Shown one piece after another: positions 1 through 64,000 of a DNA stretch of 64,000 nt. The position numbers and the translations under genes were made by a program. The number at the start of each line of letters is the position of its first letter. The first letter of the stretch is position 1. This stretch comes from Lepraria neglecta. Taxonomy: Eukaryota > Ascomycota > Lecanoromycetes > Lecanorales > Stereocaulaceae. The stretch is taken from assembly GCA_033220425.1 (NCBI GenBank), contig CM065647.1, forward strand, positions 4,960,001 through 5,024,000, given 5' to 3'. The notes under the pieces are model-generated. The model had not been told where the DNA came from. It did not search any database and saw only the letters and a list, made by a program, of their open reading frames with translations.

Positions 1-1
1 T

Positions 2-619
2 GGCTGTATGCTGGCGAACATCGTGACATACGTAAGGTGAAAAGGTCAGGGAGTCGAGAACTTCCGTGTGAGCAGAATGCATCAACCTGTCAAGTTTTGG
101 AAATCTCATACCTACCACGCATGGGGCTCGATCCTTCCAACAGTAGAGAAATGACTAGACGATTTAGAAGATGAGACTCCGGCTGCTCAAAAAAATGATC
201 TGTACCTGATACGAGACATGCTCAAAATCGATCCCGGGCAACGGCCGAAAGCGGACGTTGTTACTATTCGACTTTTCTTGATTTCGCAAAGACTCGTCTT
301 TGATTCAACGCTGCGGGCATTCGAATTAGTGATTAATATGAAACCCCCTTCAGAACTCAGGAAAGAGTACGCACGTATCCACTTGTGGGGTTGGTGCTCT
401 ACCATGTTGGAGTCGGAAAGATATCACCTTGACCCTGAGGAAGAGTCACTCCGCGACTGGATATGGACTTCGAGAGAACTTTTCGAGGGGATCAGCCAAA
501 CTTTGGCATTGCTGCAGGAGGAGGTTGCTTCGCTTCAGCCCATTCTGAAGGCTCAGAGGGATGCATCAGTGCCAATGCATCTTCCGGTTCGCGGCTTGAT
601 TGACAACTTTGGCTACTAG
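2..619 (+). pseudogene. Protein kinase C-lobe relic, left end outside the window
   Basis: This is the C-terminal part of a fungal protein kinase-like gene. Frame 2 reads GCMLANIVTYVR, a stop (TGA 38-40), KGQGVENFRV onward, a second stop (TGA 152-154) and then LDDLEDETPAAQKNDLYLI followed by RDMLKIDPGQRPKADVV. The last motif is the usual kinase helix-I pattern (ML..DP..RP.A). About 115 further residues without a recognised domain follow, ending at TAG 617-619. The frame stays homologous across both stops, so these look like point nonsense changes and not intron edges; VEK-stop-LDDL is where fungal relatives often have a tryptophan. The N-lobe and catalytic loop lie to the left and cannot be checked. 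An intron over each stop is possible but would remove kinase-like sequence. Confidence 0.7.
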
Positions 620-1415
620 TACCTCTACGTTTGAGGGAAAGACTGGCGAGCGTGATGGATAAACAGACGTTGAGCACAGCCGCCTGGGAGGAATCTTCGA
701 GCGACTTGTCTATGTTTGTATCTCATGAGGTTGGAGTTTGGGCGTCTTCTGAGCCGTGACATGCTCCAACTGTGTTCCTTAGGCGCCTTTGATTCATCTT
801 GGTGACCTTACTCTCAGCGAGCCAGGTTCACGCACTGTACTATTTGCACACACACACACAATAGAAGTGACCATAACGGGTTTCTTTATCCGCTTTAGTG
901 CTGATGCATTGTTCAGACGCAGCGAATGAGGAGACTTTTGACCTATGAAAATATTTCCTAGTCTTAGTTCTACCCTTCGCTTTGAGCTTGTACTTGATGC
1001 CCTAGTTGAAGTTCTGAAGCGGCGCCTACGGGTAAGAAATGCGTGCAGTGAGTGCGGGGAAGCCTCTTTTGCACATCATGCGGGGCGACTTCCTTTCCTA
1101 GCGAAGCCATCTTAAAATTCGGAAAAGGACGATGCCCATTGGCATCGTCGACTATCCCCTTCGTGTGCCGAGGCATCATTAAGTGCTTATAGGCACTACA
1201 ACAGCCACTTCGTCACTCATAGTGTTCTCATTATATTCGAGATAATGCAATGTGTACCGAAAGCGAAGGCACTTTTGACATAGCCAAATATGTACAATAG
1301 AAGGACACCAAACCAAGCAGCTGGCATAGAAGCCAACCCAAGAGAGAACAAGCTGTCAATAAACATCACTGCAGGACGTCGCCAAAACATTCATTTTCTC
1401 ATTTCCATATCCTCA
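620..1415. other. Intergenic, no gene seen
   Basis: Only short unsupported open frames occur here. A (CA)7 run lies at 847-860. The right end is the 3' flank of the peroxidase gene on the minus strand. Confidence 0.6.
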
Positions 1416-2818
1416 TTAGTAAGTCCCAGTTTTCGAGAGTTTCGTATACCCAGGATAGTTAGAAAACTGCGCCGTATCAATTTCACTCAATTTCGGGCAC
1501 CCTAGTCCAGCAGTAGCTTTATTGACAGCCGTCGTCAATGCAGCTATCGCGGCAGCAATATCCGAGTACAATCCAGACAATAAGTCTGGGGCCTCTTGCA
1601 GCGAAGCCTCGAAACCAAAACAGACGAGGTTGTTACCCTGCAATAGATTCTGAGCTGTGAATACGCCGCCCGTGAGAGCAGCAGGGTCGACGCCAGTAAA
1701 TGTATTCGTCTTGCCGGTGTTGCCGCCAACGCTGAGGAATTGCGGGTGGGCTAGCGCCATTGCAAGGGTATCGACGGAGAGGTAGGGAATGGTGTAGTAG
1801 TCGACTGGGTTGCGCTTGTACCAGTTATTTGGGAAGGATTCGTAGCCGGGCGTGTATTTGAAGTTCGGATAGTCGCCTGTGATGGAGTAGAATGATTTGA
1901 GGACGTCGCCGGTGAGTAGGCCCTCGGGGTATTCGGAGGATTTGTTCGCCATGAAACGGTAGATGAATGACCACGCGGCTGGGGAGGCGAGGACACCGCT
2001 GAAGGGTGCGTTGAAGAAGTAGGGGTTGTTGCTGATGGATTGTTGGAAGCGGGTTACGCGGTAGTTGGTTAGGACGTTGAGGTCGATACTGTCGCCGTTT
2101 TGTTGGCCTAGCTCGTACAGGGCTGTGAATTGGGAGAGTTGGACTAGGTAGTCGTTGCCGCTGGAGTTTGATCAGTACAGAGTCTAAACTTTTTGTGGTG
2201 CTGGAGACTTACTATTCGTACAAGTCGCCACGAGTTGGAGAGACGTCGCCCTCGTATTTGTTGTGGGATCCTGAAAGACCTTGTGGTGTGCCCAGCAAGC
2301 CGCCAAGGTTTAAGAGACCTGCCACAGGTCCTCCAATTGAGTAAGAGGTGAGGTCGCCGTCGAAGATTGCCCCGTAGACGGCAAGGAAGCTGGCGAGGTC
2401 GGGGCCCATGCCGAAGGCTGTTTGTGTCCCAGTGATGAAATCGTTGATGGTGCCTACACCACTGTGGGGTAGATATCCATGGTTGGCCATGGCGTTGAGA
2501 CCCGGGCCTAACGTACATGAGCTTAATCAATTGATAAAACCTGACGAGATTATACTCACAAGGTCCTCGCTGGTCCGTTGGCCCTGGTGCCACAAATTGA
2601 TTCGCTCCCACGTTGCTCACGTATTGCTCAGCGGCATTGAAAGGCGGTGTTACACCTGGAGCCTGACGCTTCGCAAGCTCGGCGGCCATGTGAGGGCAAG
2701 GAGAACCGGCGGGAGCCGGGTCCGCATTTCGTTTGTTCAAGAATGCTTCTGATAAAAGACTAGGGAAGGCAGAGATTTGTTGGGCTGACAGAGCTAGCAC
2801 AGCAAGTTTAGTCAACAT
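1416..2818 (-). CDS. Secreted heme-thiolate peroxidase (peroxygenase/chloroperoxidase family)
   Basis: Three exons on the minus strand: 2818-2560, 2507-2213 and 2160-1416, giving 432 residues. Joining the first two exons makes GPCPGLNAMANHGY. The Cys at about residue 87 is in the PCP motif that supplies the thiolate ligand to heme in this family. An EGD motif follows at about 172-174, inside KYEGDVSPTRGDLYEYGNDY, which spans the second splice. The end, LGCPKLSEIDTAQFSNYPGY, is typical of the family. The N-terminus MLTKLAVLALSAQQISA is a signal peptide, so the enzyme is probably exported. Family members use hydrogen peroxide to oxygenate or halogenate organic substrates; the substrate here is unknown. 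Start chosen at 2818 because it gives a clean signal peptide; an ATG 48 nt upstream is also in frame. No breaks were seen. Confidence 0.9.
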
Positions 2819-4514
2819 GTTTACAAGAGACGTGTGATTTTGGCCAGAGCAGAAAGACATGTACAAGAAAAGAAGGCTGAACCGTACAACGAGGGCATCA
2901 ACACCTGATATATTCCATAATTGAGAAAAAGCCTAGGCGAGACAAGAGATGGAGGATTGAGTCCCGTAGCCACCTACGTCTTACCGTCTTTTACAAGCGT
3001 GATTGGAACTAAACATCATATTGACATCACGAAAAAAGGATCACGGCTCGGCGAAGCTGAGGTTTCCTAGAATCTAACCAATCGATCGACCCGGATCAGC
3101 GGGAAGAGGGTCTTGACACTTTAGCCGCATATAAGCAAAAGAGCGTCTTACTGGAGCCACGTGTGTCATGCACACCGACAAAATTGCTCACACAGGATAT
3201 ATTGGGTGGGAAGAGAAAGGGTATAGGCGTGCGATAGGGGGCATAGCGTCTGTTTTAGCGCCGAACTAGACAGCGGCTGATCATCTACAAGTGCCGATGC
3301 AACCGTCGTTCGATTGACCATTAGCATACCTGTTGAGTGACGCCTTTCCCTTCTTTAAAGCACTTGTTCTCGAATTGGAAACACCTCCGCCGCCTAAAAG
3401 GTTCAAGTGACAGTTTGCGGGGAATTGGGGGTCTGCCAAATTGCGGGGTTGGCATCATGATACCGAGGTCCAATGATTCCGCTTCTCCTAAATGTGCTAT
3501 TTTTGGTCAAGTGGTTCTCAATCGAGCAGAAGACGCTCCTGCATGTGATCGTGATGGCTTGGGGGCTTGCCTCATACTACCGTGCACTGCCGGCAACGAT
3601 ATAGAAGTGCTAAAATGTGCTCTTGTAACGGCGGAATGTCCACACCCCTGTGGATGAAGAGGCATCGTTGTAGCACTTGTGGGCAGAAACCTAAATAACA
3701 GGACGGGCAGGAATTGCGGAAAGTTTGGCTACTCAGCGCCTGTGGAAATGAAGGAAAGGGCTTGTTGCAATAACACCAAGTTCCACATTAAAGAGAATTT
3801 TTCTGAGCTCGACCTCCAACGCTCTCAGTTGTGCAAGAACGAAATTTCACTAGTAACTACTCTCGTCGAACATCAGATTATCCCGCATGTTGGGGTAAGA
3901 CCGGTAGAACTACTCACCACTATGCACGGCTGTTGCTCCATCATCTGACGGTCTTTCGGTAATCTGCGGCAGTGGTGTCCAACCTCTTGGAAGAGAGACT
4001 CTGCTTTCGGATGCTGAGTAGTCTGAATGTCGAATGCAGAGAATTTTGGACATTCTACCACCAATCGGCTTCGTGAACTCCTCAGGACCCGTGAACAAGC
4101 CCATGAAGGAGGGGAATGAATGATCCATAGGTCAAGCTTTGTCTAAACTCTTTGAGGTCAATTGGGACAAACAGAAGTTGAAAGGAGCATAGCATCGTTC
4201 CCAAAGAGATAGATAGAAAAGTTGGCGCTCTCACTCACACGCGATGGTCTCAAAAAGGAAGCATCTAGAATTCCGATGAACGATATTTGGGTGTCGAGCT
4301 TCCTCACGCGTTGGTAGCCATGTCGGTAATTTTCGGCCGTAGATCTAGAATTTTTGTCCCTGCACAAAATTTATGCACGCTTGCATAAATCGTCCCAAAA
4401 AAATTGGGCTTCTTCTCATTTCCTTACATTGGCTGCAATGGCCACACACCAAGTCTACTTTTATCTGTCTCTGTCTCCTATCTGTCCTAATGATGAGAAT
4501 CCCCGTTTCCCTCA
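2819..4514. other. Intergenic, no gene recognised
   Basis: The first part is the 5' flank of the peroxidase gene. Overlapping short frames at 3873-4128 on the minus strand look protein-like in pieces (FPSFMGLFTGPEEF in one frame, AESLFQEVGHHCRRLPKDRQ in another) and may be a decayed gene, but I cannot assign a family. Confidence 0.45.
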
Positions 4515-5726
4515 TCACCACCCCTTGCTCTCCCTATTCTCGTAGCCGAGTCCGCTCTCCATGCGGACCACCCCATACAAACCAGCAATATCACCCGTGG
4601 GCCCAGCATAGCTTTTAACCATCTTCATATGCTCCACAGCAGTCTCATATGCCTTGACCGAGGTACCCGACTCCTTAGCCATATCCATGGTCTCAGCAGC
4701 AAGACTTTGTGCCATGTCTATCGATACCAACGGCTGTTTGGCACCAAAAACAGTCAGTGAGTCATGAAACACGAGGCCAAAGTAAATTCCAGGAACTGAT
4801 TAAGGGTAAACTCACCTCTTTCCCGTAGTAATTGCCCGTGCTCATCTCCTTCGAATGGATCATATAAGGGTTCGGAAAGATGGCGGACAGAAATTTCTGC
4901 AAGTTCTCGACACCCAGGCCCGTTTTTTCTGCGAAAACGTGGCCCTCTGCCAATGTCTCAATCATGTTGACGATGAAGATGTTGCCTATGACTTTCAATA
5001 TTGCGGCTTTGATCGGCTCTTCTCCGCTGAAATCGATTATGCCCTTCCATATGCTATTAAATGTCTCTCGTCAGCAATGCGACCTACCTCATCGTGGAAA
5101 AATTCTATGTGTTGCCTGGAAAGGCGGTTACTAAGATACTCACACTCCGGTCAAACATGGCCTGATGTGGTCTACAGCTCCAGGTTCCCCAGCAGGTACG
5201 CACGGAATCATTCCTCCTTCCGCCATAGTCGGCTCTCCAAACACTATAATTCAAGGGAGCTAATGAGCCTTGCTCAGCTAGTCGGTCAGGTGGGGAGCAT
5301 ACCTGGCATTGCGAAAATTCTGCGCCTGCGGCTCGCACATCGGTGGTAAGGGTATCGATGTGCTCCGGTCTGACTTTGGAGCACTTTAAGAACGTCTTGC
5401 CCTTACATTACTCTTGAGGGCAGTGTTGAACGTTTCACGAACTCCTGTGTCGTCTCAAAGAAAGGACAATATTGCATATCGGAGCGTGAAATGGCGCCGT
5501 TGAGAGCCTCGGCAACGATGGAATGTCCAGTATGCTCACTCTGCGAGGTTGCTCGACTCTGGGTACGGTTTCATAGAATCAGTGGCTTCTCTAGGCTGCC
5601 TTTTAGCACTAGATTCTTGCTCATGGCCTGCGGCTTTTCAGATCAAGAACGATGCTTAATCTCTAGCTGAGTGAAGCAAGCTTGTCCCATATTGCCCAAG
5701 CCGACGAATGCTAATCGCAATGCCAT
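4515..5726 (-). pseudogene. Broken 3-hydroxyisobutyrate-dehydrogenase-like gene
   Basis: The minus strand carries almost all of a beta-hydroxyacid dehydrogenase. It opens with MALRLAFVGLGNMGQ, the Rossmann GxGxxG. FAMPVFGEPTMAEGG is the substrate-site region. Across an intron comes GVIWKGIIDFSGEEP, then KAAILKVIGNIFIVNMIETL and, after the intron 4734-4815, KEPLVSIDMAQSL. The family reduces or oxidises small beta-hydroxy acids with NAD(P). Damage: an in-frame TGA at 5571-5573 (LIL-stop-NRT), a frame change before KGKTFLKCSKVRPEH, a second just before FAMPVFG, and no usable donor for the first intron. The C-terminal half still reads well with normal introns, so the loss looks recent. Sequencing error would have to explain several independent lesions. 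Confidence 0.75.
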
Positions 5727-6656
5727 ATTGAATGATACTTAGTAAGGCTTCCTAAGGGGTTCGATGAATTTGTTGCATGTAGTTAATAAAGATGTTGATA
5801 TGTATGCTAGAGAGATATGTATGCTAGAGACAACCTCTCAAAAGAGTCTCGATGCCAACTGAACATAGGACTTTGGGCCTCTGTATGGAGGATGAGGAAA
5901 GTGCGGGGATTGTCGAAGCTAGGTTCCATGGACACTAGACTCCGCTCGCGGTCATTTCGCTGTAGCATGTGATAGAGCAGTTTAAGGATTCCGAGACCTA
6001 TTGTCACTCAATCACCTACTATTGAAGGCGGGTGAAAAACACAGCAGATCCTCCCTAATTAGCGCTTGATGGTCAAATTTGTGTTTATTTGTACTTGTCT
6101 TCCGGTATTCGAGGCACCTTGCTTTCCCTTCACAGGATTAACCAACCGCGTTATTGGACTTCACGACTGAGCTGATAGGGAAAAAAGCGTCTCGGTACAG
6201 GATGGGCCCAATTTGTGACCTGGACTCCCGGTTTGAATGCACGATTGTCTGGCATCTTCTTTCCGACCTTTGCTTCAAAACATTCGTGCTACTAAGGTTA
6301 ATCAATACTAATTCCCTTCTGGGCACTAGCTGCCCCGGCACGACGGTGCACTGTTCTGGGGTAAGACTAGACCTTGAAGTAGGATTCCTAGAAATAGCAG
6401 AACGCTTTATCGCTCCGTTTATCTGGAGAAGTTGAGACCTCACACTTCACCTTGCTGAATTCCACCCAATCACGACCGCTTGTTCGGTGACAAAGAATGC
6501 TGCTTCCCTGCATGACAATCGCTAATGCTCCCAATAACCGTGTTACCCCCACGATCTCATTGATGGAGGGGCGTTCTTCTACGTGTAGCCTATTGAATTC
6601 TTCTCGATCACGGTCGTTTGGCTCCTCCGCTTCCATTGTCACAATAACAATCACCC
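5727..6656. other. Intergenic, no gene recognised
   Basis: Contains the 17-bp tandem duplication at 5797-5830. The open frame at 6388-6654 on the minus strand follows the kinase-SH3 stop directly, but it has no recognisable domain and I treat it as 3' flank. Confidence 0.5.
5797..5830. repeat. 17-bp perfect tandem duplication
   Basis: The unit gatatgtatgctagaga is present twice without a spacer (5797-5813 and 5814-5830). It lies just upstream of the broken dehydrogenase start. It could be slippage or a transposon footprint; nothing distinguishes these. Confidence 0.8.
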
Positions 6657-8917
6657 TCAGCCACTTCCCTTACCAAGTGCGCCTGCCTTTGCGTTGATGC
6701 CTCCAATCATCTCTACCCGTACGTAATTGCTTGGAAAAAGCCCACGCTCCCCTCGTGGGTTTTGGCCATACCACCAACCCTCACTCGGTACTTCGAGAAC
6801 ATTGATATCGTCGTTCTTCTGGAGTTGAAGCTCATTGTCTGCCCCTGGCTCGTAGTCGTACTGTGCCTTTGCAGTTCTAACGTTCACAGACGCTTGGTGC
6901 ACATCATTGATCAACTCGACAAGATTGCTTCGGAAAATGCCTCGCTCTCCGCGCGGGTTCTTCCCCCTCCACCAGTTTTCGTCGACCATTTCAATCTCGG
7001 TGATGAGATCATGTTTCATCAATCGTAGCCCATACATCTCAAGTGGCTCCTGAGAACGCAGTGCCACCGCAGACCGACGTTTTTCGGAAGGTGTTTGATC
7101 CTCATCCTCATCAATCAATTCCACGTAGTTACTGGGAAACATCCCTAAGACTCCACGGAGTTTTCCAACCCACCAACCCTCGTCAAGCATATCTATCTCT
7201 GTAATAGTGTCGCCTTCCACCATCAGTAGTTCATTAGACTCCACTGGCTCATAGCCAAACAATACCCTTGCCCGCTTTGCCTTTGTAGATGCTTTCAAGT
7301 CTCTGGAAACCTCTGATTGTGCGAATGCAAAAGATGAAAACATAGGCAGTATTGTACCTATATATACCCCAAGTCAGGTACACGTCATATGCTAGCCAAC
7401 ATGACTTTTGGTAAGGCTGATCTTACCTGGCGTGGAATGTTTTAATGCAGGAATTCTAGGATCCACCACTGCTGGGTCGTTGCTTGGGCCATGATCAATC
7501 TTTCTCACCATTCGATCTAAGTTCACCTTGTGTCAGATACAGATCTGATAGCGCACGTCGATGTCAGAGAACCTACCTGACGTTGAATGTCCCAACATTG
7601 GAGCTTTTGGACCTATTCTTGTCGAGTCATCCGCTATATTGAATCTCGTGAAGGCGTCACTAAGCGCTGTCTGCATTGGCTGTGTTCTCTTCAAGTTTTG
7701 TAAGGACAAGCGATCTTGAATGTCGGCACTAGGTCGACTTGGTCCAAAGTTTGCATCTAACGATCCATTGGCATCCAGAAGCCACTCGCTTGATAGAGCC
7801 TCTCTGGCTGTCACGCGTTGCGCAGGATCTTGCACGAGCAATTTCCGAATGAATAGGAGGGCCCTACTCAGCGATTGAGCTTCAAGCAGACCTTCGGGAA
7901 ATGGCTTCTTTTTGGAGAACGTGGTCAGAAATGGCGGTTCCTGGACCAGTACATGGTATACAACACATCCTAAGGACCAGATATCGACAGCTTGTGTGTA
8001 GTCGCAGTCTAGCAAATCGTCATCTTCGACTTCTGGTGCAAGATAGCGAGCAGTGCCAAGTCGTGTTCTCAAGGCCGTGTGGTCACTATCGATACGCTTG
8101 CTAATACCAAAGTCGGCAAGTTTCACCCACCAGTGTGGCGATTTGCGCATCACGAATATATTCTGGGATGGTTCAAAAGACAACGTAAGCAGCCGTATGT
8201 CTCATGAATCACCAAGATGCGGTAGCTCACAACAAAGTGAAGGCGAAGAGAACGAACCTGGGGTTTAACATCTCTATGAGTGAATCCTTCATCATGTATG
8301 ATTGTAAGCGCCTCAAGAAGATCCCTGGTTATTTGCTTCGCGCCAGTCTCGCTAATTTCGCCTGTGGGGATATGCTTGCCGAGATCCCCCAAGGGACAGT
8401 ACTCCATAGCCAAATAAAGTGTCTCGTCCGATTCGAACCATCCGAGAAACTCAACTATGACCTCTTCTTGCCGTATCTGCTGAGTATCAGCAAGCTCTCA
8501 ATTAACAAGAACAATGAATGAAGTGGAAGTCTCGCGTCGCGAGGAATACCAAAGTCCATTTTTGAGAGAACCGGTAGCCGGAAATGTGAGAAGAAGATTG
8601 TGACTACGGCTACTTACACGAGGAGTGCTAAACTTGGCTAGTGCATCCAATTCTCTCTCGTAATCAATCCCCAAGTCTTCCATACGATATTTTGAGAGCT
8701 GCTTAACGGCCCGCTCAGCGCCCTTCTCTCCCTTTTGTAGCCACACTTCCCCGAAAGCCCCGTGACCGATGCGCTTGATATTATCCCACCGTTGCTCAAC
8801 TTTGACCCTCTGAACACTTTGGGATCGATCTTTGACGTACGACGTATGTGTAACGTGGCTTTCCGAGCACTCGGCCTGAAGCTTGTAAAAGTCCAGAAGG
8901 TCCGAGTAAGGAGGCAT
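6657..8917 (-). CDS. Protein kinase fused to three SH3 domains
   Basis: Five exons on the minus strand, 8917-8618, 8476-8258, 8162-7577, 7516-7427 and 7357-6657, join in phase to 631 residues. The kinase domain starts near residue 45: glycine loop IGHGAFGEV, AVKQL lysine, HRDVKPQN catalytic loop (split by an intron), ADFGISK, then LGTARYLAPEV and VDIWSLGC. All catalytic residues are present, so it should be an active Ser/Thr kinase. After a linker come three SH3 domains at about 429-480, 494-549 and 561-614, each with a GWW or NWW core and an SNY- or SNL-type end (MFPSNYVELI, IFRSNLVELI, LFPSNYVRVE). The middle domain lacks the normal ALYDY start. SH3 domains bind proline-rich partners, so a scaffolded signalling kinase is inferred. 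The donor after HRDVKPQ is weak (GTTCGT). Start at 8917 (MPPYSDLL) chosen over an in-frame ATG at 8950. Two genes are conceivable, but the 90-nt exon between the domains keeps phase on both sides. Confidence 0.82.
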
Positions 8918-9381
8918 TGTCAAAGCTAGACATGAGATGATAAACAGCAATTCACCAAAAGGTGATCGGGGAAACTTGAGACTTCTTTCAACCAGTCAAT
9001 GTAGAATAGCTTTTGCTGTGGCACGTTGATTTTCCGCAAAGTAAGTCGCTAGCCTGTATTGCAACGCCTGTGAAATTACTGGATCGACTGACTAAGCCAT
9101 TGGTGCAATTCGCGGATTCCCTAGCTTTCGTATTTAACGACCCTTCTCCGGCTGAACACATTGATCTGATAGGCTCCGCTGTACTCATTAGGCTTAAGTT
9201 CGACGTTTTGGTTGGAGAGATGAAGTGTGGACAGTACCAAGATGCCAAGCTGAACGCCAAGCCTCTAGTATTATTTAGCGCATGGTCAGGATTGGCGAGC
9301 CTAGACTTTGACCGCTTGAAGGCTTTTCTTGCTCGGTAAACGTCAAAGCACTCCCATTAAAGCCGAAGCCGTCTTGCTGCG
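8918..9381. other. Divergent intergenic region
   Basis: Lies between the kinase-SH3 gene (minus) and the HeLo/kinase-like relic (plus). A 108-codon open frame at 9013-9339 on the plus strand resembles no family I recognise and could be an upstream piece of the relic. Confidence 0.4.
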
Positions 9382-11036
9382 TTGTCCAATTCCACTCAAA
9401 CTTCTTCTAAGTTTACAAAACAGCAACCATGGTGTCGTTCTTTCCGCGGAGCACCTTACATGGTCATTTTAAACTTAAGGCCAGCATCTTTGCGCTCAGC
9501 CCTAGAACTCGACTTCGGCATTGCTCATATCAGCGAATTAGTCTTGCGTGTTGAGGGCTGCTGGCTAAAGATCGAAATTCACGTTGAATTTCTGAATCAA
9601 ATATGGGACTCGCTTGGGGAGCGTTTGCAAACCATTCAGAATCGGATGCTGGATGTGCTACAATCGAAATTGATTCAAGCAATACAGGATCTCGATCGGG
9701 TCACTGTTCTTGAAGCGTACGGCTCCCATATGGAAGCCAATGATAAAATCAAAACGAAAAGGCTCAAGTTCGTCATTGCACTTGGAGACAATCTGATCAA
9801 GAATGTGGAACAGCTAGAGAGTTGGCATGCTCGATTTGATCCGTCTTGGTGGCTTCTCTTGCGTCTCAAAAGCCATTCGATTGATAAAGAACTTACCTCT
9901 GAGATCACGAGTCGGGCTGGATCTTTGACCACGCTCAAGACTCTGAGGAACGAGTTAGCAGCGCAAGAAACCAAAAGAGACTCCGCACCATTCGAGTTTC
10001 TCGAAGAAAACGCTTTGGTCGACGATCACGAGATTATCCCATACACAAAGTCGACATTAGCTTGTCTCGAAGGCTCATGACGTTATGTTATTGTGGACAC
10101 TGTGGTTTGTAATCCCCACGTCGATCCAGCTGTTGTGATGAAAGATGTCGAAAACCTGGCAAAGATCATGGCAAAGATAGATAGTTCTCGCTTTGGACCC
10201 CATCCTGTCACGGGGCCATCAAGCAATAGAAACAACAGGGGAGCCCTTCTGAGTATGAACTGCTCTTCAACGCACCGCCAGATGCGACGGCCACTCGAAG
10301 CCTTAGGGAGATCCTCATTGGTGAACCTTACGGAACTCCTCTCAATGAGCGTATGGACATGGCAATAGGCTTAGCCTGGGCAGTGCTCTTTCTGCATGCG
10401 TTCAACTTCGTGCACAAAATCCTTCGACCAGAGAATGTCATTATCTTTCGCAGTGGCAAAGCTAACTCGGTAAACCATATCTAGTGGGATTCGAGAAGTT
10501 CCGACTAGATACGACGGGAACACACCATGTTGGGGATGATCTCTGGGAGAAGAACCTCTATCGGCATCCGCAGCGCCAGGGTATCAGACCTCAAGAGGAT
10601 TTCGTAATGCAGCATGACGTATATTCGTTGGGTGTCGTTCTTCTGGAGCTGGGCGTGAGCATGTCATTTTTGCAATGATCAAATGGTCCCTGTGAAAACT
10701 CCATACCAAACCCCGAGCTCGACTTCTCTGACCTGGGCCCTCAAAAGAAGACACAACATGGCAAAGCGAACGCAATCAAAGAGAAACTCGTCACTTTAGC
10801 GGTAACGAAGCTCCCCAACACCTTCGGACGCAAGTATACTGAAGTTGTACTATCTTGCTTGACGTGCTTGGACAAAGGTAATGATAATTTCGGCGATTCG
10901 AAGGAGTTCGAAGACGACGATGGCATCCTCGTCGGCGTGCGATACATCGAGAAGGTTTGTAAAAGACGTTGATGGATCCGAGGCCTGAAGCTAACAGTGC
11001 TAGATTCTTACACTACTTGACGACATCTCCGTGTGA
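9382..11036 (+). pseudogene. Broken HeLo-type/kinase-like protein gene
   Basis: The order of segments matches a fungal family with an N-terminal HeLo-like helical region and a C-terminal kinase-like domain. LRVEGCWLKIEIHVEFLNQI and WHARFDPSWWLLLRLKSHSI belong to the helical part. IVDTVVCNPHVDP follows, then SLREILIGEPYGTPL. The kinase-like part has HKILRPENVIIF in place of a catalytic HRD loop, GFEKFRLD in place of DFG, WEKNLYRHPQRQG and MQHDVYSLGVVLLELG. The tail KYTEVVLSCLTCLDKGND ends, after an intron, in ILTLLDDISV and TGA 11034-11036. The catalytic residues are absent in this class, so relatives are pseudokinases; HeLo domains in other fungal proteins drive membrane damage and cell death. 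Damage: TGA 10078-10080, a frame change near 10190 with a TAG soon after, and a frame change near 10475. The true start is uncertain. Confidence 0.72.
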
Positions 11037-11319
11037 TCGGAAGACGGCACCTCGAGCGTTCTCTGATGCCCAAGTTGGAGCTGCTAGGCAGACATTGCCC
11101 ACTCCTCACCATATTCTCCTATAGTTCAAGTAATATTTCCATTTCCTGAGCTTTTTTCTCTTCTGCACCGTTAGTAAAAATACTGTAACGCCATCATGTG
11201 CTAAAATTTATGACCTGAGCAAGATTGAGAGAGATGTTTAAATTCACGCATTTGTCGATTTTGAGTCGTTGTCTAACAAATCTACCATCCGAGCCACCTT
11301 TTACCTCCGGGAATAATCC

Positions 11320-12416
11320 ATGTTTAGGGCTGTAACAGCTTATGGTGTTTGCCATGCTCTCTTCCCCGGTCTGAAGCCTTGGACTTATGAGAATATAACG
11401 ATTCACAACTTCGAAGACATAATCATGAATCCTGATGGAGCGTATTCGATGCCTCAAGGCTCGTCTTTATATAAGGATCACTATCACTTCCCAAAGCTGG
11501 ACTGTAAACTGGACGAACCGCAGCAGAGCCGAAAATATCCATATACCATTGTCGATACCGTACCCAAATTGGTGGCGCCACTGGACACAGATTTGAAGAT
11601 TCTTTTAGAAGGATGCTCTCCCAGATCGTATCATGCAGCTCTTACATCTCCTGAGTCTCTCTCTGGTGTCTCAACGCAAACGTCGCCTTATTCAACACAC
11701 GAAGTAGCAGCACCAGATTCCATATGTGACATTCCTTCAACGACACCGATCCTCTACGTCGATTCCGAAGGCATCTCTCTTTCCTGTTGGGGCGAACTCT
11801 CCGTCCTGGATTTCTACATATCAACAGACTCCTTCCAACATACATATCTCATCGATATCCACGTACTCGGACACGTTGCATTCTATACGCCATCAACTGA
11901 CAATCTGCACAATCTGAAAACATTCCTCCAGTCTCCCGATATACCGAAAGTATTCTTCGACGTGCGAAGCAACTCTGCAGCCCTTTTCTGGCAATTCGGA
12001 GTCAGACTAGAAGGAATACTCGACCTGCAGCTTATGGAGTTTGCTACCCGGACTTGAGGGAACAAAAAGCAGCTGTATGGCTGCTTTCGCTGCATCGAGG
12101 AAGATCTCGATATATCCTTGGAGGAATATTAGGGCGTGTGGGGGATAGGGGCAAGGGTAATAGACCGTTCGGTTATCCGAGGAACTGCAGGGTCTTCAAT
12201 GAGCGGCCGTTTCGTAAGGACGTTATTGATTTCTACGTCATGGACATGGTCTACCTACCGAGACTCTTTGAGTGGTACAATGAGAATCTTAGGAACAAGG
12301 TCGCTCTAGCAGCGACTGATGGCTCGGCGGGTAAAGTAGCCGCGGAGTCGCAGAGAAGGGCTGCAAGGATGCAGGATGAGACATTTGTTCTTGGTATTGA
12401 CGCTGCGCCTTGGTAG
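11320..12416 (+). pseudogene. Broken 3'-5' exonuclease (DnaQ-like) domain gene
   Basis: ILYVDSEGISLSCWGELSVL is the first exonuclease motif (D-x-E) of RNase D/EXD-like proteins. HTYLIDIHVLG and IPKVFFDVRSNSAALFWQFG lead to VRLEGILDLQLMEFATRT, the second and third motif regions. Such enzymes trim RNA or DNA from the 3' end. The homologous frame then meets TGA 12055-12057, continues as GCFRCIEEDLDISLEEY, meets TAG 12130-12132, and finally resumes in another frame as RVFNERPFRKDVIDFYVMD to the end at 12416. Two stops and one frame change in the C-terminal third make a pseudogene likely. The first 245 codons are open and could still give a truncated product. The start at 11320 is the first ATG of the frame and is not firm. 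Confidence 0.7.
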
Positions 12417-14656
12417 TCGCGAAGTTAATGTAGGCTCAGACCATTATGCTTCCTGTGTCTGTTATTTGCCATTGCTGCATATCTGTTCATGTGAATATAT
12501 ACAACAAGCTTAACGCATCTTTGATCCCACATACCTCTAGGAGCTAAACCAAAAGGCTACTCAGTAGTGACTGTTGGATGTGATTAGGGAAAGCTTCGTC
12601 CAAGGCTTCTAGGCCAGCTCTCTCCATAGTTTCTGTTAAAGCCATGGATACTTAGAATACTAGTCAAAGTCGCTGCTAGCTTTCCTCGTTACCATCGTGA
12701 CTTGATACTTAATCGGGGAAGTAGCACGAGTCCAATAGAGAATGAGGGCAAGGTCTTGGTAGTCCCTAATAGTATGATGCGGACATGTTTCTTCGAAAGA
12801 AGCTCACGACATCTCGATAGTTTACTAACAAGATAATGAGAGGAGATCAGCCAGCGCTCTTGCCCAGACGGCCCGTTGGGGTGTCGCCTGGGAAGTTGGA
12901 CAGAGATAGGAGATCGAGTCCTCGACGCATCTTCCCCAGTTGTGAAACATGCGTCCATTGCAAATCCAGCTAGCGTACCACAATCAAGCCCTTCCCATTG
13001 CTCGCATCCATTTGTGGATATTTGGGTAAGCGACCACTCCGCTAAGCTTCTGAACTGGCAGGCTGTTCCAGTAAAGCGAGCCGAGGACGTACCTTGGTCG
13101 ACGCAGTACAGGAACACGTTGAGATATGAGACCCAAAACAATCGATGAAGATATCAAAATCCGGCACGATGCAGGACTTGTTCATGCGCCAAGATTGTTT
13201 TTCGTCGGAAGTTAATGAGTGTACTGTTAGCTGACTCAATACTGGATTATGCTGTAGTAGAGTGCAGCTAAATTGTATTCCAGACCCGCAATGCCTTAAG
13301 CATCATGGAGGCCATCAGCAGCGTGCTCAATCAAATCAGCGGCATTAACCCCGTCGCGTGCATGATGCCGCGAATTCGATCCCATTGGAAGGCTTCATAC
13401 CCAAATCTTGCGAGATCGAACACTTCGCAACATGACTAAAGAGAACGAAGGAAAGCCACGTGCTTGAAGTTTTCTGTTGAAGATCCTAGCTTGTCGAATT
13501 GAGCGGATAGATCATGAGAGTTGGAATTGAGCCAGAGAAATCCAAGAGATGAACAGTAAAGAGGTCCCTCTATACCTCAACTTCCTCAGAAGGTAGAGAA
13601 AGATATTTTTGACGAATACGAGCCACATCGAGCTAGAGGTATTGAACACCAGTAACAGCAGCAGTCTCAGAAACGATATGCTGGAACTCATAGGCGAAGG
13701 AGTGACCCGGTGTAATGAAGGGCACATACCAAGTCACGTTAGTTTTTGAAAGCACATCTCCAGCGCAGCATTCAAAACAATCCCATGTATACGAAATCGT
13801 CGCGTGCGGTGGTTTCTTAGCTGGGAAATCTTCGCCATACCCGTTATCGGCTTTGCGTTCATGGAACGGGAATGCAATAGCCGTTGCTTCCAGTAGGGAC
13901 TAGGGGCACTTCAGAGTGTCTACGCCTCGTCCATAAAGACCTCTCGAGTTTATCAATCGTTCACAGTCCCGGGGCTCCATCTCTGCCTTCGCCCGACTCC
14001 AGTTCGTAGATCTTTATCATGCCAACCCGATTCTATTACTCGACGTATATGTCATGACAATCGGAATCTATTGCTCGAGGTATATAATCTTGAGAGTATC
14101 GCCTGCGCGTTTGCCTAGGCATACAAATACTATTACTGTAGACCCTCTGCATATAAAATGCGTTGCTAACTCATTGGCCGCTGACATTTGTCTGATTTCA
14201 ATCACAGCGGTCGGCTAGCTTGTCTAGAGTGAGGTGGCATAGGCCGCTAAGAGCGTTGACAACCGGTATCTTGAGGAATTCTGACAGAGGATCTGCGGTG
14301 TGGTAGATATATTGATATCGAACATCGTATAAAAGAGGCCAAGCGGCAGTTGTCTATACTGTTCAAGCACAAATTGAATATGTATACCATATATATAATC
14401 GACACATTTAAGGAACGTGTATTGATTCTAATACAACGCCTCAAAATCCAAACTAACCCAAATATACAAAGCAAAGTCGAAAAAACCAGCAATTCGGAAC
14501 ACTCAAGTCTTTTCATCCCGTCTCAATTTTAGCGCCACGCCCGTTAGATGATGCCGCCACAGATACTCACCATGTCCTTGACCCCGATCTCCTCGCTCTA
14601 CCAAGGATAGCCGCTGGACGTTCTGTGCGTTGAAGGTCGTCACTGCGGGTGTAGTA
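12417..14656. other. Long stretch without a supported gene
   Basis: Short frames on both strands lack recognisable domains. On the minus strand near 12990-13110 a short piece reads VVAYPNIHKWMRAMGRA before a stop, vaguely like the tail of a glutathione-transferase-type protein, too short to call. Otherwise I see nothing. Confidence 0.5.
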
Positions 14657-15477
14657 TCACGCCGGTGTGGTACTGGTAGCTGTTGCGGACGCACCGCCAT
14701 AAAGCAAAGGTGGGTCGGTCGGGCAGCAACTTGGCACTCTATCGTTGGTCGTGCTAGAAGCTACCGGGTATATAGTGGTAGTAGAGGAAGTAGTAGCCGG
14801 GTCGACGCGAATGACCTCCGTTACAGCAGTATTAGCCGTCAGGTTGCCAAATTCCACAAGGTTCCTAGATGCGTTCAGAGTTACTGTTTCGCTCTTGAGA
14901 TGCTTCTTGAGTCGCAAGACTTGTCTTATAAACCGGAAAAGATTTCTTGCTTGAGATAGCACATGAGAGTGGAATCCGATGACTTGGAGAAAATAACGTA
15001 CCGGATGGTATTAGGACTCGGATCGCACTGGCCAGGCGTTAAGAGATACGCAGTGCCCGAAGCCTTCATAGCATAAACTCTAGAAAAAGAGTACGCAAAG
15101 TCGATGCATGCGCTATAAGGCCCCGTAGGATTGCTCACGCAATAATTGGCAGGATAGATGTTGTCGACCTCTAGGAAGCTATTGGCTGCAATGTATGCCT
15201 TGAACATGTCGTAGCCTGTCGTGCTGGGGTAGTAGCCTAGGCCTGAGTAGAAGTTTGCTTTGTCGGGAGCAACGTCTCCGGCGATGGCGATGAAGTCTTG
15301 GTAGCTGGGGTAGGGGTAGATGTTGCGTTTCTTTAAGTTGACAACTTCGTTGAGTTCGGCTGGGCGTGGTTCGGGATTTGCGGCCCTGCGAGGGAATTTG
15401 TTTGTAGGTCCCGCGATCGCGTTCGCTGCAAGGACTCCGAGACTTAGAAGGGGCATGATAGTCTTGGAAGTCCACAT
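14657..15477 (-). CDS. Predicted secreted protein with Ser/Thr-rich tail
   Basis: Exon 1 runs 15477-15002 and starts with a signal peptide (MWTSKTIMPLLSLGVLAANA, cleavage after AIA). A basic stretch FPRRAA could be a pro-peptide site. The mature part is rich in Tyr and Asn (NIYPYPSYQDFIAIAGDVAP) with a few cysteines. A donor GTACGT at 15001 and an acceptor before 14945 extend the frame to TGA at 14657, 254 residues in all. The added tail contains DPATTSSTTTIYPVASSTT, a likely O-glycosylated stretch. Without that splice the protein ends after 183 residues; other acceptors nearby are possible. I do not recognise the family. Confidence 0.6.
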
Positions 15478-16984
15478 TCTGGGCGATGGTTTAACTTAAA
15501 TTGCTAAGGTAGTGGAGTCTTGCTGGGAAGATTTGGAAATAGGTCTGAAGAATTGCAAAATCTTCGAAGATTGGACATCTGATCCTCTGGACGGACTGAC
15601 GGCTACATGATGGCTTATATATGCCATCTTAAAGAGTATGTTCTGCTTATACACCGGCTTGAAAAGGATCAATTCCTCTGTTGAAATCCCAACGCACCAT
15701 TAAACTGACGTCAAATATGAGGAAGTCCACAAGATCTCCCCTGTATTCCTTCTGCTTGAAACAGAGCGTTGACTTCCAACATAGTAGACGCCGATGTTAT
15801 TGGGCACGGAGATAGGCAGATCGGTCAAAAGACGCTGAACATGAGGAAGCTGAAAAATCAACTCACATGAGAGAGGTCAGTCAGGTGGTGGGGGGCCTGA
15901 AGGCGGTCGAAAACCGGCGCAGCCATCGCGATGTCTTATAATGTTGCTGCGAAACTCGTATGATACTCTAGAAGAGTAAAGACCTTTAACGATCATAGGA
16001 GGCAGGAGGCGTTTGAGATAGAAATCTGTCTGAGCAGTGAGATGACGCAATAGAAGCTAGCTGATGACACTATTTTGATGTGAAACGCAAGCAGTAGGGA
16101 GGAGGGTATCATACACATTCCTTCTTCGATATAGCCTTACTGGCTTGCTTAGTGAGTTAAATACTCCAATTTCGATTCTGAAAAACTTCGACAGCTGTCC
16201 TTTCCACTGTGTCATAGAATGGATGGATATCTAACGCTACGCGGTGACGAGGCTTTCAAAATTTGCCTTACTCTCTATGGAAGAGTCCGTGAAGTTGGGG
16301 CTAGACGCCTGAAAGAAGGCAGTATTAGAATAAATCAACAGTAAGCAGCGTTGAGTTTTCCTAAAACAATGCTGTGCCATTGTGACGGCGGATACTGCCG
16401 AGTCTCCAAACATTAGCGTGTACAGCCAATCATGTCAGATCAGCTAGTGTTGTCAAAGTTGTCATGTCGACAAGCTTGGTAAGTGTCTATCCTTCTGGAT
16501 TGGCCGACTCGAAGGAGGAGATTGCGAAGCTCATTCACGGCGAAGCGGGACGGCTCTATGGGTGAAATATCAGATGAATCCCCATTGATCTGGATAGCTG
16601 CTCCTTGCTTTCTTTACCAGCGTCCCCAGGTGTATGTGATGGCGTTGTAGGCGGGTCCTTTGAAGGTTCCATATCGGTAAGACGGACGGATAACATTTGC
16701 AAGAAATAGGCGAGAACTTGACCTTGGCAATACCGACCACTAGATTAACGTGGTAGGAAACAATACTTACTTCGTATTCCACGTCCGCTCGTAAGATGCC
16801 ATGCTAGGTACATATATTAGCCGTCTTAGGCAACATGCTCCTTCATCTGCAAGCACGCTACCACTCACAGCAGACGATGACAACGAGTGAGGTATGCGCC
16901 ACAGTATAAATCCAATTATCTCAGTCGCAATTCGTACCACCAACCCCGACTCGACAGATTCCCCATGTACCTCTACACCCTCCC
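15478..16984. other. Intergenic, no gene seen
   Basis: The left part is the 5' flank of the secreted protein gene. The short frames at 16570-16988 on the minus strand have no domain and I do not support them as genes. Confidence 0.55.
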
Positions 16985-17989
16985 TCAATACAACCCCCTA
17001 GTATCAACAGCAACAACCTGGCCCCCAACCCTCACCGGCCCATCCACCGTCTGCACCGGAATCGCCAACCCCCCACTCGTAGTCACATAAAGCGTTTCCT
17101 GATCCCATAACGTGCGTCCAAACTGCGCACTCGTCGGCTCCGCAATATCAGTACTATTAATATTCCCCGCCACAATACTCTGCACAACAGGATCTTTCGT
17201 CACCTCAGCAATCGAATTCCCACCACCCGTAGCCAAAAACGCGTCCCCGCGCTGATCAAACGTGAAATCATCGTACCCTGCCCCTGTTGGCGCGTGAGTG
17301 ACTATTGTTGCTGGACCGGCTGCACTGCCGTCTACGTTTAGTGGGATTTTTGCGAAGATTTTAGTGGCGCCGTTGGTGAAGTAGAGTGTGTCGCCAGAGA
17401 AGCCGCGGCGGATCTTGATGCCGTTGATGCCGATGCCTGGGGGTGCGGCTGTGGGGAACATGAGAGGGTCTGAGATTAGGATTGTTGAGGCGCCGGTTAG
17501 GACGTTGATGGCGTAGACGATGCCCTTGTGGGAGTCCGCTGCTAGGACAGTAGTGGCGTTGAGTGTCGTCGCGCCATTTAAGAGGCCTGCGTCAGGGATC
17601 GTGGCTGCGAGGCTGATTTTGGGGACTGAATCATAGCTGTGGAACTTGACCCTGAAGAGGTGGTGAGATCCAGGAGCTACGGTGAGGGTTTTTAACGAAC
17701 CATTGGCGGCGATGACGTAGAAGGTGTCGGGGGTTGTTTCTGTGATACCGATTGTCCAGAGGGAGGAGGTGAAGTTGTGGACGAGAGATACCGTGGGTTT
17801 AGCGAGTTGAGGGTTGACTTGGTAAAGACCCGAGCTTGTGAGGGTGGTTAAGAGGATGTTACCGTTGGGACGGATGGCGAGGTTCTCGAACCAGGTCCCT
17901 GGGGCGGCTTCGTAGATTGGGTTTGTGGGGAGGAGGGCTGTGGTGAGGGTGGTTAGGAGGGAGAGGGTGGAGAGTGTGGGGAGACGCAT
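16985..17989 (-). CDS. Secreted SMP-30/gluconolactonase-like beta-propeller protein
   Basis: A single exon of 334 residues. The start at 17989 (MRLPTLSTLSLLTTLTTALL) gives a signal peptide; the frame is open upstream but that part looks like leader sequence. The body has the spaced repeats of a six-bladed propeller: FENLAIRPNGNILLTTL, YVIAANGSLKTLTVAPGSH, AADSHKGIVYAINVLTG, GINGIKIRRGFSGDTLYFTN, DDFTFDQRGDAFLATGG and QFGRTLWDQETLYVTTSGG. Several N-x-S/T sites (NFTS, NGSL, NATT, NSTD) fit secretion. Fungal members of this superfamily are often lactonases or of unknown role, and several sit near secondary-metabolite genes, which is not evident here. No catalytic claim is made. No breaks were seen. 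Confidence 0.85.
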   Translation of the reverse strand: MRLPTLSTLSLLTTLTTALLPTNPIYEAAPGTWFENLAIRPNGNILLTTLTSSGLYQVNPQLAKPTVSLVHNFTSSLWTIGITETTPDTFYVIAANGSLKTLTVAPGSHHLFRVKFHSYDSVPKISLAATIPDAGLLNGATTLNATTVLAADSHKGIVYAINVLTGASTILISDPLMFPTAAPPGIGINGIKIRRGFSGDTLYFTNGATKIFAKIPLNVDGSAAGPATIVTHAPTGAGYDDFTFDQRGDAFLATGGGNSIAEVTKDPVVQSIVAGNINSTDIAEPTSAQFGRTLWDQETLYVTTSGGLAIPVQTVDGPVRVGGQVVAVDTRGLY

Positions 17990-18532
17990 GATGGTGGACG
18001 AGACTCGTGTAAGAGACGACAACCTAAAGAAATAGCAATGCGGAGAAAAGTTTGAGATGATAGGGTGTCTTTGCATGTCCTCCATTACCTTGGCATGCAT
18101 CTTGCTTTTTTGTAGAGGTTCTTTCCTTGTTAGCCTCACAAGCCGCAGCCGAGCTCTTCCTTGTACGGTTGTACCACCTGCTAACACCCCTACATCCAAG
18201 ACTCGTAGCTTCTACATAGGCAAAGCTACAGCCTCTTTCCCGTCTCCCCTCACCAGTTCGAGCAAACTCTAGCCGAGTTCGTACGGACGAAGGAAGCCGA
18301 AACCTGGCAACCACTGCGAGAAAAATGCAGCCAATGCAGGACCGGTCCAATCAACGTGGCTAGCTTCAACCGGCGTGCTCGAACGGGTAAAGTTTAGCGA
18401 TACCACCGTTGACTTGACAGGATCCAGGCCCCCTCGGCACTGGGACTGCAAGTGACCATGCACATACTCGGAAAGCTTTTCTATTTGCTCAAATTGGTGC
18501 GTAAGAAGCTCAGCGAGTTCCGATGTAAGCAC

Positions 18533-19004
18533 CAAGGCTTTTGATGATACAAATGGTGTGATAAAAAGGGCGTATCACACTACTTACGCTAATTGCTTAA
18601 TAGTTGATATGATAATAGGGGCGTATCATATCAACTATTTATTATCATCTTTATCAGTAGTAAATAAATGGTATAAATGGTATAAATGGTATAAATGGTA
18701 TAAATGGTATAAATGGTAAACCGGATTTAGCGGATTTAGCCAAAACTTTGGTGTGGCCATGGCTCCCCTACTATTGACGACCATTCGGGTGAGCGCTTAC
18801 CTGAATAGGTAGTCGGCCCTGCCCGCAGTGCTACCACTAATATTATCATTTATATCAGTAGTTAAAAGGTATGGTGCGAGGTATATATCATTATCAGTGA
18901 TAAATAATAGACCTCTTATCATACCAACTACCTAGGAAAAAAGGGCGTACTACTGATAATTTATCAGTAGTGCGTAAATAGTGCGTATACCATCAAAAGC
19001 CTTG
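18533..19004. mobile_element. hAT-type MITE, 472 bp
   Basis: The element begins caaggcttttgatg and ends in the inverse, catcaaaagccttg. It is flanked on both sides by the same 8 bp, gtaagcac (18525-18532 and 19005-19012). Eight-bp duplications and CA..TG ends are the mark of hAT transposons. There is no coding capacity, so it is non-autonomous. The inside is AT-rich and full of inverted repeats: 18600-18636 (tagttgatatgat with its inverse) and a near-perfect palindrome around 18954-18975 (actactgataa/ttatcagtagt). The intact duplication and near-identical ends suggest a fairly recent insertion. Confidence 0.88.
18670..18714. repeat. 9-bp minisatellite (ggtataaat)5 inside the MITE
   Basis: Five perfect copies of ggtataaat with partial units on both sides. 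Copy number may vary between strains or between MITE copies. Confidence 0.95.
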
Positions 19005-19114
19005 GTAAGCACCCATTTGTCCAAGGTGAATGCGAACCACCCTAAGACGCCTTGTTGAGGGCCAAGACTTAAGGCCGCCCTAGAGACAAATCCGAGAAGT
19101 CCAGACCATTCTTA

Positions 19115-21180
19115 GGACTACTAGTGGGGCGGGTAGGAGTCTAGCGTTGGTGCTAGGAGACCCGGCGAATCTTGAGTGTGGAAAGTTCGAGCCAACACGT
19201 CAGCAGACATCATCGTCATTCCAGACTTATCTCATATATACGAGGAGAACAGAGGCAGCCTGGTACGGCTCAGAGTCTAGTGTTCAACCAGGTCTGGAAT
19301 CTTCTCCAACAACGGCGTTACCTCACCTGCCTCCGGGCTACAAAGGACTTAAGATATTCGGCCATGCTGCGTTAGAGTGGGGATTTTGGATCTAGCGTCC
19401 CGAAACTATGATGTATGGAAACCCCAGGCTGAATTTCCCTAGACAGCCGTTGACAGACTATCAGCATGCTTTATGCTTAGTTAGGGACTGAAAACTTCTT
19501 TTTACGCTGTCAGCCAAAGCTTCAAAGAGTCCGTCCGCTTAGAGTAGATGATCAGATTGCCTGCGCTCGTACCTTCCTCTTTAATAATGATGATGTTCAA
19601 TTAGACTTTCATTCGGTGAATACCATATTCAATAGCATTTCCTTGCGTTGAAATACTTGCTCAATTGTTTTCAATAAGACGAATTTCATGCTCAATACCT
19701 TTGCAATGGTATAGCTGTCTGGCTCAATGAAATCCGTGTTGGATAGATGTTGTACTTAGATGCTTGTCGACTTATGAAAATCCTTGCTCAACGCTTGTAC
19801 AGTTGGGCGGCTTTGTAGCTCAAAATAATCATTAGGTGAAATAGTATTGCTCAGTATCCCTTTCTTCCGCTGCATTCCTTGCTGAATTACTCTGGTAATC
19901 GAACCCTCATGTGACTTCAGTCTGAGCGAGGGTTGCCGGAGGAGTGTAGCTGATTCCTTTCAGAGGTCAAGAATCACTTTATCTCTTGTCGAAAGACTCC
20001 AAACTCTGGCGCCGGTCCGAATCAACAGCTTCCCGGTCAAGCATCCTTTCTCACTCAAAGATTGGAAGGATTGGGTCCTTTGATAAACCATCGAAAAACT
20101 AGCGTGAGTGAGCCAATTATCGACGAACATGACTTAGGATGGGTAATAATGCCCTAATCTGCTTCTTTGACGGGTCGAAATCGTTGAAATACGCCTTAGT
20201 TTCCCTTTCTTACGGATGGAGACGATAGAGCGGCGGAGTAGGGACAGCGCCTTTCTGGCAATCCACTCCTGTCTCCAAGGAACGCAGGAGTCCATCCATT
20301 AACGCGGGAGACCGGCCCTGACATAAAGGAACTCCAATACTAAATTCTCGAGAAATCCTTTAACTACAAAAACTCTGCTTAAGTAAGCATTACCTCAGGG
20401 AAGATGATTGGTCGACATTTTTGCCTCAATCAAAGGATTCGCGGAATCTGGCACCGCAGGATTCAGGATGCGGGATTCAGGAGCCAGATCACAATCACAA
20501 TCCCGTCCTCAAATAGTTTTACGTATGTCACCTTGTCAGTTTCCCTTGTCGAAGCCATGTCCTCATCATTGGTTGTTTCTCAAAAAAGGAAGAAAATTGA
20601 GCCGAGCCTTGCTCGCATTAGCTTAGTGTTTCAAGTGCTGCGCAATCCCTGTAATCATTAGCCAGGAAAGATTTGTCAGATCTGTGCCGCCTGAGTTTTC
20701 TCCGAACGGCTCTTTCCGACCTTAGCTGTAGATATGGGCAAATACTTGGATCGATTGCACGGGTAAGGATCGTGTGCTGCTGTTTGGATTCCGAGCCAAC
20801 TTCAAGATATGAAGGGACACAGCCGGCTTGCCAAGGAGGAGCGCTAAGGGGGTTGCACTTGTGGGGACATGACTCGAGCACGTTGTGGTGATTGAAATGG
20901 CACGCGAGTTGCCAAGGATTTAGTGACGAAGCATGATGAATAAGCATGTAGAACGAGCATGTAATATATAATGGGTATTGAGGTATGACAAGAGATGAAT
21001 GACAAATATAGAGTTGGATATATGACCGCGTAGTATATGACAAAGACTTCCCAATGATGCAAACGCAGTATAATGCCGCCAAGTTTTCGCTATGATGCAT
21101 GGTGTCCATAGCTAGCACCAACCCTATATGCAATTTGAATCCAAAACGTTTTGCGGAGCAAGTATAGCTAGCTAGCGGTA
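19115..21180. other. Long stretch without a supported gene
   Basis: No domain-bearing frame was seen. Around 19650-19870 short motifs of the type ttgctcaat/catgctcaat recur at uneven spacing and may be a decayed repeat. The right part is the 3' flank of the homeodomain gene. Confidence 0.5.
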
Positions 21181-23072
21181 TCATCGGGGATATGTGTAAT
21201 AACTAGGAAATGTGCTTCCTCTTTGTCTACTAGCATCAGTTCCTGGTTGTTTGCTGGAGCCAGATGTTAGCGACGCCGTCGGAGTGGGAGAAAATGGCTG
21301 TTGAGTAGGCTCGTCGTAGATTGGACCTTGGTAGCTGGCGAGTTGATCATATACATACGAGTCAGAGCCAGATTGGTGTGTTGGAGCCTGTGGAATGGCG
21401 CTCGGTTGTGGGTTCGATGGATCGTATCGTAGATTCTCAGGCACTATCTGACCAGTCTGCCATCTACTGAGCTCGACATTTTGTGAGTATGAGGCCTGGT
21501 AGGACCTCGGTCCTGCAGCAGCATGTGGGTAGATAGTTTGGCGCTCATCGTAGACCATAGTGTTCGGGGCCGCCAAGGGCGAGATTGTGGAGGTAGGATT
21601 TTGCACTTGTGGGAAAGTCGCAGCATGTTGCGGAATGTTCTGAGGCTGGGATGGCGCTCGAGGAGCATCGGAAAAATCGTAGTCTCTATATGTGCTAGTG
21701 TTTCCTGTAATTCCTGGAGTTGGCTGTGCGGACGATGAACTCCTCTGCCGGAAGAGCTCAGTTTGACGTTGCTGGGTCTGTGGATTTACAGACAAGCTAT
21801 TAGACTGACCAAAGGGGTGGGAGTACTGAGTCGGGGCGAGGGGAGATTGGGTCTCTGAATATTGAGATCTTGAGTACTGCGAGCTATCATTGATTGAAGA
21901 AACGGGAGATAGATTGGCTGATCCAATTGCAGCGCCGACACTCGACGGAACGTTAGTATAGACTGACGCCGCGTTATTAGGTGGTAGGTTTCGTTGATCT
22001 AAGCCTAGCCTCAAAGTAGGCCTCCGGGGCATGGCACCACCTCTCAAACTGAGATTCGAAAGAGAGGCCACAGGGTCAATGTGAGATCTAGGGTCTCGGA
22101 ATCCAGGTTGCAGGGTTTGAGCAAAATCAAAGTTCTCGGGCAATGCTCTTGACCTCATCATGCGCTCCTGGTCCTCGGTCGTCAGCCGTTTCAGCTTGGC
22201 TCGCCTGAGGAAATGAATTAGCCTCAGTACATTTGATGAGATCTCTGGTTGCAAACATGCCTGTTCTGGAACCAGACTTGCACCTGTCGTGGGCTCAGCC
22301 CGGGAATGTCGCGGGATAATCTTTCTCGCTGCGCTGAGTCTGGGTGCGCTTGGCGAGCAAATTCACTCACAAGATATCGAGTTTGAGCATGCGTCAGCCT
22401 AGATTTGATAGTTTAGTTCATCGCTTACGGCGATAGGATAGGCTGTACTAACCTGAATCGCTTCATCTTCCGCTTTTCTGCCAACAGTTCTGCCCCTGTC
22501 TTCTCAGTCCCTTCCATGGTGTCTTCCTCTTCGGAAGGCGCTGAATCGAGTTCTTCTCCTTCATCTGACTGTTGTTCAGCCTTTGTCAAGATCAGTTCTG
22601 GTGTGTATTGGGACACCGGACTGCCAGAAGCTGAAGGCTCGTGGCGTGTGCCGGTACCTGTGTCCCAAGAAAAGCCTGATGTCGAAGCGGGCGAAAGTAG
22701 ATGAGTCCCATGATTGCCCCTTTCTCCAGCGCTGGATGCTTGGACTAGATTGGTTCGGCCAGACGCAGGTTCGCGAGAAGGGCCATGCTGGTAACCTCCC
22801 TGGGTATATGAATCCATACCGCTGTCGTTCCCAGGGCGTGTCCCGCCATAAATCGACGCTTGGGGCCTGTTGCGAACTTGTTGAGACGTTCCACCGGGAT
22901 ATGGTGGCAACGTGAGTCCAGCAGAGTAGTGCAAATATTCACTAGATGTTGGAGGCTTTTCAGACATTGGTGGTGAGTTAGGTGGAGATGGAAGGAAGTA
23001 TGCACATCTTCGAGAGGGCAAGCTGGCATTGACATTCATTTGTGAAACTCCACAAGCACGAGCTTGAGACAA
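21181..23072 (-). CDS. Homeodomain transcription factor
   Basis: Three exons on the minus strand, 23072-22453, 22398-22261 and 22204-21181, give 593 residues. The homeodomain spans the joins: KMKRFR, then LTHAQTRYLVSEFARQA, SAQRERLSRDIPGLSPRQ and VQVWFQNR, then RAKLKRL. The helix-3 signature WFQNRRAK is complete, so DNA binding is expected. The rest is low-complexity: a Ser/Pro-rich N-terminus, an acidic stretch before the domain (QQSDEGEELDSAPSEEED) and a Gln/Ser/Pro/Tyr-rich C-terminus, as in fungal activators. The second intron starts GCATGT, a GC-AG intron; no GT donor keeps the WFQNRR codons. ATG at 23072 is used; one at 23039 is also possible. Fungal homeodomain proteins commonly act in sporulation or fruiting; the role here is unknown. 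Confidence 0.9.
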
Positions 23073-26000
23073 GAGTATATGTGCAATTCGTCATGCGCAA
23101 TTGCACCGAGTCCAACGTCCTATATCCGAGTAAGGAGCGAGGGCAATGATCAGGTCTCTTCTGATGCGTCTAAGTGCGGGCTATCTGCTACGAGGACAAT
23201 AATGTTGAGCGTGCCGAGTCGACGACTGGCAGTCGGCAACGTCGTGATTACTAATTGTTCTCTCAAAGCCTTGCTTGTTGTGACGACTGCTGCCTGGATA
23301 ATGTATTGGGAGATTGAAGTTGACGAAGACCGGACTGGTGTATCTAACAAGAGCCAGAAGCGCAGGTAGCTGGTAGTTGGTTGAGATGGAAGTAGTGGCA
23401 ATGTTAAAGAGGGAATCTCGAAGAAATCTAGCTCAAGGCTGATCTTGAAATCTGGGACTGCGATGAAGGCCGAGGTGGCGTTTCGGAACTAGCGCATCCA
23501 CAAGCCTTGATGAGTATCACATCTTGCTTTACAAATCTCCAGGACTTACTAATAATTGATCCAGCTTGGCGGCGGTGTCATTCCGTTGTAAGTGGCTATC
23601 CTCAACGCACGGAGATTCGAAAGGGTTGTCGCTGGCTGAGCCTGCAATAATAGGCGGACTCAGGTGTAAAGCGGACGCTTACTGATACTCGTCACATATT
23701 GCACCAGCGTATGTCGAGCAGAAAACGTTGTGTGGAAGGTTACTCGGCTAGGTCGCTGCAAATCAAGCGGGATCCTTGCCCAGAAGTGCAACCATCCCCG
23801 AAGTCGATGCTGAATCACCACAACCTAGAAATTCTGGAAAGAGCCCAGGGTTAAGATACTTCCGTCCTCACTAACCTATAAGTTGGAGGTATGCAGCGAG
23901 ATCAAGACAAGGTTGAACGAGAGGACTCGTGGCAGCACTAAAAGCGGTACTGCTAGCAAGGGGGGTCGTAGATTAGGCAACCTTTAACCAGAGCCCCAAA
24001 TCCTAATCCTACAGCAGCCGCCGCCTATGTGGCACGGGGGGACGGGGTTGCCGGTCTCCAACCCTGTATACAGTTTGTTAGATTAGAGGCTGGTGGCTGT
24101 GGCAGCATTGGCCCTGTTACAGAACACCATAGAAGGCTGCAATTAATAGCGGCCGACAGCCTCAGTGAACCAACAATCACTCACTTGAGCTCTGAGGACA
24201 AGAACTGTTGGTGAGCATGGAGAGAAGTATCGACGGATCACGACTGGTATATGGTAGGGTTGTGCTATATGCACGGGCCATTGTGACGGTGTGAAAGAGG
24301 CGTGTGAAACAAAAGCTGATGGGTGCTAGCAGGATAGTGCGGACTAGGCGGGAAAGAAGACTAAAGTCTCTCGTGTTGTAGGGAAGGATTTCCTTCTAAG
24401 CGCCGAGGGTTCATTATGTTGATTAGTCTACTAGATGCTCATGGCAGACGGAATTCGCGGACCGGCGGCCAAGATGTCATGATCGGGAGATTTAAATGCG
24501 ATGTTTCGACATTACATGAGCAGACTTCTGAGCTAGCATGATTAAAGTGCAGGCTTAACTCAAGTGAGGCGGAGAGGCGTTGAATATCTACCATCCTGGT
24601 AAAGTGTGAAAAAAATAAGCTTGTTTAACACGCCAGACTCAAGAAACGTCGGTGACGTTTCAGGATCTCTCTCATTGTCGCGTCCACCACGAGACTGTGT
24701 ATGGCAGAGATTATGGGATCAGTATTGTGAAACTGGTGACAGATGGCAGGTCACATCCGGGTGTCCGCAGAGGCACGGCACCTAGTTTATCCACGGACAT
24801 CCGCATTCCAAATTCTTCTGGCATTGTCCGCTTGGACGCAAGCTCCGCCAAGCTCATTGTTTGAGCAGATGAGTAGTATCTCGATCTAACAGCCTTAAGG
24901 GTTGTTAAAATTTTGAGTAATCGAGATTCAAGTCCGTGCTATTTATGTGAGTGCTATTCGCAGTGGACGTTGGGTGGTTTAGATTCGTTATAGCAGCCGG
25001 TGCAGAGTTAGATGATCGAGGTTAGGTAGAGCTGCCCTTGTACAGAATAGGCCTTGACGCGTTTAGGATAGAGTGGTCACGAGAGGCGAGTTCCATGCAG
25101 ACAGCCGTTCGACTCAAATTTGGGCCTGTCAGAAGCTCATTGGAGGTTGGAAAACGAGACGGTCAAGATAGTCGAGATGCGCAACAACTATTTGGGTGGG
25201 TTGTAGTGGGTTGGAAATCTGCGAAATGCCTAACAACCTTCCCGTTTCCAGCTGAGTGTTGGACGGCGCACAAGCGTCGTTATGGTCATCTACCATTGGC
25301 TATTGATGTTTTGAATCTGTTAAGCTGAAGAATTGTTGGTTTTAAAAGTTTGGCTAACGGTTTCCTCCGTGAGCCATTATGCGAGGCTCTTGAGCATCCG
25401 TATCCGAAATGACGAGGATTTTTCGCTTCGGCATCGGTGTTCGAAACCGCCCGTCCCCGGAAGCGGCAGCGGTGTGACGGAATTCTGGGGATGTGTTCTA
25501 GCGGTCCCGCCGCCTCCTTTGGGGGGCGTTTTTGACGAGTTCAAGGTGGCGTGCCGGCCTCGGCGTGACTCTGGAGAGGGCTTAGTCTTAGGAAATTACA
25601 GCGGCAACAGTGGTGTCCTAAGGTAGAACGACGTAGTATGCCGTATGACCAGTAGGGGTCAATAGCGAGTCTGAATGAGAGCAATTGGTGACTTCGGTTG
25701 TGGTTGGATTAAAGCCACTTCGGTTACTCCAGAGACTAGCTATTGATGTCAGCTTTTAAGGTGGGTCTCAGTGCCACGAGGTCGGCCAGAAAAGGCAGGA
25801 ACCCTGGAACCTTCCAAGAGATCGTCCCTTGCAGTAGTGTTGTGTAACAAAGATTTTCGGTCTTGACTTGCACCCGGACATAATCAATACCGCATCTAGT
25901 ATAATCTCGGAGTTAGTATTGCCTATTCGAGAAGGGTGTGAAGGTGTGAAACATGTCTACAGAGTAAGTGTTGCAGGACACGATTCAAGACTCATTATTA

Positions 26001-26368
26001 GGTGGAAAGAGGGAATTCGGGTGCCGGAAATACGTACGAAATGAGACCACTGCATACATCAGCAATCAGGCAGATTGTTGATTTCGTGAAGCCTTCATAC
26101 TGCTGTTTCACACTTGAGAAATGTTGGAAATAGGCTACTTCTCGAACTGCCTTACCGCACTTTACATTCTGGATGGAGGAAAAACATGGGCCTTATGTTG
26201 AGATCGAGCGGTATTATAACGTTACTATACTTTTCAGATATGGGTTGAGCTTAGTCTACAGGTATTCACCTTTTTCAATGCATCAATATTCTTAAGTGTT
26301 GGAAACTTGGATAGAGATACGTGAGATGTCGAAAATTAAATTTGCGAAAGCACTTTTCAAATGGGTAT
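23073..26368. other. 3.3-kb stretch without a supported gene
   Basis: The left part is the promoter side of the homeodomain gene. Short frames (for example 24029-24214, 25038-25328, 25333-25626 on the plus strand) have no recognised domain. Long upstream regions are common for developmental regulators, so much of this may be control sequence or an unseen non-coding transcript. Confidence 0.5.
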
Positions 26369-28609
26369 CTACTTAATGAATGCCTCCCGTACGGCCTCAA
26401 CTCCATTCTCAATCACGGGCTTCTCTTCCTGATCCGTCGGCAGCGGCGTGACTTCCTTGATCAATTGCTCCTGATTCTCATCTGTCCCATTCACCTCTGC
26501 TTTCTCCTTGTTCTCATCGCCTTCAGGCTCAAAAAGAGCATCTAGTTTATTGCCATCATCGATCTTGTCGAAGAGATTGAGCTTGCTTTTCGATGCTATT
26601 CGCAGTGTGCGCCATAGCTTGCTTGCTTTCGCGTCAATCGCCAAATGCTTTTCTTCGTCTGTCCTCGCCATAACAATGTCAAAATCCGCATCGGCGATGG
26701 GGCGCCTGAAAGATTCTGCTGATGGTATGGAATACCTTTGAAAGTCAGAGCCATCGAAGGAACCTCAAGCACTGGGACTTACCTTTCCGGATCCTTCAAC
26801 TTCTCCATTACATTCACATCACTACCGTCGGAGAGGAACTTGAGATCCAAAGACCCGAGCGGCATTGGTCTGATCCTTTTGTTGGCACATACTCCTCGGG
26901 CACCATTCTCCGCCTCCGCGAAATCCTCGGCAGAGATCGGGTCACGTTCAATAGGTGGACAACCTTCGGCTTTCCAGTGAACCCAATTCTTGTCTCTTGA
27001 GAGAACGGTATCTACCATACGATAGTAGAATTTTCCTTCAAGGCCTTGTTGTAGATATGTCGCTATGTCGTTTCTCATGGTGGATGCCCATTTCACCTGT
27101 CTCATTTAGTCACGATCGTTTGCTAGCAGACGGGATGTGTGACATACGTGTTCCTCATTTAAAGTGTAACTATAAAGTACTGATTTGTTGCTGGTATGTT
27201 CGAGCTTCTTCTTTGCTTTGGGGGTGAGCGAAAGGAGGAAGTCAACCAATATCAAGGCCTGGACCAGAATGTGACGGCGGAAGGCAAGATCGCTGACCTT
27301 GTGGCACTTTAGCTAGATAGATTTTTGGATGTAGCAAATTCGTTCCTTACCTCCAGGTCAAAAAGGTCGCGGCTGGTCAGGTATTTAGGGTTGAAACTGC
27401 TCGATAGTTCATCTTCCTGCCCGTTGCGTTTCCGCTTCACGCCCCGTTTGTTGTCGTCCGGCAGCTTCGATGTGCCTCGAGCTAGAAGTTCTTGATGGAC
27501 TTCCTTGAATTTGCGCATTGTGACATCAAGCGCACTTCGGAATTTTTGTAGGTTGGTCTCTTCAAATAGCCGCGTTGGAGTGGAGAAGTTCTGTTGTAGA
27601 GACCAGAAGATCGGGTATAATGTGTCCATATCTGGCGTACTCTCTTGAGGTTTCGCTTCCTGCGCGTCAAATTTGACTGTCTTTGAGAATACCCCTGTTT
27701 GTTCGGCCGCGTCTTTTTGCTGCTCTGGTATAGATTGCCCTTCTAGCTTATTGATATCCTTTTCGCCTTCTAAGGTTCCCTCCTTTTGATCCAATTCCAT
27801 GCCATCTTCGGCTTTCGCTTCGTTTTTGGAAGGCCAATCTTCGTATACGGTAACGTTCTCGACGTGGTACTCTCCTCTTAAATTGACGGAGCTTCTGTCG
27901 CCCAGTGGAAAGCTCTGAAACAGGAAGATGAAGACCCTTCCGCAAAAGACCGTATCTTCCGCCCTCGACAGTCGACGAAGGAGCTCGTTGCAAGAGCGCA
28001 ATATGACGAGATTTTTTTGCTTGAAATGTTTCTAGCGTCGATGTCATAGTTAGGAACACTTCATGTACAGATAGCTTGACGTAGACTAACAGCAGTGATT
28101 CGCTCTCGTCTAGAATCCAGATAGTCGAACACAATTCGGCATCCATCTATAGTCTGTGTATCCAGCAGCTCTTCGACGAGCCAGAAAAGTAGGCTTGGTT
28201 CGCAATATTCTGTGCAAGTTAGTCCTCGCACAGTACCTTTGATGCTCCTGGAACGTACCGAGGTCAGAGAGTATGGACAAGATGTCGAAAAGGTTCCACA
28301 CTTCGCTAAATGAAGGATCTTCAATAGATGTGGACGCCTTGAATGCATTAGACAGAGCCTTCTGTGCAATGAGCGCAGTCTCACCAGAAGATCGTAGAAG
28401 ATGTTCCGACACGCAGTCTCAATAGCTGCGTATTTCCGGTTGATAGATCCGTGCGACTGGTGCCCAATCTCCTCGATCCCACCCTCGAAATCTTGCGTAG
28501 TCAACGCAGGCTCGATACCTCCATTTGCTTTAATGTCTCGCGCCCTTGCAAGGAGCTTCTTAAAGACGGCTGTGAAATTATCCACAGATTCGATCCCAGC
28601 GCTGGACAT
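26369..28609 (-). CDS. THO complex subunit 1 (Hpr1/THOC1 family)
   Basis: Seven exons on the minus strand, 28609-28385, 28337-28259, 28209-28091, 28031-27351, 27297-27148, 27096-26783 and 26735-26369, join in phase to 644 residues. The Hpr1/THOC1 core is read across the joins: QDFEGGIEEIGHQSHG, INRKYAAIETACRNIFYDLL, DPSFSEVWNLFDILSIL, CEPSLLFWLVEELLDTQTID and RSCNELLRRLSRAEDTVFCG. Further on are DTLYPIFWSLQQNFSTPTRL and FLLSLTPKAKKKLE. THO couples transcription elongation to mRNA packaging and export in the nucleus. The C-terminus is charged and acidic. Start at 28609 (MSSAGIES) preferred over ATG 28627. It is divergent from the Aquarius gene. Confidence 0.92.
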
Positions 28610-28936
28610 CTTGAGCTTCGTACGCATGTGCGCGATCTTGTACTCCTCACCAAAAGCTCATTGTTGTTGGATGGAGTAGTGAATAATGGGAACAACGGCG
28701 ACGATTCACCGGTTCCTGGACATTGAGGCTCTGCGGGCCGTAATCTATAGTGCCCTAGCGGTAAGATATCTCAGCCCTATCAAAAACACTTGGGACGCGA
28801 CTGGGAGAAGTCTTGTGCTTAACTGCCTTCCTGTAAATCTGGGCCAGCGAAAATGCTGAGCGCAACAATACGAACTCTCCATAGCAGCCATTCTTCCAAT
28901 CAATAGAAGCCGGCGATAACAACTCCCGAAGCAACC
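28610..28936. promoter_or_regulatory. Shared divergent promoter of THO1 and Aquarius genes
   Basis: The 327 bp between two start codons pointing apart must hold both promoters. I see no clear TATA box. Both genes act on nascent mRNA, so shared control is plausible but not shown. Confidence 0.6.
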
Positions 28937-31900
28937 ATGGCGGAAATACAGCAGCGTGGAACACGAGACCTGGCAGTGGTTGAAGAGCTTGGAGAAGACA
29001 GTCATTGGACCCAGCTCGCAAAAAAATACTGGTCGAAGCCAGCCAAGTCAAAGAAAGTCAAGCCAGAAGTCATAAGGAATGAAATCTGGGATGTGCTGGA
29101 GAAGGAGGAGTTTCCCTTTCGATCTCTACTATTGCTTGAGAATCTGCAGCTCCTGGAAAAGTATGGACCTCCTCGACAGGCGTAGCTAATGCTAATTTCA
29201 AACAGCTATTTATGGCCTGGCTACAGCGACGCATCCACGAACTACCATGTGCTCCTGACTGCGTTACTGGTGACTGTCAAGAGCAGAGAGAATCTTCCAA
29301 CGTGGAGTGAGTACATTCCCAATGGCTTTGATGGAGGTTCTAACCGTTGCTAGGCATCTTTGCCGACGACCCTGCACGTTTCTCATCCTTCTTCCGGCGT
29401 GTGCTCTCGATGAGCCTTGACAGCTCTCTGTCTGCCAAAATCAGAACGCATCTGCTTTCCTTCCTTATAAGCGCCTTCCAATCGCTAGACAACGGTCTTG
29501 TTCGTAAAGAGTGCGCGCCTTTGGTTTCCATATCGATATGGCATAATTTGGCAAGCGAGTCAGCTCGAGAACATAAATTTGAGGAGCATGGTCAGCTCAG
29601 AAAAGCATGGCGAGCTGCTGCTAAACGATACGAAGCCGCCGATGAAGAGGCGCAGGCGAAATTACGATTCGAGCGAGCCTGGTTATACACTCTGCTATTG
29701 GACTTTGTCGGCCGTCTGTATAAAGAGGACCCAGGTAAGGTGATCCACACTCAGAAATGTCCAATTACTGACATGGCACCAGAAAACGTGGTATATTGCG
29801 AACGATTTCTTGAATTCCTCACCGACCTGGAAAGCCAACTGCCTACAAGAAGATACGTCAACACGCTAGTCCAAGACCTAAATCTTCTAGCCTTGATTCG
29901 TATATCTCCGATGTTCAATACTCTAGTCAATGGCCTTCTACGTGACCTTTTCGTCTTGTGCCGTCACTTCGTGAATTTCTCCATCGACGATAACACGGGT
30001 ACGCAGTATTCGAGAACCCAATCAAACGAAAGACACTATGAAAACTTAGCCCGACTGCAGAGGACCACACTGAAGCATTTCAAATCAAAGCTCACGATAC
30101 TCGCTCTGTCCAACTATGGAGCCATTGATCAGAGACAGGAGCTAGAAGGTCACTTCAAACAATTGACAGATATCGAGTTGGGAGAACTTTGCGAGTTGCT
30201 TGGCTTCCGAACAGGCTATCCATCCGCTGCGGGTGTTCAGATGAATCGTGAACTCCTGATGGAGGTCTTGATATCGGCACACGAGAGGAGAAAGACTTTC
30301 CAGGAGTCTGTAAGGGATCTGACCACCCAGCCCACAGAAATCGAGCTTTATGACTCATCACTTATGCGAAATGAAACATTCAATGGTGCTCGATCACTTG
30401 CGATTCCGAAGATCAATCTCCAGTATCTTAGTGTTGGAGACTTTCTCTGGCGATCGTTCATCCTTTACCGATGCGAGCAATTCTTCGAGATCAGGGGATA
30501 TTTAGAGAATGTTGTCAAGCGACTGCAGCCCGAGAGCACGGATTCAGATGGCGGCGTCCGATTCGGTGGCTTTTCGAAGATGGCTCTTCCCATAACGAAA
30601 CCTGCGTAAGTGCTTGTTCCAAGTCAGAACCCTTGAACGACGCTGCTAACGCCGTGGATAGCATACTAGAGGCTGCGCCACCGAAAGTTGGACACGACCA
30701 GCCTGCGTACATTAGAGCCGAGATAACGCTCAATGTGAGCAGGCTGGCCGATTCTGTGAGGCGAGATTGGGACTCCCTGCGACCAGAAGACGTGGTCTAC
30801 TTACTGGCTGTAAAGCCTCCTGAAGATTCTAGCAGCTTCACGGACGGTCACTACGCAAAAAAGAGGCCGCAAACCTCTGGCCTTCTCACTTTACGAACAG
30901 CAGAGGTTGTACAGCTGCTTGATGAAAATGGTCGCTTGATCAGAGAGCCTCCACCACACCAAGTCAATGGGTACGGTAGTAGACCGCGGATTAGAAGACT
31001 CATCGTCCATCTCGACCCCGTTTCATTCAAGGCTGACGCCGAGCTCAAAGGGGACGGGAGGCCAGACTTCTATGAGTCCGTTAATGTCATTGTACGCCGC
31101 AACCAGCGGGAGAACAATTTCAAAAAAATTCTGGAGACGATCCAAAGCCTTGCTCTATCTGACGTTCCGGTGCCCGCCTGGCTTCAAGAGGTATTTCTTG
31201 GGTATGGAGATCCTGCTTCAGCAACGTACACAAGACTCGCAAACAAGCTCAAGGCTGTTGATTTCCGAGACACATTCATTGACTGGCAGCATCTGGTGGA
31301 GAGCTTCCCTGGCAAGGTATGTCTCGCACTGATCTCGTTGCGCCTCAAAGCTAACCACTGTTCCAGACCATTGAAGCCCAGAGCGAGGATGTTAAGTCCC
31401 ATGGCCCTCCATTTGTTATAGAGGCTTCAACCACTTCAATTCCTGTCGCTCCGAAACCTTCGAAAAAGCGTCGGCGCGGCGAAGCTGAGCCTATGCAGCA
31501 GACTAAAGAGTCCACCAAAGTTTCTACCTACCGTCCGCCTGCTCGTGGACCCTACCCAACCGATACGCCAAAAATGAATCGCGTCCGTTTCACTCCAGCG
31601 CAGATCGAAGCGATTGCCTCAGGCACACAACCAGGTCTAACGGTCATTGTGGGACCTCCAGGTACCGGTAAAACAGACGTGGCAACGCAGATCATCAACA
31701 ATGTCTACCATGACTTTCCCTCGCAGCGGACGTTGCTGATGGCCCACAGCAACCAAGCCTTGAACCAACTCTTCCAGAAGATAATGGCTCTTGACATTGA
31801 CGGAAGACATCTACTCAGGCTAGGTCAGGGAGAAGGTGACCTGGAGACAGCAGAGAGCTTCAGCAAATACGGGCGAGTGGAGTCGTTCTTGGACAACCGA

Positions 31901-33463
31901 GCCTATCTACTTGGTGAGGTAGACCGCCTTGCTGCCAATTTCGGCGCACCTGGAGCTCATGGCAGTTCTTGTGAGACCGCTGGTTATTTCAACTCCGTTT
32001 ATGTGCAACCGGCCTGGTCAAAATTTTGGGATCAAGCCAAAGCACCAGAAAGCGCCGAAGCAGACATCGTCTCGGCCTTCCCTTTCCACCACTACTTCCA
32101 GAACGCCCCGCAGCCACTCTTTCCGCCCTCCTCTACCAAAGAGAGTGTTCTAGACATCGTCCGTGGATGTCAAAGCCACATCACCAAATTATTCACCTCA
32201 ATTGAAGACATCCGACCTTTCGAGATCCTACGCTCTAACAAGGACAAAATGAATTATCTGATGATCAAAGAAGCACGTATCATCGCCATGACCACCACGC
32301 ACGCCGCCATGCGCCGGCAAGAGATCGCTGACTTGGGTTTCCACTACGACAACGTGATAATGGAAGAAGCGGCTCAGATCACGGAGATCGAGAATTTCAT
32401 ACCCCTTGCCCTTCAAAAGCCGAAAGATGGCGAGCTACCTCTGCAAAGAGTAGTCTTGTGTGGAGACCACCTCCAAAACTCGCCCATCATCCAGAACATG
32501 GCATTCCGCCAATTTGCTAATCTAGAGCAATCACTCTTTCTCCGCCTTGTCCGTTTGGGGGTTCCCACAATCAACCTCGACCACCAAGGTCGTGCACGAC
32601 CCAGCATAGCAGAGCTCTACAAATGGCGCTACCCCGATCTCAAAAATCTGCCCAACGTGAGATCAGAGCCCGAATACTTGCGTGCCAACGCCGGTTTCAG
32701 ATATGAGTATCAGTTCATCGATGTCCCTGACTACAAAGGTACAGGCGAATCGCAACCAACTCCGCACTTCTTCCAGAACCTGGGGGAGGCAGAATATGCC
32801 GTGGCGACGTATCAGTACATGCGCTTGCTAGACTACCCAGCAAGCAAGATCTCCATTCTAACAACGTATGCGGGGCAGAGGGCTTTGATAAGGGATATAC
32901 TGGGCCACCGATGTGCAAAGAACAGGTTGTTCGGTATGCCGAGAATCGTGACGACCGTGGATAAATATCAAGGAGAGCAGAATGACTATATCATACTGTC
33001 TCTGACACGCACACGCCATCCTGGCTACCTCCGCGACATCCGCCGCCTTACAGTCGCTCTCTCCCGCGCTCGATTGGGCTTGTATATCCTCGGTCGCCGC
33101 AGCGTCTTCCGATCGACGCCTGAATTGTTGCAGGCATTCAAATTGCCCCTGGATCGACCTGAAAAGTTGCTGCTGACGACAGGTGAAGTCTTTCCAACAC
33201 AACGGCTGATGGAGGATCAGGTGGAAGAGACAGAGATGGCCGGGGTAGAGCATTTGGGGCAGTATGTATTTGAGATGACGCAGGCAAAGGTCAAGATGTT
33301 GAAGAGAGGGGAGGGACAATTGCCGCCTCAGGAGGTAAACGTGGGAATGGTGGACGAGGAGGTGGTGGACGACGCGGAGATGGAAGACGAGGAGATGGAC
33401 GTGGGTGACGGTGAGATCAAGGTGGAGGAGCCTGAGGAACCGGAGTTGGATAGTATAACATGA
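28937..33463 (+). CDS. Intron-binding protein Aquarius (Cwf11), SF1 RNA helicase
   Basis: Six exons, 28937-29160, 29206-29306, 29354-29734, 29783-30605, 30662-31316 and 31367-33463, give 1426 residues, close to the family's usual length. The N-terminal half is the Aquarius-specific armadillo-like region (WTQLAKKYWSK; RRYVNTLVQDLNLLALI). The C-terminal half is a UPF1-like helicase: Walker A GPPGTGKT at about 824-831, MEEAAQITEIE (motif II), VLCGDHLQ (III), TVDKYQGEQNDYIILSL (V) and LTVALSRARLGLYILG (VI). Aquarius binds the intron upstream of the branch site and remodels the spliceosome. The tail after the helicase is very acidic (EEVVDDAEMEDEEMDVGDGE). Start at 28937 gives MAEIQQRGTRDLAVV. No breaks were seen. 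Confidence 0.95.
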
Positions 33464-33816
33464 GGCTGATAGAGAGTGACTTTCTTGCATATAAATGGCA
33501 CAAAAAGCTGGAAATGTATGCAAACAGCGTGGCGGTGAGCTTTGAATGGCGGCAACGAAGTAGGGGGAAAGTGCGAAATGCTGAATACCAAAGGTGAAGA
33601 AACCATGTAACCCACTAAAACAGCGGGCTGACAACCCTAGACTGCGCCAATTGGAGCTCTTTTGGAGCAGCGATGACGTCGTTTGAGAGGCTTATGAAAC
33701 TTCAAATATGTTGATTTCAGAATTGTCGAACCAGGTAACCGGAGGCGCTAGTAAACAGCCCTTCACAACACAATCCGGGATCAACACCATACAACCTTTT
33801 CACAGTCAAGGTCGAG
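33464..33816. other. Intergenic, promoter side of the next gene
   Basis: Holds the 3' end of the Aquarius transcript and the upstream region of the first 2EXR-like gene. No other feature was seen. Confidence 0.5.
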
Positions 33817-34895
33817 ATGCGCCTCCTACGCCCTCCTGATAGGGTTAAATACCCTGTCTCTGCCTTTCTTCACGCATGTTTAGCCAAAGTTTCTAGTCTC
33901 CTCTGGAAGTTTCGCCGCGAAAAGAGTGTAGTTGTCCCGGCTGATAGTGAGATTGTCGACGTTCAGCTACGCACTCAGCTCATGTAAGTCGGTCAAATCT
34001 TTGGAACTTTACCCTTCAAATTGTCTATTTATTGCTCTTGGAACCTATCTTCTGGCAAATTTCTTCCTGAGCTGACCAAAGTTTGTGATCAAACGGGACT
34101 CAGAACAACAGTTCTTCCTCGCCACTCCTGCGCCTGCCACAGGAGCTGAAGGACCAAATCTGGGAACTCGTCCTCGGCGGCAACGCGTTCCATGTACAAA
34201 CAGAGTCGCAGACTCACGGATGTCGCGACCCAAACATCAGCGTTGCCATTTGTCGTGCTCCAATTCCCAACGAAGAGACGCAGGAGAACTTCGACCAATG
34301 GACCAGTGCGATGGATTTCCTCCAATGTGACGCGCCTCGCCACTCCGATTGCCGTAAAGCCCGGGGACAAATGAAGCTCAATTGCTCTCTTCTAGGCACC
34401 TGCCGCAAGATAAATCTGGAGGCGAAGGATTTCATATTGTCCAGCAACGCATTCATCTTTGCGTACTATGTGCCTCTGATCGGGTTCTTATACGCCCTTG
34501 GACCCAAGAAAGCCTCTCTCCTCAGAAGTATGCAACTCAACATATTCATCAGGAGCGACCTTGATGAACTCTTTTGGGACCAGACCCTGAGACGAATACC
34601 GTGTGCGATGACGAAATTGAGTGAAATCCACGTCTTCATCGAGCGACCTAGGGTCAAGCGGGGTGGGAAACCTTTTATCATGGAGTTCAAGGACCCTTTC
34701 CTGCCCGGGATCCTTGATCTAAAGAATCTGCGGTTGAAGACTATGACTTTGGTCGTGTGGGACAGCCTGACAATCAGTTACGCTGGAAGCGGAGAGACAG
34801 CCAGGACTATGCTTATTCGGAAAACATTGCGTTCAAAAACTATGGAGAAGCAGGCATGGGCGAGTGAGATGAGGAGGGCTATCTTGGGAAACTGA
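33817..34895 (+). CDS. 2EXR-like / fungal F-box-like protein, copy 1
   Basis: Two exons, 33817-33983 and 34112-34895, give 316 residues. The second exon opens with SSSPLLRLPQELKDQIWELV followed by LGGN, the leading motif of fungal 2EXR/DUF7730-type proteins, and continues with LLGTCRKINLEAKDFILSSN and NAFIFAY. The first exon encodes a basic 55-residue leader (MRLLRPPDRVKY). The intron lies directly before the motif, after the second base of a codon, exactly as in the next gene. These proteins are numerous in Pezizomycotina and of unknown role; a link to substrate recognition like F-box proteins is inference. Acceptor choice (cag before 34112) was set by phase; the short first exon is the least certain part. 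Confidence 0.72.
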
Positions 34896-35645
34896 GGGAA
34901 TGAATAGAATGCGCATACACTGGGGCAATCTCCGCAAAAGCATCGTCCCCGTGACTCGGTATGCCTATCAAGACGCAATAAGACCGAGGCAACCTGCCAT
35001 CAAAGTGTGCCTGTGTAGTTCGCAATACCTCTGAAGCCATACATCCAAGCGACTACCAACTACTTACGTCTGCCAGAAGAAGGGATTCCCACTGCACGAA
35101 GTGCCATCATGGTCTTGTTACAGAGTTCTGACTACATCCGATCAGGCATACATCCTACACACTGGCTTCGTTATCAGCCTCATGGCGCATAAATCTGTGC
35201 TTACTAGATTCCTTGCAAAGGCGCAGTGCAGTCGTGTGTAGTACATGGACCGAGAAATAATAATGTGAACAGAGAGAAATTCACATTCTACAGCATTAAA
35301 AGCGGCCATATACCTTGCACATGTTTCTGTGACATTGAGATCAACTCGAGATCCGTATGGCTTGAAAAAAACAGAATTTTAGATTCCACTGCTATTGAGC
35401 AAATTTGATTCGCTATGCTAGTGTTATGGAGCCTCACCCGAACGTAAACTTTTGCTTCACTCATCTCGCGTTGCCCGCAACCTCAACTTCCGAATTTCTT
35501 CGCTTGACATCGCCAACCACTTCAACTTACATCCCGTAACTCCAACAGCACACATCGCCCACATGCTTGCCTTGCCCTAACTCATGCTCACGTTGCACCT
35601 TCTCGTCTACCTCGAACGACGGCACTCTCTCCTCGAGCACTCGGC
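34896..35645. other. Intergenic between the two 2EXR-like paralogs
   Basis: No gene seen. The right part is C-rich and pyrimidine-rich, as in promoters and leaders of filamentous fungi. Confidence 0.5.
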
Positions 35646-36599
35646 ATGGAGTCTAGCAATAACACCGCCTCACCGGCCTCAAACTCTCTAGCTGCAATGT
35701 AAGCCGTTGGAATTTACTTCAGATCATGCAGTGTACTAATTTTCAAAAGCCCGGAGCACAAAACATCCTCCCTCCTGCTCAAACTTCCACAAGAGACGAA
35801 AAATCAGATCTACGAGCTTGTCTGCGGCGGCCAATTTCTTCACATCACCAAAGATCTAAGACTACTCTCTAACCATATCTGCCGCGCCAAGACGTCTGAA
35901 GATCAGGCTCAAGAGGAGTTTGACACCGGACTTAGGTCAGAATGGAATGCAGCAGACGAAATCAATCCTCATATCCACTGCAAGCCTGGCAAGAAAGATG
36001 AGCAGAATCTGTCAATCAGCATTTTGCTGTCGTGTCGTCAGGCATACAACGAAGCGAGACTTCTTCCCTATTCTACAAATACGTTCTCTTTCGGCGAGCC
36101 CAGGGTTCTCCTCAGCTTTATCGCTAAGGCTATGCAATCAGGTGCCTCGCTCGCCACCCGAAGCGTACACCTACACATGTTCATCAAGCGTGACACTGAC
36201 GTGGACGCCTGGCGACGAGCACTTCGCCTGGTGTCCAAGGAACTCACGGGATTGCAAAACGTCTACATAATGATGGACCAAGGATTCGAGCCGGCTCGCC
36301 ATGTTGGCTATGTGGCACAGCACTACAGGCGACTCGATCACGACGAGTTTGCCAAGTTGGACGAGCGCTGGTGGACATCGCTCCTGGCTTCTCTCGACAA
36401 GCTGCAAAAGCTACCTTTGAAGAAGGCTACATTTGTGATCAGCGATAAAGGCCTTGAAGTGCCCTGGGGCAAGTTTGTGTACTGGCAAATCTATCAGCAA
36501 TCTGAGATGGCGTATCGGTGGACTCTCGAGGAGAAGCGAGCTTGGTCAAAGGACGTTAGGCAGGTCATTCTTAGACAGAAGAGTTCGAGCGTGGCATGA
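35646..36599 (+). CDS. 2EXR-like / fungal F-box-like protein, copy 2
   Basis: Two exons, 35646-35698 and 35750-36599, give 300 residues. The first exon is a short Ser/Asn-rich leader (MESSNNTASPASNSLAA). The second opens with LLLKLPQETKNQIYELVCGG and has LSISILLSCRQAYNEARLLP, the motif with the conserved C-RQ-Y-EA pattern, then a long helical tail ending in RAWSKDVRQVILRQKSS. It is the same family and the same intron phase and position as the gene 750 bp upstream, so the two are tandem duplicates that have diverged. It is also the closest intact relative in the window of the broken copy at 61-62 kb. No breaks were seen; function unknown. Confidence 0.82.
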
Positions 36600-36816
36600 T
36601 CTCGAGCTTATCTTGTCATGCTCCTGTCCTATGGGTCAGGGATGGGGCTGCAACTGAAATGGCTATGGACAGTACAGGTAGGCTGGGTTGCTCAAGAGTC
36701 ACAATGGGAAGATTTTGTAAGAGACATGCATTGCAACATACTAGGCTAGGTATTCGGAGATTCCAAGCATCGGGACTTTGCAATGGCCATTTGAGATAAT
36801 CATGCTTCTACAATCA

Positions 36817-37767
36817 TTAACTAGGCGAAAGCTCATCAACAATGTTGTTCTCATCCTTCCATGCCAACGCAACATACCTGCCGAACCCAAACATATTAGC
36901 AAGCCTCTTCTGACTCATTTTCTGCAGTTCATAGACACTACTCACTTCGTATGACTACCCCTCGCAACTAATTGATCTTTGCCATTATAGAACGTGATCG
37001 ACGTATAAGCCAACATCTTCCCAAATTTGTCACAATTGGCTTCAGCCCTGATCGTATCCCCAATCTTGCCGCCCGAGTTGATGTAGGTGACGTTTAAGTC
37101 TGTAGAGACGCCAGTCGCGAAGAGACCTTTGGATGCTACTGCTAGGGAGCCACCGAGGTCGACTATAGTAATAGAATAAGCCTTTTTCGCGATAGACGAG
37201 AGCACACAGGTCAAGGGACATCTACTTACCCATACTGGCGATCGTGCCACCATGAAGAATATTCAGACGGTTCTAGTCAACACAGACCCAGCTTTAAAAC
37301 AGGTCCTGGAATGATGAATATGTATTGGTCTTACAGTATGCTCCTTCTGTATATCGAGTTCAAATTTGACATGGCCGGGGGTTGCATGGGTTACCCTGAG
37401 CTGGAATACTACGTAAGTCACTTCGACGACGTAACAGTCAAAAGATTCTTAACTTGTCCACGAAACTTCATACTCAAGAATAAAGCTGCCTTTGAAGCTC
37501 GCTCTTGCAAAAACCCAAGGAGTCGAGATAGTACAGAAAAATTGACACAGCCATCATAGAGTTGGGGGAAAAGCTTACACCATCAAGAAGCCTACGTATG
37601 TTCATTAGCTAGAGATTGTAGAGCAAATACATGATGCCATTACCTTGGTTCCAGTCCAGAATTTGCCCTGAACGACTCCCAAACCTGCCTTGTGTAAGTC
37701 TATTGCCTCCATAAATCCCTATTAGACAGCAATACCATACCGATTTCACAAATTTATGCGCTGCCAT
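36817..37767 (-). CDS. Hotdog-fold acyl-CoA thioesterase (PaaI/THEM2-like)
   Basis: Seven exons on the minus strand, 37767-37741, 37684-37644, 37591-37579, 37400-37335, 37272-37230, 37162-36946 and 36877-36817, join in phase to 155 residues. The core motif HGGTIASMVDLGGSLAVASK spans the fifth splice; HGG and the aspartate after it are the active-site region of 4HBT-type thioesterases. STDLNVTYINSGGKIGDTI and GKMLAYTSITFYNGKDQLVA complete the fold, and the last exon adds YVALAWKDENNIVDEL. The enzyme should release free acid from acyl-CoA, probably in mitochondria or cytosol. One exon is only 13 nt (RLLDG codons) and was placed by phase and by GT-AG ends. It is divergent from the Tfb2 gene, 205 bp apart. 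Confidence 0.85.
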
Positions 37768-37972
37768 TCTCCAGCTGCCTTTGGTGATACAGAAAGTTGA
37801 GAAAGTTGAAGATGGCAATTGCTGCCGGAGATGGAGCCGGATTTTCTTGGCGCTGTCATAACTCCGGGAAGAACGTCTCGCGCCTTTTCCAGTCATGATC
37901 CTTTGACATCGAACATGATGGACAGGTAACACCTGTCGCATCGAAGAGAAGCTCGCGGTTTCAAACGGCAAG
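37768..37972. promoter_or_regulatory. Short divergent promoter, thioesterase and Tfb2 genes
   Basis: Only 205 bp separate the two start codons, so both promoters share this segment. No clear known element was identified. Confidence 0.55.
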
Positions 37973-39520
37973 ATGTCTGCGTCTTCTATTCGATCACTCG
38001 AGTATCTGGAGGGCCTTCCAGGTACTACTTTCAACCGCCTGTACAAACAGCCTTCAACTGCGCTTGCCATTTTCAGGCGCATGCTGCCTCACCTGGGTTG
38101 GTCTCTGCAGCTTTGAGCCTTCATATTCTCAGCTGACCAGCATAGCTAAGAGCTTCGTCATGGCTTTGCTCTACATAAGCCGACCCATGCCAGTCACAGA
38201 CCTAGAGGCATGGGTGCGGCCAGATGGTAGACGGTATGGAGCATCAGCTTGCAAGGGGACAGATCTGACCTTCAACAAGTGAACGAGACAACGCTGTCAA
38301 CCTCTTGGAAAGACTACACATCTTAGCGTCTGCAACGAATCCAGGGAAACCACGAGCCTACAGTCTCACGAACCCATTCGCAGCTTCTCTACGACTTGCG
38401 TTGACTGGAGGTGGTGATCACAATTCATTTGGAGTACCTGCAAACGTCTCAGAAGATGATGTTGTCACAATACCAGAGCTTGACGAATTTGCCCGGAGAC
38501 AATGGGAGGGGGTGCTTGGCTACATGGTTGGGAGCAGCACAGGAGTAGACCTTTCAAATAGCGGCGTTGAGCTCAGTCCGGGCGTTCAACATTTGCTACG
38601 GGGTGGCGGCTTGGTTGATATCAAAGGAAGAAGAGTTGAGATCACGCAGGATGGTTTTGCTTTCATCCTTCAGGAAGTCAATGCCCAAATCTGGACCATG
38701 CTGATTCTCTATCTCCAAAACGCCGAAAGAGTACGTACCAGGCCACTCTCCGCTGGGAGATGCTCATCAGCGCTCACTAATTCAATCGTAGCTAAGCATG
38801 GACGAATGCGAGGTCCTCTCATTCCTCTTCACCCTCGGCTCTCTCGAGCTCGGCGTTCCCTACAGCAAAGCCAACCTCACCCCCACCCAATGCCAGATGC
38901 TCCACGATTTGAGCGACTTCGGCATAGTCCATGAAGCTACGCCTGAAGCCTCCCACTTTCACCCCACCCGCCTCGCCACAACTCTGACCTCGGACGCCGG
39001 CGGTCTGCGGTCCTCCTCCCTCGCCTCCTCTGCAGATGCAAACCGCGGCTTCATTGTAATCGAAACGAATTACCGCGTCTACGCATACACATCCTCGAAC
39101 CTTCAAATCGCCATCCTCCAGCTCTTCACAAGACTCATAACGCGGTACCCCAACATGGTGGCTGGGAAAATAACGCGCGAGTCTATACGTCGGGCTGTTG
39201 GCATGGGTGTCACTTCCGATCAAATCATATCATACCTCACAACCCATGCGCATCCCCAGATGGCGAAGAAGCAGCCTGTATTACCGGCTACAGTGGTAGA
39301 TCAGATACGCCTGTGGCAGTTGGAGGGCGATAGAATGAAGGCGACGCCGGGGTTTTTGTTCAAGGAATTCAATACACAGGCAGATTATGAAGCGCCGTGT
39401 CGGTATGCGGAAGAGATCGGGGTGCTGGTTTGGAAACTGGATACGCAGAAGAAGTTCTTTGTTACGAGGCATGAGCAGGTTGCTGCTTTCTTGAGGAGTA
39501 GGTCTGGGAAGGGAGGATGA
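37973..39520 (+). CDS. TFIIH core subunit Tfb2 (p52/GTF2H4)
   Basis: Four exons, 37973-38096, 38146-38233, 38280-38730 and 38792-39520, give 463 residues, matching the human p52 length. Family blocks: LEYLEGLPGTTFNRLYKQPS at the start, PMPVTDLEAWVRPDGRRERD across the second intron, and then LLRGGGLVDIKGRRVEITQD, EVNAQIWTMLILYLQNAER, GFIVIETNYRVYAYTSSNLQ and GMGVTSDQIISYLTTHAHPQ. Tfb2 anchors and stimulates the XPB/Ssl2 ATPase in TFIIH and binds Tfb5 through its C-terminus, serving transcription initiation and nucleotide-excision repair in the nucleus. All joins keep phase and no breaks were seen. Confidence 0.94.
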
Positions 39521-40092
39521 GAGCAAGGAATACGGAAGAATAATACAGTAGTGAGGGCGCATACCCATAACTAAGCTCCATGACAGATACAAGCGAAGCG
39601 GCCCTTGGAGGAAGACCAGCGGAGCTAAACACGCGTAGTATCAGGCAGATCAGGGCGAGGACCTGGAAATGCGGCGAATCTCGCTTTCAATGAGCTCTTT
39701 GGTGATGAATTGCAAACACATAGCAATGATCAGCCGCTACAACAGGGTCTGCTACCGCTTTGAAATGGCGTAGAACGAATCGATTGAAGGCTTTTCGGAT
39801 CTTAGACTGTGGGCAATGCCCACAGATCCCAAAACTGAGCAAGGTCATGAGGCACTACTTGCAATTTGTGAGTGTCTAGATAAATTTTCTACTGCGATTG
39901 CGTTCGATATGCTTGCCAACATTGACAAGTATTGCTAGGATCATGTCCATCCTATGGACTATCCACGGGCAATATCCCCTTATACACCATAAAACATCGG
40001 GTAATCGACCGTCAAACTATGCGCCGAACGTGTCCCTTTTCCCTTCCTATCTACCATTGCCATTCTGATAATACCACTCGTATGTCCACATC
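39521..40092. other. Convergent intergenic region
   Basis: Lies between the 3' ends of Tfb2 (plus) and the disordered protein gene (minus). No gene was seen. Confidence 0.55.
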
Positions 40093-41769
40093 CTATTTTC
40101 CACTACCCTCCCCTTTCTTCTTCCCCATCAAGCCCTGAAAGAACCCCCTCTTCTCCCTAATCTTCGGCCCCAGCTTCCCTCCCCCCTCAGTAATTTTGCG
40201 CTCCCTCGCATCCATGATTACCTTGAATTCGTCCAAGCTTTGTTTCGCCTCATCCGTCATGCACAAAGATCTCAAATGGATGTAGACGCGGCGCGTACGA
40301 CGGGCATCGTCGTGCATGGGTTGGTTGAGTGACTCGGTGGATGAGAAGCTGGGAGCTGGCGAGGGCGAGGGTGGATCGTTTGCGTTCGGAGTGGAGGGCG
40401 GATCGGGGAGGGCGGACGTGCGGAAACGGTCGTGGAGCGAGGTGTAGCGGCCTAGCCACCAGATTGGGCCCATGGCTTCGAAGACCTGGGGGGCCAGGTT
40501 AGTGTTGGTTGTTTCGAGAATGGCATTGTGCGGATGGAGGGAATGGGAGTGTGGGTGTGCAAGGGGTGAGACACTTACCTGACGTGGGTTAGAGGGATCT
40601 GCTTGAGGAGTCCTGAGCTCCGGAGTTGCAGACTTCTTTGACTTGCAAAGTTTGTTGTCATCGTCAGAGTCGCGCATTGCTTCGTACAAATCGCCGTCTT
40701 CGATTTTCAAGGCTGGCATATCGTCGAGGATGTGACCGTGATCGTCAACGCGGGACAGGACAATTGCACGCCTGACATTCTCTTCGAATCGGCGCTGCAC
40801 TTCTTCGTCGCCTGTAAATGCCACGCCGCTATCTTGGCCGCCTGAGGTTGAAATTGCCATGTCTGGGATCATTGGCTGCTTTCCTGCTATCTTTGCACTG
40901 AGCGGCTTCATGCTTGACTTGAAAGGTGGCGCGTGAAAGCTATCTTTGCGAGCGGGAGAAAACCCAGCCGAAGCTGGAGGTGAGAGGACTCTGTCCTTGC
41001 GATTGGAGGAGATGCCAGCTGATGCTTGAGCCGAAGGGAGACTATCCTTGCGAACGGGATACTTCTGAGTGGGTGTTCGCTGCTGATGTTGATTCGTCGG
41101 TGTTTTGGACGGTGTATCGCGTGATGCAATGGTCGGCATGGTGGGCATTGGAGTCTTCCTCTGCTTTGGAGAAGTGATACTGCCACGTCTGGCTGCGCTG
41201 CTGGAGGTTGGACGCATGTAGCTTGGTGTATGAGGTGAGCTCTGCTGACCCTGACCCTGACCCTGGCCGAGGTTGCCCATGGTGGCGCTGCGAGGCAGCG
41301 GTGGGTGGATGGGCTGCATGAGTCCGTGCTGTTCGATCTTGACGGCAGATTCTCGCCTTGTTTTCGGAGTGATAGGAGCAGTAGGGACGCGTTGCTGATG
41401 TTGATTACTGAGACTGAAAAAGGGTGTCTGAGCCAGACGGTGTGAGATCTTGCGCGACCGCTTTACTGGGGCGGGCTGTTGTGCGACCTCATTTCCGCTA
41501 ACCGATGGCGTGGATTTAGTGGCAAAAGAATTGAGACTGCTGAAGAAAGACGTGCTTCGAGGAATACCAGATGGAGTAGGTAGACGAGACTGCTGGTTGA
41601 TTGAAGCTATGGAGGTCGATGTTGGAAGTCCACCTGAACGCTTCCTGCTGAACGTGTTTGTGGTGAACTTGTTGAAGGCTTCTGAAACAGATGATTTCCG
41701 CTGACCGATCGGGCGGCGCCGAGGACCCGAGTCCGGGCTATCTTCTAATTCCTCCACCCTTGAGGGCAT
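40093..41769 (-). CDS. Conserved disordered fungal protein of unknown function
   Basis: The start at 41769 (MPSRVEELEDSPDSGPRRRP) is preferred to the in-frame ATG at 41820. The frame is open to 40093, but a hidden intron is likely at 40578-40486: it starts GTAAGT, has a CTAAC branch-like site and ends CCCCCCAG, and its 93 nt are a multiple of three. Spliced, the protein has 527 residues and reads PSNPRQ-VFEAMGPIWWLGRY at the join. It is rich in Ser, Pro and basic residues, with repeats of the type RKDS/RKDR near the middle and a GQGQGQGQ tract. The C-terminal part (RVYIHLRSLCMTDEAKQSLD, IREKRGFFQGLMGKKKG) is the most ordered. No domain was recognised. It is divergent from the next gene. Confidence 0.75.
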   Translation of the reverse strand: MPSRVEELEDSPDSGPRRRPIGQRKSSVSEAFNKFTTNTFSRKRSGGLPTSTSIASINQQSRLPTPSGIPRSTSFFSSLNSFATKSTPSVSGNEVAQQPAPVKRSRKISHRLAQTPFFSLSNQHQQRVPTAPITPKTRRESAVKIEQHGLMQPIHPPLPRSATMGNLGQGQGQGQQSSPHTPSYMRPTSSSAARRGSITSPKQRKTPMPTMPTIASRDTPSKTPTNQHQQRTPTQKYPVRKDSLPSAQASAGISSNRKDRVLSPPASAGFSPARKDSFHAPPFKSSMKPLSAKIAGKQPMIPDMAISTSGGQDSGVAFTGDEEVQRRFEENVRRAIVLSRVDDHGHILDDMPALKIEDGDLYEAMRDSDDDNKLCKSKKSATPELRTPQADPSNPRQVSVSPLAHPHSHSLHPHNAILETTNTNLAPQVFEAMGPIWWLGRYTSLHDRFRTSALPDPPSTPNANDPPSPSPAPSFSSTESLNQPMHDDARRTRRVYIHLRSLCMTDEAKQSLDEFKVIMDARERKITEGGGKLGPKIREKRGFFQGLMGKKKGEGSGK

Positions 41770-41968
41770 CTTGTCGAACGACGTTTTCTGACAGTATTTT
41801 TGTGTCGCTTGGATGCACAAACAAGTCAGAGGGACGAAGATATCAATATCAGGGACAATCAGCGGATCTACCCGGCGCTAATGCTTTCATGGCGTTCAGT
41901 CTGCACGAGATCTGACTGGCACTGATATCTCCATCTTTGGTAACCAGATACCTATCTACAGTGGGAGC

Positions 41969-42667
41969 ATGGCTCCAATCGAGTGTTACTGCCTGGCGCT
42001 CCAGAATCCACCTTGGGGAGGATATCCCCCAGTCGAACAACTCTTCCATAAACACCAGCAAGATGCATATACTCGACGCTACGGTCAACCGACATTAAAC
42101 AAAACCACGCAGTGAGTGATATCCCCCCCCCCCCCAACCGCGTTGACGCTGATCGTGGGCTAACTCCCATAGATCTCTCAGCCGTCTCGAGGCACTGCCC
42201 ACCGAAATACGCCTTAGTAGCATCAGTCACCTTGATCCTAACGATTTACGCTGTCTATCAGAAGCATCTCGTCGTTTCTGCACTCTTATTGGCCTTGTAC
42301 CATGCTCGGACTCGCTAGAGTGGGCGAAGTACCGCTGTCAAGTCTATGGCCACTCCTATCGCAACTTCATTCCTGGTGGCGAACCGATCTGTGGACTGTG
42401 TGTTGTGGATATGATCCGCAGGATCGGGTACGTTTCTTGGGTAATATCCTTAAATCTGGCATGGCTTATGGGTATTAGGAGCAGCATCTGTCATCAATGA
42501 GGGGTTTTCTACCAGCCAAGTGGAAGGATGCAGTGGGCTTTGAGATAGGAAGTGGTAGCAGCGTTGGGTATGCGAAGCTGGGGTGTGGCAGTGGTATGGT
42601 TTCTAACCCTTTCTATGTGCATGTTCTGACTGGAATGAAGGCTGCGAATGTGCCAGATCATAGGTAG
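41969..42667 (+). CDS. F-box-like protein, single copy outside the array
   Basis: Exon 1 (41969-42111, MAPIECYCLALQNPPWGGYP) joins exon 2 at 42173, giving TTQSLSRLEALPTEIRLSSI followed by SHLDPNDLRCLSEASRRF, an F-box-like start. CQVYGHSYRNFIPGG and a CGLC motif follow. A 38-nt segment, 42441-42478, begins GTAATA and ends TTAG; removing it gives 199 residues ending at 42667, while keeping it ends the protein about 20 codons later. Thirty-eight nt is short for an intron, so the end is uncertain. The first intron contains a run of 13 cytosines. F-box proteins recruit targets to SCF ubiquitin ligases; that role is inferred. It is divergent from the disordered-protein gene, 199 bp apart. Confidence 0.6.
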
Positions 42668-43017
42668 CATTCCTAAGAATTGTTCAGTCGCGTGGGTTAT
42701 CTACCTATGATGTGATACCATACACGGTTCCTATGGCCTTCTTGAACGTCACATCATGGAGCGTTTGCCAATCAGAACCGTCAAGTCGTATGGGTACTTA
42801 CCCATAGCACAATGGCATGCACACTTCCTGACCCACTCTTGATCGCCACAAGATTAGGTAATTGCCACTCCTTGTGTTCTGTTACACAGCAATGCCCTCC
42901 ACGTTTGACACACTTTCTAACACAAAAGTCCTCTTAATCTGCCATACCTTCGGCTTCTTGCCATAGATTTACCTCTGCACTTGAGATCATCTCCTCACAT
43001 TGCGATCGAAAGCCAAG
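42668..43017. other. Intergenic, promoter of the first array copy
   Basis: No gene was seen. Confidence 0.5.
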
Positions 43018-43812
43018 ATGCTGTCCTCACTCTTGCAACATCTCTGGAACGTCAAGCCAAGACCTTTCTCCGATCTGAGACCGCTCGAGCAGCTGCCAGT
43101 CGAGATTCTCCGGGATATCGGCGACAAGCTCACTTTCTTCGATAACATGTCCTTGTCTCAGGCTTCCAAACAGTGTTGTTGGTTATTCGGCCCATTTGAA
43201 TGTCCAGATCGACTTTCTTGGATCATCTACCTCTACATACTCATGAAGCGCAACCCAAGCTACAAGGAGATTTTTCTCGGTCCTCCGTCGATATCGCTTC
43301 AAGTCCGCGCCTTCCTCCCTTCAAACGACCTATACAAGTTCTACACACGTTCAAGAGGGCATCTGAGTCTCGAATCCCTTTGGATCGAGATTCACATATT
43401 CGACGCCCGCTTGCATAGGCACTGCGAACAGACACCACCTGTCGGATATCGCTGGCACTAAGATCACTTCCTGCAGCTCCCAGTGCCAGGACTACCCTTG
43501 GATGATGATGTCGACCACGAGCCGCTTCTAGACGAGTATTTCAACAAGGCGACAAGAGACTCTCCTGATATTGGTGAGCACTACCGGCCGTCGGATAGAC
43601 TTGTATATATGGGTTGTGTCGCATTTTGCTACCTGGACATGCTCCGGAAACTTTGCAAAGATAAGTTGTGTCATGCCTCGAGGCGGAAAAGCATTTTTGG
43701 GAGGCCCTTGCTAGCCAGGTGGATGGCAGGAAGATGTTCTTGGATTTCAATGAGACGGTGGCGGCACATGGTGGATAGCAGCATTTGGGATTGCAGGGAG
43801 CTATGTTCATGA
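43018..43812 (+). pseudogene. F-box-like array copy 1, broken
   Basis: LEQLPVEILRDIGDKLTFFD, then NMSLSQASKQCCWLFGPF and ECPDRLSWIIYLYILMKRNP is an F-box-like N-terminus shared by all copies in this array. The frame is interrupted by TAA at 43459-43461 and goes on in the same frame as DHFLQLPVPGLPLDDDVDHE and PLLDEYF, the second conserved block. Near 43670 the conserved-looking frame shifts (an EAEKHFWEALASQ-like helix is in another frame). One stop and one frame change make this a probable pseudogene, although an intron over the TAA is not excluded. Start at 43018 (MLSSLLQHLW) or 43000. Confidence 0.62.
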
Positions 43813-44224
43813 AAAAAATGATGGAAGGGTTCCAATGGTAGTGATGGAAGAGAGTTCTTGATTTAGGATGCTTGATGATAGGCGAGATTTGCACATTCAC
43901 AATTTAGTGACACGATATCACCAATCGACTGGTAGACAATTAATATCACAATCTGTTGCTAAGCAACAATCGTTTCAGACCATCAAGTGTTGTCGACCGT
44001 AGAGTGCGAAGTGTCGCTATAGAAGGAACCCGCACCACTTTCTCCATGTTTACTGATCTACCGCTAACAATCACCAACGCGCTTTCCTTCTCTTTCCATA
44101 AATATTGACATATCCTCAAAGCTCGCCAAACAGTTCTTAATTCTTATAAACTCTCTCACCATTTGCCCGGCTTGTCCATTCAAGTGCAAAATATTGCTAG
44201 GAGTCGGACACAGCACCTTGAACC
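43813..44224. other. Spacer between array copies 1 and 2
   Basis: No gene was seen. Confidence 0.5.
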
Positions 44225-45005
44225 ATGACGAGCTTTCTAGAGATCAAGCTGCCACCCGAGCTATTCCTAGATATCATTGGTCATCTCGCATTCTTCGACA
44301 AGAAAGCGCTCGCCCTTACGTCCGGAAAGTGCTATGCATTGCTGGGGTCCTTCAGATGTCCCGACCGCCTTTCCTGGATGGTCTATCTTTGCATCCTCAT
44401 GAAGTGGAATCCTGCCCAGGTGAGACCGATGCTCTGCAGTCCACCAATCTGGAACCGGTGTTTCTCACCTCGAAAGGAACTTCAATCCTTCCACAAGCAG
44501 TCCAGAGCTCATTTGAGCCAAGCTGTCATTATAAATGAGCCCCACGGCTTAGATGAGCGGATGTATAAGCACCGTGGGTCTCGACTCGCACAGCCCAGCA
44601 ACCCTGTATTCGCCGCGCGTTTCGAACGAGGCATACTACTGGGATGGGACTTTGGATGGGGTCTTCTATGAGCCTTTGATGAACAATTACTTTCACGAGA
44701 AGGAGCCCCCGGTCTCTACGCTGGCCTATTTCTACATCGAGAAGCTCGATGAAATGGCTCAAAAGATGATTCATTATGACAGCAGGTCGACGAAGGGACC
44801 TTGGCATATACTCCACACGAGGCTGGACCAGCGGCTGAAGAAGTTGAGATATAATGAGCTGCAGGGACAACAGAGGCTAGAAAGTGCAGAAGTGGAGACT
44901 TTGTGGGATCCAGAGGAGGAACCAGACCGTTGGGGAGATTCAGAGGTCGATTTTGATGCGGTTGAAGTCGAAACACAGAGGAGAGCTAATCAGCAATATC
45001 GATGA
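44225..45005 (+). pseudogene. F-box-like array copy 2, frame-changed
   Basis: The first part (44225 on) reads IKLPPELFLDIIGHLAFFDK, then CPDRLSWMVYLCILMKWNP and SFHKQSRAHLSQAVI, parallel to copy 1. The second conserved block, DGVFYEPLMNNYFHEKEPPV followed by STLAYFYIEKLDEMAQ, is in another frame and runs to the stop at 45003-45005, with an acidic tail (EVETLWDPEEEPDRWGDSE). The switch lies at about 44540-44660. A small intron there could restore the frame, but no convincing GT-AG pair stands out, so I call a frameshift with reservation. It is the best preserved copy of the array. Confidence 0.58.
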
Positions 45006-45575
45006 GGTAAGGTACTCCCTACATCCTTGATCATTAGAGTCTTATCTGACTTGCTGAAGATGATCAAAATGATGAGCCCCCGTCACTGATTCACTTCAAT
45101 GGTGCACTTTATGCACCTCATGGCACAATTTGCGATTGTTAGGGTCTCAAAGCCACCACACTTCTTCATACTCAATTTATGCCAGTACACACATACGATA
45201 GAACGCGGTTCACGTGCACAATTTCCTATCCCCTGCAATCAGACCTCAGCACTGAATAATGCATTACATCAGAATGGTCTTCACTTCATAGGTCTTCCAA
45301 CCTAGTCTTCGCTCGTTACAACTCCCCAACTTCTACAATACGTTCTTCCAATTCTCCTCAAGCATCTTGCGCCCCAGACTTCAGCCTCTCCCTTTTAAGC
45401 TTTTCATATCGTTTCTTCGCTTGATTCTTTGACCACTGCTCGCGTTTCTACACTTGATCGCGTAACAATAAAAGCCCCTCCCCTCTGTCTCCCCTTACTC
45501 CCTGCGCTCGAAATCGAGTTCAACATTGCCACCTCCCACTCGAAATCCGAAGCTTCAGTCCTCAAATCTTTCACT
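45006..45575. other. Spacer between array copies 2 and 3
   Basis: No gene was seen. The right end is C/T-rich leader-like sequence before the copy-3 ATG. Confidence 0.5.
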
Positions 45576-46477
45576 ATGAGCTCCCTTGACACGCTGCCTC
45601 CAGAATTGGTCTGAGACATTGGCGATTATTTGGCTTTCTTCGACAAGAAATCCTTGTCTCTCGTCTCAAAACTATTGTATGCATTCCTGGGCGACTTAGA
45701 TCAGCTTCCTTGGGCTGTCTATCTCTGCATTATCACTAAAGACTACCCGTCTAGTGTTCAAAGCCCAATACCTCCTTCCACCATCGCTAACGCAATGAGA
45801 GAGCTGCACCAGCGGTTTCATGCACATTACGACAGACACAAGGAACTCTTTTGGCCAGATTGGCATGTTAAACCCCGAGTCTACAGAGATGTTTCTTACG
45901 CGGGTCTAGAAGTTTATAACACTGACCATCGATCGGAGACCGATTCAAAACCGGATGAAGAGGTCACGGAAAGTTCAGAGATGGATGTAGACTCGATCCT
46001 TGATGTAGCGGATGGTATGAAGCTTGAACCACTCCTTGATCTCTACTTCGGCACAACTGGAATCGAGTCGACCTTAGCCCACTTCTACCTGTCGACTCTC
46101 CAACGCTACTGCGCGGCAGCCATCTGCCACTTTGTAACTGTGCCTAGTGACCACATTACTGAGCTGGACGACCACGCAAGCACCTATTACAGCTACACAT
46201 TCACAGAATGTTGGCGATATGCTTATGAAGCTTTGGAGTGACGCATGATCAAATTGTTTGACAAGGAATTCATGGGTACGGAAGAGACGATTATAGGCAG
46301 AGAGGGGGTTTGGAAGCCCGGAACGGGGCCAACTTGCTGGAGAATCTTCTGGGGTCGAATCTGGGGACTTATCAGAGGAAGGCCCGGAGGACTGGGATGA
46401 GGGTACGGACGAGGATGAGAACGAGGAACTGGCGGAGCAAGCGTCGGGAGGGGAGGCTGAAGACGAGGATATCTAAA
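45576..46477 (+). pseudogene. F-box-like array copy 3, one nonsense codon plus frame change
   Basis: MSSLDTLPPELV is followed by TGA at 45612-45614 and then in the same frame by DIGDYLAFFDKKSLSLVSKL. Copies 1 and 4 read LRDIGD and FRDISD here, so the TGA most likely replaces an arginine codon (CGA to TGA). The frame then stays open to 46241 with the second conserved block GMKLEPLLDLYFGTTGIEST and LAHFYLSTLQRY. An acidic tail like that of copy 2 (SEEGPEDWDEGTDEDENEEL) follows in another frame and ends at 46477. The copy is otherwise long and well preserved, so inactivation looks recent. Confidence 0.65.
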
Positions 46478-47254
46478 GATGTGAGCATTTGGATGAAGTA
46501 CTATTGACCTCGTATCTGACAAGGCTAGGGGGTCGAATCTGCTTGATAATGTCGTCTGGGGCAGACATCAAGCCTCGTTCGTCACAGAGCCGGAGTTCAA
46601 AACCACCAAGTCTCCGCATCTAAAAGGGGATTTTTCGCTTTTTGGAAGGTAACGATCAGGGTCGCTATGGCTATTGAGCCTGAATTGATAGCTACCGAAC
46701 TCTTTTAGCATCTACGCGGCTGTTAAGTAAGGCTGTGCAGGTAGTTGCATTGTCGTTGCTTCAGGCTACAAGGAGAAACTCAAGGTGGGCCCTTTCCTTC
46801 TAGTATGTATACAGTTATCAATTTGAAACCAAAGAGATCTCTAAGTTTCCCTTTGCCTCACAACATTACAACTCCTCTTCCGTACATATCGTGATGACTC
46901 CAAAATCCCGATTTTTCTTCTTTGAGCAATTTCATAGCTCACCATTATGCAGAATCTTCCCATCACATAGCAAGAGTGAATTCATATCCTCTCAGACACA
47001 AAATTCACATCCGTCACATAAAGCACCAATCCCTTGCTCGATTTGCTCCTCTTACAACAGATACTCGATACTCAATACTCCACTACTGTCTCAGTCAGCA
47101 CACCACGGCGCTTCACCATTGATCTTTCTTCCCCTACGACAGCTCCTCGACCTGCTAATCACAACTTAATCACGCTTCGCCATCTCCAGTTCGGTGCAGC
47201 AGTCAATTAAACCTCTCACAAATACCAACGTCCTCACACTCCAGCATACCAACA
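46478..47254. other. Spacer before the copia insertion
   Basis: No gene was seen. The last 100 bp look like the leader of array copy 4, whose possible ATG is at 47255-47257. Confidence 0.5.
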
Positions 47255-47263
47255 ATGCCCTAA

Positions 47264-47384
47264 TGATGAAATTATGGGGCAGAAGGTGTTGTTCATTGAG
47301 TTGATTAAACAAGAAGAAGCTATTTGCATGAGATATCTTCAATAAAGACAGTGCTGACTAAGCATGACTAAGTAATTTCCAACA
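47264..47384 (-). repeat. Left LTR of the copia element
   Basis: 121 bp, starting TG and ending CA on the plus strand, matching the right LTR at about 97.5%. It is very short for an LTR. Confidence 0.95.
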
Positions 47385-50300
47385 CACCCCCATGAGTGCA
47401 TGCCACTATCGCTGTCGCCAAATAGTCTAAAAATAGAAATTTCATGGTGTTTTGTATACAATCCTTCCTTCTGGTCCATCATCCTTTCAATTCTTTTTCC
47501 CATTGGCTGATGTCTTCTGACATCCCTATTAGCCTCACGAACCTGCTAAATTTAACTTTGTCCAGTGCTTTAGTGAGTCCGTCAGCAGCCATTTGGTCTG
47601 TAGGGCAATATTTGAACTCTACTGCACCGCTGAGAACCTTCTCGTGTACGAAGTGCCACTGTATGTCGATATGCTTGGTCCGAGTATAGAATTTTGGATC
47701 CTTAGTGAGTGCAATTGCTCCCTGATTATCTGCCTTTATGGTAATTGGTATCTTCGGTACTTGATGGCCAAGATCTAGCTCTACAAGTAGTCGTGTTATC
47801 TAAATAGCTTCCTTAGAAGCCTGCGTCTGTGCCATATATTCGGCTTCGCAGGATAACAGTGCAACGGTGGTTTGACGCTTGGAAGACCAGCTGACAGCAC
47901 CCCCATGAAGGGTAAATATGTAGCCACCGGTAGATCTTCTCGTTGTTTTATCACCAGCCCAGTTAGTATCTGTGTATCCAATAAGGCCTTGTCCTTCACC
48001 GTAGATAATTCCTCGGTCCAGTGTTCCCTTGAGATATCGGAGGACCCGCTTGGCTGCAGTAAGGTGCGTCTTATTTGGATTATGAGCAAATCGAGAAAGA
48101 ATTCCAACGGCAAGGCTAATATCTGGACGAGTCTCAATCATAGCATACATCAGCGATCCAATGAGAGACTGGTAGTACTTGACCTTATTGGGCGAGGCTA
48201 TAAGGGTCTCTTCTGTTTCTAATTGAGCAGTGGAGATCATGGGTATGTCTGCAGCTGAGCAGTTAATCATGTTGAATTTGGTTAGGACCTTCTGAATATA
48301 CGCCTTCTAAGAGATTCGGACAGTCTTAGCCTTACGATCTCGTTCAATTTCTATTCCAAGATATTGACGGCAAGGTCCTAAATCGGTCATCTTGTATTCT
48401 TTGCTGAGTTTATCCTTTAGGATCTATATTTGGGTTGATCCTTTTGGACCGAAGATCTGCAGATTATCCATATAAATACTGATAATAAGCTTAGTGATCT
48501 TGTTGATAAAAACAGAATGATCAGCCTAGAGGTGATGGAACCCGTATTTCTCCAGGAAAGCCTTAATAGTATAATACTATTCTCGCGGTGCTTGCTTGAG
48601 TCCGTACAGTGCTCGATTCAGAAGGCAGACTCTCTTATCTACGATGTATCCAGTAGGCTGCTTAATATAGATCATCTCCTTGTATATAGAGTTCAGAAAG
48701 GCAGTGACGATATCTATTTGTTCAGCGTCCAAGTTATCTCGGGCTATAAGGGCATATAGAATTTTGAATGATATAGGCTTTACTACTGAGGCAAAGGTCT
48801 GATCAAAATTTATCCCTTGTTATTGTTCAAAACCTCGGATAACCCATCGAGCCTTGAATAGGACTGTCCTATTAGCCTTCTTCTTAAGCTTGAAGACCCA
48901 TTTACCTTTCAGGACTGGTTGGTTATTCGGTCTTGGATGTAGATCCTATGTATTCATCTTTTCGAAGGCACTCATCTCTTTGTCTGATACAGCCTTCTAC
49001 TGCTTGGAAAATGGCGAATTCATTACCTCTTCCCACGTGCTTGGCTCTATTCCGTACTCGTCTGAGGTGTCCTGAATGGTTACCTTATATGCCTTGGTCT
49101 GGCTGATTATTTCTGCGGCTGTATCCAAGTCAAAATCAGGGTCGAAATCATGGTAGTAGGGCGATTCAGGGTTAACAGTGGCTAAGCGATAGTATAGTTC
49201 CTCCGATTTGATAATTTGATCAGCTGTAGACACTGCTCCTTTTGCCCAGTCCTTTAGATTCTTCTATCTTTTATTTTGGAGTTGCTTTTGAGAGATCTCC
49301 TTTTGACGGGTGGATTTACGGATCGGTTACGAGTGATAAGTAGAATCGGTACTTGGATCTAGGTGAGTCTCAGGCGTATTAGGAAGTAGCTCTTCTGGAT
49401 CCTGCTCTTCTAGGATCTCAGTTTTATTTGAGGTCTGCTCTGTTAGCCTCGATTCCGCAACTTCTTCCGAATTTGCGTCGCCGGTAGTACTATCTGGCAA
49501 TAGTGGATAAATCGCAATATCACCCCAATCATCGACGTTATCAGTACTGCCAGCAGTATTATCTGTAGAGTAATCGGATATGTCCTTAGCAAGCATCTTT
49601 GTTTTATCGAATCTGACATCCTTAGCGCGGATAACACTACCAGTGCTGGGATCCTATAACCGGAATTGATTAGAGCTCTTATAGCCAACAAGGAAGTACT
49701 TCTTACTCCTCTTATCGAGCTTCTTCCGCTTCTCCTTGGGGATATAGACCTATGCAGTACAGCTAATAATCCTCAGATAGAATATATTTGGAACTTTATT
49801 AAACCATGCCTGATGTGGAGTTATCCTATTAAGTCGCGAGGCAGGGCTGAGGTTCTTCAAATAGACCTTTGTATGTAGGAGTTCGCTCCAGAGTCCTGCA
49901 GGGAGGCCTGCATCGGCTAAAATTGAGCGGACACCCCCAACAACAGTGCGGTTCTGTACTTCTGCTAATCTATTCTGCTTAGGGGCGTAAGGAACAGAGA
50001 GCTCCTATTGGATACTATCTTTTTCGAACAGTTCTTTAAATTGCCAATTAATATACTCCTTTCCGTTATCCAAGCGAACGGCTTTCAGCTTTTTACTACT
50101 CTGAGACTCAGCTATTATTTTCTAGGCAGAAAAGCGGCTGAATACCTGACTCTTCTTTTGAAACGTAAATATCTAGGTCTGTCCCGTTGCCTCATCGGTG
50201 ATTAGTATATATATAGTATGTCCGGTGACTGAGCGAGTTGAAAATAGTCCTCTAAGGTCCGTGTGTACTCTCCCCAGCTTAGTAGTGACCTTTGTATATG

Positions 50301-52318
50301 GCTTCCGAGATATCTTCTTTGTGAATTTGCCCTTGGTACACCCAGAATAGATAGTGGACGTCGAAGGCTTTGTAGAAAGATCAATCCCTTTTGCTATTAA
50401 GGGCAGCTGCTTGAGGTCAGACTCGTTGAGGTGTCCAAGACGCCTATGCCATAGACGGAGTGCGTTTTCATTGTATGATGATCCAATAGCAAGCTTTGCC
50501 GTTGCATGGCTAATATTGAGGACGTACTGGTTTGCTGATTTTGGTGCAGTACCAACAAGAATGTTATCCTTGGAGATCTTACAGCTAGAACCTAAAAAGG
50601 CAACTCCGTATCCTTTTATAGTAGCTTAATATATAGAGAAGAGTCCGCATTGCAGCTGAGGTATATGTAGGACGTTATCAATTCGGGTGACTCTAGCCTT
50701 GTCATTTAGTAGAATGAACTCTATATTAATCGATCCTCTCCCCTGAGCATAAATTGTAGTACCGTCAGCAATGTGGATAGCGTTGCGGAGAGACGTATAG
50801 CTGATGAAGTCTTCTCGATCGTGATATATATGATTGGTGTATCTAGAATCAATAATCCAGTCGGTAACCTTATGTATAAGTGGTGTTGTTGAGGCTATAT
50901 GAACGCTAGAAGAATCGGGCATTTGATTGCAAATTTTGACTGAGCAGGACTCAGACTGTCTCAGTGGATGGATCTGCAGTAAACCTTGCCCCTTAGGCAC
51001 ATCTTCTTCACTAGATTTTGGTAAGGGAGTATATATATCGAAGCTGAGGTTTCGCTTGTCCAACACTGCTGTACGAGTAAATATAGTCTCCTTTTGGAAA
51101 ATGTTAGATTCGACGTCTTCCTCGTTAAATGGACTTAGTACAGCTATAGAGGTAAATAAACCAAACTGAGGAGCCACCATGTCGTCATCGTCTTGGTCGT
51201 GGTTGCGTCCTGCAGCGGTATTGGCCTTTTCGTTCTTCGTTTTGTAGTAGTCAGGGCGTAATTCTAGATGTAGTGTCCAATATGTCTCTTTCGGGTGGAT
51301 TTTCTTCTTCTTCCCTTTAGGGCAATTTTTATACTCCCCTTCCTCGTGTATTTCGGTTTGCTTTAAGCTCTTTTGAGCCTTTGTACGCGCGGCTACCATA
51401 GCCGTCGATATGACTTCTCGCTTAGCCAGACGGTCTTCCTTATAGAGAAGCTTAACGACTTCTTTAAAGTCTGGTTCTCCAGTAGCCGTAAGGACTATTC
51501 GGTGGACGAAGTCTGTATATTTTTCATCAAGGTTGTTGAGTAGTGTTAAGATTAGGATCCAATCAGGGACGGTAGTATTCATATTCTTGAGGTCCTTTGC
51601 ATTAGTACGGATCCTATGTATGTAGCTGTCCACTGAGCCTTCGCAGTCTCCGATCGTCGTTGTTGTTAGCTTCTGAAAAGCCGTATGCCGTGCAGTGAAG
51701 CCTGAGTCTTGGTAGTTTTCTTTGAGCTTGTACCAAATAAGGAAGGCATCGTCTATATCCTCGACTATAGAGGCAGGCTTATCTGTACAGTACATGACGA
51801 GCAGCTGGGCTACTTTCCGGTTCTTGACACTCCATTCCTTGTGAATTCGTTCTAATTCAGTCTTCTCTGCTGTAGTAGGGGCCGCTTTCATAACCTTCCC
51901 AGTATCGTCTTTCTCCTCAGTCTATAGCGTTAGACAGAACTCTGAGCCGTTAACGACTTCCCAGTAGCCTTCCCACTTCATCAATCCCTTCATACTTCTC
52001 GCCTATAGGCGGTAGTTGTCCGTGCCAATGAGCTTGTCGAATTTCCAGACTCCGTAGCCTCCGGAAGATGTGTTGTCGGACATAATGTATGTGGTCCTGA
52101 AGTATACAGGGTTGACGCGTTCGTAGATGATAGATATGGTAGATGGTAGAGTACTCGGTGTCTTTTGTAGAAGATGGCGCGGTTTTAACAGAGTTCTGAG
52201 GTTTGTATTATTTGTAGTGTTGAGAGCAAAGATATGTGTTTTTGCTTGCAATCACTATGAGGGGTTACGGACCTCTTTCCGGAATTAATTCAACCAATAA
52301 GCAATCACTTAGCTTGCC

Positions 52319-52330
52319 GGGCTCATAACC
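52319..52330 (-). promoter_or_regulatory. Primer-binding site matching initiator-tRNA anticodon stem-loop
   Basis: Directly inside the LTR the plus strand reads gggctcataacc, the anticodon stem-loop sequence of initiator tRNA-Met. Priming by an internally cut initiator tRNA (half-tRNA) is known for Drosophila copia and several fungal copia elements. Confidence 0.75.
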
Positions 52331-52451
52331 TGATGAAATTATGGGGCAGAAGGTGTTGTTCATTGAGTTGATTAAAGAAGAAGAAGCTATTTGCATGAGA
52401 TATCTTCAATAAAGACAGTGCTGACTAAGCATGACTAAGCAATTTCTAACA
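52331..52451 (-). repeat. Right LTR of the copia element
   Basis: 121 bp with TG..CA ends, followed by the cctaa target duplication. In the element's own direction this is the 5' LTR. Confidence 0.95.
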
Positions 52452-52456
52452 CCTAA

Positions 52457-53493
52457 CTAGAAACTCTCCCGGTGAAAATATTCCGAGACATCAGCGACAA
52501 TCTCGCCTTCTTCGACAAAAAAACCCTCTCCTTAGCCTCAAAAAACAATGCCATACTCTACTCTGCCCATTCAAATGCCCGGATCGTCTCTCTTGGATCA
52601 TACATCTATTCGCTACAGCGGGACTGTGGGTTAGTGTGTCTCATGATCAGATGCGGTTTCAGCCATGCGCCATGACCATGGGCCATAGCGAGAGATCCGT
52701 GCTTCCTGAGAGCACTATTTATATGAGCGTCCCACCAGCAGTGGGCTCTTCAGTCGAGTTCATCTCTTTCAGAGCCATAGCAGCTCTTTCCCGCCCACCC
52801 GCACCTTATACATAGCCTATATATAGCCTATCTACACTCCAGGTCTATGCCGCCTAGGCATGGGAGTTTTCTAGCGCTGGGGCACCTGTTTTGGCCTTTC
52901 TAGGCTTGCTAGCCCTGGCGTTGGACTGCCCAAGCATCTATTTACATATCCACTTGTGCCGGTGTGTATAGCTTCAGGAGTGAGAACACTAAGCATCTTG
53001 CGTCGCCTTCCCTTCTACGAGAATTTCCTCATGCACGCATGGTCGAGCTGGGGCCGACTCAGCCATTTCCGTCGCAGCCACTATAAATTCCAGGAACACC
53101 TGAGGAGCTTGAACTCCTCGACAAGCGCTTTTGCATCTACTACAAGCGATCCCGTGGGCTCAAGTGGAACTTCCAGAGACTCCCGGATTCAAACTTCGGC
53201 CGCGATCTGTGGGGCCCATGAGCCGCTTCTCGAAGCATACTTTCCCGATTTGGAATACCCGGGATTGACGCTTGCTCACTTTTACTATGAGTGGCTCATC
53301 GAGTACGCTAGAACCGAATCTCGTACCAAAGAAAAGAAAAAAGTGACGGGAAAGTGGCCTGACCCTGGCTGGAGGATTCAGCGTAGATTGGATGAGCTGA
53401 GAAAGTTTGAGCGTGGGAGGGTTTCTCAGTACCAAGGACCAAGTACGGAGCGGGATTATATAGATGAGGAGGTAAGCTTCTGCCAGAATTGAA
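52457..53493 (+). pseudogene. F-box-like array copy 4, cut by the copia element
   Basis: Directly right of the target duplication the sequence reads LETLPVKIFRDISDNLAFFD followed by KKTLSLASK, the F-box start of this array. The possible ATG is on the far side of the element (47255-47257), so the insertion separates start and domain by 5.2 kb. The middle (52.6-52.95 kb) is scrambled. The second conserved block is still readable near 53210-53290 (HEPLLEAYFPDLEYPGLTLA, then HFYYEWLIEYA) and ends at 53493. The pre-insertion site would read ATG CCC TAA, so a nonsense codon may have been present before the element came, unless translation began elsewhere. Confidence 0.68.
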
Positions 53494-53838
53494 AGCATAA
53501 TGTTGTATCTGACAGGCCTAGAGTGACGAGTCTGGTTGACGACTATTGCAAAATATTGCATGGATGCCAGGTTCTCCCTTCGGTAGCAGTCATACTTCAT
53601 ACAGAAAGGAAGCTATCGTTGGTTAGGTTCTCAAGAGTGGTTGGACATTTGGTACATTTCTCGAGTGAGGGTTGGTCATGGCAATGCGATATATCCCAAA
53701 TGTATCATTCGCTGAGGCGATAGAAGGAGCACGCAAGGCGGCTGCATGCTTTACGAATTGGTTCAGACGGTAATGAAGGGAGGAAGCAAGCATTGTATCC
53801 TAGACAGAAAAACGGGCGATGACTCCATTACTTGCGAA
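53494..53838. other. Convergent intergenic region
   Basis: Lies between the array's last relic and the 3' end of the Tof1 gene. No gene was seen. Confidence 0.5.
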
Positions 53839-56800
53839 TCACTCATCATCACTATCATCAAATACGGTGACACGCCCTCTCCTCCGTGCCGTAGAGACCA
53901 CTGGCGCATCATCCTCTTGCTCTTCAGCATCTCCTTCTTCCAACTCTTCTGCTGGGGCTTTGCCCAAGCTTCCCTGGGAGAAGATCTGCTCCAAATGAGC
54001 TTCGTCATTTTCCTTTGACAAAGATAACCCCCCAAGCGGAGGCGACGACAGTGGCGTATCATCGTCTGCACTCTCATCGTCGCTGGAGACCGAAAGCGCA
54101 CGCTTAGGGTGTCGAGGTGGTGAGGAGGAATCGCTGGCAGTATCCGAATCTATGTCCATTGCGCTGTCTTTGTTCAATTTTCCGTCCCCACTCCCGTCAC
54201 TTTGATCCAAAAAGCTGTCCATTCTCCGCCTCTTGTTTCGCTTCCCTTCGCCAGCACCTTCGCTCTTCCTCTTGCTGCTCCCCTTCCCGCTTCCCACAGG
54301 TGGCTTAACTTTCTCACCCTCCACAGTCTTCGTAACCCTCCCAGCCCTCAGCGCCTCCATGACCTTCTGCTCTTGCCCTTTCCGCCTAGCATCCTCCCAC
54401 GCAAAGAACTCTCGATCCCTCTCCTCGTCGCTCTCGTCATCGCTGTCACGTACAAACTCGTGACTTTTGATTTTCCTCCTCTTCTCAAGGTCGGCGAGCT
54501 CTCTTGCTTTGCGTTGTGCTTCTCGAGCCTCGTCATCGAGGCCGCCTTCATCGTCAGAAAGGACGGTATGCCGCTTCCTCCGTTTCTTCTTGAGGGCGTC
54601 AAGAGCAGACTTATGCGGGTTGAGATTTTTCATTGGACCACCAATAGGAAAGAGGAATTCTTCCTCCATGTTGTCGGTGACGATACCGTCGCCTTCGCTG
54701 TCATCGTCGTACTCTGCGCGTGGGGCTTTTTCTGTGGGTTTGCGGCGGAGCATCTCCTCTGCGGTCATCGGATCCTCATCGCCGTACTCGAAGACAGGCG
54801 TAGTGCGGTGTTGTTCAATAATGTCTCGTTTGTGGCGTAGTTCTGTGGAGGTGAGGGAGGAGGGAATGATCCATGTTGCGTTGGGCTCGTCTTCTACGCC
54901 TAGCCTTTCGAAACCGGCGAGAGTCATGAGGAGGCGGAGTTTGGAGTCTTTGAACATGGCGATCCGGGTGGCATCGTTGTCTGGTGTGACAACTATGGAA
55001 GGTGCTTTTGAGGTAGTGTCTGGTTGCTCCGAGGTTTCGGTATTGGCATCTTCTTGGGCTTGTGCTTCCGCTTGTCTTGCTGAGGCTTCAGCTTCCCAGG
55101 ACTGGCGCTCGTTGGCTGCCGAGGCTAGAGTCTTGAGGGCCCAGTCAACTTGTTCGAGTTTGTCGTCGTATAGTACGGCTACTGCAATGCCAATCTGTTC
55201 CTCGGTCGTCATTGAGCCTCGCACTTCTAGGGTCGCTGGTGCTCTGGGTTTGGACGAGGTGGTCTGCTTCTCATATCCATACTCCAGGTAGAACGTAGTA
55301 GAGTTGATCTTGCTGAAGAGCAGCTCGACAGCCAGCTCCGGCCTTTGCTCTAACTTCTTAATCAACCTCCTAATTAATTGTCTTATCAGTTCATCCCATT
55401 CTCTGAACATTGGGCCAGCCGAGTCAAGACCTTCAGGACCTTTGATCATCTTGTTAAACAAAGCAATGATGTCGAGACGGAACAGCACGACGCTTAGATC
55501 TTGCTTGAAAGCCACACGGTAGAAGAATCGATGCGCCCGCTTTAGCTGCTCAGTATCGAGGTCGAGATAGTACTTAGTAAATGAAACAAAGGTATCAACG
55601 CAAGCCTGCGTCATAAATTTGGCTGAGAAACGGTTGAAGTCGAACTTGCGCTCTCTGGAGACACGCTCCGCCTCAGCAACATCCTCCATCTCCGAAGCCT
55701 GATCCTCGTCATCTTCGTTGGTCTCGTTTCTTTGTTTGGCAGCGGCTTTCTTGGACTTTCGGGTGCGTCGTCGAGATCGTACTTGGAGGTCGACATTCTC
55801 CTTGGAGTATCTCTCAAGTATGCGTAGAAAGACGTGTGAAAGCTCGGTGCATGAGTTTAAGTAGCCAAAGCCTTGGTCTTTGTAGCCTCTCAGCATAGCT
55901 ATGATTCTGTCGTGTGTGCTTTCTTCGTAAAAGATACGGTTCTCTATGTTCTCCGCGATCTCCTGGTCTTCTTCGAGGGGCGACTCTGACATATCCTGAA
56001 CGATGAGTAGGATCTGGGTAAAGCAACGCATGCCTGCTTGGACTTCTCGCCATGCCTTGAGGTCTAGCCGGTCTTGCATGAAGCGGTTTAGTAGGATGAA
56101 CGATTCTTGATTCAATACCGTTGCAATCAGGCCGAAACTGTCAGGTTCGAAAGTCTCATCGATCTTCTTGTCTTTGTTTCTCTTGTCAGCCTCTTTTTTC
56201 GTCCTTCGACGGACACGCTCTGCTTCGAGGAACCACGAGACCAGGTAGAAAAATTGCTGTTTATGAGCCTCAAGCACTCGTTCGGCCTCACGCTCAATAG
56301 CTCTGCGAATATGGTTGAACAACGGATTGAAGCTGGAATCGAGGAACTCTTCCACAAAGGCTCGAAGGTGGGTTGTTGCGAATTCTGTGAGTGCCACAAG
56401 CATATCGAAGCGGTCGTACGCAACCTCCTCGTTCTTGATCCGCTGCTTGGGCTTGTTCCATTTCTTTGTCTGGTCCATCTTTGACAATGTCTGCTGCCCG
56501 TTCTTCAACACGTCTTGACCGGAGACTGTCGACATTCGAGCGTCGTCACGCTTCACCCAGATCATGGTTCCGAATCTATTGTGTCGCGTAGGCGCATTCT
56601 TGGCGTAGCTTCTGTGCATACCGGCTTCTTGTGCCAATAGCGATTTGAGCTCATCGTTATTCTTTGACTTCAACTGCTTCTTGTCCATGAAAAGCTTCTC
56701 TACATCCACGCCCTTGAGTAGGTGGAACAGCACCTCCATAATCACAGTGTCTTGAGTATTGAAATCCTCGCCCATGTTCGAGGAGATGGTCAGAAGTAGG

Positions 56801-57516
56801 GCGAGCACGTCTTGACAGTGGAAGGCCTCTATCGTTGCAGATCTTGAGACTTCGCTTTCCTTACCTTCATATGGCAGGTTCTGTGGGGGCGATATCATCG
56901 CCACGTTTCTGAAGAAGTATAGGAGGAGCTTGATTATGCCTTCATCTCGAGAGCCTCGTTCACCCATTGGCAAAGCCATTGAAGGCAGTCCAACTCGCAC
57001 AGCGGTTCGGAGTATGCTGGCCGATTCATGCTCGAGGATCGACCGCTTATACGATGTCTGAGCCAATTGTAGGTATGGGATGTGTCGATGGTGGTTGACG
57101 GTCATCTGCATGTCACTCTTCTCGATCGGCCAGGTCAAGGGGACCAGAAGCTCCAGGCATGCCAGCGCAATCTTCGACTTGACTCTGTCCTCGGTCGCAG
57201 ACTCCGGCCACGCAGCCAGAATCTCCAGCAAATCCCCATTGACCAGGTTTGCTTCGGCCAGACATCGTGCCACGTCCAGTCGGTTTGCCTTTTCATCATG
57301 TAATCTCAGCCACTTTTTAAGATCCTTGAGACATGCCAATGCATCATCTCCAAGCACATAGCGTCCATCCTCGTCAGCGCCGGTTCCACCAAGCTACTTG
57401 CCCTGTTAGCTGTAGCAGTGCTTGAGGATGGTTTGACATACCGCTGACACGAGACTGTAGACGTAAGCACGGACTTCCGGATCTACCGGGCTATGAGAGG
57501 TCTCTTCCAGCTCCAT
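53839..57516 (-). CDS. TOF1: Replication fork protection protein Tof1/Swi1 (Timeless family)
   Basis: Two exons on the minus strand, 57516-57442 and 57393-53839, give 1209 residues, the usual length. The N-terminus MELEETSHSPVDPEVRAYVY joins across a 48-nt intron to LGGTGADEDGRYVLGDDALA. The Timeless domain follows: LVPLTWPIEKSDMQMTVNHH, YLQLAQTSYKRSIL, GIIKLLLYFFRNVAMISPP, RHNRFGTMIWVKRDDARMST. The C-terminal third is basic/acidic and disordered with nuclear-localisation-like runs (KKKRRKRH, KRNKRRRMD). Tof1 with Csm3 stabilises stalled forks and supports the S-phase checkpoint. Frames seen on the opposite strand of this region are shadows. It is divergent from the hydroxyacyl-CoA dehydrogenase gene. 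Confidence 0.94.
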
Positions 57517-57587
57517 TGTAGGGCAAGTGTTACACCAATGCTTGTACCATTCACATGTCAAGTACTTTACCAAGTCCGTCAAAGTTT

Positions 57588-57620
57588 ACGCGTTTGGAGA
57601 CGCGACGGACACTAACGCGC
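57588..57620. promoter_or_regulatory. Cluster of MluI-cell-cycle-box-like motifs upstream of Tof1
   Basis: One perfect ACGCGT (57588-57593) and two close variants, acgcga (57600-57605) and acgcgc (57615-57620), lie within 33 bp, 72-104 bp upstream of the Tof1 start. ACGCGT is the site of the MBF (Mbp1/Swi6-type) G1/S factor in yeasts, where replication genes including fork-protection genes are MBF targets. Regulation here is inferred. Confidence 0.6.
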
Positions 57621-57738
57621 GATAGCCGAGGCTCAGATCCCTGCAAGCCCTAATCAAATCCGACGTCACAAGCATTCCTCTTTTCTCCTCCATCACACCT
57701 TGTTGCTACATTGTTCCAGCTTTATTTACAACTTCAAA

Positions 57739-58833
57739 ATGTCTTCTACTCTTCTGGCCGGAAGGCAACTGACCGACTTAGCCGGCAATGCTGGAAGACG
57801 CTCATTCAGCGCCGGCACAAGTCTCGCGGCAGCAGCGGAGGTCAAACGGTTAGGAGTGATTGGGGCAGGGCAAATGGTAGGCATCAACAGCAGCATTTGG
57901 CTTGAAGGCTTGAATATTTGAGGCTGATTCAAAGAGGTCAGGGTCTAGGCATTGCACTTGTTGCTGCCCAGAAAGCTCAAGTGCCAGTGACTCTGGTGGA
58001 CAGCTCACAAGCTTCATTAGACAATGGCATGAAGTTCGCGGGTCTGCACTCATTGAACATACATTTAGGGAGGCCCGAAGCTGACTCTTCCGGTAGACAA
58101 ACTCCTGGCAAAAGATGTCTCGAAGCAGCGAATCTCCCAATCCGACGCTGACTCTGCACGGTCCCTCCTCACTCCTACGACAAAGGTGGAGGACCTCTCG
58201 AACGCCGACTTCATCATCGAAGCCGTGCCGGAGATACCTTCGTTGAAGAATGAGATCTTCGCTCAACTAGCGAAGATAGCTCCCGCACATGCCATTCTCT
58301 CAACGAACACTTCGTCCATCTCCATAACCAAAATCGCCGCAGCCACAGTCCCTCTTGATAATCCAACAGACCTGACGAACGCGTCTCGCGTGATCAGCAC
58401 GCACTTCATGAACCCGGTACCAATACAGAAGGGTGTAGAAATAATAAGCGGGTTGCAGACATCGCAGGATACATTGGACACAGCCATTGAATTTTGCAAA
58501 CGGATGGGAAAGATCCCCTCCCAATCAGCGGACTCTCCGGGCTTCCTCGCGAACCGAATCTTGATGCCTTATATCAATGAAGCGATAATTTGCTTAGAGA
58601 CGGGTGTGGGCAGCAAAGAGGATATCGACAACATAATGAAGAATGGGACGAATGTGCCTATGGGACCGCTGCAATTGGCAGATTTTATTGGCATTGATAC
58701 GTGTCTGGCCATAATGAAGGTGCTGCATGAGGAGACAGGCGACACCAAATATAGGCCGGCTGTGCTATTGAGGAAGATGGTGGACGCAGGGTGGGTGGGG
58801 AAGAAGTGCGGGAAGGGATTCTACGACTATTGA
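57739..58833 (+). CDS. Mitochondrial 3-hydroxyacyl-CoA dehydrogenase
   Basis: Three exons, 57739-57876, 57942-58041 and 58097-58833, give 324 residues. The NAD-binding loop GVIGAGQM-GLGIALVAAQ is split by the first intron. KLLAKDVSKQRIS follows the second; its donor GTCTGC is weak, but the phase and homology fit. ADFIIEAVPEIPSLKNEIFA, the serine-rich NTSSISITK, and RVISTHFMNPVPIQKGVEII supply the catalytic region (Ser, His and nearby Glu/Asn in the family). The end VGKKCGKGFYDY is typical. The N-terminus (AGRQLTDLAGNAGRRSFSAG) is basic and hydroxylated, like a mitochondrial presequence. The enzyme oxidises L-3-hydroxyacyl-CoA in beta-oxidation. Start at 57739 gives that presequence. Confidence 0.92.
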
Positions 58834-59366
58834 GTGCGATAGATGCTATGTTGGCAAAACCAATCTGCTAATCACAACACTTCGCCTCAAGGTTACAGTT
58901 TCATGGCTAACACTAGGTCAGAGAAGCGCTCGCTTGCACTTCCAAATCAATCAAAATTTACCTCTGTATGAACGCAATGATCACCTCCATACTTGCGCAA
59001 GGCTGCGCACGCCGATTTATTTTCGCCTGTGCACAAAGGAGGCTATTGGATTGCATCAGATTCAGCGGATGATGTAACAGCACAGTGGCACTTATAAGCG
59101 TACTCCCTCCCTGCCTGAATTACCTGTCTGTTTCTCCTCAGTCTTGCGAACTCTATGAGCCTTGTTAAAGATGGCGGAAAATTCGTACTTGTAGCCGTGG
59201 TTTAATGCCGGCAATGTTATAGCTACCCACCTCGACAGCGGGGACACCGACTTCTCTCATCTTCGTGCACGAATAGGACAGCTAAGGCCGTGCTCGATTG
59301 GGGGCGTACAGGTAGATTGTTCTCGGGTGTGCTACCCTACTCTCGACCCATACACATCTTGCGAAC
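58834..59366. other. Intergenic; possible 5' part of the next relic
   Basis: No supported gene. Frames from about 59200 on may contain the lost first exon of the membrane-protein relic. Confidence 0.45.
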
Positions 59367-60952
59367 TTGCTGGATTGCGGCTTATGGGCCACACTGTTTA
59401 CTCCCAGACTCGGCAACTATACGAATACGCCGACACTGTCAGCTGTATTTGACTCTGTAGGCTTGAGTCTAGAAGATTGGATACATGCGAACATGTCCAA
59501 TCTCCAGAACACGATTGCGAATTGCGCTGCCGACTTCTACTCAGAAACGCACTCTTTTACGGACAACGATCAATGGACCCCCTATTCCTGCAGCAGTAAT
59601 AGTCTATTCTACTATTCATCTGTAGTGGAGTTTTGCTTCGCGGAGCTGTGCAGTCCGAGGATATTGAATCCGGATATTGGAGGCATAGGGTACGTATGGA
59701 TTTATCTCTTTGGCCAGCGAGCACATAGATATTGACCGACTCCTCACCAGATGTTCATGTCCCTGATTATGCAAAGTAGTATAGCCGTAGTTGCTGCAGT
59801 CGCGCTGGAATATCTCAACCTGAATTCAAAACCGAACAAGATTGGCCATCAAAAGCATAGCCAGGTTTTGATGATTGGAATTTTGGAGTTCCAAAAGAAT
59901 CAGTCCTATTTTTCAGGGGCTATTCAATTGGCAACGCTCGGCTTTGCCGTGCAACAATTTAACAACAACGTCAATTACGGTTTTCCGGACCTCCTGGACG
60001 ACGGTTTTCTATCTACCTTGTCGACTAACGGCCTTGTCCCCCGTCGTGTTTACCTTGTCGCTTATCACGCGACATGGACGACAGTCATGGTACTTGATCT
60101 TTCTTACTGCGAGTGTCTTCCTCTTGTCGGCCATCTCACTTGCAATCGCTACTGGAATATGGGTAAAGTCCTACGGGAACAGTCCTTTCACTGTTGACGA
60201 TGACGATATTGCAGCTTACCCTTTCCTTGAGGACGGATTTCGTGGACGCCATACACCGTTCGATCCGAATCCACAAGATTTGTCTATGCTTCTCTGTGGA
60301 TTCAATATATTTCAGGGGGATTTGGCATTCGACACGTATGGCATCGACAAATGAATATGGTTTATGTGGGCCTACTGTGCTTCTTGGTTGCTGTATTGTT
60401 TGACGGACAAGTGTAGGACATCGAATCACAGACTTTTAGTGTTCCCGAGACTGAGGTCGGCGTGGCAAGGAGCTTATTCACGCTTGGACGAGATCAAACG
60501 ACGTTTGTATGGCGAAGTACCGAACTATTTCTGGAAGATCCTCTTCATGTTGGTATGGACCCTATCCTTTGGCTATCAGTTCTTTCTGTATAGCTGGTCC
60601 TTCCGCAGCTCGGTCATGAACAACGAATGGTCGTTTGGCCAGATTGTGGCTGTTATTATCTGGGCTCCAAGTCTAGTCGAGACACTCAATCTCGAGATCC
60701 GCGAGCCTTTCTCGATCTAATTGTGCGTAGCTCTGATTCTAATCGAACTATACAGATGGCATAGTGGATGGCTCCCTTTACAAATACCCACCGCCTTTAA
60801 CAGTCACGACAAGGGCCGCAGCTTCTGCTGCTCAACCCTCGCCACCAAACCTGAGTCAGCAAAGTGGATATTCATTCGCGTCTGCAAATATCCCATCCAA
60901 TGCTGAGTGTCGGACTGCCGCAGCAAAGAGCAAGGACTTGGACAGGTGTTGA
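59367..60952 (+). pseudogene. Broken multi-pass membrane protein gene
   Basis: Segments in successive frames look like one fungal integral membrane protein. An N-terminal luminal part (DNDQWTPYSCSSNSLFYYSS, FCFAELCSPRILNPDIGGIG) is followed by the membrane segments MFMSLIMQSSIAVVAAVALE, YFSGAIQLATLGFAVQQF, SWYLIFLTASVFLLSAISLA, IWFMWAYCASWLLYCL and FWKILFMLVWTLSFGYQFFL. A frame change lies in a short C-run near 60039, a TGA lies at 60352-60354 inside a membrane stretch, and the join at 59690-59750 does not splice in phase. The last part (YKYPPPLTVTTRAAASAAQP) is a proline/serine tail. The role of the family is unknown to me; it is seen widely in Dothideomycetes. Confidence 0.6.
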
Positions 60953-61161
60953 ACATGGTGCCGGTATTGGCCAGGCTGAGTGGGGCAATTAGGGGAGGAC
61001 ATGGTGTGAACGTTGCTCCGGCTAAGAAACGGAACGTTCCAGACACGATCGGGTTGTGCTAGGGCATAATGCAATATCTTGGAATCCTTTCTATGGAAGT
61101 GGACTCGACTTAGAACTTTGCACGCTAATCTATCTATCAAAGTGAGAGTTCTGAGCATACT

Positions 61162-62066
61162 CTACCTCTCGTCTCTCCTCTGTGCAGACATTGAACCTCC
61201 GTCAAAGATACTCTCTTCTTCCATACCTTTTGGAACGTAATCTTCGAGAATCCGCCATGCACCTTCAGCATCACTCTTGTTCCCTCCCACACCTTCAGCC
61301 AGTTGCTCATCCCCTGGCCGTCTCAGAATAACATCCCTAACCCTCCTCGCCCAATCCCAATTTTCCGTCATTGTCCAACGATACTTTTCCACCGCACCCA
61401 GAAAGGAAAGGCTAATCCACGGTAGATACAAGGCATGCGAGATCGTCCTGAGTTTCCATTCCTTGGGCGCGAAGACATAGGTCAAGGCCAAGTCCTGACA
61501 ATTCCAGTTGACTTCTGGGAACTCGTGCCATGGCTTGGGCATCCATTCATCGCAGCATCAGTCAAGGGCCGATATTGAAGTGTCGTACGTGCGGAAGCCA
61601 TTCAGTGAGTTCTTGGGTCCCGTGTATGATAATGTCCAGATATGTCTTGCGGATAGCGAGATGATTGTTTTCTCTGATCCGTCGGAGACGCTACACAAAT
61701 CCCCGAAGCACCTCTGGCTGTTAGAACGAGAATTTGTTAGTCTTGTACGGGATATGGTGTGCTTCATTGTAAACTTGCCGGCAGGTTCGCAGAAACCTGA
61801 GATCAAGAGATTCAGACTCTTGAGAGAGAGTCCGTTACATCACGTATGGCAGAATTCGTTGGTGGTAGCATTCCATTCGTCGTGCGTCTCGTTATCGAAG
61901 TTGGCTTGAGCTTCTTCCTCGGTGATTTTGGTGGAGCAGATCGAGCTATCGAATGAAGGAGGTCGGTTTGTCCCGACTCTCTTGATGTGGAGAAGATACG
62001 TGCCACAGACGAGCTCGTAGATTATTTTCTGGAGTTTTGGGGGTAGTTTTAAGAGTGGTGGTGAGG
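61162..62066 (-). pseudogene. 2EXR-like copy 3, broken
   Basis: The minus strand opens with ASPPLLKLPPKLQKIIYELV followed by CGTYLLHIK, like the copy at 35.6 kb (LLLKLPQETKNQIYELVCGG with LHITK). TKITEEEAQANFDNETHDEW, FLRTCRQVYNEAHHIPYKTN and, further on, LALTYVFAPKEWKLRTISHA and WDWARRVRDVILRRPGDE follow the same order as that gene. The homologous frame is interrupted by several stops: TGA after NEFCHT, TAA after KFSF and TAG after RGFV, then more before the open C-terminal block. The copy is therefore older than the F-box array lesions. A third family member 25 kb from the tandem pair shows local dispersal. Confidence 0.7.
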
Positions 62067-63403
62067 CATTGTATTGGGCACTTCAATAGTCAGCTTACCT
62101 GTCATTCAAGATCGTTGGCAGGGTTTCCAGCGCACGTATTCGCAACTTCCTTCGCACTCAGGGCCAAAGGCTGGCTAATGTAGGCTCCACTACGGAGCTT
62201 CATCTTGGGTTTTGGGTGTTGAATGTGGAAAGTCGAAACCAAGAGTCAAGGCAGAGTGTGCAAAACTGGGGGACCTGTCAAAACTGGAGCTCCGACATTG
62301 ACACCGTCGGGCAGGTCCTATTTCAAACTAGGGTTCGACATCAAATTGCGGCGGTGAGTGAGTCAAGTGTGAATCTAGATGTCGGAGATGAGCCTTATAA
62401 TTCGTAAATTGCATCAGTGTTACAAATGCTTGTCACTTCGTCTTGCTCAAAGGGTGGCGCACGTAAGGGTGGCATGTTCCCGTAAGCATGCTAGCGCAGG
62501 GAAACGCAAAAAGAGCTCTAGGACATATCCGCCGTGGCAAAGACGAGCGTGACAGTGTTATTGCTCCCTTTACGTACGTATAATGATTCTGGAATTGTTG
62601 CTATGAGATCGTTTGATTGCAGAGTTTAACGGCAGATATAATAAGACAGAATAATTGAACAGTTGTTTAGGGCAGTCACGGATAGAAGCGGTGATGGAAT
62701 GGTCTATATAGAAAGGAAAACGAGTGGTTGAAGTTGTCAAGTACAGTAAAATTAATGACCTGGTACTCTTATATGTGCCCAGCGCCAAGCTTTCTAATGC
62801 TGAGCTATTTTTTTCACCATGTAGCCTTAAAGGAGCTCCAATAATTTGTCTCACGGGACGAAAAAGACCAGGATGGGGCTCTTCGCTCCACTTTACATCT
62901 AGTATCTTCGTGACAAACAAAATCTGTCTTTCAATGTGCCAGATACTGTCTGTTTTAGGATGGATGGTTGATCTCGACTTGTCTCAACCGCTCAGAGTCG
63001 CACTCTAAAACACTCACTCGTTGAAAGCCCTAGGAATCAACGTATCACACTCCGAGTGAGGCAGGTGAGCAACTTGTGCAATGGAGCTGACGCTCCCCTC
63101 GTGCTCATGCATGCATGAATGAGCCCGGAAACATGGCCTCAAGAGCAGTCCGCCTTCCAGTCATGCTGTTGTACATTAAAGTTTGGCACATACCCAATCA
63201 AAGTGGATAACATGCAGAAAAATGAAGCTCGATAGCCATTGTTGTTAAATTGTGAATCCTCAACCCCATAATGTGCGTATGTATGAGAAGCTTTCCTTGG
63301 CCCACTGAAATGCTTTTTATATTCCTCTCTTCCACAAAAAAAAGCCCATCTCGAAACTTCTCTGCCACCTCTCACATTCTATCTATCCAATCCTCAAACC
63401 AGG
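62067..63403. other. Intergenic, no gene seen
   Basis: Only short frames without domains. The last 100 bp are C/T-rich and precede the ATG at 63404, as in fungal leaders. Confidence 0.5.
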
Positions 63404-63943
63404 ATGGTCAACACCGCCAACGAGCCAAAAAGCTTCACCACGGTACTCTACACCCCCAGCTTTACTGACTACCTCGGCACCCCCACCGCAAGCGTATGCT
63501 CATGCTTAAGCACAAGTACAAGCAGTAGCATCATCCTGCCCTCACCAACCCCCTCACCCGTCTCAAACAAATGCTCCAGGGACTCCGCCTCTTCTCAACT
63601 GCCCCTGGGACTCCGCCCAGGGTCCACTCCCCTGCGACATCTTCTCCATTCTCATAAACAATGGCAAGCAAACGAAATCCAAATCTTTTGTCAAAATCGC
63701 CTCCGCATTACAACCGGACGGCGAAATATACGACAGAAACAACTGCGGGACAAAATATCTAGGATCACCAAGCGGGTACATCAATTTCACGACTTGCTTG
63801 CCATGGAAGTTGGATCTCTGACAGGACCAAATTGGTGCCACGCCGATGGAGATGCGGATCATTTGAGTGTGCAATATCATGGGCAGGAGTTGAATGTGCC
63901 GGATTTGAGGATCAGTGGGTGTTTGAATAGGGCGGATTATTAG
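63404..63943 (+). CDS. Uncertain small Cys/Ser/Thr-rich protein, probably interrupted
   Basis: The frame from 63404 (MVNTANEPKSFTTVLYTPSF) is open for 179 codons to TAG at 63941-63943 and is Ser/Thr/Pro-rich early. The middle looks better in another frame, which reads PLPCDIFSILINNGKQTKSK and then DRNNCGTKYLGSPSGYINFT, before the first frame again looks convincing (GPNWCHADGDADHLSVQYHG). That pattern suggests two small frame changes or unseen introns in a cysteine-containing, possibly extracellular protein. No clear signal peptide and no recognised family. Confidence 0.35.
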   Translation: MVNTANEPKSFTTVLYTPSFTDYLGTPTASVCSCLSTSTSSSIILPSPTPSPVSNKCSRDSASSQLPLGLRPGSTPLRHLLHSHKQWQANEIQIFCQNRLRITTGRRNIRQKQLRDKISRITKRVHQFHDLLAMEVGSLTGPNWCHADGDADHLSVQYHGQELNVPDLRISGCLNRADY

Positions 63944-64000
63944 TTTTAGTGTACTTTGAAGCTTGATGCGGAGGAGGATGGGTATTTGATGAATAATCAG

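Follow-up and report, generated by a model that had tools for sequence, protein, structure and literature searches.

The window, by which we mean the whole 64,000-nucleotide stretch of Lepraria neglecta DNA that was analysed, contains a gene on the minus strand, spanning 8917-6657, whose five exons form one reading frame of 631 or 632 codons with no stop at the joins. Exon 1 (8618..8917, minus strand, as are the other features of this gene) begins with an ATG at 8917 that has an A at −3, carries an N-terminal motif common to the paralogs described below, the glycine loop and the catalytic Lys, and has GTAAGTAG as its donor. Exon 2 (8258..8476) covers the central part of the kinase domain as far as HRDVKPQ. 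Its acceptor lies at 8476 or at 8479, the latter adding one codon and giving 632 rather than 631 residues. Exon 3 (7577..8162) continues from NIF through DFG, APE and the C-lobe into the start of a linker, with a PKAP motif at its end. The linker proceeds through exon 4 (7427..7516), a 90-nt exon with phase 1 on both sides and a PRIP motif, and ends in exon 5 (6657..7357), which also encodes three SH3 domains and the stop codon. The exon phases are 0, 0, 0, 1 and 1, and all four introns (141, 95, 60 and 69 bases) are of the GT...AG type. The SH3 half had been tied to position 7343; exon 5 in fact starts at 7357, and 7343 is an internal ATG with a C at −3.

Twenty in-phase models, of 618 to 651 aa, could be assembled, differing in where exons 2 and 3 begin or end. 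The model chosen joins HRDVKPQ to NIF because the paralogs show the same join. Ten long open frames of the window, which are not proven genes, served to train a codon-usage score. It was positive for the claimed frame and ranked it best of the three same-strand frames in every one of the five exons; one opposite-strand frame tied with it in exon 2 (0.166 versus 0.162). All three same-strand frames scored negative in each of the four introns. Splicing, Pfam matches and codon usage thus bear out the original prediction of a complete kinase followed by three SH3 domains, and the gene is real and probably functional.

Pfam placed Pkinase at residues 46-302 of the protein, covering profile positions 3-263 of 263 (E 3.6e-51). 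The motifs GHGAFGEV, AVK, HRDVKPQN, DFG, APE and DIWSLGC could be read directly and in order, and with glycine loop, Lys, HRD, DFG and APE all in place the kinase is predicted to be catalytically competent. When the catalytic domain was ranked against PDB sequences, RAD53 came first, and the domain ranked with Rad53, Chk2 and calmodulin-type kinases. The likeness to Rad53/Chk2 (PRD-4) stops at the catalytic domain: Pfam found no FHA domain, the mark of that group, in the window protein, and the genome's own FHA-kinase (L046; FHA E 1.3e-9) falls outside the family in the tree described below. Cofilin_ADF, the N-terminal domain expected of an Abp1, likewise gave no Pfam match in the protein.

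SH3_1 (PF00018) matched three stretches of the protein (E 2.3e-29). Canonical PxxP binding by SH3 domains relies on the tyrosines of ALYDY, a Trp, and the P and Y of PSNY. These groove residues are kept in the outer domains, SH3-1 (7104..7286; LFGY, WW, FPSNY) and SH3-3 (6702..6887; AQYDY, WW, FPSNY), except for a Tyr-to-Phe change in SH3-1. The middle domain, SH3-2 (6897..7079), had been noted to lack the ALYDY start. It does, with both tyrosines gone (ALRSQ), and it has also lost the P and Y of FPSNY (FRSNL), keeping the Trp; because of these losses it is probably not a PxxP binder. A model of SH3-2 built with its two siblings as the alignment nevertheless kept the SH3 fold (pLDDT 92.5) and, among solved folds, was closest to the cortactin SH3, while the SH3 of yeast Abp1 ranked fifth and eighth. 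Modelling the whole array from a single sequence gave no usable structure (pLDDT 34.5). All three therefore look like SH3 domains, domains 1 and 3 as judged from sequence and the middle one from its model as well. The idea that the array recruits proline-rich partners holds up for the outer two domains, where the groove residues are present, and loses its footing for the middle one.

With the kinase and linker as query, we then searched the genome to which the window belongs (11 contigs, 42.0 Mb). At E<=1e-5 there were at least 78 matches, with 104 of 125 candidates scored. Eleven stretches were examined, of which nine held relatives (L038-L045 and L047), one the FHA-kinase L046 and one an unrelated kinase (L048); more relatives are possible among the remaining matches. 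In query-anchored alignments, which for L042, L043 and L044 take in some translated intron, the nine relatives were 39 to 48% identical to the window kinase over 197 to 300 columns. The corresponding range for five other kinases was 30 to 38%, the 38% being that of L046 over 189 columns. FastTree split the family from the five other kinases with a support of 0.98 and left L046 outside it; support for placing L044 together with the window gene was weak (0.78). The motif ahead of the glycine loop could be compared in seven of the nine relatives and was 27 to 43% identical. By eye, the position of intron 1 is shared with L041, L042, L044 and L045, and that of intron 2 with L044 and L045. On the N-terminal motif, the core and the separation in the tree, we assign the window kinase to this paralogous family of the genome.

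The family is dispersed, comprising the window gene and, on five other contigs (C1, C4, C5, C6 and C7), at least nine further loci. Within the window, family matches at E<=1e-5 number four, and each is an exon of the window gene itself. Both results speak against the earlier proposal that the gene is the surviving member of a local signalling cluster.

What follows the kinase varies among the nine relatives: Pfam identified ankyrin repeats at three loci, a TPR domain at one, a YTH domain at one and no further domain at four. The ankyrin repeats lie in the kinase's own open frame in L042 and in other frames in L044 and L047. TPR is downstream of the L038 kinase. YTH, of the m6A reader type, is downstream of the L045 kinase on the same strand (G000:C6:1231900-1238900), its first half at locus positions 2240-2527 (E 8.4e-15) and its second at 2676-3089 (E 2.4e-5). 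Under strict splice rules neither L038 with TPR nor L045 with YTH gave a single-gene model, and we therefore call these domains adjacent rather than proven fusions. No additional Pfam domain was found in the frames tested at L039, L040, L041 and L043. In its C-terminal part, the 809-aa frame of L039 (G000:C4:1295500-1302500, frame 903-3329) contains roughly three copies of a repeat rich in charged residues, recognized by eye, and this region matches no Pfam domain. In-frame stops occur within the aligned kinase pieces of L044 and L047, which may be decayed copies; the stops of L042, L043 and L045 are in or near intron-like stretches.

To see how often kinase and SH3 domains are paired, we compared the 31 SH3_1 matches of the genome (37 of 37 candidates scored) with 213 distinct kinase places, drawn from the 78 matches of the kinase-linker search and from a Pkinase scan that scored 124 of 293 candidates and gave at least 138 pieces. 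A kinase lay within 8 kb of an SH3 match at the window gene, which accounts for three of the SH3 matches, and at C3:2654493, and nowhere else among those scored. At C3:2654493 a PBD (PAK-type) accompanies the kinase and a GAT domain the SH3, and we therefore regard them as two genes. The SH3 match at C5:2790998 was also considered; the kinase in its neighborhood is 8.5 kb off and on the opposite strand, and the two are not fused. The window gene is thus the sole kinase-SH3 fusion among the scored SH3 and kinase matches of the genome, the kinase counts being lower bounds. As the kinase candidates scored were 124 of 293, another SH3 fusion may exist whose kinase scores poorly. The literature searched, some of it in main texts only, held no fungal kinase-SH3 protein, a result that applies to those texts and not to print or databases at large. 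The main text of Kosti et al. (2010), whose subject is fungal kinases with their associated domains, uses “SH3” 0 times, and since “ankyrin,” “TPR” and “WD40” also occur 0 times there, it counts neither for nor against.

Of the groups described so far, the Ffk kinases of Aspergillus nidulans (FfkA-K) come nearest, and we liken the window kinase to them by the description in De Souza et al. (2013; PMC3591445). The text of that paper presents them as unclassified, specific to filamentous fungi and variable across species, and reports that no phenotype was found for Ffk mutants. Ankyrin repeats are attached to FfkA, FfkB and FfkC (PMC3591445) and also to some of the window gene's relatives, whereas a member bearing SH3 is absent from the main text of the paper, in which “SH3” occurs 0 times. 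Likenesses can also be drawn to animal kinases, which also combine kinase and SH3 in one protein and in which regulation through SH3 and linker is a possibility shared with the window protein. In Src, Tec, Abl and MLK, the SH3 domain is N-terminal to the kinase and mostly single. The window array differs in being C-terminal and in three copies, and its catalytic domain ranks with CAMK/Chk2.

The three window SH3 domains are 42 to 48% identical to one another. They were compared with the 28 SH3 matches of the genome outside the window (27 partly overlapping segments), of which 17, 9 and 15 aligned with SH3-1, SH3-2 and SH3-3, respectively. One domain, at C8:1470950-1471087, was the best match for all three: 51.7% and 63.9 bits for SH3-1 (runner-up, 55.1 bits), 46.6% and 58.9 bits for SH3-2 (runner-up, 39.7 bits), and 52.7% and 68.2 bits for SH3-3 (runner-up, 48.5 bits). 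The gene that contains it has two SH3 stretches and a Cofilin_ADF domain (E 7.1e-12) and hence is Abp1-like. Each window domain scored 50 to 52 bits with its siblings, below its score with the Abp1-like domain. For SH3-2, percent identity ran slightly the other way (48 and 47% with the siblings versus 46.6%), opposite to the bit scores. A slowly evolving Abp1 SH3 may, however, be the best match without being the source of the array.

In yeast, the SH3 domain of Abp1 brings the kinases Ark1 and Prk1 to endocytic patches (PMC10011730). The window protein resembles Abp1 in its SH3 domains and differs from this arrangement in having kinase and SH3 in one chain and no ADF domain. The reading we favor, with a probability of roughly 45%, is that an Ffk-type fungal kinase has been re-targeted to Abp1-type proline-rich ligands by a fused SH3 array. 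The gene would encode a Ser/Thr kinase that is active and belongs to a CAMK/Chk2-like family of fungi, with Ffk as the nearest described group. The C-terminal partner in this family would vary by gene, here being an array derived from Abp1-type SH3. SH3-1 and SH3-3 would bind Abp1-type proline-rich ligands and so take the kinase to cortical actin or endocytic sites, where it would phosphorylate proteins at the sites of Abp1 ligands. SH3-2, its groove lost, could serve as a spacer or offer a noncanonical surface. If this is right, fungi give a kingdom-specific kinase module new targets by exchanging its C-terminal interaction domain, and one member has acquired the specificity of the Abp1 SH3, in yeast a recruiter of separate kinases. 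Having the recruiter fused to the kinase would amount to a natural experiment in how signalling is rewired, and an orphan group of fungal kinases would gain a concrete, testable site of action.

The strongest competitor, which we consider quite possible though somewhat less probable, is that the array is a generic adaptor array unrelated to Abp1 and the kinase a self-scaffolded signalling unit of another pathway. PDB sequence searches fit such an array, with SH3 domains of p47phox, GRB2, CD2AP and sorbin at or near the top: p47phox came first for SH3-1, with GRB2 also among the leaders, sorbin and cortactin led for SH3-2, and GRB2 was first for SH3-3, followed by yeast Abp1. Abp1 was among the matches of the window domains and was top for none of the three. 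Within the genome, however, the Abp1-like SH3 beats the runner-up by about 9, 19 and 20 bits, and each domain scores higher with it than with its two siblings.

An autoinhibited switch, of the kind exemplified by Src, MLK3 and p47phox, is a less likely but compatible addition to the Abp1-targeted kinase. PxxP motifs of the linker would bind SH3-1 or SH3-3 in cis and keep it occupied until a competing outside ligand released it and activated the kinase. RIGPKAP (class I-like) and PRIPALK are suitably placed between kinase and array, at the alike ends of exons 3 and 4. There are three PxxP motifs in the linker against 0.86 expected, a count reached by 4.4% of shuffles; four linker patterns were tried and the other three were not significant, which makes the excess marginal. 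The lack of a class II pattern, of a significant class I excess and of a whole-array model (pLDDT 34.5) also counts against such a switch. The ends of exons 3 and 4 read PMLGHSTSG and PALKHSTPG; their local alignment score is 33, and none of 500 shuffles exceeded 29. The corresponding stretches, 7577-7600 and 7427-7450, are alike in both DNA and peptide, donors included. A small internal duplication possibly created exon 4; this is suggested and not proven, because the splice consensus adds to the alignment score.

That the locus instead holds two neighbors, a kinase that stops at about 7533 inside a retained intron 3 and an SH3 adaptor translated from ATG 7343, seems to us improbable. In favor of two genes, the frame stays open through intron 3 until the stop at 7533, the ATG at 7343 is in frame, and adjacent separate kinase and SH3 genes do exist (PBD-kinase and SH3-GAT at C3:2654493-2657400). 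Against them, just some 190 bases would be left between the genes, the −3 base is C at ATG 7343 but A at ATG 8917, exon 4 combines a consensus donor and phase 1 at either end with a coding score that is small but positive (0.056), and the paralog L042 combines kinase and ankyrin repeats within one open frame. More speculative, and in our estimation a long shot, is an extension of the Abp1-targeted kinase in which the family forms a repertoire of kinase plus bait. A constant CHK2-like kinase would be joined to copied host modules (Abp1-type SH3, ankyrin, TPR and perhaps YTH), and here seizure of the bait, a copy of the Abp1 SH3 standing in for the actin patch adaptor, would trip the kinase. The idea was inspired by the integrated decoys proposed for fungal NLRs in PMC12258605, where CHK2-like kinase domains are found at the C terminus of Sordariales NLRs. 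A scan of viral contigs with the SH3 array gave four pattern matches and no relative.

The gene had also been described as lying next to two other kinase-like relics. Eight frames were tested between 4515 and 12413, and one relic found weak support and the other none. The supported one is a kinase-like piece at 10230-10481 (PK_Tyr_Ser-Thr, E 0.0017, below the Pfam cut-off). It follows downstream of a 239-aa frame in which no Pfam domain is credible, and it is probably a decayed gene. The frame at 9361-10077 had a single, meaningless Pfam match (E 0.043, below the cut-off), and the other two frames tested within 9361-10969 had none. By eye alone, a HeLo-type N terminus is suspected in this neighbor (9361-10969). 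Downstream of the kinase relic, an open frame at 11317-12054 encodes a 3'-5' exonuclease domain (DNA_pol_A_exo1, E 2.8e-7).
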